Positions 1 through 54,122 of a DNA stretch of 54,122 bases are shown here, piece after piece. The first letter of the stretch is position 1, and every line of letters starts with the position of its first letter. Location: the NCBI GenBank assembly GCA_947576095.1, contig CANPPW010000005.1, positions 1 to 54,122 on the forward strand, in the 5' to 3' direction. The translations under genes were made by a program, and so were the position numbers. The notes under the pieces were generated by a model, which was not told where the DNA came from, did not search any database, and saw only the letters and a program-made list of their open reading frames with translations. Source of the DNA: an uncultured Mycoplasmatota bacterium. GTDB taxonomy: Bacteria; Bacillota_I; Bacilli_A; RF39; UBA660.

Positions 1-10
1 TATCACAACT

Positions 11-280
11 TTAATCGAGGCAAAGCCTCGGGGAATTATACCCAAAGAGATTAAATGGTTTTATATGCACATAAGTAAAATTGATTGAACTATGATATTT
101 CCACTTTGGATCTAAAGTAAAATCAATTGGTAAAATTGTTACACACAAGACTAAAAACAAATATATATACATAATAGTGAACTTAATAATATATTTCTTT
201 TCTTTTTTCTTCAAATATATTTGATATATAATAAAATACATCAATGAGATTATTATAAAACTTTCGATATATTCCAGCAT
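11..280 (-). pseudogene. VanZ-like membrane protein, truncated or frameshifted
   Basis: This is the N-terminal part of a VanZ-like protein: a first membrane helix (about residues 5-20 from this start), a basic patch KKKEKK, a second helix ending in VTILPID, and the loop HIKPFNLFGYNSPR that leads into the next helix in this family. The reading frame then stops after LCLD, before the expected FIPFG-type helices. Reading on in another frame gives FASIKVVI, which would fit a continuation, so a frameshift near base 25 is likely, but the rest lies outside the window. The start is set by GGAGG at 288-292, seven bases from the ATG at 280. VanZ-like proteins are linked to glycopeptide or lipoglycopeptide tolerance; no function can be claimed for this fragment. 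Confidence 0.6.
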
Positions 281-375
281 TTTCATACCTCCAATTAAAC
301 TTGCAATTTTATTATTTTGTAATAAATCTATAAATAGCATAAACTACCCATATTAGCCAAGAAAATATCCAAGCT

Positions 376-1777
376 GAGTGTGTAAAAAACTTTGTGTAAA
401 ATCTATCTAACCATGGTAATTTAAGTTTTAGGAATCTTAATTGATTCCTTTTTCTATGATTTAATCATATCATAGAACATTTAATTGTAAAAGTTCTAAA
501 TTCTATCCTCAAACATAATTGATAGTTCTCCCAGAATTAAATCCCAGTTACGGTATCTTCCATTCCATTTTTTTGTAATGTTTATAGTTGCTAAATAAAG
601 GCATTTTATTAATGCTTCATCAGACGGAAATACAGATTTGGTTTTTGTATATTTACGATAGGAACGATTTAAGCTTTCAATCACATTAGTCGTATACATA
701 ATCTTTCTTACTGGTTCTGAATAACTGAAGAATGGACAAATGGCATCCCAGTTTTCCTCCCATGATTTCAGAGCTGTTGGATATTTATTCTTCCATTTCT
801 CTTTTATTTTCTGTAATTGTTCATATCCTGATTTTTCATTTTTAGATGTATAGATTGTTTTTAAATCTTCACAAAATGGCTTTAACTCTTTATATGATAC
901 AAACCTTACTGAATTTCTGATCATATGAACGATACATCTTTGTTGTACTGTTTTAGGAAATGCAGCCTGAATTGCTTCCTTCATTCCTGTTAGGCCATCA
1001 GAACATAAAATTAGAATATCTCTTATTCCTCGGCTTTTTAAATCATTGAAGACAGAAAGCCAAAATTTAGCAGATTCATTTTCTCCTATCCATATCCCTA
1101 ATACATCTTTTTCTCCATATTCATTAATGCCTAATACAATGTAAGCAGCTTTTTTCACAACACTAGAATCATCTCTTACACTAAAATGTACTGCATCTAC
1201 AAAACATATTGGATATATACTTTCTAACGGTCTATCTTGCCATTCTTTTATTTTTGGAAGTATTTGATCCGTTATGTTGCTTACCATTGTAGAGGATACT
1301 TCTATACCATATAAATCTTGTATTTGTTCATTGATTTCACGAGTAGATAATCCTCTTCCATATAGAGATATGATTTTATTTTCTATACCTGAAACATCTC
1401 TTTTATTTTTTGGCACTATTTTAGGCTCAAACTCATTATTTCTATCTCTTGGTGTTTCAAAATCAAACTCTCCAAATTCACTTTTTAATTTCTTTTTAGT
1501 TTTTCCATTTCGGTAATTTGTTTTTCCTTTTTTATTATCATATTTTTGGTAGCCCATACTTGTCTCAAATTCTGCATTCATCATTTCTTGCAAGGAGTCC
1601 TTAAATAAGTCTTTGATTGCACTTGATAAATCCTGGGCACTTTCTATTTCATAGTTTTCTTGTAATATTTCTAATATCCTTTTTTCCTTTACTTTTTTCT
1701 TCCATATTAAAATCTCTCCATTTCTTCTATTTTATCATGGAAAGATTTCTATTTTACACAGATTTATTTACAGACTC
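376..1777 (-). mobile_element. IS256-family insertion sequence with imperfect terminal inverted repeats
   Basis: A mutator-type transposase is bounded by imperfect inverted repeats of about 27 bp. The left end begins GAGTGTGTAAA at 376 and the right end, read inward on the minus strand, begins GAGTCTGTAAA at 1777. Both contain TGTGTAAAAT at the same offset, with about four mismatches overall. Length (1.4 kb) and layout fit the IS256 family. I see no clear 8-9 bp target duplication: the left flank ends in CCAAGCT and the right flank starts CACAATC. The right end abuts the remnant of an unrelated IS3-type gene. Confidence 0.8.
496..1705 (-). pseudogene. IS256-family (mutator) transposase, frameshifted near its N terminus
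   Basis: The long open frame (496-1593 and upstream in frame to about 1731) encodes a classic mutator-family DDE transposase: DAVHFSVRDD, CSDGLTGMKEAI, QQRCIVHMIRNS and TTNVIESLNRSYRKYTK are family signatures. No ATG exists in that frame upstream of residue LQEMMNAEF. An ATG at 1705 with a GGAGAG ribosome site nearby is in another frame and reads MEEKSKGKK. Removing one A from the A6 run at 1693-1698 joins them as MEEKVKEKRILEILQE, which looks like a normal N terminus. The gene therefore carries a one-base insertion in a homopolymer. It is either dead or expressed at low level by slippage; IS256 enzymes do not normally need frameshifting. Confidence 0.8.
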
Positions 1778-1965
1778 CACAATCAGTTGCAGAAGCAACT
1801 TATAAAATTATAAAAATGGAGTTTGCATATAATAGATGTTTTGATTCTTTTGAAGAGCTAGAACGCGAATTATTTGATTATGTGAATTGGTATAACAACA
1901 TTCGCATTCATGGTTTTCTAGATTATCAGACACCTGTTCATTACAGATTGCAAGTGTCCTTATAA
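1778..1965 (+). pseudogene. IS3-family transposase (OrfB) C-terminal remnant
   Basis: Reading plus-strand codons from 1780 gives SVAEATYKIIKMEF, then ELFDYVNWYNNIRIHG, then TPVHYR and a stop at 1963-1965. This is the final part of an IS3/IS150-type integrase-like transposase; the YVNWYNNIRIHG motif with the last catalytic-domain helix is diagnostic. The remainder of OrfB and all of OrfA are absent. The fragment starts exactly where the IS256-family element ends, so that insertion or a linked deletion probably removed the 5' part. Sequence resembling an IS3 terminus (TTGTCTAATAATGTGTTGAC) follows at about 1969-1990. Too short for any activity. Confidence 0.8.
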
Positions 1966-2317
1966 AAATTGTCTAATAATGTGTTGACAATCCAATATCT
2001 TTAAACAAATTATACCATCCTTCCTATACGTATTTTTTTGATTTTTAGTTCCACTTGTAAAACCATTTCAAATTTTAGTGTCATTACTTTTCTATCTCTA
2101 ATACTAATTCCTTTTCAGTTAGTTATAATTGATATTAAAAAAACAAATAAATTTTTACTATCATTTAAGACAGAATATTTAACAATCGTCTCTTTCTTAT
2201 CAGAACATAAAATTATTCCTGTTGTTGGATTGTTCAGTCTTTACTTCATTAGCAAAATATTATACATAAAAATTCATTTGTACAATATCTTGATAAGTTG
2301 ATTTATCCGATTTCACT

Positions 2318-2444
2318 TCAATCTTCTTCTGGATTAAAGTTATGTTCCATAAGCAATAAAGATACTTGTCCGTCTTGTACAATACATAACATAGATGTTT
2401 CACAATGAACAAAAATGCCATAATTATGATTTCTTACAAATTTT
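2318..2444 (-). pseudogene. possible degenerate gene remnant, family not recognised
   Basis: In the gap between the IS debris and the large surface-protein gene, one minus-strand frame reads NYGIFVHCETSMLCIVQDGQ, then VSLLLMEHNFNPEED and a stop at 2318-2320. The composition is protein-like, but an upstream in-frame TGA and the lack of a start codon or ribosome site suggest a broken gene; the neighbouring frame upstream reads PNQKRMVKICKK. I do not recognise a family. The rest of 1966-2480 shows nothing else I can support. Confidence 0.3.
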
Positions 2445-2483
2445 CACCATTCGTTTTTGATTGGGATCAACACACTATAATTA

Positions 2484-2513
2484 TAAAAAAAGAACATCTT
2501 TATTAAAATGCTC
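2484..2513 (-). terminator. Rho-independent terminator of the large surface-protein gene
   Basis: On the minus strand, GAGCATTT and AGATGTTC form an 8-bp stem (two G-U pairs) with a short loop, followed directly by a run of T. It lies just after the stop codon of the 1679-residue protein. Confidence 0.75.
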
Positions 2514-2519
2514 TCTTTT

Positions 2520-5500
2520 CTAATAATTATTTTTTTTTCTTATTATGAAATAACTAGTTCCACCTACTAATAAAGCAGAAACTGAACTGATTGCCAATAA
2601 TAGATAATTAATTTTTTTCTCTTTAGAGTCTTCCTGTTTTAAATGATGATTGTCTTTCTCTTTATTGGAATCAGCAGATTTATAAGACACAATATATTTT
2701 CCTAATCCTTTATTGGTAAAGACTACTTCATTACCGGTAACTTTACAATTCAATTTGACTACACTGCCATCTTCTCTAATAGCATAGATAGCGTCAAAGA
2801 TTTTGTTAGGATTCAATTTAATTGCTTGCTCAATAAATTCGTTAGATAAATCTATCTTTTTATTGTCTTTTGTTTCAAGAGATAATTCAAAAATTTCACT
2901 ATCTTTTCCATAACGGTTTATCTGTGCTTCGCTCAAATTGAGTTTTTTATAATCTAAAGTGGCATCCCCATAGTTCGACAGTATTTCATTAGGAATCTTA
3001 ACATTTACGATTCCATTGGTTATCTCATGATGAGGGCTATCCGATTCACTTGGTTTTGTTGTCTGACCATTACTTAGATTATTCTTCTTTGGAGTATCTT
3101 CAGTATTTGAAGTATTTGGCCTTGAAGGAATCGATGGTTTTCCTTCTTGATTAGTATCAGAATTTGTTACTTCATTATTATTTGAAGGCTTATCATTTGG
3201 TTTTCTTTTTATCCAAGTTACGACTGCAGTCGCATATCCTTTATTGCCAGCTCTATCTACAAACTCAAATGTAAATTCAGCATTTTCATTGAAAGTATAG
3301 GTTGCTTTACCATTTCCCAAAATTGTAACCTCTTCACTTGGTTTTAAAGTTGCTACAACTGGTCCTTCAGTTGGATCTTGTGTGCTATATTCAATATCTG
3401 CAGTTGGAGCTTCTCTATCTATCCAATCAACAGTTACTGTACTACTCCCCTTATTTCCAACCCTATCTACAAACTCAAATGTAAATTCACCATTATCTGT
3501 AAATGTATATGTATCTTTACCACCATTATTTGTGACAGTTACTTCTTCACTTGGTTTTAAAGTGACTACTACATCCTTATTTGTCCATGTTTTAGCACTA
3601 AACTCAAATTCTGCTGTTGGAGCTTCTTTATCAATCCAATCGACAGTTACAGGAATAATGCCATCATAACCATTTTCATCTTTATATTGAAAATTGAATG
3701 TTTCATTATGTGTAAATGTATATTCATTGCTCGCGTTGTTGTTAAATATCCTATATCCCTCTTCGAGTTCTAAGGTAACTTTGACATCCTGGTTCGTCAA
3801 AGTGGTAGTAGAAAATTTGATTTTATAATTTGGCACTTTTGAAATCCAATTTACAGTCACAGTTGCTGTACCTACATTTCCTGCTTTATCGACGAACTCA
3901 AATGTAAATTCGCCATTCTTTGTAAATGTATATGTATCTTTACCACCATTATTCGTGATAGTAACTTCTTCACTAGGCACTAAAGTAGCGATGACTTCTC
4001 CATCTGTTAAATGAACAGTATTAAATTCAAATTCTGCTGTTGGAGACTCTGTATCAATCCAGTCGACTGTAATAGTCTTAGAACCGACGTTTCCTAATGC
4101 GTCTTGAAACACTAATTCAGTCGTTCCGTTTTCTAAAAATGTAAGTGTTTTGCTTCCATCTACTGGATTGGTTGCCAATTCGACGTCAGTCGATAAGATT
4201 GTTATATCTTTTTTATCAAATGTAATTGTAGCTACGACATTTTCCTTTGTTATTTCAGTCGTACTAAATTGCACTGTAGCTTTAGGAGCAGTTTTGTCAA
4301 TCCAATCCACTTTTGCAGTAGCTGAACCTGTATGTCCATTTCTATCGACAAATTCGAATGTAAATTCGCCATTTTCTGTGAAAGTATATGTAGTTTTTCC
4401 GTCATTGTTTGTTACAGTGATAGGTCTATTTTCATCAACTAATTCTGCAACTACATCTTTATTAGTCTTTTTAACGATATTGTAGTTTATTTCTGCTGTT
4501 GGATTTTCACTAGCTGATGGGTCCTCGTATAAGTTTATAAGTGCTATTGAAAAGAAATATTGAAGTCCATGCTCGTAAACTGATGGGCAATTTACTCTGA
4601 CATATTTAGCTAAAACAGGGCTATCGAAAGAAATCTTTTTTAGCGTAGCATTATCACCTAAATTACTTTTTGACGCAGCAAGTTCCCAGTTTGTACCGTC
4701 CATACTTACATAAATATCTAATCGACTTGCTTTTCCTGATGGATAATTACCAAGAGCAGAAGTCGCTCTAGCATCTGGAACATAATCTATCTCAGATACA
4801 TATCTAGGTTTATCAAGTTCTATGGTAGCATAGGCTGGAATATATTTTTTGCCTATACTTTGTTTATTGTAGTAACTGTGCCATGCTGTATTTATATTTC
4901 CATCTAGTATATTATCTTTGTTTCCTCCACTTGTACCAGAAACGTCTATTACCTTCAAATTATCCCTAATTATATAACGATGTGTTTCAGAAGATGTATT
5001 TGCAGTAAATGTATAATATACTGGTTCACTCATAGTATAAATGCCTGTTGCAAGCATTCTAACATAAACTCTAACGTCTCCCTTAAAAGTTGGATTCGTA
5101 TCTGCGAAAGAGTTCCATTCGCCATTAGGATCTAATGTCCACTCCATCTTATCTGTCGCTCCAGTAATACGATTTTCTAAATCGTCAATAGAAACTGTGT
5201 TAGTTGGGAAGACACCTGTTTTAATGTCAATAGTATATATATTTTCATCAGTCATAGGTAGTCCAGTAATATGAATTTTAATGTCATTATCTCCTGTAAT
5301 ACTGTTTAATTGTTCTCTTGTCAATTGTGCTGAGTGTTCATAGCTAGGAATCCATGTATTACCACCATCAATACTGTATGTCCAGCTTACTTGAGCACTT
5401 TGTAATTGTTTAGATAGTACGATTTGACCCGCATTAGCTCCATCAAACGAGAAAGTGGCAACCCTAGAATCCACTACACCTAAAATAGCATTGGCAATTA

Positions 5501-7559
5501 CTGGAACTTCTTTATAATAAATTGTTTCTTTACTAGTTGCCTTTGTTGCTTTACGAAGCGTTTCATCTTGCAACATCATAAGTCTACTACGATATCCAGC
5601 AGTTGTTATCTTAGAACCGATTCTTCTCGTTAAATCGTACATTGGTAGTGGATGAAATGTATAAGTCTCAGCAATCTCTTCTGCTAAATTAATCAAATCT
5701 TCTTCTGTTTTTGAACTATCAGTCATATAAAGATTTACAAGTCCAATCCATGCATCTAGATTTATAATTTCTTCGTTTAAAGCATCTCTATAAATTTGTT
5801 CTAATTTTTTTGTATCTTTTTTATAGACGTCTTCTAACAACATTATCATTTCAGCTTTTTCATACTTTTCATATTCATTTTGTGCTTCTTGTGAAAGTAA
5901 TAAATAAGAGCCTGATTGGATACCACCACTATTGGTAGCATATTTACTTCCCCAACCATTAATTCCACCACCACTAGTGTTGGCCCATCCTGTTGTAACA
6001 ACACTATTAGCTAATTGCCATGCATATTTTCCACCACCTGCATTATATAGATAAACATAAGCGGCATGTCCTGGTTGTCCTACTACACGTGCAGGATATC
6101 CCCAAACACCATACAAATTGGCAGCAGTCTTAGATAAACCACCACAGACAGCACCCTCTTCAAATACAATCCATAGTTTAGGCTTACCAGATTGATAAGT
6201 TATGTTATATTTTGAAAGATTATATTTTTGATCCCATTTGGCATAATTCCCTTGACTATAATATTGAGGTCTATAATAACTATAGCCTAAAGTATAATTT
6301 ATGTATTTGTAAGGGTTAAAGCGTTCTGCCGTAGTTGGAAATTTCTTAGAATAGTCATGTAACCACAATATTTCTTCATCATCAATATTGGTAATCATAA
6401 CCCCACGCATTTCATCTATTGTATAATTTTCAAACATTGCAGTATCTAATTGACCATTCTTATGCATTTCTTTATATATTTGGTAACGAGTAACTGCATT
6501 GGAAAATTGGTTTCCCCCAATCCATAAGCCAACATTGGTAGAATGTGTCAAAGATAAAGATAACATCATTCTTAAATATAAATCTTTATACTTGGTACCT
6601 AATGTCGTTACATTTTCATTTGATAAATCTTCTTTATAAGTATGATACAAATTGCTAAGTACTTGTAGAGCTCTTTCATAAGTTCCATTAGGTCTTCCGC
6701 CTATTGTCCATAGACGAAGAGCTTCTTCATTATTTAAAAACCAATTTAATGTTTCATAATTTTTAGAATCACTCTCTAAAAATGAACGAAGTTGATACTG
6801 ACCTACTCTTTTAATAAAAGTTCTTTGAAGTAAAACAAGTTTTAAATCACCTTCAACTGGGCCTGTTTTATAATTAGCCTTGATAATTTTATCAAACTCT
6901 TCAACAGTCATCATCACATTATCATTATAATCTGCTTTTACTAATTTGGCATCTCCCCATACCGCATGATCGCTTCCATTAGCACCATTATCATTGGCAT
7001 AAAGTCTAATATAATTAGCATCTTTAATATCGATTTTCACATGAACAGCACTATTAACACCTTTTAATGGAGTAGGATTTTCCTCTGTACGTAAAGTCCA
7101 ATTTTTTCCATCCTCTGATGTATAAATATAAAATTTTACACCATTTCCATTATTCCCTGCAGTAGTATTTAGTCCATAATAAGTAGTAAAATAATCATAA
7201 TCTTTGTAATTACTAATATCATATTCTACAGTAGATGTAGCATGTGCCCATATTCCTTTTTTGACCACTACTGATGCTCCGTCAATATTTAAAATTAAGG
7301 AAGCATTAGAATTGGTTTTATCTAATCCAATCGTTCCCCAACCTATTTGGGCTTTTTGATAAGGGATGTCCGATAAATATACTACATCGTTTGTTTTATT
7401 TGCATTATAAGAGAGAAAATCCCCTCTTTCAATTGTAATTGTTCCCCCATTTTTCAAATATATACAAAATGCTATGCTCGCATAAATAGCTGTTGCAAAA
7501 AATAAAATCCATAAACTCTTTGCAAGTGATTTTTTCATTTTAAAAATTCTCTTCCTCAT
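2520..7559 (-). CDS. large membrane-anchored surface protein: NPCBM, transglutaminase-like, discoidin-like and six Ig-like domains
   Basis: This 1679-residue protein has an N-terminal signal/membrane segment (about 14-34) and a C-terminal hydrophobic anchor (about 1650-1673) followed by RKKNNY. No LPXTG motif is visible. In order: an NPCBM-like carbohydrate-binding domain (about 45-210, with the typical GIWAHATSTVEYDIS); a helical region; a transglutaminase-like core with VCGGLSKTAANLYG (Cys near 470) and GHAAYVYLY (His near 496); a discoidin-like F5/8 domain (about 865-1010); six Ig-like repeats of about 80 residues (about 1020-1455), most closing with a VDWID-type motif; a Ser/Asn/Pro-rich linker; and a final beta domain. 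It probably binds and perhaps modifies or crosslinks host or dietary glycoprotein; substrate unknown. Its C-terminal anchor seems to sit in the membrane without sortase. The third member of the catalytic triad is not assigned. Confidence 0.85.
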   Translation of the reverse strand: MRKRIFKMKKSLAKSLWILFFATAIYASIAFCIYLKNGGTITIERGDFLSYNANKTNDVVYLSDIPYQKAQIGWGTIGLDKTNSNASLILNIDGASVVVKKGIWAHATSTVEYDISNYKDYDYFTTYYGLNTTAGNNGNGVKFYIYTSEDGKNWTLRTEENPTPLKGVNSAVHVKIDIKDANYIRLYANDNGANGSDHAVWGDAKLVKADYNDNVMMTVEEFDKIIKANYKTGPVEGDLKLVLLQRTFIKRVGQYQLRSFLESDSKNYETLNWFLNNEEALRLWTIGGRPNGTYERALQVLSNLYHTYKEDLSNENVTTLGTKYKDLYLRMMLSLSLTHSTNVGLWIGGNQFSNAVTRYQIYKEMHKNGQLDTAMFENYTIDEMRGVMITNIDDEEILWLHDYSKKFPTTAERFNPYKYINYTLGYSYYRPQYYSQGNYAKWDQKYNLSKYNITYQSGKPKLWIVFEEGAVCGGLSKTAANLYGVWGYPARVVGQPGHAAYVYLYNAGGGKYAWQLANSVVTTGWANTSGGGINGWGSKYATNSGGIQSGSYLLLSQEAQNEYEKYEKAEMIMLLEDVYKKDTKKLEQIYRDALNEEIINLDAWIGLVNLYMTDSSKTEEDLINLAEEIAETYTFHPLPMYDLTRRIGSKITTAGYRSRLMMLQDETLRKATKATSKETIYYKEVPVIANAILGVVDSRVATFSFDGANAGQIVLSKQLQSAQVSWTYSIDGGNTWIPSYEHSAQLTREQLNSITGDNDIKIHITGLPMTDENIYTIDIKTGVFPTNTVSIDDLENRITGATDKMEWTLDPNGEWNSFADTNPTFKGDVRVYVRMLATGIYTMSEPVYYTFTANTSSETHRYIIRDNLKVIDVSGTSGGNKDNILDGNINTAWHSYYNKQSIGKKYIPAYATIELDKPRYVSEIDYVPDARATSALGNYPSGKASRLDIYVSMDGTNWELAASKSNLGDNATLKKISFDSPVLAKYVRVNCPSVYEHGLQYFFSIALINLYEDPSASENPTAEINYNIVKKTNKDVVAELVDENRPITVTNNDGKTTYTFTENGEFTFEFVDRNGHTGSATAKVDWIDKTAPKATVQFSTTEITKENVVATITFDKKDITILSTDVELATNPVDGSKTLTFLENGTTELVFQDALGNVGSKTITVDWIDTESPTAEFEFNTVHLTDGEVIATLVPSEEVTITNNGGKDTYTFTKNGEFTFEFVDKAGNVGTATVTVNWISKVPNYKIKFSTTTLTNQDVKVTLELEEGYRIFNNNASNEYTFTHNETFNFQYKDENGYDGIIPVTVDWIDKEAPTAEFEFSAKTWTNKDVVVTLKPSEEVTVTNNGGKDTYTFTDNGEFTFEFVDRVGNKGSSTVTVDWIDREAPTADIEYSTQDPTEGPVVATLKPSEEVTILGNGKATYTFNENAEFTFEFVDRAGNKGYATAVVTWIKRKPNDKPSNNNEVTNSDTNQEGKPSIPSRPNTSNTEDTPKKNNLSNGQTTKPSESDSPHHEITNGIVNVKIPNEILSNYGDATLDYKKLNLSEAQINRYGKDSEIFELSLETKDNKKIDLSNEFIEQAIKLNPNKIFDAIYAIREDGSVVKLNCKVTGNEVVFTNKGLGKYIVSYKSADSNKEKDNHHLKQEDSKEKKINYLLLAISSVSALLVGGTSYFIIRKKNNY
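3200..4500 (-). repeat. six tandem Ig-like-domain coding repeats, some near-identical in DNA
   Basis: Units of roughly 230-250 bp encode Ig-like modules ending in VDWID, VNWIS or VTWIK. Stretches around 3460-3560, 3890-3990 and 4340-4440 are very similar at DNA level as well (for example the GGTAAATTTACATTTGA-type segment and the codons for TYTFT.NGEFTFEFVD). This favours unequal recombination and change in repeat number. Confidence 0.8.
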
Positions 7560-7666
7560 ATAAAAACGCCTCTATTTCTGTATAAATTTTTAAATAATCC
7601 TTATCATTTACTTAAAGATTAGTACTTTATTTCATAAAAAATAATAATAAATATAACTGGTATTAT

Positions 7667-7695
7667 ATAGTATCATAAATTTTTATAGTTTGCAA
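7667..7695 (-). promoter_or_regulatory. candidate promoter of the surface-protein gene
   Basis: On the minus strand TTGCAA (7690-7695), a 17-base spacer and TACTAT (7667-7672) lie about 110 bases before the ATG at 7559. Each box matches consensus at four of six positions. The remainder of the 249-base gap is AT-rich with no gene. Confidence 0.4.
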
Positions 7696-7808
7696 TATAA
7701 TTTACTTTCAAATTTACAGTATATAGATTAAATATAGGCATTTAGTTTTATTAACAAATTCTACCAAATCTTTCATTTTCTAAAAAAAGATTTTTTATGA
7801 CAAATTTT

Positions 7809-8660
7809 TTATTTTACAATCTCCTCACCAGTTATAATTTTATAGATTTCTAAGTATTTTAAAGATATTCTATCTAGTATATCTTGAGGAATATTATTTC
7901 TTACATTCCTACCTAATTTCTGATTATATTCTATATACTGTTTTAATTCTTCTCTATCAAAGTTGGTTTGTTCTTCTCCTATTTTAAAATCTTTTTTGAG
8001 CCAAAATCGGCTACAATCAGGGGTTAATAACTCATCTGCTAAATATAGATTTCCATTATTATCAAGCCCAAACTCCATTTTTGTATCAGCAAGTATAATT
8101 CCCTTAGTCAGTAAAAATTCATATGCCTTATTATAAATTTCTAAAGCCACTTCTTTTATTTGTTTTGCATACTTCTTACCTACTAATTTTTCAAAATCTA
8201 TATAATCAATTTCTGAATCATTCCCATTTTCTTCTTTTGTCGTTGGTGTAAATATAGGTTCTTTTAATTTCTGAGATAGCTTTAAATTAGGTGGCAGTTG
8301 GATACCACATATTGGTTTTCCTTGTATATAGGTTTCATAACATGAACCTGTGATATGACCTCTCACAATACATTCTACTTTAAACATTTTTAATTTTTTG
8401 GCAATCATACATCTATCTTTAAATTCTTCTCTAAAAGAAACTGGTATTTTATCTACATCAGTTGTTATCATATGATTAGCAATAATATTACTATACTTAT
8501 GAAACCAATATTCTGATAATTTATTTAATACAATGCCTTTATACTTTATTTCATAGGGTAATACTGTGTGTACTGATATTCTATCAGTAGCAACGATAAT
8601 AACTTCTTCACTATTTAATAAATACATATCTCTAGCTTTACCAGAATAATATTTTTCCAT
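7809..8660 (-). CDS. purC: phosphoribosylaminoimidazole-succinocarboxamide synthase (SAICAR synthetase)
   Basis: PurC joins CAIR and L-aspartate using ATP, the eighth step of purine synthesis. The N terminus YSGKARDMY and the VATDRISVHTVLP motif, the VECIVRGHITGS segment (about residues 100-112) and LADTKMEFG / LADELLTPDCSRFW (about 190-220) are the family signatures; 283 residues fits. The ATG at 8660 follows AAAGGAGTGGAATAAA. No other purine gene is nearby; tsaC lies 61 bases upstream in the same direction. A lone purC may mean the pathway genes are scattered or that the cell salvages intermediates; this cannot be judged from the window. Confidence 0.95.
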   Translation of the reverse strand: MEKYYSGKARDMYLLNSEEVIIVATDRISVHTVLPYEIKYKGIVLNKLSEYWFHKYSNIIANHMITTDVDKIPVSFREEFKDRCMIAKKLKMFKVECIVRGHITGSCYETYIQGKPICGIQLPPNLKLSQKLKEPIFTPTTKEENGNDSEIDYIDFEKLVGKKYAKQIKEVALEIYNKAYEFLLTKGIILADTKMEFGLDNNGNLYLADELLTPDCSRFWLKKDFKIGEEQTNFDREELKQYIEYNQKLGRNVRNNIPQDILDRISLKYLEIYKIITGEEIVK

Positions 8661-8721
8661 TTTATTCCACTCCTTTCGTTTTTATATAAATTGTTAACTA
8701 CATTTTCTTATTACAATGTTT

Positions 8722-9369
8722 CTAATATAATTCTTCTTTTAAAGTAGCTATTTTGGATAATGCTTCTTTTTTTATTTTTCCTTCTCTTATGACTGTAATT
8801 TTTTCATCTTCTACCTGAACAATGGTAGACGCGATGTCACTTTCTATATCTCCACAATCCAAAATATAGTCTACCTTGCCACCTAATTCTTTAACGATAT
8901 TTTCTATTTTAGTTCCTGTAAGACTTCCTGATAAATTGGCACTAGGAGCAACTACTGGGACACCTGCTGTTTGAATAATCTTAGAAACAATCCCCTCACT
9001 TATAAGTCGGATTCTTAGATATTCATCTTGTGCTGAAACAATATCGGGTAAAATTCCAGGTCTTTTCCTCAATTTTATTGTTAAAGGCCCAGGCCAAAAA
9101 GTATCCATTAATTTTTGTTCTATAGGGCTTATAGAATCAATCAGCTCTTTTAACATAGAAATATCCGAAATTAAAACAATTAAGGGTTTATGTTTGGGTC
9201 TTCCTTTTACTTCATAAATTTTTTCACAAGCATGATTATCATAAGCATTTGTTCCAATTCCATAAACTGTATCTGTTGGAAAAACGACCATTTTTCCATC
9301 TTTCAGTGCATTCGATACCTCCAAAATAGTAAGAACATCTAATTGTTCTTTTTTTAAATATTTTGTCAT
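8722..9369 (-). CDS. tsaC: L-threonylcarbamoyladenylate synthase (Sua5/YrdC/YwlC family)
   Basis: This enzyme makes threonylcarbamoyl-AMP from Thr, bicarbonate and ATP for the t6A37 modification of ANN-decoding tRNAs. The signature VVFPTDTVYGIG (about 28-39), the KGRPKHKPL motif that binds ATP/Thr, and VPVVAPSANLSG (about 137-148) are all present. At 215 residues it is close to the short TsaC form and lacks most of the C-terminal Sua5 domain. AGAGGTGATAAT precedes the ATG. It may be cotranscribed with purC. The partner genes tsaB/D/E are not in the window. Confidence 0.92.
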   Translation of the reverse strand: MTKYLKKEQLDVLTILEVSNALKDGKMVVFPTDTVYGIGTNAYDNHACEKIYEVKGRPKHKPLIVLISDISMLKELIDSISPIEQKLMDTFWPGPLTIKLRKRPGILPDIVSAQDEYLRIRLISEGIVSKIIQTAGVPVVAPSANLSGSLTGTKIENIVKELGGKVDYILDCGDIESDIASTIVQVEDEKITVIREGKIKKEALSKIATLKEELY

Positions 9370-9425
9370 ATTATCACCTCTAGTATTATTTTCAAATTGT
9401 TCTACTTTTCATTCCCAACATAGAT

Positions 9426-9821
9426 CTATTCATTCAAATATTGTTCATAAGTGTATGCATGTCCACTTTCAATCCAATTATAAAGATTTTCAATTTTTTT
9501 ATAATAATTCTCTGATTCTATTCTTTTAGTTTTTTTTAAAACATTTTCTAATAAAATGATATACGCTCCTTTAGCAACCTCAAATCCACAGTTTCTAGCA
9601 CCACCTGCTCCTAATCTATTAGATTTTAGTAGTACCACATCATACCCATTGATATAATCTAAACTATTATCTGTACTTGCATCATCGATTATAATTACTT
9701 CATATTCTTCTTTATTGATTGTTTGATTAAAAATACTATTTAAACAATTTTTTATCAAAATTCCTTTATTATAATTTGGAATGATTATGGAAAATTTAGG
9801 ATTCATCATTTTTTCTGCCAC
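9426..9821 (-). pseudogene. family 2 glycosyltransferase with internal deletion
   Basis: The first 90 residues are a normal GT2 nucleotide-binding half: FSIIIPNYNKG, YEVIIIDDASTDNS, and GAGGARNCGFEVAKGAYIILL. Where the metal-binding DxD motif (usually LDSDD) should follow, the frame jumps to NVLKKTKRIESENYYKK and ends EQYLNE after 131 residues, whereas GT2 enzymes are 250-350 residues. The tail looks like the C-terminal end of a similar enzyme, so an internal in-frame deletion is likely. Without the DxD the protein should be inactive. The start is GTG at 9821 with AAGGAAG upstream; an ATG at MMNPKF (four codons on) is the alternative. The 243-base gap to its right holds nothing I can support. 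Confidence 0.7.
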
Positions 9822-10064
9822 TCTTTCACTTCCTTTTCAATCCTAATATTACATAGTCCTATATAAACTACTTTTTACAATCTTATATAACGATATACCT
9901 CCAATTCACCCTAATATCTTTTTTATCTCATGTGTTAAAAAATACATAAATTTTTCACTTTATGAATAAGGATATTTACGAAAAGATTTTTATAATATTT
10001 ATTCAATTAAAACTAATAAAATTATATCATAAAACGTTACAAAAAAGAATAGATAAATCTACTC

Positions 10065-10556
10065 TTATAAATCATACTCATACACATTTTCCATATATTG
10101 TTCATCAAAAATATACCATGGATCTTGTCTAACAAATTTGCCACCTATATGTTTATAGAATTCATTAGAAGGATTTCCAAAAAGACAACCAACAACTGCT
10201 TTTTTATATCCCTTATCTTTTAATACTTCAAAAGCTTTATTCATGAGTGCTTTTCCATATCCTTCCCCCGTCTTTTCAACATATAAAACCTGTATTTCAC
10301 CGCAATTTTCAAATCCATTTCTTTCAGAATGTTTTATTTTCGTAATTCCAAAAATCTGATTATCTTCTTCTAAGACATAATGCCAATCATCATTTATAAA
10401 TTCCTGTTTATCTTGTTCAATCCTTACATCTCTGTTGTCAGTTATCGTTTTTAATAATTTATCTGACACAATTTTTCTAAAGTGATCATTCCACCCTTTT
10501 ATATTTATATCCACCCATCGTTGACAATCTTTTAATTCTTTTCTCCTAATTTTCAT
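10065..10556 (-). CDS. GNAT-family N-acetyltransferase
   Basis: A 163-residue GNAT-fold acetyltransferase. The acetyl-CoA binding region is VLYVEKTGEGYGKALMNKAF (about 95-114, R/Q-x-x-G-x-G/A pattern as EGYGKAL), followed by the conserved GNPSNEFYKHIGGKFV (about 130-145). Substrate unknown. It sits 30 bases behind an unknown protein that itself follows ppdK, so all three could share a transcript. Confidence 0.85.
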   Translation of the reverse strand: MKIRRKELKDCQRWVDINIKGWNDHFRKIVSDKLLKTITDNRDVRIEQDKQEFINDDWHYVLEEDNQIFGITKIKHSERNGFENCGEIQVLYVEKTGEGYGKALMNKAFEVLKDKGYKKAVVGCLFGNPSNEFYKHIGGKFVRQDPWYIFDEQYMENVYEYDL

Positions 10557-10586
10557 AATAACGTAACCTCTTTGATTCCCTTTCGT

Positions 10587-11687
10587 TTATCTATCCAAAT
10601 GCTTTTTATATTTATATTGACTTACCAGTTTAAAAATCTCATTAAATGCAACACTTCTACTTTCAAAATCTTTTTGAATATTTATATGTAAATTAGGATC
10701 TAATTCAAGTGGAACTGTATAAAAATCTATTCCATTGCTCACATCTTCTAACTTGGTAAAATATCGAATCAATATATCCGTTATATTATTTTGGATTTTT
10801 TCTTGTTCATTTTCCATAGATAATAAAGATATATCTTGATTTCTTTTTACTTTATTATACATTGCTATTCTTTTGGCATTCCATCTTTGTAATAAGAAAG
10901 GAACCACTTCAATTTCTTTATCACTACATAATGATAAGAAGAGCATGACTGCCAAAAAGTAATGTTCTTTAGCACCATTTATTTTAGAAATGAATCCTTT
11001 TCTAATTTGTTTTAAATATGGCCCCTCTTCCGATGTATTACTTTTCATTGTTTTTTGAATACCATATAACTGATATTTATCTTTACTACTGCCTACATAT
11101 ATTTCAGGTAATCGTAATTTATAACCATCATTAAATTCGAGATAGCTTTTTATTCTATATGGCGTTTCAGATTTTATTGTACTTACCTCTTCTTTTATAT
11201 ATATTCTCGCACCAATACTATCTATATATCCTAAATCCAATTCTCCTGCATGATTTAAAATCTTATTATCAAACATAGCAATCCTAGAATACAAAAACAC
11301 ATGGGGATAATTAAAATCACTAAAAGTTGCATTTGCAAATAATGTACTAATGATATATTTAATAAAATACTCCTGTTTTATCTGCTCTAAATCTTGAATA
11401 TCTGTTGCATTAAGATCATTTAAAAAGGAAAAATCTGTGGAATTATAAAACTCTGAAGCTTTTTTTACATATTTTATTAACATACTATCAAATAATTGTT
11501 TATTAGTAATTTTCAAAGTAGGAATTAAAAGTCCCTCATAAGGCAATCGTTCACATTTACTGATTCGTTTATTATCAATTATTACATCAAACGCAATATT
11601 TACCTTAAAATAACAGTCTATTTTTCCTTTTTGAGCTTCTGGTACTATTTTTGTATAAAAAATATCCACTATTTTAGTATCAGTCAT
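10587..11687 (-). CDS. hypothetical protein downstream of ppdK
   Basis: 366 residues from the ATG at 11687 (start MTDTKIVDIFYTK), chosen because AAAGGTGATC stands seven bases upstream; the longer GTG start would fall inside that ribosome site. I do not recognise a family. It is soluble-looking with no signal peptide, helix-rich in the second half (FLAVMLFLSLCSDKEIEVVPFLLQRW has an amphipathic or hydrophobic stretch), and contains few Cys. It begins 20 bases after the ppdK stop and so is probably cotranslated with it; note that the usual PPDK regulatory kinase (DUF299) is not here and this protein has no P-loop that I can see. Confidence 0.7.
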   Translation of the reverse strand: MTDTKIVDIFYTKIVPEAQKGKIDCYFKVNIAFDVIIDNKRISKCERLPYEGLLIPTLKITNKQLFDSMLIKYVKKASEFYNSTDFSFLNDLNATDIQDLEQIKQEYFIKYIISTLFANATFSDFNYPHVFLYSRIAMFDNKILNHAGELDLGYIDSIGARIYIKEEVSTIKSETPYRIKSYLEFNDGYKLRLPEIYVGSSKDKYQLYGIQKTMKSNTSEEGPYLKQIRKGFISKINGAKEHYFLAVMLFLSLCSDKEIEVVPFLLQRWNAKRIAMYNKVKRNQDISLLSMENEQEKIQNNITDILIRYFTKLEDVSNGIDFYTVPLELDPNLHINIQKDFESRSVAFNEIFKLVSQYKYKKHLDR

Positions 11688-11707
11688 ACAGATCACCTTT
11701 TATTTCG

Positions 11708-14332
11708 CTAATTATGTTGATTTAAAATGGTCGCTTGTGCTGCTGCAAGTCTTGCCGCAGGTACACGATAAGGGGAACAGGAAACATAATCAAGACCTAC
11801 TTTATCAAAGAAAATTATACTTGCAGCATCGCCTCCATGTTCCCCACAAATCCCAAGTTCAATATCAGGCCTTATTTTTCTTCCAGCTTCTACAGCCATA
11901 GCAATTAACTGACCAACACCACTAATATCCACTTTAGCAAATGGATCATTTTCAAAAATACCTTTTTTGTAATATTCTTCTAAATATTTACCCGCATCAT
12001 CTCTAGAGAATCCATAAGTAAGTTGTGTAAGGTCATTGGTCCCGAAGCTAAAAAATTCTGATTCTTTGGCAATAGAGGAAGCTAAAAGAGCAGCTCTTGG
12101 AACTTCTATCATTGTTCCAACCATATATTTTAAACTTGACTTTTCCTCTTTTAAAATTGATTCTGCAGTTTGCACAACAATATTTTTAACATATTGTAAT
12201 TCCTTTTCGTCTCCAATAAGTGGAATCATAATTTCTGGTACTACTTTCACACCTTTGGCCTGCACATGCAAAGCAGCCTCAATGACAGCTCTCGTTTGCA
12301 TTTTGGCAATTTCTGGATAAGTAACAGCTAATCTACAACCACGATGTCCCATCATGGGATTAAATTCCTTTAATTCTATAATTCTATTTTTAAGCATTTC
12401 AAAAGAGATATCTAAATCATCAGCAAGTGATTTTATTTCTGTGTCAGTATGGGGTAAAAATTCATGTAAAGGAGGATCTAAATAACGGATAATAACAGGC
12501 ATTCCCTCCATTGTTTCAAAAAGTTTTTCAAAATCCTCTCTCTGATATGGAAGAATTTCTTCCAAAGCCTGTTCTCTTTGCTCCTCTGTAATAGATGCGA
12601 TCATCTTTCTAAAATGGAAAATTCGTTCCTCCTCAAAAAACATATGCTCCGTCCGGCAAAGACCAATTCCTTCTGCACCAAATTTTTTAGCAGCTTTGGC
12701 ATCCTTTGGTGTATCAGCATTGGCTCTTACCTGTAATGTACGAATATCATCTACCCATGACATAAAGGTTTCATAATCTTTACTCATACAAGGCTCAATC
12801 ATTTGAATCATACCATCGTATACACAGCCTGTACTACCGTCTAATGAAATAAAATCTCCCTCATGATATATAATACCACTTTTAGTTGTAAGTGTCTTTT
12901 CTTGCTCATCCATAACAAGTTCACCACATCCACAAACACAACATCTTCCCATTCCTCGAGCTACAACAGCCGCATGAGATGTCATTCCCCCTCGGATTGT
13001 TAATATTCCTTCTGAAGCATTCATTCCTTCAATATCTTCTGGTGATGTTTCCAAACGGGCCAAAATTGTTTTTTCACCTCTTTTAGCAGCCTCTATTACA
13101 TCAGCTGCATGAAAATAAATTTTTCCCGCTCCAGCCCCTGGTGAGGCAGCAAGTCCTTTTGCTATGATTTTACCTTCCTCTAAAGCCTTTGGCTCAAACA
13201 TAGGATGCAAAAACTGATCTAAAGATTTTGGCTCAACTTTCATAATGGCCTCTTCTTTCGTGAGCATTCCCTCACTTACCAAATCTACTGCGATTTTTAA
13301 AGCAGCTTGGGCTGTTCTTTTTCCATTTCTGGTTTGTAGCATAAACAACTTTCCGTTTTCAATCGTAAATTCCATATCTTGCATATCTTTATAATGAACT
13401 TCTAATGTTTTAGCAATCTCTTGAAACTGATGATAAACATCTGGCATAATTTCCATAAGTGTTTCAATAGACCTAGGTGTTCGAATACCCGCTACCACAT
13501 CTTCTCCTTGGGCATTCATTAAGTATTCTCCATACAATTTATTTTCCCCAGTAGCAGGATTTCTGGTAAAAGCAACACCTGTACCAGAATTTTCTCCTAA
13601 ATTTCCATAAACCATTTCCTGAACATTCACAGCTGTTCCCCATGAAGATGGAATATCATTCATTTTTCGATAAACAATTGCTCTTTCATTCATCCAACTT
13701 CTAAAAACAGCCTTTATTGTTTCCATTAGTTGTATCTTAGGATCAGAGGGGAATTCTTCGCCAGCTAGATTTTTATAAATTTCTTTAAATTTTTTTGTTA
13801 TCTCTATCATATCATGTGCTGTTAAATCTGTATCAAACTGAACTCCTTTTTCTTCTTTTATCTGATCTAAAACTCTTTCAAAAGATGATTTCGAATATCC
13901 CTTTACAACGTCTGCAAACATTTGAATCAATCTCCGATAAGAATCATATACAAATCTTGGATTACCTGTGACTTTAGAAAATTCAGCAGCTACTTCATCA
14001 TTTAATCCCAAATTTAAAACAGTATCCATCATTCCAGGCATAGAGGCTCTTGCACCACTTCGCACTGAAACAAGTAATGGATTGGTAGGATCTCCCAATA
14101 TCTTATGTGTTATATTTTGAAGATCTTTTACTTTTTCAAAGATTTCCTTTTGTATTTCTGTAGAAATGATTTGACCGTTTTCATAATATTGATTACATGC
14201 CTCAGTTGTGACTGTAAATCCCATTGGAACTGGTAAATTTAAACCTGCCATTTCAGCTAAATTTGCTCCCTTACCACCAAGCAAATTTTTCATATCTTTA
14301 TTTCCTTCATTAAATAAATATACGTATTTCAT
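11708..14332 (-). CDS. ppdK: pyruvate, phosphate dikinase
   Basis: PPDK interconverts pyruvate + ATP + Pi and PEP + AMP + PPi. At 874 residues it has the full three-domain layout: N-terminal nucleotide-binding domain beginning VYLFNEGNKDMKNLLGGKGA, the phosphohistidine swivel domain with GGMTSHAAVVARGMG (His near 452), and the C-terminal TIM barrel with GAEGIGLCRTEHMFF and a Cys near residue 850 in SCSPYRVPAARLAAAQA. AGGAGGGGAAAG precedes the ATG. A candidate promoter (TTGCTA, 17 bases, TATACT) lies at about 14350-14378. The enzyme suggests PPi-linked glycolysis, common in anaerobic gut Bacillota. Confidence 0.96.
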   Translation of the reverse strand: MKYVYLFNEGNKDMKNLLGGKGANLAEMAGLNLPVPMGFTVTTEACNQYYENGQIISTEIQKEIFEKVKDLQNITHKILGDPTNPLLVSVRSGARASMPGMMDTVLNLGLNDEVAAEFSKVTGNPRFVYDSYRRLIQMFADVVKGYSKSSFERVLDQIKEEKGVQFDTDLTAHDMIEITKKFKEIYKNLAGEEFPSDPKIQLMETIKAVFRSWMNERAIVYRKMNDIPSSWGTAVNVQEMVYGNLGENSGTGVAFTRNPATGENKLYGEYLMNAQGEDVVAGIRTPRSIETLMEIMPDVYHQFQEIAKTLEVHYKDMQDMEFTIENGKLFMLQTRNGKRTAQAALKIAVDLVSEGMLTKEEAIMKVEPKSLDQFLHPMFEPKALEEGKIIAKGLAASPGAGAGKIYFHAADVIEAAKRGEKTILARLETSPEDIEGMNASEGILTIRGGMTSHAAVVARGMGRCCVCGCGELVMDEQEKTLTTKSGIIYHEGDFISLDGSTGCVYDGMIQMIEPCMSKDYETFMSWVDDIRTLQVRANADTPKDAKAAKKFGAEGIGLCRTEHMFFEEERIFHFRKMIASITEEQREQALEEILPYQREDFEKLFETMEGMPVIIRYLDPPLHEFLPHTDTEIKSLADDLDISFEMLKNRIIELKEFNPMMGHRGCRLAVTYPEIAKMQTRAVIEAALHVQAKGVKVVPEIMIPLIGDEKELQYVKNIVVQTAESILKEEKSSLKYMVGTMIEVPRAALLASSIAKESEFFSFGTNDLTQLTYGFSRDDAGKYLEEYYKKGIFENDPFAKVDISGVGQLIAMAVEAGRKIRPDIELGICGEHGGDAASIIFFDKVGLDYVSCSPYRVPAARLAAAQATILNQHN

Positions 14333-14392
14333 CTTTCCCCTCCTATATTGTAAAGTATATCAAACTAAAAAAAAAATAGCAATGTATTTTTT

Positions 14393-14419
14393 CGTTTTAA
14401 AAAAAGCCTAATGGCTCTT
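14393..14419 (-). terminator. Rho-independent terminator of the exchanger gene
   Basis: AAGAGCC and GGCTTTT pair around an ATTA loop, and the descending arm merges with a T run. The stem overlaps the stop codon of the upstream exchanger gene and separates it from ppdK. Confidence 0.8.
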
Positions 14420-15371
14420 AATTTAGGAAAATAAATCCATAATAAACAAGAAACAAAAATAAAAATAAAGTTCCTTCTTTTTTAGAAATTTTATAATCAT
14501 TATAAGAAAATAAAAATAAACTAGCAGCAGATATAAAGAAAAATATTAGATCCATTACCTGAAATGAACCTACAGATATATTTCCAAATAAAGCAACAGG
14601 GAGTCCTAATACAATTCCTAAATTAAAGATGTTACTTCCGACAACATTTCCAATGGCGATATCATACTCCCCTTTTCTTGTAGCTGTTATAGAAGTCACG
14701 AGTTCTGGAAGAGATGTTCCGAAGGCAACAATTGTAAGTGCAATCATTCTTTGACTCACTCCAAAGGCTTTCGCTAAATGAGAAGCACTATCAACAACTA
14801 AATTGCTTCCAACAACAATTCCAGCTATACCAATAACAGTGAATAAAATCGATTTTTTTAAAGACCATAAATCATCCTCTTCACTATCTGTGTCTACTTT
14901 TTTTCGCATCATACTTATTAAATAATAAATAAAAACACAAAAAAATAAAAGCAAGACAATTCCATCATTTCTAGTAATCATATTGATAGCGTTATTATCA
15001 AATACATGATCACACATCAGTACAATTAAAAGCGTGGTAAGCATAAGTACAATAGGAAGCTCTTTCTTAACAGTATTATTTTTAACTGTCAAAGCATGAA
15101 ATAAAGAAGAACATCCCAGAATTAATAAAATATTTAAGATATTACTTCCAATCACATTCCCTAGTACAATTTCCCCATGACCAGATAAAATAGATTTTAC
15201 ACTTACAGCAAACTCTGGGGCACTTGTTCCAAAGGCAACAATTGTAAGTCCAATCAGCATTTTTGATAACTTAAAATTGCGAGCGAGCTGACTTGCACTA
15301 TCTACAAATATATCTGCTCCCTTAATTAACAAAATAAAACCTAATAATAATATACAAATCTGTACAAGCAT
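14418..15371 (-). CDS. calcium/sodium antiporter-like CaCA exchanger (YrbG family)
   Basis: 317 residues from the ATG at 15371 (MLVQICILLLGF), chosen because AAGGAAGGTGTCAT stands in front; an upstream in-frame ATG lacks a site. About ten membrane helices. The two alpha repeats that form the ion path are plain: GLTIVAFGTSAPEFAVSV with GNVIGSNILN (about 45-95) and ALTIVAFGTSLPELVTSI with GNVVGSNIFN (about 200-250). An acidic loop (DTDSEEDD) separates the two halves. Probably exchanges Ca2+ for Na+ or H+ across the cytoplasmic membrane; ion specificity cannot be read from sequence. Confidence 0.9.
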   Translation of the reverse strand: MLVQICILLLGFILLIKGADIFVDSASQLARNFKLSKMLIGLTIVAFGTSAPEFAVSVKSILSGHGEIVLGNVIGSNILNILLILGCSSLFHALTVKNNTVKKELPIVLMLTTLLIVLMCDHVFDNNAINMITRNDGIVLLLFFCVFIYYLISMMRKKVDTDSEEDDLWSLKKSILFTVIGIAGIVVGSNLVVDSASHLAKAFGVSQRMIALTIVAFGTSLPELVTSITATRKGEYDIAIGNVVGSNIFNLGIVLGLPVALFGNISVGSFQVMDLIFFFISAASLFLFSYNDYKISKKEGTLFLFLFLVYYGFIFLN

Positions 15372-15428
15372 ATGACACCTTCCTTTATTATTAATATAAC
15401 ACAAAAAAGAGATTTATAAAACCTCTAT

Positions 15429-16322
15429 TTATTTTTTTGCTCTTGGATGTGCATGCAAATATATATTTTTCATTCTAGAACTTGTAATATGTGTATAAAT
15501 TTGTGTAGTAGATAAATTTTCATGACCTAAAAGCTCTTGAACAGTTCTAAGATCTGCCCCTTCATTTAACATATGTGTAGCAAACGTATGACGAAGCATG
15601 TGCGGAGATATATGCATGCTCTCTCCACCTTTTAATAAAATTCGATTTAAAACTTCTCTTACTCCTCTGGTTGTCAGTTGTCTACCATTTTTATTCAAAA
15701 ATAAATAAGGACATCCCTCTTCTTTTAATAATTTCTCTCTTCCATCTTTCACATAACGAAGCATTTTTTCTTCGCAAATTTTTCCATAAAGAACATATCT
15801 TTCTTTATTTCCCTTTCCTAAAATCTTAATTCTTTTCTCCGATAATTCTATATCTTTTAATCGAATTGACACAAGTTCACTTACTCGGACACCTGTCGAA
15901 TATAACAATTCTAAAAGAGCACTATCTCTTTGGCCTAGTGGAGTCTTAATATCTGGTAAAAGTAAAATATGTTCCAGTTCGTTATATCCAATATATTTGG
16001 GTAATTTTTTTTCTTTTTTTACAGAGGTTAATAACAAAGTGGGATTTTCTTTTATATATTCCTCTTTTTCTAAATATTTAAAGAATCCTTTTAAGGAACT
16101 AATATGTCTATTAATCGTAGAAGAGGCATATTTTCTTTCATAAAGATATTCCAAATATTTACGAATTGTCATATAAGTAATAAGACTTACTTTTGAAATA
16201 TTTGATTTCTTTAAAAAGGATAAAAACAAATTTAAATCTTGCTCATATCCTAAAATCGTATAATTAGATTCATTTTTTCGATATTTTAAATCATGTAAAT
16301 ACAAATTCAATAGCGACTGCAT
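15429..16322 (-). CDS. xerC: tyrosine recombinase XerC-type
   Basis: 297 residues with an N-terminal SAM-like core-binding domain (1-95) and a C-terminal catalytic domain. Catalytic residues are visible: Arg in STGVRVSEL (near 145), Lys in LGKGNKERY (near 170), HMLRH (near 240), LGHENLS (His near 265) and the nucleophile Tyr in TQIYTHI (near 275). Chromosome dimer resolution is the expected role. Position downstream of topA in the same direction matches the topA-xerC neighbourhood of Bacilli, which is why XerC rather than XerD is called. Confidence 0.88.
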   Translation of the reverse strand: MQSLLNLYLHDLKYRKNESNYTILGYEQDLNLFLSFLKKSNISKVSLITYMTIRKYLEYLYERKYASSTINRHISSLKGFFKYLEKEEYIKENPTLLLTSVKKEKKLPKYIGYNELEHILLLPDIKTPLGQRDSALLELLYSTGVRVSELVSIRLKDIELSEKRIKILGKGNKERYVLYGKICEEKMLRYVKDGREKLLKEEGCPYLFLNKNGRQLTTRGVREVLNRILLKGGESMHISPHMLRHTFATHMLNEGADLRTVQELLGHENLSTTQIYTHITSSRMKNIYLHAHPRAKK

Positions 16323-16325
16323 ACC

Positions 16326-17171
16326 TCACCTTAAAACATAGCAATATGGAGAATAAACTGCCTCTTCATCTCCAGATGTAAAATAAGATTTTTCTTCAGG
16401 TGTAAAATAGGCAAATTCATCTGGATCTATTTCTTTTGCATTCGAATCTATTTCTTTTGAAGGAGACCCTAGATATAATCCAAATGTTGTAGAACATAAA
16501 TGAGATTTTTCTTCTAAAGATCTATATGATACATCTTGTATTTTATCTTTTTGATCTAAATATTGCTTCTCCCAAATTTTTATGCCCCTTAAATGTTTAT
16601 ATTTTTGCATGGTGTATATCACCTGATTTTTGATTGTTTGCATATCGTACATATCTTCATTCGACAAAAAAGATTTGGCACATAAAGTGCGATACGAAAT
16701 GATTGCCTTACGAATATAGTATGGAATGAGTCCATTTTTATCTTGTAACATGTAATTTGAAACAACTGGATCCTTCATATAATTTAATATTCTAGATACA
16801 TATTCCATAAATCCTTCTTGATTCGTTGAAATAGAAATTTTACTACTACTTATCCCTTTTCTTTTTTGATTACAGCAATATAAAGCACAGTTTAAAAGAA
16901 ATGAATCCCCTACGATTGTATCTAAATATTTTTCTTCTCTATTATGTATATATCGAATTTTAAATATATACATGTTATGATTAATACAATGATTTTTTAC
17001 CAGGGCTTCTGCAAGGCCTGCTACAGTACTGTAACAAAGTGTCACAGCATCAATTTCAAACAAATCAAATTTTTCATTTTCTCTGGGTATATGATTGTGA
17101 TAACACAATTTTATAATTTCAAAAGTAGAATTTTTACTATTTTCACTAGTGACAAATTGGTATCTTGCCAT
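16326..17171 (-). CDS. hypothetical protein between topA and xerC
   Basis: 281 residues starting MARYQFVTSENSKNS, ending three bases before the xerC start, so the two are translationally linked. I do not recognise a family. It is a soluble protein with several Cys (for example YCCNQKRKG) and a C-terminal acidic segment containing repeated EID / DEFAYFTPEE motifs. In Bacilli the place between topA and xerC is usually held by trmFO; this protein has no FAD-binding GxGxxG and is not TrmFO. Confidence 0.7.
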   Translation of the reverse strand: MARYQFVTSENSKNSTFEIIKLCYHNHIPRENEKFDLFEIDAVTLCYSTVAGLAEALVKNHCINHNMYIFKIRYIHNREEKYLDTIVGDSFLLNCALYCCNQKRKGISSSKISISTNQEGFMEYVSRILNYMKDPVVSNYMLQDKNGLIPYYIRKAIISYRTLCAKSFLSNEDMYDMQTIKNQVIYTMQKYKHLRGIKIWEKQYLDQKDKIQDVSYRSLEEKSHLCSTTFGLYLGSPSKEIDSNAKEIDPDEFAYFTPEEKSYFTSGDEEAVYSPYCYVLR

Positions 17172-17282
17172 AAAACCACCTTCATTTCTTTAATTTACAA
17201 CAAACAAAATCGAAGTCTGCTTCTATATTTATTATACTAAAATTATAAAGATTGTCAAAGAAAAAAAGAGGCTTTTTTCCCC

Positions 17283-19313
17283 CTATTCTTTTTCATAATC
17301 ACAAGCAGAACATTTTATTTTATCTTTTTTTTCTATTAACATACCTTTACAGCTTGGACAAATTTCCCCAGTTGGTTTATCCCAGTATGCTGTCTTACAT
17401 TTAGGATATGCATTACAACCATAAAATATTTTTCCTCTGCGACTACGCTTTTCTATGATTTTTCCATCACAATTTGGGCAATCACAAATTATCAATTCTT
17501 CTTTCTCATCCTGTTTGATATACTTACACTCTGGAAAATTGGAACATGCTACAAATTCACCATATCGTCCTTTTCGAATCACAAGCGGATGATTACATTC
17601 TGGACAAGATTCACCCGTTTCTTTAGGTGGTTCCTTTTCTATATTCTGAAAGGCTTCTTCTACAGCTGGTTCAAAGTCTTTATAAAAATGGTCTAATACT
17701 TCATGCCAGACTTCTTTTCCATCCGCAATCTTGTCTAAATCCGTTTCCATTCCTGCTGTGTAATCCACATTAATAATATGACTAAAACATTGTTGTAGTT
17801 TATCTGTTACCTCCACTCCAATATCAGTAGGGACAAATTTCTTATCTTCTACATTTACATAGCCACGCATTTTGATATTAGAAATTGTAGGTGAATATGT
17901 ACTAGGCCTACCAATTCCTAACTTTTCCATTTCTTTAATTAAAGTTGCTTCCGAATAACGAGCTGGTGGTTTAGTAAAGTGTTGCTCTTTAATGATATCT
18001 GTACTAATTAAAATTTCATTTTCTTGTAAGGAAGGTAAAAGACTATCTTTTACATCTTCATAATCTGCATATACTTTTAAATACCCATCAAATGTAATCA
18101 TTTGTCCAGTTGTTTTAAATTTATAATCAAGATTATCTAAAACAATCGTTGTATTCTCAGTTTTGGCATCTTTCATTAAGGAAGCGAGTGCTCTATAATA
18201 AATCAAACGATAAAGTTTAAATTCATCTGGTGTTAAAAAAGCCTTAACAGAAAGAGGATCTCTATAAATGCTAGTTGGACGAATCGCCTCGTGAGCATCT
18301 TGTACATTTTCTTTCTTTTTTTTCACTTTCATCGTTCCTACATATTCTTTTCCATATTTTGTTTCAATATATCGATAGGTGTCTTTTATAAACTCATCAG
18401 AAAGTCTTACAGAATCTGTACGCATATAACTAATTAAACCAACGGTTTCTGTATCCAGTTTAATTCCTTCATATAATTTTTGAGCAATACTCATTGTTTT
18501 TTTAGAAGTAAAACCTAATTTATTAGATGCTTCCTGCTGCATAGTACTCGTAATAAAAGGAGATTTAGCAGCCTTGTTTTTATTCTTTTTTTGAATGGAT
18601 TCTACTGTAAATTTTTTCCCTAATTTTTGCAGAATTTCATCTGCTTTTTTCTCTGTTTTTAAATCTATATTCTCATTCTTATACCCATATAAATCTGCTT
18701 TTAACTGAAGCTCATCAAAAAGAGATGTAATTGTAAAATATTCTTCAACCTTAAAATCCTTGATTTCCCGTTCGCGATCTACAATTAATTTTAAAGCTAC
18801 ACTCTGTACTCTACCAGCCGAAGAACCACTTGTCTTAGACTGCATGAGCTTGCTTAACCGAAACCCTATAATTCTATCTAAAATTCGTCTTGTCTCTTGC
18901 GAATTGACTAAATCCTGATCAATTTTTCTTTGATGCTTAAATGCTTCTAGTACAGCATTTTTAGTAATTTCATTAAATACAACCCTCTCGTAATGATCTT
19001 CCTTTAAACCTAATGCATCAAATAAATGCCAACTAATGGCCTCCCCCTCTCGGTCTGGATCGGTAGCGAGAAAAACTTTATCTGATTTTTTTGCTTCTTT
19101 TTTTAATTCATCAATGGTACTTTTTTTCCCCTTAATTGCCACATAATCTGGCTTAAACTTGTTTTCTACATCCACACCAAAACCAAATTTGCCTTTTGTG
19201 GAGAGATCCCTTATATGTCCCTTAGATGCCACTACTTTGAAATCTTTTCCTAAATAATCTCCTATAGGACCTGTTTTATGTGGTGACTCGACAATTACTA
19301 AATTCTTAGCCAT
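17283..19313 (-). CDS. topA: DNA topoisomerase I (type IA)
   Basis: 676 residues from the ATG at 19313 (MAKNLVIVESPHKTG), preceded by AAGGAAGGGATAAA. The TOPRIM start keeps catalytic Glu and Lys in ESPHK, although the following TGPIGDYLG differs from the usual AKTIxKYLG. FLATDPDREGEAISWHL carries the metal-binding DxD. The nucleophile is the Tyr in ISYMRTDSVRLS (near 296). Three C-terminal zinc ribbons (about 567-676) start CPECNHP, CPNCDGK and CPSCKGM; the last is CSACDYEKE. Relaxes negative supercoils. Upstream of the unknown gene and xerC. Confidence 0.96.
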   Translation of the reverse strand: MAKNLVIVESPHKTGPIGDYLGKDFKVVASKGHIRDLSTKGKFGFGVDVENKFKPDYVAIKGKKSTIDELKKEAKKSDKVFLATDPDREGEAISWHLFDALGLKEDHYERVVFNEITKNAVLEAFKHQRKIDQDLVNSQETRRILDRIIGFRLSKLMQSKTSGSSAGRVQSVALKLIVDREREIKDFKVEEYFTITSLFDELQLKADLYGYKNENIDLKTEKKADEILQKLGKKFTVESIQKKNKNKAAKSPFITSTMQQEASNKLGFTSKKTMSIAQKLYEGIKLDTETVGLISYMRTDSVRLSDEFIKDTYRYIETKYGKEYVGTMKVKKKKENVQDAHEAIRPTSIYRDPLSVKAFLTPDEFKLYRLIYYRALASLMKDAKTENTTIVLDNLDYKFKTTGQMITFDGYLKVYADYEDVKDSLLPSLQENEILISTDIIKEQHFTKPPARYSEATLIKEMEKLGIGRPSTYSPTISNIKMRGYVNVEDKKFVPTDIGVEVTDKLQQCFSHIINVDYTAGMETDLDKIADGKEVWHEVLDHFYKDFEPAVEEAFQNIEKEPPKETGESCPECNHPLVIRKGRYGEFVACSNFPECKYIKQDEKEELIICDCPNCDGKIIEKRSRRGKIFYGCNAYPKCKTAYWDKPTGEICPSCKGMLIEKKDKIKCSACDYEKE

Positions 19314-19460
19314 TTTATCCCTTCCTTTTTGATTTCTATTATTTTCTATTCCTATCATATGATATTATTTCTTCCCTAAGAACAAATAAATCAATATCAT
19401 TTATACACTATCTCTTGTAAATTGTCAAACTACATTTTTTATAAATTTAATTTAAAAATG

Positions 19461-19500
19461 AAAAAAACTCGAAAAAAATCTTCTTATTTTTCAAGTTTTT
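19461..19500 (-). terminator. Rho-independent terminator after the SDR gene
   Basis: ACTTGAAAAA and TTTTTCGAGT form a 10-bp stem with one wobble pair, followed by seven T on the minus strand. Confidence 0.75.
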
Positions 19501-19507
19501 ATCATAT

Positions 19508-20287
19508 CTATACGCCTACACTCATTGTTTCTGGCAAAGTAGATCCACCATCTATCACAATTCCCTCACCCGTTATATAGGAAGACTCTTCACTCGCTAA
19601 AAAGGCCGCTAGTTCTCCAAGTTCTAAAATGGTCCCAAGTCGTTTCATTGGAATTCCTTTTGCAATCCCATCTACAACTGACTCTGGATTTTCCTTATCT
19701 GTATCTTTCGCAATCCCTTCAACCATAGGTGTCATAATATAACCTGGGAGAATGGCATTTACTCTAATATTTCTTGTAACAAGTTCCATAGCTAATGACT
19801 TTGTAAACCCTAAAAGCGCAGCTTTGGTTGTTGCATAAGCTACTTCACCAGCATCTGCAACCATAGGTCCTGTCACAGATGACAAATTCACAATAGAACC
19901 TTTTTCCATATAAGAAAGGGCAGCTTTGGTTACATTCCAAGTTCCTTTTATATTAATATCAAAATGAAAATCACGCACTTCATCTGTCATTTTATCAAAA
20001 GCCTCTAATTTCGCAACACCTGCATTATTTACTAGTATATCAATTCGTCCAAATTTTTGAGCGATTTCTTTCATAACACCTTCAATCTTATCTTTATCAC
20101 GTATATCACAGATATACCCTTCTACATCATAGTTTTGATTCTTTAAAGTTTTTATGACCTCATCTAGATGCTGATCATAATCTAAAATGGCCACTTTGGC
20201 ACCATATTTTAAAAATACTTTTACAATTCCAAGTCCATTTCCCATAGCACCACCTGTTACTACAGCTACTTTATCTTTTAATTTCAT
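19508..20287 (-). CDS. short-chain dehydrogenase/reductase, UcpA-like
   Basis: A 259-residue classical SDR. Rossmann motif TGGAMGNGLG (about 11-20), LVNNAGVAKL (NNAG near 87-90), catalytic Ser in NLSSVTG and YATTK (Tyr and Lys near 150 and 154), and PGYIMTPM. The ending GGSTLPETMSVGV and the DFHFDINIKGTWNVTKA segment match what I recall of E. coli UcpA, an oxidoreductase of uncertain substrate. AGGAGGATTAGAAT precedes the ATG, and it has its own promoter and terminator. Confidence 0.88.
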   Translation of the reverse strand: MKLKDKVAVVTGGAMGNGLGIVKVFLKYGAKVAILDYDQHLDEVIKTLKNQNYDVEGYICDIRDKDKIEGVMKEIAQKFGRIDILVNNAGVAKLEAFDKMTDEVRDFHFDINIKGTWNVTKAALSYMEKGSIVNLSSVTGPMVADAGEVAYATTKAALLGFTKSLAMELVTRNIRVNAILPGYIMTPMVEGIAKDTDKENPESVVDGIAKGIPMKRLGTILELGELAAFLASEESSYITGEGIVIDGGSTLPETMSVGV

Positions 20288-20309
20288 ATTCTAATCCTCC
20301 TACTTTATA

Positions 20310-20338
20310 AGTATATCATGAAATAAATATACTGTAAA
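20310..20338 (-). promoter_or_regulatory. promoter of the SDR gene
   Basis: TTTACA (20333-20338) and TATACT (20310-20315) on the minus strand are separated by 17 bases; each matches five of six consensus positions. Confidence 0.6.
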
Positions 20339-20339
20339 A

Positions 20340-20363
20340 GAAAAAGAATTAGAACGATCTAAT
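20340..20363 (-). terminator. terminator of the dehydratase-activase operon
   Basis: ATTAGA and TCTAAT pair around TCGT on the minus strand, followed by CTTTTTCTTTT. It lies four bases after the activase stop codon. Confidence 0.65.
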
Positions 20364-20366
20364 ACT

Positions 20367-21308
20367 TTATTTTTCACCCATAGGACATCTATTGCCAAAT
20401 GTATCAATATGCTCATGATCCTTAAATATTTTTACAACTTCACAGTGATTGGAACAGCCTTTACATTCGAATCCCTTTGTTTCAAAAGTAATATCTGTAA
20501 TATCAAGTGTATAAACCTGATCGGTTTCATTTTTTTTAGAAAGTAAAGCGATTCCGATAGCCCCCATTAAGTGACTGTTTTCATCTACAATAATATCCTG
20601 TTTTAATATTTCCTTAAAATATTTTACAACACCTTCATTTTTACTAACACCACCTTGAAAAACAATAGGACCTTCAATTTTTTTCCCTTTACCAACATTG
20701 TTTAAATAGTTTAAAACAACACTTTTACAAAGACCCGCCACAATATCTTTTTTAGCATATCCAACTTGAGCTTTATGTACCAAATCGGACTCAGCAAAAA
20801 CTGTACATCGAGCTGCGATTTTTACTGGGGTATTAGAAGAAAGTGCTAGTGTGCCAAATTCAGAAACATCTAAATCCAGTCTTTTTGCCTGGCTTGACAA
20901 GAAAGAACCTGTTCCTGCTGCACATAAAGTATTCATCGCATAATCTCTTATGATTCCATGATCCAGTAAAATAATTTTGGAATCTTGACCACCAATTTCT
21001 AAAATTGTTCGTACATCCTTATAAAAATGACAAGTTCCAGCTGCATGTGCTGTAATTTCATTTTTTATAGTACTCGCTGATACCATAAGACCAATTAGTT
21101 TCCTAGCACTTCCTGTCGTTCCAATACCTTTAATTACCACATCACTAGGAACCTCTTTTTTTAAAATATCTAATAAATTTCTTACAGCCTCTACAGGATT
21201 TCCTTCTGTCCAAATATAAGAAGAAGTTAAAATTTCTCCCTGTTCATCTAAAACAACTCCTTTGGTGGATATAGAACCTATATCAATTCCTAGATATCCT
21301 TTTCTCAC
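20367..21308 (-). CDS. 2-hydroxyacyl-CoA dehydratase activase-like ATPase (HgdC/BcrA-type)
   Basis: 313-residue ASKHA-fold ATPase. GIDIGSISTKGVVLDE (6-21) is the phosphate-binding strand; LEIGGQDSKII (about 104-114), NTLCAAGTGSFLSSQA (Cys near 129) and AARCTVFAESDLVHKAQ (Cys near 167) are the activase signatures, the two Cys holding a [4Fe-4S] cluster between subunits of the dimer. The tail adds CKGCSNHC and GNRCPMG, which may bind more metal. Activases drive single electrons into an HgdAB-type partner at the cost of ATP. Start is GTG at 21308 behind GAGGCGAGACA, and it overlaps the upstream gene by 26 bases. Confidence 0.9.
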   Translation of the reverse strand: MRKGYLGIDIGSISTKGVVLDEQGEILTSSYIWTEGNPVEAVRNLLDILKKEVPSDVVIKGIGTTGSARKLIGLMVSASTIKNEITAHAAGTCHFYKDVRTILEIGGQDSKIILLDHGIIRDYAMNTLCAAGTGSFLSSQAKRLDLDVSEFGTLALSSNTPVKIAARCTVFAESDLVHKAQVGYAKKDIVAGLCKSVVLNYLNNVGKGKKIEGPIVFQGGVSKNEGVVKYFKEILKQDIIVDENSHLMGAIGIALLSKKNETDQVYTLDITDITFETKGFECKGCSNHCEVVKIFKDHEHIDTFGNRCPMGEK

Positions 21309-22371
21309 TGTCTCGCCTCATTTCCATCATATCATAAAATGCTTCAATTCTTGTCTTCATTCCTACTTCCGATGTTGCTGTATCGAAGGAAAAATAAAGA
21401 ACAGGTACTTCATACTCCGAACAAATTTTATTAATAATTGGCATAGCCCCAATCTCTGGTGTACAAAAGGAAGATTTAATATGAATAATACCATCATAAC
21501 CATGCAGACAAAGATATTTTGTTCTTGCTATATTATCCGCTGCATCGGCACCCATTCGGTAACGAATATAATCTTTCGTTTTTCTTAAATATCTTTTTAC
21601 AGCATTCTTTTTCTCAAAAAGCAAGTAATGTACATTGGTATACCTTTTTATATGAATTCCATATTTTGCAAGTTCATATTCAATATGATAATTGGCAAAA
21701 GGTTCCATTAATGTATAAAGTTCTCCAATTAATCCAACTTTCAATTTTTTTTCATCTTTCAATATTTTTAATTTTTTAAATCTTCTTTTATACAAATGAT
21801 ATAAAAGTAATAAATGACTATATGTCTTTACACTTTGAAATTTAGACAGCATTCTTCTTTTTAATGCTACAAAACTTCCCTTTTCTACCTCAAAACCAAT
21901 ATTTTCTCTGATATAAAAGTCTATTTTATCCATATATTTAATCATTTTACTCGTAATAAATGTATAATATAGACTCTTAAGAGGATGAATAGATGCATCA
22001 ATACTCTTTAAATTTTTATAAATACGTCTTATATCTGTTCGACCTTGTGTAACTAAATTTACATAAGTAAACTCGTATCCTAAATCTTTTAAAATTTGCT
22101 CCTGTAATTCCCCATAATAACCATATCTGCAACCACCACCTGCCTGCACAAGAATTTCAGCACCTGCATCCAAACACTCAATAAATGTTCCAAGCGTATA
22201 TTTAAATGGTGTACAGACAAAATCTGGACTATTTTTAGCTCCAAGTTCTACTGTTTTACTTGTAATCGGAGGTACTTTCATAATCCTTAAATTTAAAATA
22301 TGTGAAAGTAAATAGGAAATAGGCGTTTGATAGTCCCCCATTTGTGGAAACGCTACTATTTTATTTTGCAT
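21283..22371 (-). CDS. HgdB/HgdD-like protein paired with the activase
   Basis: 362 residues from the ATG at 22371 (MQNKIVAFPQMGDY). The ending GIIHIKSSFCTPE ... VLYFSFDTATSEVGMKTRIEAF has the conserved Cys-Pro and TRIEAF elements of 2-hydroxyglutaryl-CoA dehydratase D/B-type subunits; VQAGGGCRYGYYGELQ gives another Cys typical of cluster binding. The middle is basic and helical (KRRFKKLKILKDEKK). No CoA-transferase or acyl-CoA gene lies nearby, so the substrate is unknown. It overlaps the previous gene by 11 bases; the alternative TTG start upstream is less likely. Confidence 0.8.
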   Translation of the reverse strand: MQNKIVAFPQMGDYQTPISYLLSHILNLRIMKVPPITSKTVELGAKNSPDFVCTPFKYTLGTFIECLDAGAEILVQAGGGCRYGYYGELQEQILKDLGYEFTYVNLVTQGRTDIRRIYKNLKSIDASIHPLKSLYYTFITSKMIKYMDKIDFYIRENIGFEVEKGSFVALKRRMLSKFQSVKTYSHLLLLYHLYKRRFKKLKILKDEKKLKVGLIGELYTLMEPFANYHIEYELAKYGIHIKRYTNVHYLLFEKKNAVKRYLRKTKDYIRYRMGADAADNIARTKYLCLHGYDGIIHIKSSFCTPEIGAMPIINKICSEYEVPVLYFSFDTATSEVGMKTRIEAFYDMMEMRRDSEKRISRN

Positions 22372-23272
22372 ACTTTTTTTGTTCCAAGATATCAACAAAA
22401 CTCTCTAACCTCGTTTCTATTCCTGCCCCAATATTCACATCATCTATTACTAAATGTAGATATGGTTTTTCAATTTTACGAAATGCAAGCTCATAAGCAA
22501 GACTATCAAGAGCACAAGGAAAACTAGATAAAAATAGAATTCCATCTATTTTATCTTGCGATAAAACAATACTCCCTAAATTTTCTTTACTATATTTAAA
22601 ATATAAATCTTTGGATAAACTTTTAGAACATAAAGATGATACTTCTCTGTCAAAGGCATCACTATAAATAAGTGTTACTCCCATTGATTCTAAAATTTTT
22701 AAAATCGGTTTCCCTACCATTTCATCATATATATTATAGGGATGTGCTACAACTAAAACTTTAATGCCAGATTTCATAAATGTGTTTTGGGTTTCTTTAA
22801 TGCGTTTTTTTACGCTTGCATTGTCCTTTTCTAAAGCTTTTTCATATGCTTTCATTACCTTTATATCATCTAACTTTAATGCTCTACCTATTTGAAGAAA
22901 GCCTCTTAACTCATCTTCGCCTTTTTCCAAATCTATATTATAGTGTAAAATAGGAGTTGTAAATAAATTCGCTACAATATCATAAATAGCTAAAAAATTC
23001 GTACATGTCTGCTCGTCTACTCCATAATTATCAATTCTAGGAATCACAATATAATCACATTTTTCTTGTAAATATGCTACATGTCCTAAAAAAATTTTCA
23101 TAGAAAGGCACATCTCATCTACTGTGTATTTACATCCAAGCGATAAAATTTCGTAATTTGTTTTAGGACTTACAATTACGTCACATCCCATTTCCTCAAA
23201 AAAAGAAGTATATAAAGAACCAAAGTAGTAATAATAAAGAGCTCTTGGGATTCCGATTTTTATTTTTTTCAT
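22361..23272 (-). CDS. acyl-CoA dehydratase activase-related protein (DUF2229-like)
   Basis: 304 residues from the ATG at 23272, placed by AGGTGATTTT just in front. IGIPRALYYYYFGSLY near the N terminus, the TVDEMCLSMKIFLGHVAYL segment (Cys near 61) and PRIDNYGVDEQTCTNF match the DUF2229 family that in many Bacillota is fused to the activase in a single giant protein of about 1400 residues. The end VIDDVNIGAGIETRLESFVDIL again resembles the TRIEAF end of HgdB-type proteins. First gene of a three-gene overlapping operon. Confidence 0.8.
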   Translation of the reverse strand: MKKIKIGIPRALYYYYFGSLYTSFFEEMGCDVIVSPKTNYEILSLGCKYTVDEMCLSMKIFLGHVAYLQEKCDYIVIPRIDNYGVDEQTCTNFLAIYDIVANLFTTPILHYNIDLEKGEDELRGFLQIGRALKLDDIKVMKAYEKALEKDNASVKKRIKETQNTFMKSGIKVLVVAHPYNIYDEMVGKPILKILESMGVTLIYSDAFDREVSSLCSKSLSKDLYFKYSKENLGSIVLSQDKIDGILFLSSFPCALDSLAYELAFRKIEKPYLHLVIDDVNIGAGIETRLESFVDILEQKKYAK

Positions 23273-23359
23273 AAAATCACCTATCATACCTTATTAATAA
23301 AAAATGTATTTATGAATAAAATCAATTATTTTGACAAAAATAGTACTGGGTGATGAATT

Positions 23360-23539
23360 TTGAAAAATACAAAAAAAGATGAGCAAACTATTAAATGTAG
23401 TGTTGATGATTGTAAATATAATGATTGTTCATGTAAATGTTGTAACTTAAAAGAAATTAACGTTTGTTCCTGTAGTCCAGAAAATGAAAAAGAGGCAACA
23501 ATGTGTGATAGTTATAAAAAAAAAGAACGTAATTCATGA
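23360..23539 (+). CDS. small Cys-rich DUF1540-like protein
   Basis: A 59-residue protein with nine Cys. From the TTG at 23360 it reads (M)KNTKKDEQTIKCSVDDCKYN, then CSCKCCNLKEINVCSC and TMCDSYKKKERNS. The spacing IKCSVxxCxYN...C.C....I.V...TxCxSY is the pattern of DUF1540 proteins, thought to bind metal. TTG is chosen because GGGTGAT stands five bases in front and no in-frame ATG precedes the first Cys. It is too small for most gene finders. A terminator follows at 23555-23598. Function unknown; a sporulation or metal-handling role is suggested for relatives. Confidence 0.75.
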   Translation: MKNTKKDEQTIKCSVDDCKYNDCSCKCCNLKEINVCSCSPENEKEATMCDSYKKKERNS

Positions 23540-23554
23540 TTTATATGATATAAT

Positions 23555-23598
23555 AAAAAAGAGGGCTTGGAGAATTCATTCTTTCATAGTCCTTTTTT
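23555..23598 (+). terminator. terminator between the DUF1540-like gene and the FemAB gene
   Basis: GAGGGCT pairs with AGTCCTT (one G-U) around a loop containing a smaller AGAAT/ATTCT hairpin, followed by six T; an A run on the other side makes it usable from both directions. Confidence 0.6.
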
Positions 23599-23637
23599 AC
23601 TCAGTCAATAAAATTTTTATTTAAAGGAGCTGTATAT

Positions 23638-24891
23638 ATGTATTTAAAAGAGCTAACCAATGAAGAATTTTCGAATTTTACAGATCAATTTGTTCAAAGT
23701 TCAATTTATCAAACAATTGAATATGCTTTTGTTATGAATAAACAAGGATTTGATAGTCTATTTTTAGGACTTTTGGATGATCGAAATAAAATTGTTGCTG
23801 CTACACTTCTTTTAATACAGAAAAAATTTGGTTTTAAATATGCTTATGCTCCAAGAGGATTCCTTTTAGACTATACCAATGTAGCTTTATTTGAAACTTT
23901 TACAACATCTATTAAAAAGTATTTAGGAAAGAAAGATATTATTGCTGTTAAATTATGTCCTATGATTGTTAAATCTCTTTATAATGAAAAGTACCAATTA
24001 CTTGGAAATAATAAGTTTTATAATACTCTTTTTGAGACATTTAAAAGACTTGGGTATTATCATTTAGGATATAACAATTATTTTGAATCTTTAAAGCCTA
24101 GATTTGAATCGATTTTGGATTTATCTAAACCAACTGATATCCTTTTTAAAGGTTTTAAAAGAGGATTAAGAAACAAAATTAGAACTGCATCTAGAAAAGG
24201 AATTGAAATATATAAGGGAACTAGTAGGGATTTGGAACACCTTTATCTTCAGGTCAAAGACCGCTATTCTCGTAATTTAGGTTATTTTGACCATGTATTT
24301 TATTTTTTTAGTAAAAATGATTCTGTAGAATTTTTTTATACCAAACTCAATACAGAAAAATTTTTAAAAATTTCCAAGAAAGCATATGAAGTACAAGAAG
24401 AATATAATAATGCTCTCAATAGTATTATCTTAAACCAGAATATAAAAAACAGGGATCATTACATTAATAAAAAAGTAAGTGCTGATAGAAATTTTGAACA
24501 TTTCAAAAAAGATCTTGTAAAAGCGACCAATTATTTACGGGATGATCCAAATGGAATTATTACAGCAACTGCTCTTATTTTAAAAAGAAGAGATACTATT
24601 TATCTATTTATGGATGGATATGATAAAAAATACAGAGAATTTCATTCAAAGCATTTATTAATTTGGACTCTCATTGAAAAATATCAAAAGGAAGGATATA
24701 AATATTTTCATTTAGGAGGCATGACTAATATTCAATTGAACGACAATTCCTATAAAGGACTCAATGACTTCAAATCTGCCTTTGGAGCTACAACATATGA
24801 ATATATTGGTGATTTTGAACTCATTACCAATCAAGGACTTTACTTTATGTATAAAAATGCAGCTCCCATAAGAAACCTTTTTAAAAGATAA
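23638..24891 (+). CDS. FemAB-family aminoacyltransferase for peptidoglycan cross-bridges
   Basis: 417 residues in the FemX/FemA/MurM family, which adds amino acids from aminoacyl-tRNA to the lysine side chain of lipid II or its product. Two GNAT-like halves: the first has QTIEYAFVMNKQGFDSLF and YAYAPRGFLLDY; the second has NKIRTASRKGIEI, then YDKKYREFHSKHLLIWTLI, KYFHLGGMTN and the conserved YKGLNDFKSAFG (about 376-387). A charged coiled-coil arm (about 235-290) sits between, as in seryl-tRNA-synthetase-like arms of FemA. AAAGGAGCTGTATAT precedes the ATG. Which amino acid it adds cannot be read here. One of only three intact plus-strand genes. Confidence 0.9.
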   Translation: MYLKELTNEEFSNFTDQFVQSSIYQTIEYAFVMNKQGFDSLFLGLLDDRNKIVAATLLLIQKKFGFKYAYAPRGFLLDYTNVALFETFTTSIKKYLGKKDIIAVKLCPMIVKSLYNEKYQLLGNNKFYNTLFETFKRLGYYHLGYNNYFESLKPRFESILDLSKPTDILFKGFKRGLRNKIRTASRKGIEIYKGTSRDLEHLYLQVKDRYSRNLGYFDHVFYFFSKNDSVEFFYTKLNTEKFLKISKKAYEVQEEYNNALNSIILNQNIKNRDHYINKKVSADRNFEHFKKDLVKATNYLRDDPNGIITATALILKRRDTIYLFMDGYDKKYREFHSKHLLIWTLIEKYQKEGYKYFHLGGMTNIQLNDNSYKGLNDFKSAFGATTYEYIGDFELITNQGLYFMYKNAAPIRNLFKR

Positions 24892-24892
24892 A

Positions 24893-24916
24893 ACGAACAT
24901 TATTGTCCGTTTTTTT
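24893..24916 (+). terminator. terminator shared by converging genes
   Basis: ACGAACA and TGTCCGT pair (one G-U) around a four-base loop and are followed by a T run on the plus strand. It overlaps the last codons of the minus-strand gene ending at 24900. Confidence 0.7.
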
Positions 24917-25697
24917 GTTTTTGATAATCATAATATAATGATAAAACATGTAATTTTGTATGTTCTACTTGTTTTAATTCAGGAATCCTTTCTAACAAAT
25001 GATGATACGCTTCTTTAAACTTTTCATAAGTAAGTCTCTTTAAAATACACCCATAAAGAACTTTTTCACTATATTGTTTTGATAAATAATACCCATTACT
25101 TGCAATATCTAATATAATATCCCCTTTTTGCACGTAGGCATGGTAATGACCAGAACCGAAATATGTAGGAAGATAAGATAAAACAGCTTCATAATCCCTA
25201 TTTTCTTTTATAAAATCATAAGTTCTATCATAGCAAAAACCAGTTAATGGCTTATCAAAAATATATTTTGAAGAAGTTTCATTCAAATAACCACTTGCCT
25301 TATACACTTCTATAGTTCCTTTTATTGTTTCTATTATATATTTACACATATCTTTATGAATTGATAAAATACCTGGCCAATATAGCGGGTTCATAAAATT
25401 TTCACAAGCAACTTCATCTCTTTTCCCCAGTAAGGAATATATTACACTATGAAATGCAGTAGAATAATGAAAATTATATTTTTCCATTATGTTACATAGA
25501 ATTTTGCGATCTTTACCAGTTAAAAGAAAGTAATTATATAGTAGTGTTTCCATAGGGTTTGTTCTTGAAATCAGTTTTTGTAATTGACTAGGATAACAAA
25601 TATATTCATTTAATACTTGTGAAGCGATTTGCATATCCTTTCTGATAGAATCATCTTCTCTTAGAGCATGCCACCATAATAATTCCTGTAATTTCAT
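24900..25697 (-). CDS. hypothetical protein with possible Cys-His-Asp (transglutaminase/papain-like) site
   Basis: 265 residues starting MKLQELLWWHALRED. I do not recognise a named family. The second half has GFCYDRTYDFI (Cys near 154), then GHYHAYVQKGDIILDIASNG (His near 185-187, Asp near 198). Cys at the start of a helix, then H-x-YV on a strand and D on the next strand, is the order in transglutaminase and papain-like folds. No signal peptide, so it would act in the cytoplasm. It converges on the FemAB gene. Its short 3' end overlaps the terminator hairpin. Confidence 0.6.
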   Translation of the reverse strand: MKLQELLWWHALREDDSIRKDMQIASQVLNEYICYPSQLQKLISRTNPMETLLYNYFLLTGKDRKILCNIMEKYNFHYSTAFHSVIYSLLGKRDEVACENFMNPLYWPGILSIHKDMCKYIIETIKGTIEVYKASGYLNETSSKYIFDKPLTGFCYDRTYDFIKENRDYEAVLSYLPTYFGSGHYHAYVQKGDIILDIASNGYYLSKQYSEKVLYGCILKRLTYEKFKEAYHHLLERIPELKQVEHTKLHVLSLYYDYQKQKNGQ

Positions 25698-25782
25698 CCA
25701 TACACCTCTTTAGTAAAATATTGTAACATAAAAAAGAATAATAACAAATAGAATATGAATACATATTTTTATTATTTTAACG

Positions 25783-25808
25783 AAAAAAACAAGCCAATGC
25801 TTGTTTTT
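25783..25808 (-). terminator. terminator of the str operon after tuf
   Basis: AAAACAAGC and GCTTGTTTT make a perfect 9-bp stem with loop ATTG, then seven T. The end of the rpsL-rpsG-fusA-tuf unit. Confidence 0.9.
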
Positions 25809-25814
25809 AATAAA

Positions 25815-26999
25815 CTATTTAATAATATCTGAAACGTTACCAGCACCAACTGTTCTACCACCTTCACGAATAGAGAACTTAGTTCCATTTTCAATAGCGA
25901 TAGGAGCAATTAACTCAACTGTCATTTCAACATTATCTCCAGGCATTACCATTTCTACACCTTCTGGAAGTTCAATAACACCAGTAATATCTGTAGTTCT
26001 GAAATAGAATTGTGGACGATAATTTGAGAAGAATGGAGTATGTCTTCCACCTTCTTCTTTGCTAAGTACATAAACTTGAGCTTTGAATTTAGTGTGTGGA
26101 GTAACACTACCTGGTTTTGCAAGTACTTGACCACGTTCTACTTGTTCACGTGAAATTCCACGAAGAAGTACACCTGCATTATCTCCTGCTTCTGCATAGT
26201 CTAATTGTTTACGGAACATTTCAATTCCTGTAACAACAGATTTTTGTGTTTCTTTAATACCAATGATTTCAATTTCATCATTTAATTTAAGTTGTCCTCT
26301 TTCTACACGTCCTGTAACAACTGTTCCACGACCTGTAATTGTAAATACATCTTCAATTGGCATTAAGAATGGTTTTTCTGTATCTCTGGCTGGAGTTTCA
26401 ATCCATGAATCAACTGCATCCATAAGTTCATCAATTTTTCCAGTCCAAGCTGCATCCCCTTCAAGTGCCTTAAGTGCTGAACCTCTAATAATTGGAGTAT
26501 TGTCTCCATCGAATCCATATTCAGAAAGTAATTCACGAATTTCCATTTCTACTAAATCAAGTAATTCTTCATCATCAACCATATCACATTTATTCATGAA
26601 CACAACCATACGAGGTACACCAACTTGACGAGAAAGTAAAATATGTTCACGAGTTTGTGCCATAGGTCCATCTGTTGCAGCAATAACTAAAATTGCTCCA
26701 TCCATTTGTGCTGCACCTGTAATCATGTTCTTTACATAATCAGCATGTCCTGGACAGTCAACATGTGCATAATGTCTGTTTTCTGTAGAATATTCAATAT
26801 GAGCAGTATTAATTGTAATACCACGTTCTCTTTCTTCTGGTGCTTTATCAATATTTGCAAAATCAACTTCTTCATTACCATTTTTTCCTGCTAAGCATTT
26901 AGAAATAGCTGCTGTTAAAGTTGTTTTTCCATGATCTACGTGTCCAATAGTACCAATATTAACATGTGGCTTTGAACGATCATATTTTTGTTTTGCCAT
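25815..26999 (-). CDS. tuf: elongation factor Tu
   Basis: 394 residues from the ATG at 26999 ([14 protein letters not shown]), placed by AGGAGG eight bases upstream; eight further in-frame codons upstream are not used. GTPase motifs are complete: GHVDHGKTT (G1), DCPGHADYV (G3), MNKCDMVDD (G4) and GSALKALEG (G5). Domains II and III follow, with [10 protein letters not shown] and the tRNA-binding region of GRTVGAGNV. Delivers aminoacyl-tRNA to the ribosome. Last gene of the str operon. It has normal G4/G5 motifs, in contrast to its neighbour EF-G. Confidence 0.98.
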
Positions 27000-27044
27000 T
27001 TTCATTTCCTCCTTATATTTCATTTACATTTTATATTTTATATC

Positions 27045-27079
27045 AACTAAAGAAAAATAGCAAGTATTTTCCTTTAGTT
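27045..27079 (-). promoter_or_regulatory. 15-bp hairpin between fusA and tuf
   Basis: AACTAAAGGAAAATA and TATTTTTCTTTAGTT pair completely (one G-U) around the loop CTTGC. No T run follows, so this is not a normal terminator. It may be an RNase cleavage or stability element that sets tuf level apart from fusA. Confidence 0.55.
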
Positions 27080-27089
27080 TGACATCTTT

Positions 27090-29165
27090 TTAATGATTTC
27101 CACCATTTTTCTTAATAATTTCTTCTGCTATATTTTTAGGTGTTTCTTCATAATGATCAAATACCATTGTAAAATTACCTCTACCTTGTGTATTTGAACG
27201 AAGACTTGTTGCATATCCAAACATTTCTGCAAGAGGTACCATTGCATCAATTGCAAGGGCATTTCCTCTTGATTCTTGTCCAAGTGGACGTCCTCTTCTT
27301 GAAGTAATATCACCCATAACATTTCCTAAATATTCATCTGGTACAATTACTTGTACTTTCATAATTGGTTCTAATAAAACTGGTTTACATTTATTTTTAG
27401 CTTCCTTTAAAGCCATTGAAGCCGCAATTTTATATGCCATTTCAGATGAATCCACGTCATGATAAGACCCATCATAAAGAGTAGCCTTTATATCTACCAT
27501 AGGATATCCAGCAAGAACACCTGTTTTCATAGCCTCTTGAAGTCCTTTATCTGTAACAGGAATGTATTCTCTTGGAACAACACCACCTACAACAGCATCC
27601 ACAAATTCGTACCCTTTATCTGGATTTGGTTCAAACTTAATCCATACATGTCCATACTGTCCACGTCCACCTGATTGTTTAATATATTTTCCTTCACATT
27701 CAGCTGTCATTGTAAGTGTTTCACGATAAGATACTTGTGGTTGTCCGATATTTGCTTCTACACCAAATTCTCTTTTTAAACGATCTACAATAATATCAAG
27801 ATGAAGCTCACCCATACCAGCAATGATTGTTTGCCCAGTTTCATGATTGGTACTTGCTCTAAATGTTGGATCTTCCTCAGAAAGTTTCTGAAGTGCAAGT
27901 CCCATTTTATCTTGATCTGCTTTTGATTTTGGTTCTACAGCAAGCTCAATAACTGGTTCTGGAAATTCCATAGATTCTAGAATTACCTCATGTTTTTCAT
28001 CACATAAAGTGTCTCCTGTTGTTGTATTTTTAAGACCTACAGCTGCCGCTATATCTCCTGCGAATACCTCAGAGATTTCGGTTCTATTATTTGCGTGCAT
28101 TTGCAAAATACGTCCAACTCTCTCTTTTTGACCTTTTGTTGCATTCATTACATAAGAACCACTGCTTAAATGGCCTGAATAAACTCTAAAAAATGTAAGT
28201 TTACCTACAAATGGATCTGTCATAACTTTAAATGCAAGAGCACTAAATGGTTCTGCATCTGATGGATGTCGATCTATTTCTTTTCCATTCTTATCTGTAC
28301 CTTTGATCGCTTCAATATCAGTTGGAGCTGGCATATAATCGATTACCGCATCCAAAAGTAATTTTACACCTTTATTTCCAAGTGCATCTGCACATAAAAC
28401 TGGGAAAAATTCAACAGCAAGTGTTCCTTTTCTGATTGCTCCTTTAATCTCTTCAACAGTGAGTTCTTCACCTTCAAGATATTTATTCATAAGGTCATCA
28501 TCAAATTCAACCACAGTTTCAATTAAATCGTTACGTTTTTCTTCTACAAGATCAACTAACTCAGCTGGAATATCAATAATCTCAGCATTTTCCTCTGCTC
28601 CACCATCATATTGATAAGCTTTACGTGTAAGAAGATCAATAATACCAGTAAATTCATCTCCTGAACCGATTGGCCATTCAATTGGTTTAGCTACTACACC
28701 AAGACGATCTTTAATTGTACTTAAACTAAATTCAAAATCAGCACCCATTTTACCCATTTTATTACAACAAATCATACGAGGTACTTTAAATTCAGTTGCT
28801 TGTCTCCATACTGTTTCTGTTTGTGGTTCTACACCAGCCTGGGCATCCAACAAAGCTACAGAGCCATCTAATACACGAAGACTACGAGATACTTCAACTG
28901 TAAAATCCACATGCCCTGGGGTATCAATAATATTAAGTCTATGATCTTTCCAAAAAGCTGTTGTTGCAGCTGAAGTAATTGTAATACCACGTTCTTTTTC
29001 TTGTGCCATCCAGTCCATTTGTGATTCTCCATCATGAGTTTCACCAATTTTATGAATTTTATGTGTATGGAATAAAATACGCTCTGTTGTAGTGGTTTTT
29101 CCTGCATCAATATGCGCCATTATTCCAAAGTTACGAGTATTCTCTAAACTATATTCACGAGCCAT
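27090..29165 (-). CDS. fusA: elongation factor G, with altered G4 and G5 motifs
   Basis: 691 residues, the length and domain order of bacterial EF-G: G domain with [15 protein letters not shown] (G1), [12 protein letters not shown] (G2), DTPGHVDFT (G3), then domains II-V with [11 protein letters not shown] and [16 protein letters not shown]. The ribosomal translocase. Two guanine-recognition motifs are odd. The G4 motif, normally NKMD, reads NKMG (Gly at 138, codon GGT at 28752-28754). The G5 motif, normally GSA, reads ADA (Asp at 260, codon GAT at 28386-28388). Position in the str operon shows this is the housekeeping copy. AAAGGAAAAACT precedes the ATG. Confidence 0.96.
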
Positions 29166-29181
29166 AGTTTTTCCTTTCTAA

Positions 29182-29667
<486 letters not shown>

Positions 29668-29672
29668 CTATA

Positions 29673-30092
29673 TTATTTTGATTCTTTTGGTTTCTTAGTA
29701 CCATATTTTGATCTACCTTGTCTTCTTTTATCAATTCCAGCAGTATCTAAAGTACCACGAATAATATGATAACGAACACCGATAAGGTCCTTTACACGTC
29801 CACCTCTAATTAAAACAACACTATGTTCTTGTAAATTGTGTCCCTCTCCAGGAATATAAGCAGTTACTTCCATTCCATTAGAAAGTCTTACACGAGCATA
29901 TTTACGAAGAGCTGAGTTTGGCTTTTTAGGGGTCATTGTTCCAACACGAGTACATACGCCACGTTTTTGTGGTGAATTTAAATGTGTTGCTCTCTTTTCA
30001 CGACTATTATATCCAATTTCTAGAGCAGGTGACTTACTTTTTCTTTTCTTATTTTGTCTACCTTTTCTAACTAATTGTTGCATAGTTGGCAT
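29673..30092 (-). CDS. rpsL: 30S ribosomal protein S12
   Basis: 139 residues from the ATG at 30092 ([15 protein letters not shown]), placed by AAAGGATGATAAG. The decoding loop [11 protein letters not shown] is intact. The second loop reads [13 protein letters not shown]: the nearly invariant proline of KDLPG is replaced by Ile at residue 104 (codon ATC at 29781-29783). This is the B. subtilis P104 / E. coli P90 position where substitutions give streptomycin resistance or dependence. The Asp that is methylthiolated in other bacteria is kept. Confidence 0.97.
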
Positions 30093-30139
30093 CTTATCAT
30101 CCTTTCTAATCCACACACCCAGGTGTTTCATTTTTATTT

Positions 30140-30174
30140 TTAATTAAAGATTTACCGAAGTAAACCTTAATTAA
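30140..30174 (-). promoter_or_regulatory. UUCG-capped hairpin in the str operon leader
   Basis: TTAATTAAGGTTTAC and GTAAATCTTTAATTAA pair over about 15 bp with a C(UUCG)G tetraloop, one of the most stable RNA loops. It lies between the promoter and rpsL. A second small inverted repeat ACACC/GGTGT follows at about 30116-30128. Likely regulatory or protective. Confidence 0.6.
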
Positions 30175-30184
30175 ATGCGATAAT

Positions 30185-30214
30185 AATATATCACTTTATA
30201 GCATATGTTGTCAA
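30185..30214 (-). promoter_or_regulatory. promoter of the str operon
   Basis: TTGACA (30209-30214), 18-base spacer and TATATT (30185-30190) on the minus strand, about 95 bases before rpsL. Confidence 0.7.
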
Positions 30215-30266
30215 GTCTATTTATATAACTTTCCCCACTTCTATGACGATTATCACATATTTATAT

Positions 30267-30680
30267 CTATTGTTTTGTCTCATAGTTTTTTCCACATTTT
30301 ATATATGGATTATAAGAATATGCCCGATCTTTTTTCTCAAACTGAACATATCCATCACATTTTTGGTTCAAATCACGAGGATCATAGATTTTGATAAATA
30401 ATCCTGCATTGTTTAAAGTTTCCATCTCTATCTTTTCAGCATTGGGCATATTATTAGACTGATACTTCTGCATCATGTATTTTGTTGCAGCTGCCATTAA
30501 ATCTTCTTCCATATCCTCATATGTATATGTTACATCTTGTCTAAAAGATTCATTTGGTTTCATTGTATCCTCAAGACGTTTAAAATTTTCCTGAAATAAA
30601 ACAGTTGATAAAATCAAGGCAAATCCAATCACACCTAGGTATAATAATAATTCATTTAAAGTAAATCCCTTATGATCCAT
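30267..30680 (-). CDS. prepilin-like protein with N-terminal methylation motif
   Basis: 137 residues. The start MDHKGFTLNELLLYLGVIGF is a type IV prepilin/pseudopilin leader: a short basic leader, cleavage after Gly 5, Phe-Thr-Leu, Glu five residues on, and a long hydrophobic helix. The rest is a soluble head with two Cys (QKCDG and IKCGK) that could form a disulfide. No prepilin peptidase or pilus assembly gene is in the window. It begins ten bases after the NrtR-like gene and is probably cotranscribed with it. Confidence 0.8.
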   Translation of the reverse strand: MDHKGFTLNELLLYLGVIGFALILSTVLFQENFKRLEDTMKPNESFRQDVTYTYEDMEEDLMAAATKYMMQKYQSNNMPNAEKIEMETLNNAGLFIKIYDPRDLNQKCDGYVQFEKKDRAYSYNPYIKCGKNYETKQ

Positions 30681-30689
30681 AAATCCTCC

Positions 30690-31352
30690 TTAAAATAATC
30701 GCCTTACATCTGCATTATCCTTAAATTGATAAAGTTTTGCAGGTCTTCCATTTTTTATTTCATTTTTAAAACCTGTATCTTCTATTATATCAAGTCCTAA
30801 AATTTTTTTTCGGAAATTTCTACGATCTAGCAAATGTCCTTCGATTTGCTCACAAATAGATTGCATTTCGGGTAATGTAAAATCGCTTGGAAATAGTAAT
30901 TTTAAAATACTCGATGTTTTTAGCTTTTGCTTTAAATAATCAATCATAGAATCAATTACTTCCTCATGATTGTATCCTAATTTAGGAAAGGAATCTATAC
31001 TAAACCACTCACTCTCCACCATTTCAGGTTCCCTTCTTTTATAAGTGGCTGTAACATTATCTACTAGCGCAAGTGTGCTAACATGGACAACTTTCTCAGA
31101 CAGTGATTCTTCCTTATCTTCAAAAGCTTTAAATGTCTCTGTATATACATCACCAAGCCCTACATATTCGGTTAATAATGTATACGTATTTTTTTCAAAT
31201 GTTTCATCATAGGAAAGTCCTTTACTTGGTAATATCCAATATCCTTTATAAGGTTCCCCACTTTTTTTTATAAGAAGTATTTTTATCTTTCCTTTATCTA
31301 TTGTAAATAATCCTAATATCATCTTAATTTTAAAAGCATCTGCATCCTTCAT
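30690..31352 (-). CDS. NrtR-like transcription regulator: degenerate Nudix domain plus winged helix
   Basis: 220 residues. The N-terminal two-thirds has Nudix fold features (ILLIKKSGEPYKGYWILPSKGL), but the Nudix box, which should read GX5EX7REUXEEXGU, is GLSYDETFEKNTYTLLTEYVGL: the REXXEE metal ligands are replaced by TLLTEY, so hydrolysis is unlikely. The C-terminal part (about 150-218), with LPSDFTLPEMQ-like start, LLDRRNFRKKIL and GRPAKLYQFK, matches the winged-helix domain of NrtR, in which a dead Nudix domain senses an ADP-ribose-type metabolite. A perfect palindrome lies over its own promoter, pointing to autoregulation. Confidence 0.8.
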   Translation of the reverse strand: MKDADAFKIKMILGLFTIDKGKIKILLIKKSGEPYKGYWILPSKGLSYDETFEKNTYTLLTEYVGLGDVYTETFKAFEDKEESLSEKVVHVSTLALVDNVTATYKRREPEMVESEWFSIDSFPKLGYNHEEVIDSMIDYLKQKLKTSSILKLLFPSDFTLPEMQSICEQIEGHLLDRRNFRKKILGLDIIEDTGFKNEIKNGRPAKLYQFKDNADVRRLF

Positions 31353-31387
31353 AGTATCTCGCTCCTTTGCGTTGATAAGACACCATT

Positions 31388-31415
31388 ATTATAACAATAT
31401 TTTTGGTTTTGTCAA
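31388..31415 (-). promoter_or_regulatory. consensus promoter of the NrtR-like gene
   Basis: TTGACA (31410-31415), 16-base spacer and TATAAT (31388-31393) on the minus strand, both boxes perfect. It is placed to drive the regulator and the prepilin-like gene. Confidence 0.85.
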
Positions 31416-31426
31416 ATTTGACAAAA
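31407..31426. promoter_or_regulatory. 20-bp perfect palindrome overlapping the -35 box
   Basis: TTTTGTCAAATTTGACAAAA is its own reverse complement, and its right half contains the -35 hexamer of the NrtR-like gene. Size and position fit a dimeric repressor operator. I see no second copy in the window. Confidence 0.65.
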
Positions 31427-31457
31427 AAAAGGTAGACTTTTAAAATCTATCCTTTTT
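31423..31457 (-). terminator. terminator after rpoC
   Basis: AAAAAGG-A-TAGA pairs with TCTACCTTTTT with one bulged base, followed by eight T; it lies five bases after the rpoC stop and directly beside the palindrome. Confidence 0.7.
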
Positions 31458-31462
31458 ATATT

Positions 31463-34400
31463 TTAATCCATTAAGGCATCTTCTAGTGTTTCTAATGGTT
31501 CTACATCAGTTAAATTAGATTCAAGATCATATTCTGCCTCTTTGTATTGTCTACTACCAGTACCTGCAGGAATAATCTTACCAATAATAACATTTTCCTT
31601 AAGTCCTGTCAAATGATCTACTTTTCCATGGATAGCTGCATCTGTCAAAATTCTTGTAGTTTCTTGGAAAGATGCTGCCGATAAGAATGAATCTGTTTCT
31701 AATGATGCTTTGGTAATCCCTAAAAGTACAGGTCTTCCTGTGGCAGGTCTTTTACCATTTAAAATTAATTCCTTATTAATATCTGTGAAATCTAACATAT
31801 TTACCATGGTTCCTGGTAAGAAGTAAGAATCTCCACTACCTACAATTTTGATTCTTGAAATCATACGTTTCGCTATAATTTCAACGTGTTTATCAGAAAT
31901 ATCAACACCTTGTGAACGATATACACCTTGAATTTCTAGTAGGATATATTGCTGTACTGTAATTGGATCTGTTACAACTAAAAGTTCTTTTGGGCTAATA
32001 GCACCATGTGTAAGCCTTTGACCTGCAATTACATCATCACCCTTTTCAACAGCGAGTTTCGCACCATAGTTTGATGTATGTTCTTTCATTTCAGCTTCAT
32101 TTTTAACTGTAATGGTAATTTTACCAGAATCCTCTTTAATATCTACAACTTTACCTGTGATATCAGAGATAGTTGCCTTTCCTTTAGGATTTCTAGCTTC
32201 AAACAATTCTTGAACACGTGGAAGACCTTGTGTAATGTCATCACCACCTGCAACACCACCTGTATTAAAGTTTCGCATAGTAAGCTGTGTACCTGGTTCT
32301 CCAATTGACTGTGCAGCCATAATACCTACAGCTTCGCCAAGTTCAACGATTTGTCCTGTTGCAAGATTTCTTCCATAACATTTACGACAAACTCCTTGAT
32401 GGGTTTTACAAGTTAATACTGTACGAATTGGTACTTTTGTAATACCTGCATCAATGATTTTTTCTGCTAGAGCTTCTGTTATATAAGTATTTCTCTCTGC
32501 AAGAATTTCCTTTGTTTCTGGGTGAATAATATTTTTGTTTGTATATCTACCAATAATACGATCTTCTAAAGATTCTATTGTGGTTCCATCTTTTGGATTG
32601 ATGAATGCTTCTACTAAAACGCCCTGTTCAGTATGACAATCATCTTCTTTTACAATAATATCCTGTGCCACATCGACAAGTCTTCTTGTTAAATATCCAG
32701 CATCTGCTGTTTTTAGTGCTGTATCAACAGCCCCTTTACGAGCACCATGAGTAGATAAGAAAAACTCTGAAATACTAACACCTTCACTAAAGTTTGATAC
32801 AACAGGGATCTCTACTTGTCCACCACTTGGTTTAGAGAATAATCCACGCATTCCTGCAAGTTGTGTATAAGAACTTAAATCACCACGAGCCTTAGAACGA
32901 ATCATCATTGAAATTGGGTTTTCTGTATCTGTTTTTAAGATTTGTTCTAATTTAGATGTAATTTGATCTTTTGTACCTTGCCAAATTGAAATAACACTAT
33001 TATATCTTTCTTCTTCTGTAATCAAACCACGTTTATATTGTTTATTAATCGTATCAACTTTATTTTGACTTTCTTCCAGTAAAGTAGATTTTTCTTCACA
33101 TTCTTTAATATCTGTAATAGAAATAGAAATACCAGATATCGTTGAATATTTAAATCCTAAATCCTTTAGTTTATCAAGCATAACAGATGTCTCTGTTGTT
33201 TGATATCTTTTATAAATTTGGGCAATTAATTTTGTTAAAACACCTTTATTAAACGGATCTGCAAGTTCCATTTTTTGAATAGACTCTTTGATATTCTCTC
33301 CTCTGTTAATAAAGTATTTTGCTGGTGTGATTTTTTCGATATTTTCACTTGAACCATCATTGATATACTGAAAAGTATCTGGGAAAATTTCATTAAAAAT
33401 AAGTTTTCCTGGTGTTGTTACCAAATATTTATCGTGGTAAGAATCTGGAAAAATTTTATACTTAAAGCTTTTTACTGGAATGGCAATTCGAGTATGAAGT
33501 GTTACTTCCCTTCTTTCATATGCCATTAAAGCTTCGTTAGCGTTTTTAAAGACTCTTCCCTCACCTTTTAAATCTTTCTTTTCAATGGTAATATAGTAGT
33601 TTCCCAGAACCATATCTTGACCAGGTGTAACTATTGGCTTTCCATCAGATGGTTTCAAAATATTATTGGCACCTAACATTAAGATTCTCGCTTCTGCTTT
33701 TGCTTCTTCAGTAATTGGAACATGTACAGCCATCTGATCTCCATCAAAATCTGCATTAAACGCCGCACACACAAGTGGATGCAGACGAATTGCTCTACCA
33801 CCAATTAATTTTGGTTCAAATGCCTGTATTCCAAGTCTATGAAGTGTTGGAGCACGGTTTAACATAACTGGATGTTCTTTTATTTTTTCTTCAACAACAT
33901 CCCAAACCCTAGGATCTTGATTCTCAATCATTTTCTTTGCAGCTTTTATGTTTGAAGCGATTTCTTTTGATACAAGACCATTGATAACATGTGGTTTAAA
34001 TAATTCCAATGCCATTTCTTTTGGAATACCACATTCATACATTTTTAAATTTGGTCCTACAACAATAACTGAACGGCCTGAATAATCTACACGTTTACCA
34101 AGTAAGTTTTGACGAAAACGTCCTTGTTTTCCTTTTAACATACTAGAAAGTGATTTAAGTGGTCTATTTCCTGCTCCTGTAATATTTCTTCCACGTCTAC
34201 CATTATCAAAAAGAGCATCTACAGCTTCCTGAAGCATACGTTTTTCATTTTGAATAATGATAGAAGGAGCCCCTAAATCCATTAATTTTTTCAAACGGTT
34301 GTTACGATTAATAACTCTTCTATATAAATCATTTAAATCAGAAGTAGCAAATCTTCCACCATCTAATTGAATCATTGGTCGAAGTTCTGGGGGAATAACA

Positions 34401-35101
34401 GGAAGTGCATCTAAAATCATCCATTCTGGTCTATTTCCAGATTCTAAGAAAGCACTTAATACATCCAAACGTTTAATTAAACGAACACGTTTTTGACTAG
34501 TTGTATCCTTTATTTCTTCAATTTCTTCTTTAATTTCTTTTACTTCATTTTCAATATTAACTTCCTTAAGAAGCTCTTTTATCGCTTCTGCACCCATACC
34601 TACTCTAAAAGTATTGCCATATTTTTCATAGTAAGCTCTATATTCTTTATCACTAATTGTCTGCTTTTTCTCAAGTGGGGCTGGTCCTGGATCTAGAACA
34701 ACATAGGATACAAAATATAGTACCTCTTCTAAATCACGTGGCGACATATCAAGGGTAAGTCCCATACGAGATGGAATTCCCTTAAAAAACCAAATATGGG
34801 AAACAGGGGTTGCAAGTTCAATATGTCCCATACGTTCACGTCTAACTTTCGCACGTGTAACCTCTACACCACAACGATCACAAACGATATTTTTATAACG
34901 CAAACGTTTATACTTTCCGCAAGCACATTCAAAATCTTTAGTAGGTCCGAAGATTTTTTCACAGAAAAGTCCATCTCGCTCTGGTCTTAGCGTTCTATAA
35001 TTAATTGTTTCTGCTTTTTTTACTTCTCCATAAGACCACTGTCTAATTCGCTCTGGAGAGGCGATTGCGATTCTAAGTCCATTAAAATCATTTACATTCA
35101 T
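31463..35101 (-). CDS. rpoC: RNA polymerase beta-prime subunit
   Basis: 1212 residues. First zinc site [20 protein letters not shown] (about 60-80), the catalytic loop [12 protein letters not shown] (Asp triad near 452), bridge-helix region [20 protein letters not shown], second zinc site [13 protein letters not shown], and the C-terminal [20 protein letters not shown]. Translation is coupled to rpoB: the rpoB stop and the rpoC start overlap as TAATG, with GAGGAGGATGAAGA inside the rpoB tail as ribosome site. The Firmicutes form without the large E. coli insertion. Confidence 0.98.
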
Positions 35102-38100
35102 TAATCTTCATCCTCCTCTTCCATGAAATCTTCTTCTATATTACCATCAAATTTATCATCCTCAAATGTGTCTTCCATATTTTCAAATGCATCCTCTTCT
35201 TCTTCTTTAGAAACTGGATCTTCTGCATTAGCAACAGCTTCTGCCGCACTCTCCATAACACCTAATTCCAATGATTTTTCAAACTCTTCAGGTGTTAAAA
35301 ATTCATCTGATTCATTTTCCTCTAATTCCCTTAATTCTTTATATTCACCATGTTTATCTAAAACAGTAATATCAAGCCCTAAAGCTTGGAACTCTTTAAT
35401 GAGTACTCTAAAGCTTTCTGGAATTCCTGACGCTGGAATTGGTTGTCCTTTTACAAGCGCCTCATATACTTTTACACGACCTGCTACATCATCTGATTTA
35501 ATTGTCATCATTTCCTGTAAAGCATGAGCCGCACCATATGCATAAAGGGCCCAAACTTCCATTTCTCCAAATCTCTGACCTCCAAATTGTGCTTTTCCAC
35601 CTAATGGTTGTTGCGTAACTAAACTATATGGTCCTGTTGATCGAGCATGCAATTTATCATCAACCATATGATTTAGTTTAATCATATACATTACACCAAC
35701 AGAAACTTTATTATCAAAAGGTTCTCCCGTTCTTCCATCGTAAAGGGTAAATTTACCATCTTCTGGAAGGTTTGCTTCTTTTAGAGCATCAATAATTTCT
35801 GTTCTTGTTGCACCTGAGAATACTGGGGTTGCTACATGTATATTTAAATGTTTGGCTGCCATTCCTAGATGCATTTCTAAAATTTGTCCAATGTTCATAC
35901 GTGATGGAACTCCAAGAGGGTTTAAAAGAATATCTACTGGTGTACCATCTTCCATGTATGGCATATCTTCTTCAGGTAAAACAAGAGAAATAACACCTTT
36001 ATTACCATGTCGTCCAGCCATTTTATCCCCAACTGTAATTTTACGCTTTTGTGCAATATAAACTCGCACTATTTTTGAAACTCCAGCTGGAAGCTCATCT
36101 GTATCTTCTTTTGTGAAAATCTTTACATCATGAACGATTCCATCTCCACCATGAGGTACTCTAAGTGATGTATCTCTTACTTCTCTTGTTTTTTCACCAA
36201 AAATAGCATGTAATAATTTTTCTTCACTTGTTAATTCAGCCATACCTTTTGGTGTAACTTTACCTACTAAAATATCATCATCATGAACTTCTGTACCAAT
36301 TCGAATGATACCATTTTCATCTAAATTTTTACGAGCATCTTCACCAACATTAGGAATATCTCTTGTAAATTCTTCTGCACCAAGCTTTGTATCACGACAT
36401 TCAATTTGATAGTCTTCAATATGAATTGAAGTATATACATCATCTTTTACCAAACGTTCATTTAATATAACAGCATCTTCATAGTTATATCCATTATAGT
36501 TCATAAAAGCAACTGTAACATTTTTTCCGAGAGCCATTTCACCTTGTTCAGTAGAAGGACCATCAGCAATTACTTCTCCTCTTGTAATCTTATCGCCTAA
36601 TTTTACAATAGGAACTTGATGATAACAAGTACCAGCATTACTTTTCTCAAATCCATTTAAATAATAAGTATCTACACCACCCATTGTTTTTACAAGAATT
36701 TTTCTAGCATCTACATAATCGACAATACCATCTGCTTTGGCAATGATAACAGCTCCTGAATCCCTCGCTGCAATAGCTTCAATACCAGTTCCTACAATTG
36801 GGGACTCGGCCTTTAAAAGTGGAATCGCCTGACGTTGCATATTCGCACCCATCAAAGCTCTTTTTCCATCATCGTGTTCCAAGAATGGAATTCCACTTGT
36901 TGTAATAGAAACAACCTGCTGTGCAGATACATCAATATAGTCAACTTCTTCTGCCTTTACAATAATGTTTTCTCCACGATAACGTACAGGAACTCTCTCT
37001 GCTGTAATACGTCCATCTTCTTGCTGAATTGTCGCCTGTGAAATATTATATTCTAATTCTTCATCAGCTGTCATATAAACTATTTCTTCTGTTAAGACAC
37101 CCTTTTCAACCTTTCGATAAGGTGTCATTATAAATCCATATTCATTGACTCTAGCAAAACTTGCAAGAGATGTAATCAGTCCGATATTAGGTCCTTCTGG
37201 TGACTCAATTGGACAAAGTCTACCATAATGGGATGGATTTACATCACGTACATCCATTCCAGCTCGGTCTCTGGAAAGACCACCAGGTCCTAAAGATGAA
37301 AGCCTTCTTTTATTAGCAAGCTCAGCGATTGGGTTGGTTTGATCCATAAATTGTGATAACTGACTGCTACCAAAGAACTCTTTGATAGAAGCTGTAAGGG
37401 GTCTAATATTAATAAGTGTCTTAGGTGTGACTTCTGTAATTTCTTGTGTACTCATTCGATCACGAATAACTCTCTCAATACGGCTCATTCCAACTCTAAA
37501 TTGATTTTGTAAAAGTTCTCCAACTTGACGAACTCGTCTATTTGACAAATGATCAATTTCATCAAAATTTCCAATACCATCTAATAAATTTAGATAATAA
37601 GATACGGATGCATATACATCTGAAATAGTAAGTCTTTTTACATCAATACTTTGATCATTTCCAATAATTTTAGTAATTTTTTCTGGGTTTGATTTAGAAA
37701 ATATTTTAATAATTTGTACTTTATTATAAGTATCTAAATCTTCATTAACAATAACCTCTGTAACGCCATATCCTTTATCTAAAACTTCACGCAATACGTC
37801 AATATTGTCTTTTGTAATAATCGTACCTTTTTCTAAAATAATATCCTTACCATCACGAATTGTCTCTGCAAGTGTGCATCCCATAATACGATCTATTACA
37901 CCCAATTTTTTATTAAATTTGTAACGACCTACTTTTGCTAGATCATAGCGAAAAGCATCAAAAAATCTTGTAATCAATTGATTTTTAGCACTATCTAATG
38001 TAGATGGTTCTCCAGGTCTTAATTTAGAATGAATATCAATTAAAGATTCATCCAAATTCTTATTAGCGTCCTTTTCAATTGTTCTTTGAAGATATTCATC

Positions 38101-38739
38101 TTCACCATATAATGAAAGGATATCTTCATCACTAGAAAGACCTAATGCTCTAAGAAGCGTTGTAATAGGCACTTTACGCGTACGATCAATTCGCACATAT
38201 ATAATCCCTCTTGCATCTGTTTCATATTCTAACCAAGTACCTCTAGATGGAATAATTTGTGAAGTAACCATAATACGGCCATTTTTATCAATTTCTCTTC
38301 CAAAATAAACAGAAGGTGAACGAACAAGCTGTGATACAATTACCCTTTCTGCCCCATTAATAATAAATGTTCCACTTTCCGTCATAATTGGCATATCTCC
38401 AAGATAAATATCTTGTTCTTTTACCTCGCCTGTTTCCCCATTGAAAAGACGAGCCTCTACTTTTAACGGTGCAGCATAAGTTGCATATCTTTCCTTGCAC
38501 CCTTTAATTGAATATCTAGGTTCATCAAAAGAAAATTCTCCAAAATCTAATGTTAAATTTCCAGTAAAACTTTCAACTGGAAAAATATCCTCAAATACTT
38601 CTTTGATTCCAATTTCCATAAACCAGTTATAAGATTTTTTTTGGATTTCTAACAGATTCTCTAATCGAATTGCATTTTTTGTTTTTGCATAACTTCTTCT
38701 TGTACGATGATCACCATATTTTTTAACAGTATAAGCCAC
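35101..38739 (-). CDS. rpoB: RNA polymerase beta subunit, Asn at the rifampicin-site His526 position
   Basis: 1212 residues with the usual blocks: [20 protein letters not shown] near the start, [20 protein letters not shown] in the rifampicin pocket, [30 protein letters not shown] and [20 protein letters not shown]. The pocket continues [16 protein letters not shown], so the residue equal to E. coli His526 is Asn (local 476, codon AAT at 37312-37314), as in the naturally rifampicin-resistant Mollicutes. The C terminus is a long acidic tail of Glu and Asp. Own promoter at 38810-38838. Confidence 0.98.
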
Positions 38740-38809
38740 TCTTTCACCCCTATAACTATAATAACTTACGTAGACAAGGACACAAAAAAGTCCATGCCAC
38801 CACTTTACA

Positions 38810-38838
38810 ATTTTAACAAATCAGATAGAATTTGTCAA
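38810..38838 (-). promoter_or_regulatory. promoter of rpoBC
   Basis: TTGACA (38833-38838), 17-base spacer, TAAAAT (38810-38815) on the minus strand. The -35 box overlaps the end of the methyltransferase gene. A GGAC/GTCC inverted repeat follows in the leader. Confidence 0.7.
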
Positions 38839-39422
38839 CATGATTTAGCTTTTATCACATAAAAGCCTTTGTTTTTTGATATCAAAGTAACCAAATATTC
38901 TTTTTGTAGATCTTTCACAACGCTTTTTGCACCTTGATCTTTATGTATAACAAACCAAAGTTCTCCATCCTTTTCTAAGTATTCCTTAGCTTCAAATAAT
39001 ATTTGATAGAGAATTTGTTTCCCAACACGTATGGGAGGATTTGTTATAATATATCGATATTTTTTATTGATTTTTTCATAGAGATCGCTTTTAAAAACAT
39101 TGGCACGAACTTCGTTTCTTACAACATTTTTTTGTGAGAGATGCAAACTTCTATCATTGATATCCACCATATCTACATCAGCAGAGGATATTTTTGCTAA
39201 ATAAATTCCAATAGGCCCATAACCACAACCAAAGTCTAATACATTTCCTTCTATTGCCTCTATGTTTATATTTTCTAGAAGAGATCTCGTTCCAAAATCA
39301 AGACCCTTTTTAGAAAATACACCATGATCGACAAAAAAAGACAACTTTTCATCACCAATTTTAGCAAAAATGATTTTTTCTTCACTTTTTAAATTTTTAT
39401 CATTTTCAAAATAGTGTGACAT
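38835..39422 (-). CDS. RsmC-like class I methyltransferase (YbxB type)
   Basis: 195 residues. SAM-binding motif VLDFGCGYGPIGIYLA (about 62-77), acidic MVDIND, and the catalytic NPPIRVGKQILYQI (about 127-140), where NPP is typical for N2-guanine methyltransferases of the RsmC family. The small single-domain form between rplL and rpoB is the YbxB of Bacillus. Likely target: a guanine in 16S rRNA, by homology only. A terminator separates it from rplL and rpoB has its own promoter, so it may be expressed by readthrough. Confidence 0.88.
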   Translation of the reverse strand: MSHYFENDKNLKSEEKIIFAKIGDEKLSFFVDHGVFSKKGLDFGTRSLLENINIEAIEGNVLDFGCGYGPIGIYLAKISSADVDMVDINDRSLHLSQKNVVRNEVRANVFKSDLYEKINKKYRYIITNPPIRVGKQILYQILFEAKEYLEKDGELWFVIHKDQGAKSVVKDLQKEYLVTLISKNKGFYVIKAKSC

Positions 39423-39494
39423 AACTCCTCCATCTATTTTTACAATCTTATAAGATTTCTAAAACACCTTTAGAAAAACTAGGCATATTTTATC

Positions 39495-39543
39495 AAAAAC
39501 GCAAAGGAAACCCATACTAGATTTAGTATAGGTTTCTCCTTTC
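39495..39543 (-). terminator. terminator after rplL
   Basis: AAACCTATACTA and TAGTATGGGTTT form a 12-bp stem with loop AATC; AAAGG/CCTTT extends it past a two-base bulge, then GCGTTTTTG. Confidence 0.75.
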
Positions 39544-39544
39544 T

Positions 39545-39913
39545 TTATTTCAATTCGATTGTAGCTCCTGCTTCTTCAAATTTTGCTTTAATTTCATTTG
39601 CTTCATCAGTAGAAACGCCTTCTTTAACATTTCCACCATTATCTGCAACTTCTTTAGCTTCTTTAAGTCCTAATCCTGTATATTCACGAACAAGTTTGAT
39701 AACTGCGATTTTATTAGAACCAGCTGCTGTAAGCACTACATTTACAGTAGAAGGCCCTTCTTCTGCAGCTCCTGCTTGTGGTGCAGCTGCTACTGCTACT
39801 GCACTTGGATCTACACCAAATTCCTCTTTCATTGCATCTACTAATTCTTTTACTTCAAGAATTGTCATTTCTTTTAAACCACTAATAAATTCATCTTTTG
39901 TAAATTTTGCCAT
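39545..39913 (-). CDS. rplL: 50S ribosomal protein L7/L12
   Basis: 122 residues: N-terminal dimerisation domain (1-35), an Ala/Gly hinge [14 protein letters not shown] and the C-terminal factor-binding domain with [36 protein letters not shown]. This stalk protein recruits EF-Tu and EF-G. Follows rplJ by 17 bases. Confidence 0.98.
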
Positions 39914-39930
39914 TTTCTTTCCTCCTTAAA

Positions 39931-40422
39931 TTATTTTTCTAAATCTTCACTATATAAATTTAATGCAATTGATAAGTCTCTTACAGTACCCATCAAAGCA
40001 CCAGCAAGCATTGTAAGTAAAGTATCTCTTGATGGAACTGCTGCTAATTTATTTAACATTTCAATATCTGCAACTTGACCATCTACAATTCCCACTTTTA
40101 ACTCTAAGGTTGGGTGTGACTTTGCAAACTCACTTACTGCCTTGATTGGAGCGATTGTATCTTTACCAAACGCCACCACTTTTGGTCCTTCTAACTCTGT
40201 TTCAAGATCAATTTTCAAATTTTCAAGAGCTCTTCTTGTAAGTGTATTTTTATATACTTTTAACTCACAATCGTTTTCTCTTAAAATTCTTCTAAGTTCT
40301 GTTTGTTCTGAAACAGTAAGACCATTGTTATCAAACCAAACAATTGACGCTGATTGCTTTATATTTGATGCAATTTCATCAATTGTCTCTTGTTTTTGAT
40401 TCAAAATCTTTTGATTTGCCAT
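39931..40422 (-). CDS. rplJ: 50S ribosomal protein L10
   Basis: 163 residues; the stalk base that carries L7/L12 dimers. ANQKILNQKQETIDEIASNI, VWFDNNGLTVSEQTELRR and RRALENLKIDLETELEGPKV are recognisable, and AVPSRDTLLTMLAGALMGTV leads to the C-terminal helix that binds L12. L10 (with L12) also represses this mRNA through the leader upstream. Confidence 0.97.
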   Translation of the reverse strand: MANQKILNQKQETIDEIASNIKQSASIVWFDNNGLTVSEQTELRRILRENDCELKVYKNTLTRRALENLKIDLETELEGPKVVAFGKDTIAPIKAVSEFAKSHPTLELKVGIVDGQVADIEMLNKLAAVPSRDTLLTMLAGALMGTVRDLSIALNLYSEDLEK

Positions 40423-40575
40423 ACTAACCTCCTTTTAACGTTTATTACACATAAAAGTCCTTATTTTGTTTCCGTAGCAAACTCCATAAGGACTCAAAGG
40501 TTCATTTGTTCCTCGGTAGGGAATTAAGCCTAAAGCACCTACTGTCTACGGTAATAATATTCTATTTTTCTTGGC
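40423..40575 (-). ncRNA. L10 leader (ribosomal protein leader RNA)
   Basis: The stretch between the promoter and rplJ has the usual L10 leader features: an AGGTGCTTTAGG and TAATTCCCTACCGAGG kink-turn region, then AGTCCTTAT paired with ATAAGGACT (40456-40494) followed by a short T run, an attenuator-type hairpin. In Bacillota L10-L12 binds such a leader to lower rplJL expression. Confidence 0.8.
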
Positions 40576-40582
40576 TATACGC

Positions 40583-40611
40583 ATTATAGCACAGCTTTTT
40601 TTAATTGTCAA
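40583..40611 (-). promoter_or_regulatory. consensus promoter of rplJL
   Basis: TTGACA (40606-40611), 17-base spacer and TATAAT (40583-40588), both perfect, with an extended TG before the -10. The -35 lies inside the last codons of rplA. Confidence 0.9.
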
Positions 40612-41296
40612 AACTATTTGTATCAATTTTGATTCCAGGACCCATTGTTGTAGAAATAGCTACATTTTTAATGTATGTTCCTTTTACGACAGATGGTTTA
40701 GATTTTGCAATAATTGATACAAATGAGCGAATATTTTCAGCTAATTTTTCATCATCAAATGATACTTTTCCAACAAGTACATGAACATTTCCATAACTGT
40801 CAGTTCTATATTCTACTCTTCCTTTTTTTACATCCTCTACAGCTTTTTTAACATCTGTTGTAACTGTTCCTGTTTTAGGGTTTGGCATAAGTCCTTTTGG
40901 ACCTAATACTCTACCTAATTTTCCAAGAGCTGGCATCATATCCGGGGTAGCAATCATTGTATCAAAACCAAACCAGTTTTCTTTTTCTATTTTTTCAAGC
41001 ATATCAGCATCTCCGACAAAATCTGCTCCTGCTTCTTTTGCTGCTTTTGCATTTTCTCCTTTAGCAATTACTAAAACTGTTTTTGTTTTACCAATGCCAT
41101 TTGGAAGAACTGCAGCTCCTCTTAGTTGTTGTTCTGCTTTACGAGTATCTAAGTTTAATCTCATAGCAAGTTCAACAGAAGAGTCAAATTTTGTAGTAGC
41201 AGTTTTTTTAGCAAGTGCAATTGCTTCTTCTAGAGAATATGCTTTATTTTTTTCAACTAGCTTACTAGCTTCTACATATTTTTTACTTCTTTTCAT
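40601..41296 (-). CDS. rplA: 50S ribosomal protein L1
   Basis: 231 residues. [57 protein letters not shown] and [12 protein letters not shown] mark the two domains that hold the L1 stalk RNA. TAAGGAGGAAGAAA precedes the ATG; that site is part of an L1-operator-like hairpin (separate entry). L1 is the known autogenous repressor of rplKA. Confidence 0.98.
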
Positions 41297-41307
41297 TTTT
41301 CTTCCTC

Positions 41308-41363
41308 CTTATGTGGTGTGTGCGGGTGAAAAGAATGCGGACTTTTCTTCCTCCCACATAGGC
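41308..41363 (-). promoter_or_regulatory. second L1-operator-like hairpin, before rplA
   Basis: In the 87-base rplK-rplA gap the minus strand has CCTATGTGGGAGG ... CACCACATAAGGAGG. CCTATGTGG pairs with CCACATAAGG, so the stem would hide the rplA ribosome site, and GTGGGAGG with ACCAC is the shape of the L1-binding part of 23S helix 76-77. It copies the motif found in front of rplK. Confidence 0.6.
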
Positions 41364-41383
41364 TAGGCCTATTACTAAAATCT

Positions 41384-41812
41384 TTAATCTTCTACTTTTA
41401 CGCCCATATTGCGAGCTGTTCCTGCTACAATATCCATTGCTTTTTCAATTGTATAACAGTTCAAATCTTGTAATTTAATTTCAGCAATTTCTTTTAGCTG
41501 ATCTTTTGAAAGCGTTGCAACTGTCTCATTGGCTCCTTTTGTTGAGCCTTTTTTTATTTTTGTCACTTTCTTAATTAAGAAAGGAGTTGGTGGAGTTTTT
41601 ATTACAAAATCAAAACTTCTATCTTCATAGATTGTAATTTCAACTGGTAAAATATCTCCCATTTTATCTTTAGTTGCATCATTATATTTTGTACAAAATT
41701 CCTGCAAATTAATACCTGCTGGTCCTAAAACTGTTCCAACTGGTGGAGCTGGTGTTGCTTTTCCTGCTGGAATTTGTAATTTAATTTTTTTACTTACTTG
41801 TTTAGCTGCCAC
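41384..41812 (-). CDS. rplK: 50S ribosomal protein L11
   Basis: 142 residues from a GTG at 41812 (VAAKQVSKKIKLQIPAGKA), chosen because AGGAGG sits eight bases in front. N-terminal proline-rich linker PAGKATPAPPVG and the C-terminal RNA-binding half with KTPPTPFLIKK and GTARNMGVKV. L11 forms the GTPase-associated centre with 23S and the stalk; it is also required for stringent response. Confidence 0.97.
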   Translation of the reverse strand: MAAKQVSKKIKLQIPAGKATPAPPVGTVLGPAGINLQEFCTKYNDATKDKMGDILPVEITIYEDRSFDFVIKTPPTPFLIKKVTKIKKGSTKGANETVATLSKDQLKEIAEIKLQDLNCYTIEKAMDIVAGTARNMGVKVED

Positions 41813-41841
41813 GAAAAACACCTCCTATATTATTTTTTCGC

Positions 41842-41894
41842 GAGTGGTTCTATTAGCACCTTCTGTCCGCTGGCAGATGTATACCTCCCACTTG
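41842..41894 (-). promoter_or_regulatory. L1 operator-like leader of rplKA
   Basis: AAGTGGGAGGTATAC ... AGAACCACTCG: AGTGG pairs with CCACT and GTGGGAGG forms the conserved internal loop seen in L1-binding 23S RNA. Translational repression of rplK by L1 is the established model for this motif. Confidence 0.65.
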
Positions 41895-41922
41895 TCTATA
41901 TATAAAAATATATAGCTTTATT

Positions 41923-41951
41923 AATATAACATATTTTTATCAGCTTGTCTA
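41923..41951 (-). promoter_or_regulatory. promoter of rplKA
   Basis: TAGACA (41946-41951), 17-base spacer and TATATT (41923-41928); each box has one mismatch to consensus. Confidence 0.65.
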
Positions 41952-42050
41952 TATTTTTATTGTTTATATTTGTTTTATATGCAAATAAATACATTTTAGA
42001 CCTTTTATGGGATCTCAATTTCATCTTAATCATAAAATGAATTAAATTCT

Positions 42051-42079
42051 CAAAAAATATAGTGCTTCCTACACTATAT
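42051..42079 (-). terminator. terminator after nusG
   Basis: ATATAGTG and CACTATAT with a seven-base loop, then six T on the minus strand. Confidence 0.85.
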
Positions 42080-42093
42080 CCTTTATATAAAAT

Positions 42094-42627
42094 CTATGCT
42101 TTTTCAATTTCATGCAAAGCCAATTCTACAATTGTTTCTTGACCAAATAAATCTAAAGCAACCTCAAGTTTTTGTTTTTCCAAATCAAGAGATTTAATCG
42201 TTCCAAACATTCCTGAAAATGGACCATTACTTACCTTTACTGTATCTCCTACAGTAAGTTCATTTTCCATATCTAATCTAGAAAGCCCCATAGAGCCTAA
42301 GATTTGATCTACTTCTGCTGGTGTTAAAGGAAAAGGTTTCGCCCCTTTACCTGAAGATCCTATAAATCCTGTAACACCTGGAGTATTACGAACAATAAAC
42401 CAAGCTTCATCTGTCATAACCATTTCTACTAAAATATAACCAGGAAACATTTTTTTTAGTTTTTCTTTTTTTACCCCATCTTTTACTTCTACTTCTTTTT
42501 GTTCTGGAACTACAATCCTATAAATATGATCTTCCATTCCCATAGAGTTTGCACGCATTTCTAACTTTTCTTTTACCTTATTCTCATGTCCTGAATAAGT
42601 ATTTACAACATACCATTCTTTTTCCAT
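42094..42627 (-). CDS. nusG: transcription termination/antitermination factor NusG
   Basis: 177 residues from the ATG at 42627 (MEKEWYVVNTYSGHENKV); the start overlaps the secE stop as TAATG, so the two are coupled. NGN domain with MFPGYILVEMVMTDEAWFIV and RNTPGVTGFIG, then a KOW domain with VKVSNGPFSGMFGTIKSLD. Binds RNA polymerase and couples it with the ribosome. Confidence 0.97.
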   Translation of the reverse strand: MEKEWYVVNTYSGHENKVKEKLEMRANSMGMEDHIYRIVVPEQKEVEVKDGVKKEKLKKMFPGYILVEMVMTDEAWFIVRNTPGVTGFIGSSGKGAKPFPLTPAEVDQILGSMGLSRLDMENELTVGDTVKVSNGPFSGMFGTIKSLDLEKQKLEVALDLFGQETIVELALHEIEKA

Positions 42628-42809
42628 TATTTCACCATCCAAGAATTAAAAAACGCAAGTACAACATCAGTTATACTAAAAAATAATGCAAATATAAGTA
42701 TAAAACCTATTGTTGCTACTGAATATGTGGTCATTTCTTTTTTTGTTGGCCACTTTACCTTTTTCATTTCCCCTTTTACACCCATAAAGAAACGAGCTAA
42801 TTTTTTCAT
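42627..42809 (-). CDS. secE: protein translocase subunit SecE
   Basis: 60 residues, one membrane helix (about 28-52). FMGVKGEMKKVKWPTKKEM holds the conserved KVxWPT motif. AAGAGGTGGAAT precedes the ATG. Part of SecYEG. No rpmG (L33) gene is found in front of it, unlike in many Bacilli. Confidence 0.96.
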   Translation of the reverse strand: MKKLARFFMGVKGEMKKVKWPTKKEMTTYSVATIGFILIFALFFSITDVVLAFFNSWMVK

Positions 42810-42873
42810 ATTCCACCTCTTTAATAAAATATGTTTTTATTTCAAAATAAAAAACACCCTCGTGTCTATAGAA

Positions 42874-42902
42874 AGCATATCATAGTTATATACCCATGTC
42901 AA
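42874..42902 (-). promoter_or_regulatory. promoter of secE-nusG
   Basis: TTGACA (42897-42902), 17-base spacer and TATGCT (42874-42879). The rest of the gap to the divergent lipoprotein (42903-43100) is very AT-rich; it contains the palindrome TATACTAGTATA at 43024-43035 and no gene. Confidence 0.65.
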
Positions 42903-43116
42903 TAAAGGAATATCATTTTACATTGATAATCTCCATTTAAATTATCATATATAGAAATAATACATCATATAAAAATTAAAATAACAAATTAATCTTATAA
43001 AAAAAATTATAAAAATCTTCTACTATACTAGTATATACAAAAATTTATATTTAAATCACACTTTTGCATAAATCCTAAAAAAAAGCAAATACTATAAAAT
43101 AAAAGGAGGTAAAAAC

Positions 43117-43653
43117 ATGAAAAAGAAAAAAATAAGTTCTGTAATAGCTGTATTATTTTGTTTTATTGCCTTAACAGGTTGTATGGATAAAAAAGGAATG
43201 GATGCAACTGATATTACTGATACAGATCCTAGTATTCAAGATAAGGATACAGAAAACAAAATGGATACCATTGAGGAAAAAGCCAAAAATGATGTAGCAA
43301 ACGGAAATGATGTTACAAAAGAAAAAATAAATGAGGCTATTACATACATCCATAAACATATAGATGATCCTTTTAAAGATGAAAAGACAACTGAAACACT
43401 TGCTTACTATGGTGCCTATTTAAAACATGCAGGCAATGATACCCATGAAATTTCTAAAATGGGCGAACACGTTCATACATATGTGAAAGATATTTATAAT
43501 AAAACAAAAAAAGAGATGGATGAAACAAGTACAACTCTAAAAAAGGAAATTAAAAATCAATTAGATAAAATAGAAAATAAAAAAGATGAAATCATTGATG
43601 AATTCCATCTTTCTCTCAAAAAAGCAACTGAAAATAATACTATCAATGAGTAG
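43117..43653 (+). CDS. lipoprotein of unknown function
   Basis: 178 residues with a type II signal peptide: MKKKK, hydrophobic VIAVLFCFIA, and lipobox LTGC (Cys 22 after processing is the lipidated residue). The mature part is hydrophilic and rich in Lys, Asp, Glu and Thr; the last third (about 115-175) is long amphipathic helix, probably coiled coil. No recognised domain. AAAGGAGGTAAAAAC precedes the ATG. One of the few plus-strand genes; converges on tex. Confidence 0.85.
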   Translation: MKKKKISSVIAVLFCFIALTGCMDKKGMDATDITDTDPSIQDKDTENKMDTIEEKAKNDVANGNDVTKEKINEAITYIHKHIDDPFKDEKTTETLAYYGAYLKHAGNDTHEISKMGEHVHTYVKDIYNKTKKEMDETSTTLKKEIKNQLDKIENKKDEIIDEFHLSLKKATENNTINE

Positions 43654-43666
43654 TATTATTTTTTCT
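43633..43666 (+). terminator. terminator shared by the lipoprotein gene and tex
   Basis: AATAATACTA and TAGTATTATT form a perfect 10-bp stem; T runs flank it on both strands. The stem overlaps the final lipoprotein codons. Confidence 0.8.
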
Positions 43667-45816
43667 TATTTTAAAATTGGTTCTAAGAGAGATAAGGCAA
43701 CTTTTTCTTTATCAATAAATATCTCCTCTACATAACAGTCTACAATATCTCCTACACCCAAAATTTCACTAGGGTGTTTTATATATTTATCTGTTAATTT
43801 TGAAATATGGGCAAGACCATCATTATGAAGACCAATATCTATAAAAGCTCCAAAATCAACAACATTTCGAACAGTTCCTTGCAATTTCATACCTACTTTT
43901 AAATCACTTATTTCTAAAATATCACTTTTAAGTAGTGGCTTTGGCATATCATCTCTAGGATCTCGATTCGGTTTCTTAAAAGATTCTATGATATCTTCTA
44001 GTGTATATATATCAGCATTTACATGTTCCTTTATATCTGTTATAGATATTTTAGATAAAATTTCTATCATTTTAGATGTTCCAATATCTTCTACTTTCAT
44101 TCCGATATAATCTAATAGCTGTATAGATGCATTGTAACTTTCAGGATGGATAGAGGTCGCATCTAATCGATTCTTTCCATCAACAATTCGTAAAAACCCA
44201 ACAGCTTGTTCATAGACTTTATCACTTAATAAGGGTTGGATTTCCTCTCTAGATAAAATTTTTCCATTTTGATTTCGGTATGATAATATCTTTTTAATGT
44301 GATTTTTTTTCAGCCCAGAAACATACTTAAACAAACTTTCTGATGCTGTATTTATATTTACACCTACTCGATTCACTGTCTTACTTACAACAAAATCTAA
44401 AGATTCTGCTAATTTCTTATTGGCAATATCATGTTGGTATAAACCAACACCAATACTTTCGGGATCAATTTTCACAAGTTCAGAAAGTGGGTCCTGAAGT
44501 CTTCTTCCAATGCTAATAGCACTTCTCTTTTCAACTGTTAAATTAGGAAACTCTTCTATTGCAATTTTAGAAGCCGAATAAACACTCGCACCTGCTTCGC
44601 TTACAATCACATATTGACATTTATGATCAGCTCTTTTTAATAGTCCTGCTACAAAAGCCTCACTTTCTCTAGAAGCTGTTCCATTCCCAATTGCAACCAT
44701 ATCAATGTGATATGTATTGATTAAATCCAGCATTTTTCTTTCCGCTTCTTCTTTTTCATTTCTAGGCTCATGTGGATATATCACATCAATCTTTACATTT
44801 TTTCCCGTTGGATCTATAACAGCTAGTTTACATCCCGTTCGGTAAGCAGGATCAAATCCAAGCACCCACTTATCTTTCATAGGTGGTTGTAACAATAACT
44901 TTTCTAAATTGTCACTAAAATTTTCAATAGCGGAATCTTCCCCTATTTCTGTCAAATCATTACGTATTTCTCTATTAATAGAAGGAAAGATAAGTCGTTT
45001 ATAACTATCTCTAATAGCATTTTTAACAATATCTATAACAAAAGAATCTTTACATTTTATAATTTGTTTTTCCAAATAAGAATAAATAGGTTCTATATCC
45101 ACATCAATAGATACTGTTATTATATTTTCCCTCTCTGCTCGATTCAAAGCAAGAATGCGATGGGGTCTTATCTTTTTTATAGACTCACTATACTCATAAT
45201 ACATTTCATATGTTTTCTTTTCATCTACAGCATTTTTTCTTTTTTTAGAAGTGATAACCCCATTTTGATATATGTATTTTCGTATCCATTTCCGATACAA
45301 CGCATGATCACTTATATTTTCAGCAATAATATATAAAGCTCCCATACATGCATCTTCTATTGTTTTTACATTTTCATTTATAAATGGTTTGGTAAGATTT
45401 TCTACACTGCCCTTCAAGGGAAATGTCATTATTTTTTTAGCTAAAGGTTCTAATCCATTTTTGATAGCCTCTGTAGCTTTTGTTTTTTTCTTTTCTTTAA
45501 ATGGTCTATATAAATCTTCAACTTCTACTAAACGAGTCGCTTGTAAAATTTTGTTTTTTAAATCTTCATCAAGTAACCCTTTCTCATCAATTAAACGAAT
45601 GACATCGTCTTTTCTTTTATTTAGATGAACCTGATACATATAAAATTCATCAATTTTTCGAATTTGTTCTTCGTCTAAATTCCCAGTAGCTTCTTTACGA
45701 TATCTAGCAATAAAAGGAATGGTATTTCCTTCTTCTAACAAAGACAAAGTGGCCTTTATGCCACTTTCTTTAATCTGTAAAGAAGTACTGATTTGTTTCA
45801 TTACTTCTTCGTTCAT
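43666..45816 (-). CDS. tex: Tex-family RNA-binding transcription accessory protein
   Basis: 716 residues. The N-terminal helical domain has NTIPFIARYRKEATGNLDEEQIR; a YqgF-like RNase fold (WVLGFDPAYRTGCKLAVID, about 315-450) follows; helix-hairpin-helix motifs include VGVNINTASESLFKYVSGLKKN-type sequence near 490-510; and a C-terminal S1 domain (about 640-713) has VGMKLQGTVRNVVDFGAFID. Tex is conserved in bacteria and binds nucleic acid in transcription; precise role unsettled. Ten bases behind a small membrane protein gene. Confidence 0.95.
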   Translation of the reverse strand: MNEEVMKQISTSLQIKESGIKATLSLLEEGNTIPFIARYRKEATGNLDEEQIRKIDEFYMYQVHLNKRKDDVIRLIDEKGLLDEDLKNKILQATRLVEVEDLYRPFKEKKKTKATEAIKNGLEPLAKKIMTFPLKGSVENLTKPFINENVKTIEDACMGALYIIAENISDHALYRKWIRKYIYQNGVITSKKRKNAVDEKKTYEMYYEYSESIKKIRPHRILALNRAERENIITVSIDVDIEPIYSYLEKQIIKCKDSFVIDIVKNAIRDSYKRLIFPSINREIRNDLTEIGEDSAIENFSDNLEKLLLQPPMKDKWVLGFDPAYRTGCKLAVIDPTGKNVKIDVIYPHEPRNEKEEAERKMLDLINTYHIDMVAIGNGTASRESEAFVAGLLKRADHKCQYVIVSEAGASVYSASKIAIEEFPNLTVEKRSAISIGRRLQDPLSELVKIDPESIGVGLYQHDIANKKLAESLDFVVSKTVNRVGVNINTASESLFKYVSGLKKNHIKKILSYRNQNGKILSREEIQPLLSDKVYEQAVGFLRIVDGKNRLDATSIHPESYNASIQLLDYIGMKVEDIGTSKMIEILSKISITDIKEHVNADIYTLEDIIESFKKPNRDPRDDMPKPLLKSDILEISDLKVGMKLQGTVRNVVDFGAFIDIGLHNDGLAHISKLTDKYIKHPSEILGVGDIVDCYVEEIFIDKEKVALSLLEPILK

Positions 45817-45825
45817 ATTTTCTCC

Positions 45826-46389
45826 TTAATCAATTCTATTCCGATCTAAAAATTGGGTAAGTTTTCCTTTATCAGTCGCACCCACTAAACTATCCTTTAT
45901 TTTTTCTCCCTCAAACACTAAAATCATAGGTTCAGAATATGTCTCTTTAGTAAGTTCAATCACATTCATAAAATCAATAATTTGATTATTTTTAGATATA
46001 GTTCCTAAATCTAAAAAATCTACCTTTGTTTTTCGTTTTGATAAAACACCTACTACAATATTTTCATATTCTTTATGGATTTTACTATTTTTAGTTGCTA
46101 TGTAAACAACCCTTTTCTCTTTTGATACACTAGCATGTATATATTCATCTAGTGTTATTTCGTTCATAATAGATTCTACTGTAGTGGTATGATTTAAAAT
46201 AAAAGTAATCCCAAGATATAGACAAAGGGCAATCAAAATAGAACTTAATCCTAAAATTGTATATTTTTGTTTTCTATTCATTTTTTCACTTAATAAAACT
46301 TTTTTAGCATTTTCTTTATTTACACTTTTTGCCTTTACCTTTACCTTTGCTGCTGTTTTCCCTACTTTTTGTTTTACTTGGTTTCCCAT
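45826..46389 (-). CDS. membrane-anchored thioredoxin-like protein lacking CxxC
   Basis: 187 residues. A very Lys-rich cytoplasmic N terminus (1-42), one membrane helix (about 45-67) and an extracellular domain. That domain (VVYIATKNSKIHKEYE..., VDFLDLGTISKN, MILVFEGEKIKDSLVGATDK) has the beta-alpha-beta arrangement and the cis-Pro-like EPMILVFEGEK segment of thioredoxins, but there is no Cys at the active-site position, so it should not be a redox enzyme. Ten bases upstream of tex, so coexpressed. Confidence 0.7.
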   Translation of the reverse strand: MGNQVKQKVGKTAAKVKVKAKSVNKENAKKVLLSEKMNRKQKYTILGLSSILIALCLYLGITFILNHTTTVESIMNEITLDEYIHASVSKEKRVVYIATKNSKIHKEYENIVVGVLSKRKTKVDFLDLGTISKNNQIIDFMNVIELTKETYSEPMILVFEGEKIKDSLVGATDKGKLTQFLDRNRID

Positions 46390-46444
46390 TTTCTAACCTC
46401 CCATTATTATAATTGTATCATAAACGAATATAAAATCAAATATT

Positions 46445-47653
46445 TTATTCATGATATTTTTTGTTTATTTTTGTCGTTGATAAAGATCCCTTCTGAATTA
46501 CCCTACTCCCATATTTCTCACGCAATGAAAAAATAATATCCTCTAAATTTTGATTTTCTTCCTTTTCCTCTAATTTTTCAAATAAAGATACCTGATAAGA
46601 GGCTTTCGAAACAAGTGTATCTAAACGAATTGCTAACAGGCGAACAGGTTCTCCTTTCCAAAGATCTCGAAATAATTTTTTACTAATATCATAAATTTCC
46701 TTACTTGTACAAACTGCATTTGTAAGTTTTATTTGATGAGAGGTAACCGCAAAAAAATGATCTTTCATTTGTACAGCTACCACCTTCGCATACCTTCCCT
46801 TCTGATGCAAAGCTTTGGCTACATTTTCACTCATTGCTAGCAAAATGTTATCTATATCAGTAATATTGGTATAATCTTTTTCTAAAGTAATTGAATTACT
46901 AATTCCTTTAGATTCTCTTTCAACTACCACTTCTTCATTATTTTGGCCATTTGCAGATTGAATGAATTTATGAGCATTATTTTTTAAATATTTATATAAA
47001 AAACTTTCATTAGCATGGGCCAAGTCATAAATCGTATGAATTTTTAAAATTTTTAATTTTTCGGCACTTCTTTTCCCAACACCATATAATCTATGAACTG
47101 GTAATGGCCATAGTTTTTGTTTCACTTCAGATGCCCATAAAGTATGAACCTTGTTAGGTTTATCAAAATCAGATGCCATTTTCGCACATAATTTATTATT
47201 TCCAATTCCAATGTTTACTGTAAAACCGAGATTTTGATAAATTTCATTCTTCAACTTATGAGCAAAAACAACTGCATCTCCATATAGATTTCTTACTTTT
47301 GTATAATCAAGAAAACATTCATCAATTGATAAAATTTCTATATCTGGAGAATATTTTTCAATATATGAAAATAAAGTATCACTCATCTTTTTATACAATA
47401 GATAATCAGCTGGATATACCTTTAAAACAGGACATTTTCTTCGGGCACTGTAAAGTGTTTCGGCTGTTTGAATACCTAGTTTTTTACAAGGTATGGATTT
47501 AGCAACTACAATGCCTCTTCTTTTCGTTTCATCCCCACCAATCACAGCATAGCTCTTTCTAATATCATATCGATACCCTTTTGATAATAAATCTATAGCT
47601 GTCCATGAAAGAAAAGCATTATTTACATCAATATGCATAATAATCCTATCCAT
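46445..47653 (-). CDS. dinB: Y-family DNA polymerase IV-type
   Basis: 402 residues. Palm with HIDVNNAFLSW (metal Asp 8) and EILSIDECFLDY (Asp/Glu near 109-110); fingers GGDETKRRGIVVAKS; HhH thumb RLYGVGKRSAEKLKI; little finger domain; and a beta-clamp motif QVSLFEK near 356. Translesion polymerase. AAAGGTGATTAT precedes the ATG. The promoter contains an SOS box, so the gene should be LexA-controlled, although lexA is not in the window. Confidence 0.93.
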   Translation of the reverse strand: MDRIIMHIDVNNAFLSWTAIDLLSKGYRYDIRKSYAVIGGDETKRRGIVVAKSIPCKKLGIQTAETLYSARRKCPVLKVYPADYLLYKKMSDTLFSYIEKYSPDIEILSIDECFLDYTKVRNLYGDAVVFAHKLKNEIYQNLGFTVNIGIGNNKLCAKMASDFDKPNKVHTLWASEVKQKLWPLPVHRLYGVGKRSAEKLKILKIHTIYDLAHANESFLYKYLKNNAHKFIQSANGQNNEEVVVERESKGISNSITLEKDYTNITDIDNILLAMSENVAKALHQKGRYAKVVAVQMKDHFFAVTSHQIKLTNAVCTSKEIYDISKKLFRDLWKGEPVRLLAIRLDTLVSKASYQVSLFEKLEEKEENQNLEDIIFSLREKYGSRVIQKGSLSTTKINKKYHE

Positions 47654-47668
47654 ATAATCACCTTTTTT

Positions 47669-47697
47669 ATTCTATCAAAAGAACAGATGTTCGTCAA
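47669..47697 (-). promoter_or_regulatory. dinB promoter with an SOS (LexA) box in its spacer
   Basis: TTGACG (47692-47697), 17-base spacer and TAGAAT (47669-47674). The spacer includes GAACATCTGTTC (47681-47692), an exact GAAC-N4-GTTC Gram-positive LexA site touching the -35 box, placed to block RNA polymerase. Confidence 0.88.
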
Positions 47698-47934
47698 CAG
47701 CGATATCTAAGAGCTAAATAAAAAAATTTTTATTATCATAAACAAAGATATAAATATCAAGGAATAACATTAAAACTTAAAAATCAATTAATATTCCTAG
47801 TCCTATTTCTAAATTAAAGAACAAATATATGTAAAAATATTATTTATATGTATTAGATTATCTTCAAAATATATCACTAAAATTGATTACAAAAAAAACG
47901 TGATGAAGAAATCATTACGCAGCATCTATCGCTT

Positions 47935-47970
47935 GCAAAGGCTAAGCTTCTTTGCAAAATTTTAGCCTTT
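47935..47970. repeat. overlapping alternative hairpins in a gene-free region
   Basis: The 448-base gap 47654-48101 has no gene I can support except the dinB promoter. Within it GCAAAG (47935) can pair with CTTTGC (47950), or AAAGGCTAA (47937) can pair with TTAGCCTTT (47962). The two pairings share bases and exclude each other. No T run follows on either strand, so it is not a plain terminator. Confidence 0.4.
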
Positions 47971-48101
47971 ATAAACAATTAAACAAGTAATTATCACTAA
48001 TAACTTTTTCCTATTCTTAATTTAACTAATACAACAGATTAAATTAAGATTCATATCCTAATCAACACAGAAAATGAAAACCTATAAATGTATTTCAAAA
48101 G

Positions 48102-48584
48102 TTATTTATTAAATTTCTTTTTATACAATCGTTCTCTTGTAGGTGTTCCATTAACCATATTGGTATCAGTCATTTCAATAAATTCAAAACCAAATTTTTC
48201 ATAAAAACCACTTAAAGAGGTGATTAAATATACACATTCAAAATTACATGAAACTTCTATAAGTAATGTATTTATTAGTTTACTTGCTATTCCTTTATTT
48301 CTGTATTCATTTTTAACATACATTCCACCTATAAAAGGATATAACTCAGGTCTTAATTCAGCATCATTATGAAGAAAATTAATGGTTCCTATCACATTGT
48401 CATTAAATTTAGCAATATAAACAATAGGCAGTGGTTCTCCACTACATCTTTTTTCTACTATTTCCTTTAAATCATCAATTGTTAAATTACAATTTTTCCC
48501 CCACCAATTATACCATATCTCTGCTACTTGAAATACATCATTTAAATTACTTTTATTTAATTTTTCAATTATTAATTCATCCAT
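48102..48584 (-). CDS. GNAT-family N-acetyltransferase
   Basis: 160 residues. GTINFLHNDAELRPELYPFI, then GGMYVKNEYRNKGIASKLIN (about 87-106) with the acetyl-CoA motif R-N-K-G-I-A, and SLSGFYEKFGFEFIE. Substrate unknown; it resembles the aminoglycoside-like or generic acetyltransferases that have GMYV and YRNKGIA. Single gene with AT-rich flanks. Confidence 0.85.
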   Translation of the reverse strand: MDELIIEKLNKSNLNDVFQVAEIWYNWWGKNCNLTIDDLKEIVEKRCSGEPLPIVYIAKFNDNVIGTINFLHNDAELRPELYPFIGGMYVKNEYRNKGIASKLINTLLIEVSCNFECVYLITSLSGFYEKFGFEFIEMTDTNMVNGTPTRERLYKKKFNK

Positions 48585-48959
48585 TTTATTTATTCCCTTT
48601 TATTTCAAAATCCTTATCAATTTGTTTCAATCATTAAATATATTTCCATAACCTTATTACTAATTATACATATTTCTTTTAACTCCACGATATTATTATA
48701 TTTAAATCTAATTAAATTACTTTATTTTACTTCGAAAAAAATTCTTAAATTTCCTCATAGAATGATTATAATTCACAATCACAATTTTACCAATACCATA
48801 ATTATAAAAAATTTCCATCTTTACATTTAAGCGACCCTATAATTAAAATATATTCTCTTTTAAAATAAGAATTTGTTTGATCTAAAATCATTGATTCTAT
48901 TATTTAAAACGCTATTCTCATTTAAGATATTTGCTTCTACATAAAGATTAAATCAATTA

Positions 48960-49070
48960 CTATAATAATAAAGCAAATGAATCCAATAATCCACTTTCTA
49001 TAAGATCGAAATCCTTATTATAAATATTCTTATCTTCACAAATTTCAAATAATAAATCTGAAATATTCAC
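48960..49070 (-). pseudogene. carrier protein (DltC/ACP-like), truncated by a stop codon
   Basis: A GTG at 49070 overlaps the TAG of the adenylation remnant as TAGTG. It reads VNISDLLFEICEDKNIYNKD, then FDLIESGLLDSFALLL and stops. The D-x-x-x-S-G-L-L-D-S-F block is the 4'-phosphopantetheine attachment site of DltC- or NRPS-type carrier proteins (Ser 31). About 40 C-terminal residues are lost to frameshifts; a broken tail such as IESMILDQTNSYF can be read at about 48860-48890. With its neighbours it makes a dead activation-and-carrier operon. Confidence 0.65.
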
Positions 49071-49219
49071 TATAACTGCATCAACTGCTTTCTATCAATT
49101 TTACCATTCTGATTGATAGGTAAATAATCCATTTGTATGATACTTTTAGGAATCATATAAAATGGTACTAGCTTTTTGATTTCTTCTTTTACATATGCAA
49201 CATCATAACCATTCTCTCT
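49070..49219 (-). pseudogene. adenylation-domain (DltA/NRPS-like) C-terminal remnant
   Basis: The minus strand reads RENGYDVAYVKEEIKKLVPF, YMIPKSIIQMDYLPINQNGK and IDRKQLMQL, then TAG. LPxNxNGKIDRKxL is the A10 motif of amino-acid-activating enzymes such as DltA; its Lys contacts the adenylate. Only the last 50 or so residues remain. The 5' end stops at an in-frame TGA near 49235 and faces a PPTase fragment on the other strand whose own 5' end is also missing, so the junction near 49210 must be a deletion. Confidence 0.8.
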
Positions 49220-49574
49220 TTTATAATATCAGCCATTCCAATCAATATGTAATTTGTGTAATTTCTAAACAAGAAATTGGAATTGATATTGAAAAAATAA
49301 GATCTGTTTATAAACATGTTATGTATCAGTTTGCTACACAACATGAACTTCTTTATATTACAAAATCTAAACAAAATATTTATAAAAGATTATTTGAAAT
49401 CTATACATTAAAGGAAGCCTACTTTAAGTGCTATGGTATCAATCTAAATAACATAAAAAAGTTGAATTTAGGATCAAAAATAATATTGTTATATGTTCCG
49501 ATTCTAATATAAAAGCAACTTTAAAATATAATATAGATGGATATATCATAGCAATTTGCCAAAAGAAATCATAA
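49213..49574 (+). pseudogene. 4'-phosphopantetheinyl transferase (Sfp type) remnant, 5' deleted and frameshifted
   Basis: On the plus strand SLFYNISHSNQYVICVISKQ, then EIGIDIEKIR (the Mg-binding D-x-E) and LFEIYTLKEAYFKCYGINL (the W/F-x-x-K-E-A/S-x-x-K motif) are the core of Sfp-type PPTases. The first 70-80 residues are missing. After LLYV near 49495 the frame ends at a stop; the neighbouring frame continues SNIKATLKYNIDGYIIAICQKKS and a stop, so there is a frameshift. It would have modified a carrier such as the neighbouring broken DltC-like one. Confidence 0.82.
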
Positions 49575-49600
49575 CATTTTAAAAAAAATTGTCCTATATT

Positions 49601-50359
49601 CTAGAACAATTGACTTAATAACAAAATAATAATTCCACTTAGAATGCCTATAATAGAATCTTTTTTATTTTTTAATGATTTAATATGAGGTATAAATTCT
49701 AATAAAATAATATAAATAACCATACCAAGTGTAATACCTAATAAAATTCCTAATATATTGTTGGTAATAAAATGATCTCCAAGTATAAAGATAAGCACAC
49801 CACCTACAAATGTAGATAAGGAAATTCCTAAAAGCCACAAAATAGTTTTCTTTTTATTATGATTTCCCTTATAAAATGTAGATGTAATGATCATTCCTAA
49901 AGGAATATTATGAAGTCCAATTCCAAAACTCATTAAAAGAGCCATTTTTAAACTTGCCAAAGTAGATGTGTAAAGAGCCATACCTTCGATAATATTATGT
50001 ATAACAAGAGCAACGGAAGAGACAATTCCTATATGATATAAGTGTTCTTCTTTCTCCTTTTTACTATTATCTTCCCTTTCGTGATCTGGTATAAAATGAT
50101 CTAAAACTTTTAAAAGTCCAAATCCAATAAATCCTGACGCTACAATTAATAGAAAAGATTTCAATACATCAAATTCCTCTTGGAACATTTCAAAACTCTC
50201 AGGAATTAATTCTAATATAGCAAGAGATGCCATTACACCTAGAGCTATACTAATTGAGAAATTGACAATTTTATCATTATTTTTTGTTTTAAATACAATA
50301 ATAGAACCTATTATAATAAAAAAACCAACTATAAAAGTTAATACAAGACCTTGATACAT
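49601..50359 (-). CDS. ZIP-family divalent metal transporter
   Basis: 252 residues from the ATG at 50359 (MYQGLVLTFIVGF). Eight membrane helices. Metal-path motifs HNIIEGMAL (about 121-129) and GIGLHNIPLGM (about 147-157) are those of ZIP proteins; an acidic/His loop DHFIPDHEREDNSKKEKEEH lies between helices III and IV. Imports Zn2+ or another divalent metal. The leader is odd: the strong GGAGGAGAGGTG site is far upstream and a stable hairpin stands between it and the ATG (separate entry). Confidence 0.9.
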   Translation of the reverse strand: MYQGLVLTFIVGFFIIIGSIIVFKTKNNDKIVNFSISIALGVMASLAILELIPESFEMFQEEFDVLKSFLLIVASGFIGFGLLKVLDHFIPDHEREDNSKKEKEEHLYHIGIVSSVALVIHNIIEGMALYTSTLASLKMALLMSFGIGLHNIPLGMIITSTFYKGNHNKKKTILWLLGISLSTFVGGVLIFILGDHFITNNILGILLGITLGMVIYIILLEFIPHIKSLKNKKDSIIGILSGIIILLLSQLF

Positions 50360-50365
50360 TTTCAC

Positions 50366-50397
50366 CCAGGATTAAAATCCTGGTTCACCTCTCCTCC
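50366..50397 (-). promoter_or_regulatory. ribosome site separated from the ZIP start by a hairpin
   Basis: GGAGGAGAGGTG (50386-50397) is followed by CCAGGAT-TTTA-ATCCTGG (50366-50383), a perfect 7-bp stem, then GTGAAA and the ATG. Folding of the stem would bring the strong site to a normal distance; unfolding or a bound factor would change it. GGTGAA occurs on both sides of the stem. Confidence 0.55.
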
Positions 50398-50504
50398 TAT
50401 TAGGATCAATATGTTTACAAAATTTATAGAATGATATATAAACATAACCTATTATGTGTCTATTTTATCATATTTTTTAAATAATCTCTACCCTTTTAAA
50501 TAAA

Positions 50505-50530
50505 TAAAAAAAAGACTTGATCCTAAGTCT
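50505..50530 (-). terminator. terminator of infC-rpmI-rplT
   Basis: AGACTT and AAGTCT with loop AGGATC, then eight T on the minus strand, overlapping the rplT stop codon. Confidence 0.85.
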
Positions 50531-51062
50531 ATTTAATCGCAGCTAATAATTCTGCTTTTTTCATTGTACTAAATCCAGATACTTTTTGTTCTTTTGCTAT
50601 TTCACGAAGTTCAGCTACTGTAAGTTTTGCATAATCTTTATTTTCTTCTTTATTTGTATTTTTCTTTTCAGAAGATTCCTTTGCAACAGATCCTTTTATA
50701 CTTTTTCCTTCTAAACCTGCTTTGGCTACATTTACAAGTTCAGTAAAAGCTTTAGGATCATTGATTGCTACTTCAGAAAGCATTTTGCGATTTACAGTTA
50801 CCCCTGCTTTTGTAAGACCATCTATAAATCTTGAATAACTGATATCATTCTCTCTACAACCTGCATTAATTCTTGTAATCCATAATTTTCTAAATTCTCT
50901 TTTTTTCTGTTTTCTATCTCTATAAGCATAAGATAAAGAATGCATAACTTGTTCTTTAGCGGTCTTATATAATCTATGTTTACTTCCAAAATATCCTTTA
51001 GCCTGTTTTAATACTTTTTTTCTACGAGCACGATGTATCGTACCATTTTTTACTCTTGGCAT
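50529..51062 (-). CDS. rplT: 50S ribosomal protein L20 with a Rho_N/SAP-like C-terminal extension
   Basis: 177 residues; ordinary L20 is about 118. Residues 1-119 are a normal L20: [40 protein letters not shown] and [20 protein letters not shown]. Then a Lys/Glu/Asn-rich linker (about 120-144) leads to [18 protein letters not shown] and [14 protein letters not shown] (about 146-177), the helix-extended-helix pattern of the Rho N-terminal / SAP-like domain, which binds nucleic acid. No frameshift or second start separates the two parts; the terminator follows directly. L20 also represses this operon through the leader. Confidence 0.95.
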
Positions 51063-51080
51063 ATATTTCCTCCCTCAATA

Positions 51081-51272
51081 CTATAAATCTTTCTTTAAAC
51101 GATTGTAATCAGCTTTACTTAAAAGTGAGCCTTTTCTACTTTTTCTATTACTAGCTGCGTTCTTTTTTCCTGTATTATGTCTAGAACCAGGGGTTCCAAT
51201 TTTAATGGTTCCACCAGGTCTTACTTTACAAACTTTAGCAGTTCCCTTATGTGTTTTTTGCTTATTTGCCAT
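51081..51272 (-). CDS. rpmI: 50S ribosomal protein L35
   Basis: 63 residues, full length: ANKQKTHKGTAKVCKVRPGG and SRHNTGKKNAASNRKSRKGS are typical of the small basic L35. Middle gene of infC-rpmI-rplT, 18 bases before rplT. Confidence 0.95.
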   Translation of the reverse strand: MANKQKTHKGTAKVCKVRPGGTIKIGTPGSRHNTGKKNAASNRKSRKGSLLSKADYNRLKKDL

Positions 51273-51283
51273 AAATAATCCTC

Positions 51284-51814
51284 CTATTTTTCTTTTTTCT
51301 TGGTAAGTATCATAGACATAAAACGCCCCTCTAATTTAGGTTGCATTTCTATCTCCGCAATACTTTCTACCGCATTTGCAAAACGAAGTAATACATCTTT
51401 TCCAAGTCCAATATGGGCAAGTTCTCTTCCCTTAAAACGAACAGTTACTTTTACCTTATGTCCTTTTTCAAGATATTTAGATGCATTTTTAACTCTTGTA
51501 TCAAAATCATGAATATCAATAGTAACAGATAAACGATATTCTTTTAGCTCTAAATTATTTTCTCTTTGCCTTTTCATATTTTCTTTTTGCTTTTTCTTAT
51601 TTTCATATTTGAATTTATTATAGTCCATAATTTTACATACAGCTGGTACAGCTTTTGCATTCATTAAAACTAGATCAAATCCAGCATATGAGGCAAGTGT
51701 TAATGCATCTTTAATAGGTTTTAAACCTAATTGTTCTCCATTTGGTCCAATGACCATTACTTCTTTTGCTCTAATTTGTTCATTGATAAACAAATCCTTT
51801 TCCTTTTGTGCGAT
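51284..51814 (-). CDS. infC: translation initiation factor IF-3, probable ATC start
   Basis: 176 residues from an ATC at 51814, read AQKEKDLFINEQIRAKEVMV. ATC is chosen because GGAGG at 51823-51827 leaves a spacing of eight bases and the protein then begins exactly where homologues do. Upstream in-frame ATG codons would place the attenuator hairpin inside the gene. Rare AUU/AUC starts in infC are known and let IF-3, which rejects non-AUG initiators, regulate itself. Domains: INEQIRAKEV (N domain) and RLSVTIDIHDFDTRVKNA ... VRFKGRELAH (C domain). Confidence 0.9.
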   Translation of the reverse strand: MAQKEKDLFINEQIRAKEVMVIGPNGEQLGLKPIKDALTLASYAGFDLVLMNAKAVPAVCKIMDYNKFKYENKKKQKENMKRQRENNLELKEYRLSVTIDIHDFDTRVKNASKYLEKGHKVKVTVRFKGRELAHIGLGKDVLLRFANAVESIAEIEMQPKLEGRFMSMILTKKKEK

Positions 51815-51827
51815 ATCAGACACCTCC

Positions 51828-51957
51828 AAAATCATTAAAAAATGGATGCAAAATGCACCCACTTTTCCTATCAATATTGACTGGCATATACCTAAAGCTA
51901 TGTGCAATCAGGTGAGAAGTGGACTCTTCTGCTTTCCGTTTTTCAAATTTCTATCTT
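51828..51957 (-). ncRNA. L20 leader RNA of infC-rpmI-rplT
   Basis: Between promoter and infC the minus strand has GAGTCCACTTCTCACC, TTAGGTATATGCC and GTGGGTGCATTTTGCATCC. GTCCAC...GTGGG forms the long-range base of the L20-binding fold; GGGTGC/GCATCC followed by TTTTTT (51837-51860) is the intrinsic attenuator. L20 binding favours early termination in Bacillota. Confidence 0.82.
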
Positions 51958-51985
51958 ATTATAACATACTATATGAATCTGTCAA
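51958..51985 (-). promoter_or_regulatory. consensus promoter of infC-rpmI-rplT
   Basis: TTGACA (51980-51985), 16-base spacer, TATAAT (51958-51963), both perfect. Confidence 0.88.
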
Positions 51986-52028
51986 GTAAAATAGAATAGT
52001 TTACTTATTTAATGTTCTTATTTTATTT

Positions 52029-54041
52029 TTAAGTACATTTACTACCATTATAATTATAAGCTTGTCTTGGGCCTATTGTGGTTTGATTCCCTGCACTATC
52101 GGTTACTCTCCATTTCCAATTGATATATTCACCAGAATCATTGACTTCCTTTAATACATCAGAAGTGCATGTCCGACTTGTTGTTAAGGTATCACCAGGT
52201 TTTCCCCACATACAGCGACTATTATAGTGACTCCAATCAGCAAATATAGTATTGTTATACATAAGTATTTTTTGTCTTTCAATTTTATAAATACCCCCAC
52301 CTTGATCACTTGCAGATACACTTAGTGTTGCATCACAGTGACAAGGATTACTTTTTGTACACAATCCTGTTGTTGTTTCAGAAATTGTAGGAGGGGCCTT
52401 ATCAATTTTTACAGTTGTATGTGCATTACATAATCCTATATTCCCTGCATTATCATAAAAGATATCTGATCCACCATGGCCCCAGCCATTCGCCGCTGCT
52501 ACATTTTTAATGGTTCCTGAATTTGTTGTATAAGTATATTTTACATTCGACTTTGTACATCCACTTCCAGAATCTATACACTTTGTCGTAACAACAACAT
52601 CTTGATTTGTCCATTTATTAGTGCTTGCACTAGTTGTACATTTAGGTGCTTTAGTATCTACTTTAATTGCTGTACTACAAGTACTTTCGTTACCTGCTGT
52701 ATCTTTCACATATCCATACCATGTGGTCCCATTGGTATCAGATTGTGTTCCGCTCGTTCTTTCACTATATGTTTTAGAACTAGAATTAGAAAGATCATAT
52801 GTAGAGATACCACTTCCACCAGAATTATCACTACGTGTTAAATCAAGTGTTACATTCCCTAATTTATACCACCCATTATTCCCAGTTGTTCCTGTAACTT
52901 TTATATTGCATGTAGGTTTTTTTGTATCTACTTTAAGAAGAAGTTGACAATTGTTTTCATTACCCGCTTGATCTTTTACATACCCATACCAGGTAGTACC
53001 TGATGTATCTGTTTGTATTCCACTCGAAACTTTATTGTATGTTTTAGTAGCTGTTTTCGAAAATCCATATGTAGCAATACCACTTCCACCAGAATTATCA
53101 TTTCTTGTTAAAGATAAAGACACACTCTTTTCTTTATACCAGCCATTTTCTCCAGCCATTCCATTTGCTACTATATTACAACTTGGTTTTGTTTTATCAA
53201 TAAAAGCTATATAAGGGTTGCTATAAGCAAATGCATCTTTTTGCTCCGTCATAAGAAATACCCGATAAGTTGCATTTTGTTCTGCACTAAGATCAAAATT
53301 ATTTTGCGTACTTGTTGATACATTTTTCCAAGATCCATTTTCTAATTTTTGTAATTGATATGTATACTGACCTAGTTTACTATTTTGAAGTGGTGAAGGC
53401 TTTGCCTGTAGTTGAATATTTTGATTGATAGCATCTCCACTTTTATGTTCTCTATTTTGTGCATACCCTTTCAATGAAACTGACACATAAGCAGTTTCGT
53501 CGATATCTGGAATATGATCTACACGATCATCAAAAGGATAAACAACACGTACACCATAATCTCCTTCCACAAGATGATGCTTTACAGTAACAGTAATAAA
53601 AGCAACTGCATTATTGTATCCTTCTGGCATACCTTTTGTTTTCACAACCTTTACCTCTGGAATTCCCATATCAGTTCCTTTTATAAACTCAACCTTCTGT
53701 TCTCCAAAGTAAATCATTTTATTATCACCATTATCAACAAAAAGATCTACACTACTTTCTTCACTATTTTTTCTATCCTTTAATGCAATTCTATGTCCAT
53801 GTCTTCCACTTGCATCTACTACCGAAGATATTGTTGTAATTCTCTTACCAGAGAGGGCCTTTTCAATTGCCCTTACAATTCCTGATTGTTTTACAAGGAG
53901 TTGAGAGCGAATACCATCTTCTGTATATAGATTTTTTAAATGAGATAACACATTAAATATATATATTAAAACAATAATAGCAAGCGAAAATGATACCAAT
54001 ATTTCTACAATTGTAAACCCCTTTTCTCTTTTTCTTTCCAT
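52029..54041 (-). CDS. giant prepilin-like protein with Cys-rich Ig-like repeats
   Basis: 670 residues. N terminus MERKREKGFTIVEILVSFSL is a prepilin leader (cleavage after Gly 8, Phe-Thr, Glu five on) with a hydrophobic helix to about 31. The pilin head extends to about 185; then an Ig/fibronectin-like segment and at least two close repeats of about 93 residues with NGWYKE, LTRSDNSGGSGI and GTTWYGYVKDTAGN motifs (about 290-480), followed by more Ig-like units. Paired Cys at the repeat joints (PSCNI, NNCQ) suggest disulfides. AGGTGATTGA precedes the ATG. It may be a pilus tip or surface adhesin; no assembly genes are in the window. Confidence 0.82.
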   Translation of the reverse strand: MERKREKGFTIVEILVSFSLAIIVLIYIFNVLSHLKNLYTEDGIRSQLLVKQSGIVRAIEKALSGKRITTISSVVDASGRHGHRIALKDRKNSEESSVDLFVDNGDNKMIYFGEQKVEFIKGTDMGIPEVKVVKTKGMPEGYNNAVAFITVTVKHHLVEGDYGVRVVYPFDDRVDHIPDIDETAYVSVSLKGYAQNREHKSGDAINQNIQLQAKPSPLQNSKLGQYTYQLQKLENGSWKNVSTSTQNNFDLSAEQNATYRVFLMTEQKDAFAYSNPYIAFIDKTKPSCNIVANGMAGENGWYKEKSVSLSLTRNDNSGGSGIATYGFSKTATKTYNKVSSGIQTDTSGTTWYGYVKDQAGNENNCQLLLKVDTKKPTCNIKVTGTTGNNGWYKLGNVTLDLTRSDNSGGSGISTYDLSNSSSKTYSERTSGTQSDTNGTTWYGYVKDTAGNESTCSTAIKVDTKAPKCTTSASTNKWTNQDVVVTTKCIDSGSGCTKSNVKYTYTTNSGTIKNVAAANGWGHGGSDIFYDNAGNIGLCNAHTTVKIDKAPPTISETTTGLCTKSNPCHCDATLSVSASDQGGGIYKIERQKILMYNNTIFADWSHYNSRCMWGKPGDTLTTSRTCTSDVLKEVNDSGEYINWKWRVTDSAGNQTTIGPRQAYNYNGSKCT

Positions 54042-54122
54042 TCAATCACCTAGTTCTATTTTTATTTATTATATATCATTCACTCTTTTTTGTAAACCAA
54101 GAATCAACATCTCTATTTTTAT

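Follow-up and report, generated by a model that had tools for sequence, protein, structure and literature searches.

Which DNA site is used by the Nudix-type regulator encoded between the rpoBC and str operons of an uncultured gut Bacilli lineage, what does the regulator control, and what might it sense? The gene lies in a 54,122-nucleotide stretch of DNA (contig CANPPW010000005.1, assembly GCA_947576095.1; hereafter the window) belonging to a genome bin of 1.16 Mb. The minus-strand gene order is rpoB, rpoC, the regulator (30690-31352), a pilin-like gene (30267-30680), rpsL, rpsG, fusA and tuf. The rpsL gene was identified by Pfam and the remaining neighbours were named from their translated sequences. 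A preliminary description of this DNA had proposed an NrtR-like nucleotide sensor that represses its own gene at a 20-bp palindrome and may be tied to a surface function.

An NrtR-family regulator ahead of a pilin-like gene

The regulator (220 aa) is the first gene of a tight two-gene arrangement, and the prepilin-like open reading frame announced in the preliminary description follows after 9 nt. It is flanked by rpoC on one side and by the pilin-like gene and then rpsL on the other, with neither arabinose nor NAD genes at the locus. The protein matches the profiles NrtR_WHD (E 9.4e-20; 71 bits against a cut-off of 27), AraR_C (E 1.4e-9) and, weakly, NUDIX (21.6 bits against a cut-off of 21.1). 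Profile matches, alignment and an AlphaFold model (pLDDT 89) delimit a Nudix-fold sensor domain (residues 8-146; 30915-31331, minus strand) and a winged-helix DNA-binding domain (residues 150-212, with the NrtR_WHD match at 153-210; 30717-30905, minus strand). Fold matches with Z of 20-23 across 205-216 residues confirm the two domains recognized earlier and place the protein in the NrtR family, which combines Nudix and NrtR_WHD. The closest fold is apo AraR of B. thetaiotaomicron (BtAraR; BT0354, NrtR family; PDB 5bs6, 5dd4, 5ddg, 5deq; Z 23.4, 30% identity), which is also the best solved relative by profile search (E 1.9e-50). NrtR of Shewanella oneidensis (3gz5, 3gz6, 3gz8), an ADP-ribose-responsive repressor of NAD genes, shares the two-domain architecture (Z 20.3) but differs in recognition helix, pocket and gene neighbourhood. 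The NCBIfam equivalog for ADP-ribose-responsive NrtR (NF050029) scores 89.1 bits with the window protein, short of its cut-off of 400. The REXXEE box is indeed lost, with E50 and E62 the sole box residues left in the alignment. The loss does not set the protein apart, since, according to PMC4666351 (section 11), NrtR regulators have an impaired Nudix box and AraR does not conserve it. Longer regulators, in open frames of about 256-325 aa (e.g. G173:C8, G165:C1 and G040:C30), match the query in two stretches and are probably NrtR forms carrying an insert.

Comparisons were based on 111 regulators, comprising a first set of 41 (the window and the 40 best-scoring others) and further loci from named MAGs, where 80 later loci were reduced to 71 by dropping 9 duplicates of earlier ones. 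The relatives sampled include uncultured Bacilli, Mollicutes, Candidatus Faecisoma and Candidatus Coprovivens. The order of a quick FastTree tree without support values separates group 1 (n=63, including L072, which an earlier grouping had put with group 2) from the paralogous group 2 (n=48); a locus from Anaerolineae (L178) was excluded from both.

The palindrome over the -35 box

The regulator has a promoter that matches the consensus at 12 of 12 positions, with TTGACA (31410-31415) and TATAAT (31388-31393) on the minus strand separated by 16 bp and TG ahead of the -10 box. The perfect 20-bp palindrome (31407-31426) lies across this -35 box, as reported previously. It is the sole perfect palindrome with arms of at least 10 in the window, where base composition predicts 0.17 (about 3.7 in a genome of this size), and its rarity and position are what recommend it as the operator of an autorepressor. 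Conservation argues against such a role. The palindrome core, TGTCAA-N0-3-TTGACA, occurs upstream of 2 of the 111 related regulators, in the window and at the distant locus L044, and is missing in the nearest relatives (63, 62 and 54% identical), which is the outcome that the preliminary description had itself named as speaking against the site. The right arm coincides with the -35 region that the regulators share, and TTGACA is found upstream of 52 of 63 group-1 genes. Four T bases of the left arm are shared with a U-tract that runs on to 31423 from a terminator-like hairpin after rpoC (31426-31457, minus strand, -10.2 kcal/mol, z -2.6). The palindrome also contains no GTGT-N7-ACAC half-sites. 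Given a core restricted to two relatives and a left arm reusing the terminator, the palindrome probably does not serve as the operator; we consider such a function very improbable, and it is best read as a -35 box mirrored by chance. As a marker of a regulon, which the preliminary description had suggested, the palindrome was rejected. The genome holds one further site within 2 mismatches (C6:9924), which likewise contains TTGACA and represents mere -35 context.

A conserved dyad as the most likely operator

A different dyad recurs among the relatives. Exact GYGT-N7/8-ACRC is present within 100 bp upstream of 75 of the 111 regulators, where shuffles predict about 0.14, even if the loci are related by descent and such counts overstate the number of independent sites. 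Exact sites occur in 38 of 63 group-1 and 37 of 48 group-2 regulators (shuffle expectations 0.08 and 0.06). At a threshold of at least 7 of 8 dyad bases, 28 of the first 41 promoters and 35 of the 71 further loci carry a site. The exact dyad is missing at 25 of 63 group-1 loci, 24 of which have a promoter; some of these loci have versions with 6 of 8 bases and some have none. The copy in the window, GTGTCTTATCAACGC (GTGT-N7-ACGC; 31369-31383, minus strand), sits just past the -10 box and over the probable transcription start. This dyad, and not the palindrome, is most likely the operator of the regulator, as predicted from its conservation and from the BtAraR operator core.

The dyad follows the promoter differently in each group. 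All 38 group-1 sites are located just past the -10 box, and 33 of 37 group-2 sites lie between the -35 and -10 boxes. All 10 group-2 dyads with an 8-bp centre lie in promoters whose spacer measures 18 bp. Keeping its sequence while shifting relative to the promoter, the dyad behaves as a protein-binding site. In group 1 the element abuts the ribosome-binding site (ACACAAAGGAG; AAAGGAG at 31362-31368 on the minus strand in the window), which might point to a role of GTGT-N7-ACAC in the 5' UTR or in translation. Such a role is highly improbable, because the group-2 dyad occupies untranscribed DNA between the promoter boxes, so that the element cannot be an RNA feature alone, and because the dyad is identical to the AraR operator core.

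The dyad appears to serve mainly the promoter of the regulator itself. Searching 117 genomes for TTGACA-N0-3-GYGT-N7-ACRC, the layout seen in group 2, yielded 18 matches, against 2 in a reversed control, and 12 of the 14 matches in family f1 are directly upstream of a listed regulator gene. The autorepression proposed in the preliminary description is thus well supported by comparative evidence once it is moved from the palindrome to the putative site at 31369-31383.

A probable operator code shared with AraR

The DNA co-crystallized with BtAraR (27 bp) contains GTGT-TACTTTT-ACAC, and section 15 and Table 2 of PMC4666351 give the DNA contacts as Asp178, Lys179, Arg180 (intercalated), Asn181, Arg183 and Lys184. 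The aligned residues in the window protein are D176, R177, R178, N179, R181 and K182, within the recognition helix DRRNFRKK (residues 176-183; 30804-30827, minus strand). Both proteins have a D-K/R-R-N-F-R-K helix, a GTGT-N7-ACAC operator core (GTGT-N7-ACGC at the predicted site in the window) and a degenerate Nudix box on a common fold, and they differ in that the window regulator heads a pilin-like operon instead of arabinose genes. The pattern D-R/K-R-N-F-R-K/R is kept in 57 of 63 group-1 and 48 of 48 group-2 proteins. None of the six group-1 proteins with an altered helix has an in-place N7 site with at least 7 of 8 bases; five (L164-L167 and L184) have an exact GYGT-N8-ACRC variant and L055 has none. 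At these five loci, replacement of a recognition-helix Arg by His or Tyr coincides with the GCGT operator variant with an 8-bp centre. Since the dyad equals the BtAraR co-crystal core and the DNA-reading residues align with D176-R-R-N-F-R-K, we class the window protein as an NrtR-family regulator whose DNA recognition is of the AraR type, and probably as an autorepressor, as judged from sequence comparison.

The pilin-like partner and the extent of control

The pilin-like protein (137 aa; 30267-30680, minus strand) begins with KGFTLNELLLYLG. Its KG/FTLNE start represents a class III signal of the form G/F-x-x-x-E followed by a long hydrophobic helix (residues 8-40, 33 residues), and two invariant Cys lie in the C-terminal part. 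These features, together with pilus machinery in the genome, resemble type IV prepilins and minor pseudopilins. The resemblance is incomplete, as the window protein has no Pfam match at E <= 0.1, its ComGD score is 22 against a cut-off of 70, and Glu at +5 is kept by some but not all of the 20 family members, most of which start with GWGL or similar. N_methyl of Pfam matches one of these 20 members (E 0.016) and not the window protein. A fold search with the model of the pilin-like protein gave no PDB match at E <= 0.001, and a PDB profile search returned a Geopilin domain 1 protein alone (E 0.022). The first scan of genome contigs with the single protein as query gave no match.

The gene pair is conserved beyond the window. 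By motif, a pilin-like gene adjoins the regulator at 43 of 63 group-1 loci and at 0 of 48 group-2 loci, which supports the suspected tie to a surface function; sequence clustering places such a gene beside 20 of the first 41 regulators. In these 20 loci the gaps range from -62 to +17 nt before start trimming, and most genes overlap or are within about 17 nt of each other. The link is not obligatory, since no adjoining pilin-like gene could be recognised at 20 of 63 group-1 loci. Genes for a T2SSE ATPase, a type IV leader peptidase and a T2SSF protein (PilB-, PilD- and PilC-type) stand side by side in the same genome (L186). T2SSF is found in 157 of 192 relatives, and pilus machinery this general in the group lends by itself no support to the link between regulator and pilin. 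Tandem pilin-like genes occur in G016:C16, G017:C8, G039:C2, G046:C5 and G054:C36, and the best pilin-like match in these genomes is not beside a group-1 regulator. A narrow literature search found no earlier account of an NrtR-type regulator paired with a pilin.

The position of the pair raises the question of whether the regulator reaches further. Read-through from the regulator's promoter could tie transcription of rpsL-rpsG-fusA-tuf to the pilin-like gene, as rpsL follows within 6 kb on the same strand at 39 of 63 group-1 loci and a terminator scan saw none between the genes. The silence of that scan means little because it also missed the rpoC terminator. A separate promoter-like site lies upstream of rpsL (30214-30185, minus strand, 11 of 12 matches), and the regulator and pilin-like genes occur together away from rpsL at L044, L050, L058 and L059, which leaves control of the str operon unlikely.

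A regulon beyond the regulator's own operon was considered and rejected. The looser pattern TATAAT-N0-12-GTGT-N7-ACRC has 28 matches across family f1 against 14 in the control, so that most of those found away from the regulator's promoter lack significance. It has three matches in the genome of the window, namely the promoter itself, C6:7235 and C14:8448 (inside an open reading frame). With 1 mismatch allowed, GTGT-N7-ACAC by itself does not exceed background (179 against 205 control matches). The C6:7235 match covers the -10 box of a gene for a 454-aa protein without a Pfam match (L033:1851-3215, minus strand), where GTGTTATAATAACGC falls exactly over the box (L033:3236-3258). From this placement the gene is a possible second target in the genome, and it is missing from 3 of 5 genomes of the same genus.

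The sensor pocket

The nucleotide-sensing role suggested in the preliminary description is not supported by the pocket of the window protein. The L-arabinose residues Arg34, Phe36, Gly47, Gly48, Phe49 and Arg86 of BtAraR correspond to K30, G32, S43, K44, G45 and E82. The key residues Arg34, Arg86 and His131 are represented by K30, E82 and H129, and the nine AraR pocket columns read K, G, S, K, G, E, V, Y and H. Most of the positions that AraR uses for arabinose and NrtR for ADP-ribose are thus substituted, although His129 remains, and the cavity is unlikely to hold either ligand.

The two groups contrast strongly in these columns. Group 2 hardly varies there (R-N-G-G-A-R-M-Y-H), with a mean entropy of 0.18 compared with 1.28 for randomly drawn Nudix columns, and not one of 10000 draws came as low. 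Group 1 shows no conservation above that of random Nudix columns (1.85 compared with 1.97), and the clade of the window has lost the Arg86 equivalent, with E82 in the window protein and T, T and I in its three nearest relatives. Such variability could mean that the repressor is blind to ligands, the Nudix fold serving only as a dimerisation scaffold in a simple homeostat of the pilin-like operon. This is the main rival to a re-specified pocket, and it is a serious if doubtful alternative. Against it, a separate set of residues is nearly fixed in group 1 within two loops lining the AraR pocket, K/R36 (63 of 63), Y38 (61 of 63) and K/R124 (63 of 63), along with H129 (55 of 63), which suggests that the pocket was re-specified. 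Nucleotide sensing is more plausible for group 2, based on its intact pocket and its thymidine and thymidylate kinase neighbours. Group 2 (L061, L063-L071, L073 and others) adjoins thymidine kinase (L069 and L073, two tested copies) and thymidylate kinase (L071), and further neighbours are AAA_28 (L068) and a histidine phosphatase (L070).

A predicted autoregulatory circuit

We suggest, with good though not full confidence, that the regulator is an NrtR-family repressor that would act as a dimer and recognise DNA in the AraR manner, repressing the regulator-pilin operon at 31369-31383 and binding more weakly in the presence of an effector. A regulator dimer would occupy the GTGT-N7-ACGC dyad overlapping its own transcription start and block RNA polymerase, and in this way would set the level of a bicistronic operon for the regulator and a pilin-like surface protein that may be exported and act in a pilus. 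By analogy with L-arabinose and BtAraR, DNA binding is probably weakened by a small effector that would occupy the cavity of the Nudix fold. The observations behind this circuit are the conservation and placement of the dyad, its identity to the AraR operator core, the near-invariant DNA-reading residues, the linkage to the pilin-like gene and the presence of pilus assembly genes.

PMC4666351 describes AraR/XylR orthologues as found only within Bacteroidetes. The AraR code, GTGT-N7-ACAC read by D-R/K-R-N-F-R-K, probably extends past that phylum to an uncultured gut Bacilli family. More tentatively, and with the balance somewhat against it, small-genome gut Bacilli might have captured an AraR-type repressor to serve as the dedicated controller of a pilin-like surface protein, in a cassette placed between rpoBC and the str operon. 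Its sugar/nucleotide pocket would have been rebuilt (K36, Y38, K124, H129) for perhaps an anionic metabolite, and a paralogue with the same operator would retain an intact phosphate-type pocket beside thymidine-nucleotide kinases. If true, one operator code would serve two different metabolite inputs. The comparison replaces a plausible but probably mistaken assignment of the operator to the palindrome, and offers instead a testable site, a predicted one-operon circuit and a putatively re-specified pocket, in which a metabolite-sensor fold would be joined to the control of a pilus-like surface protein.
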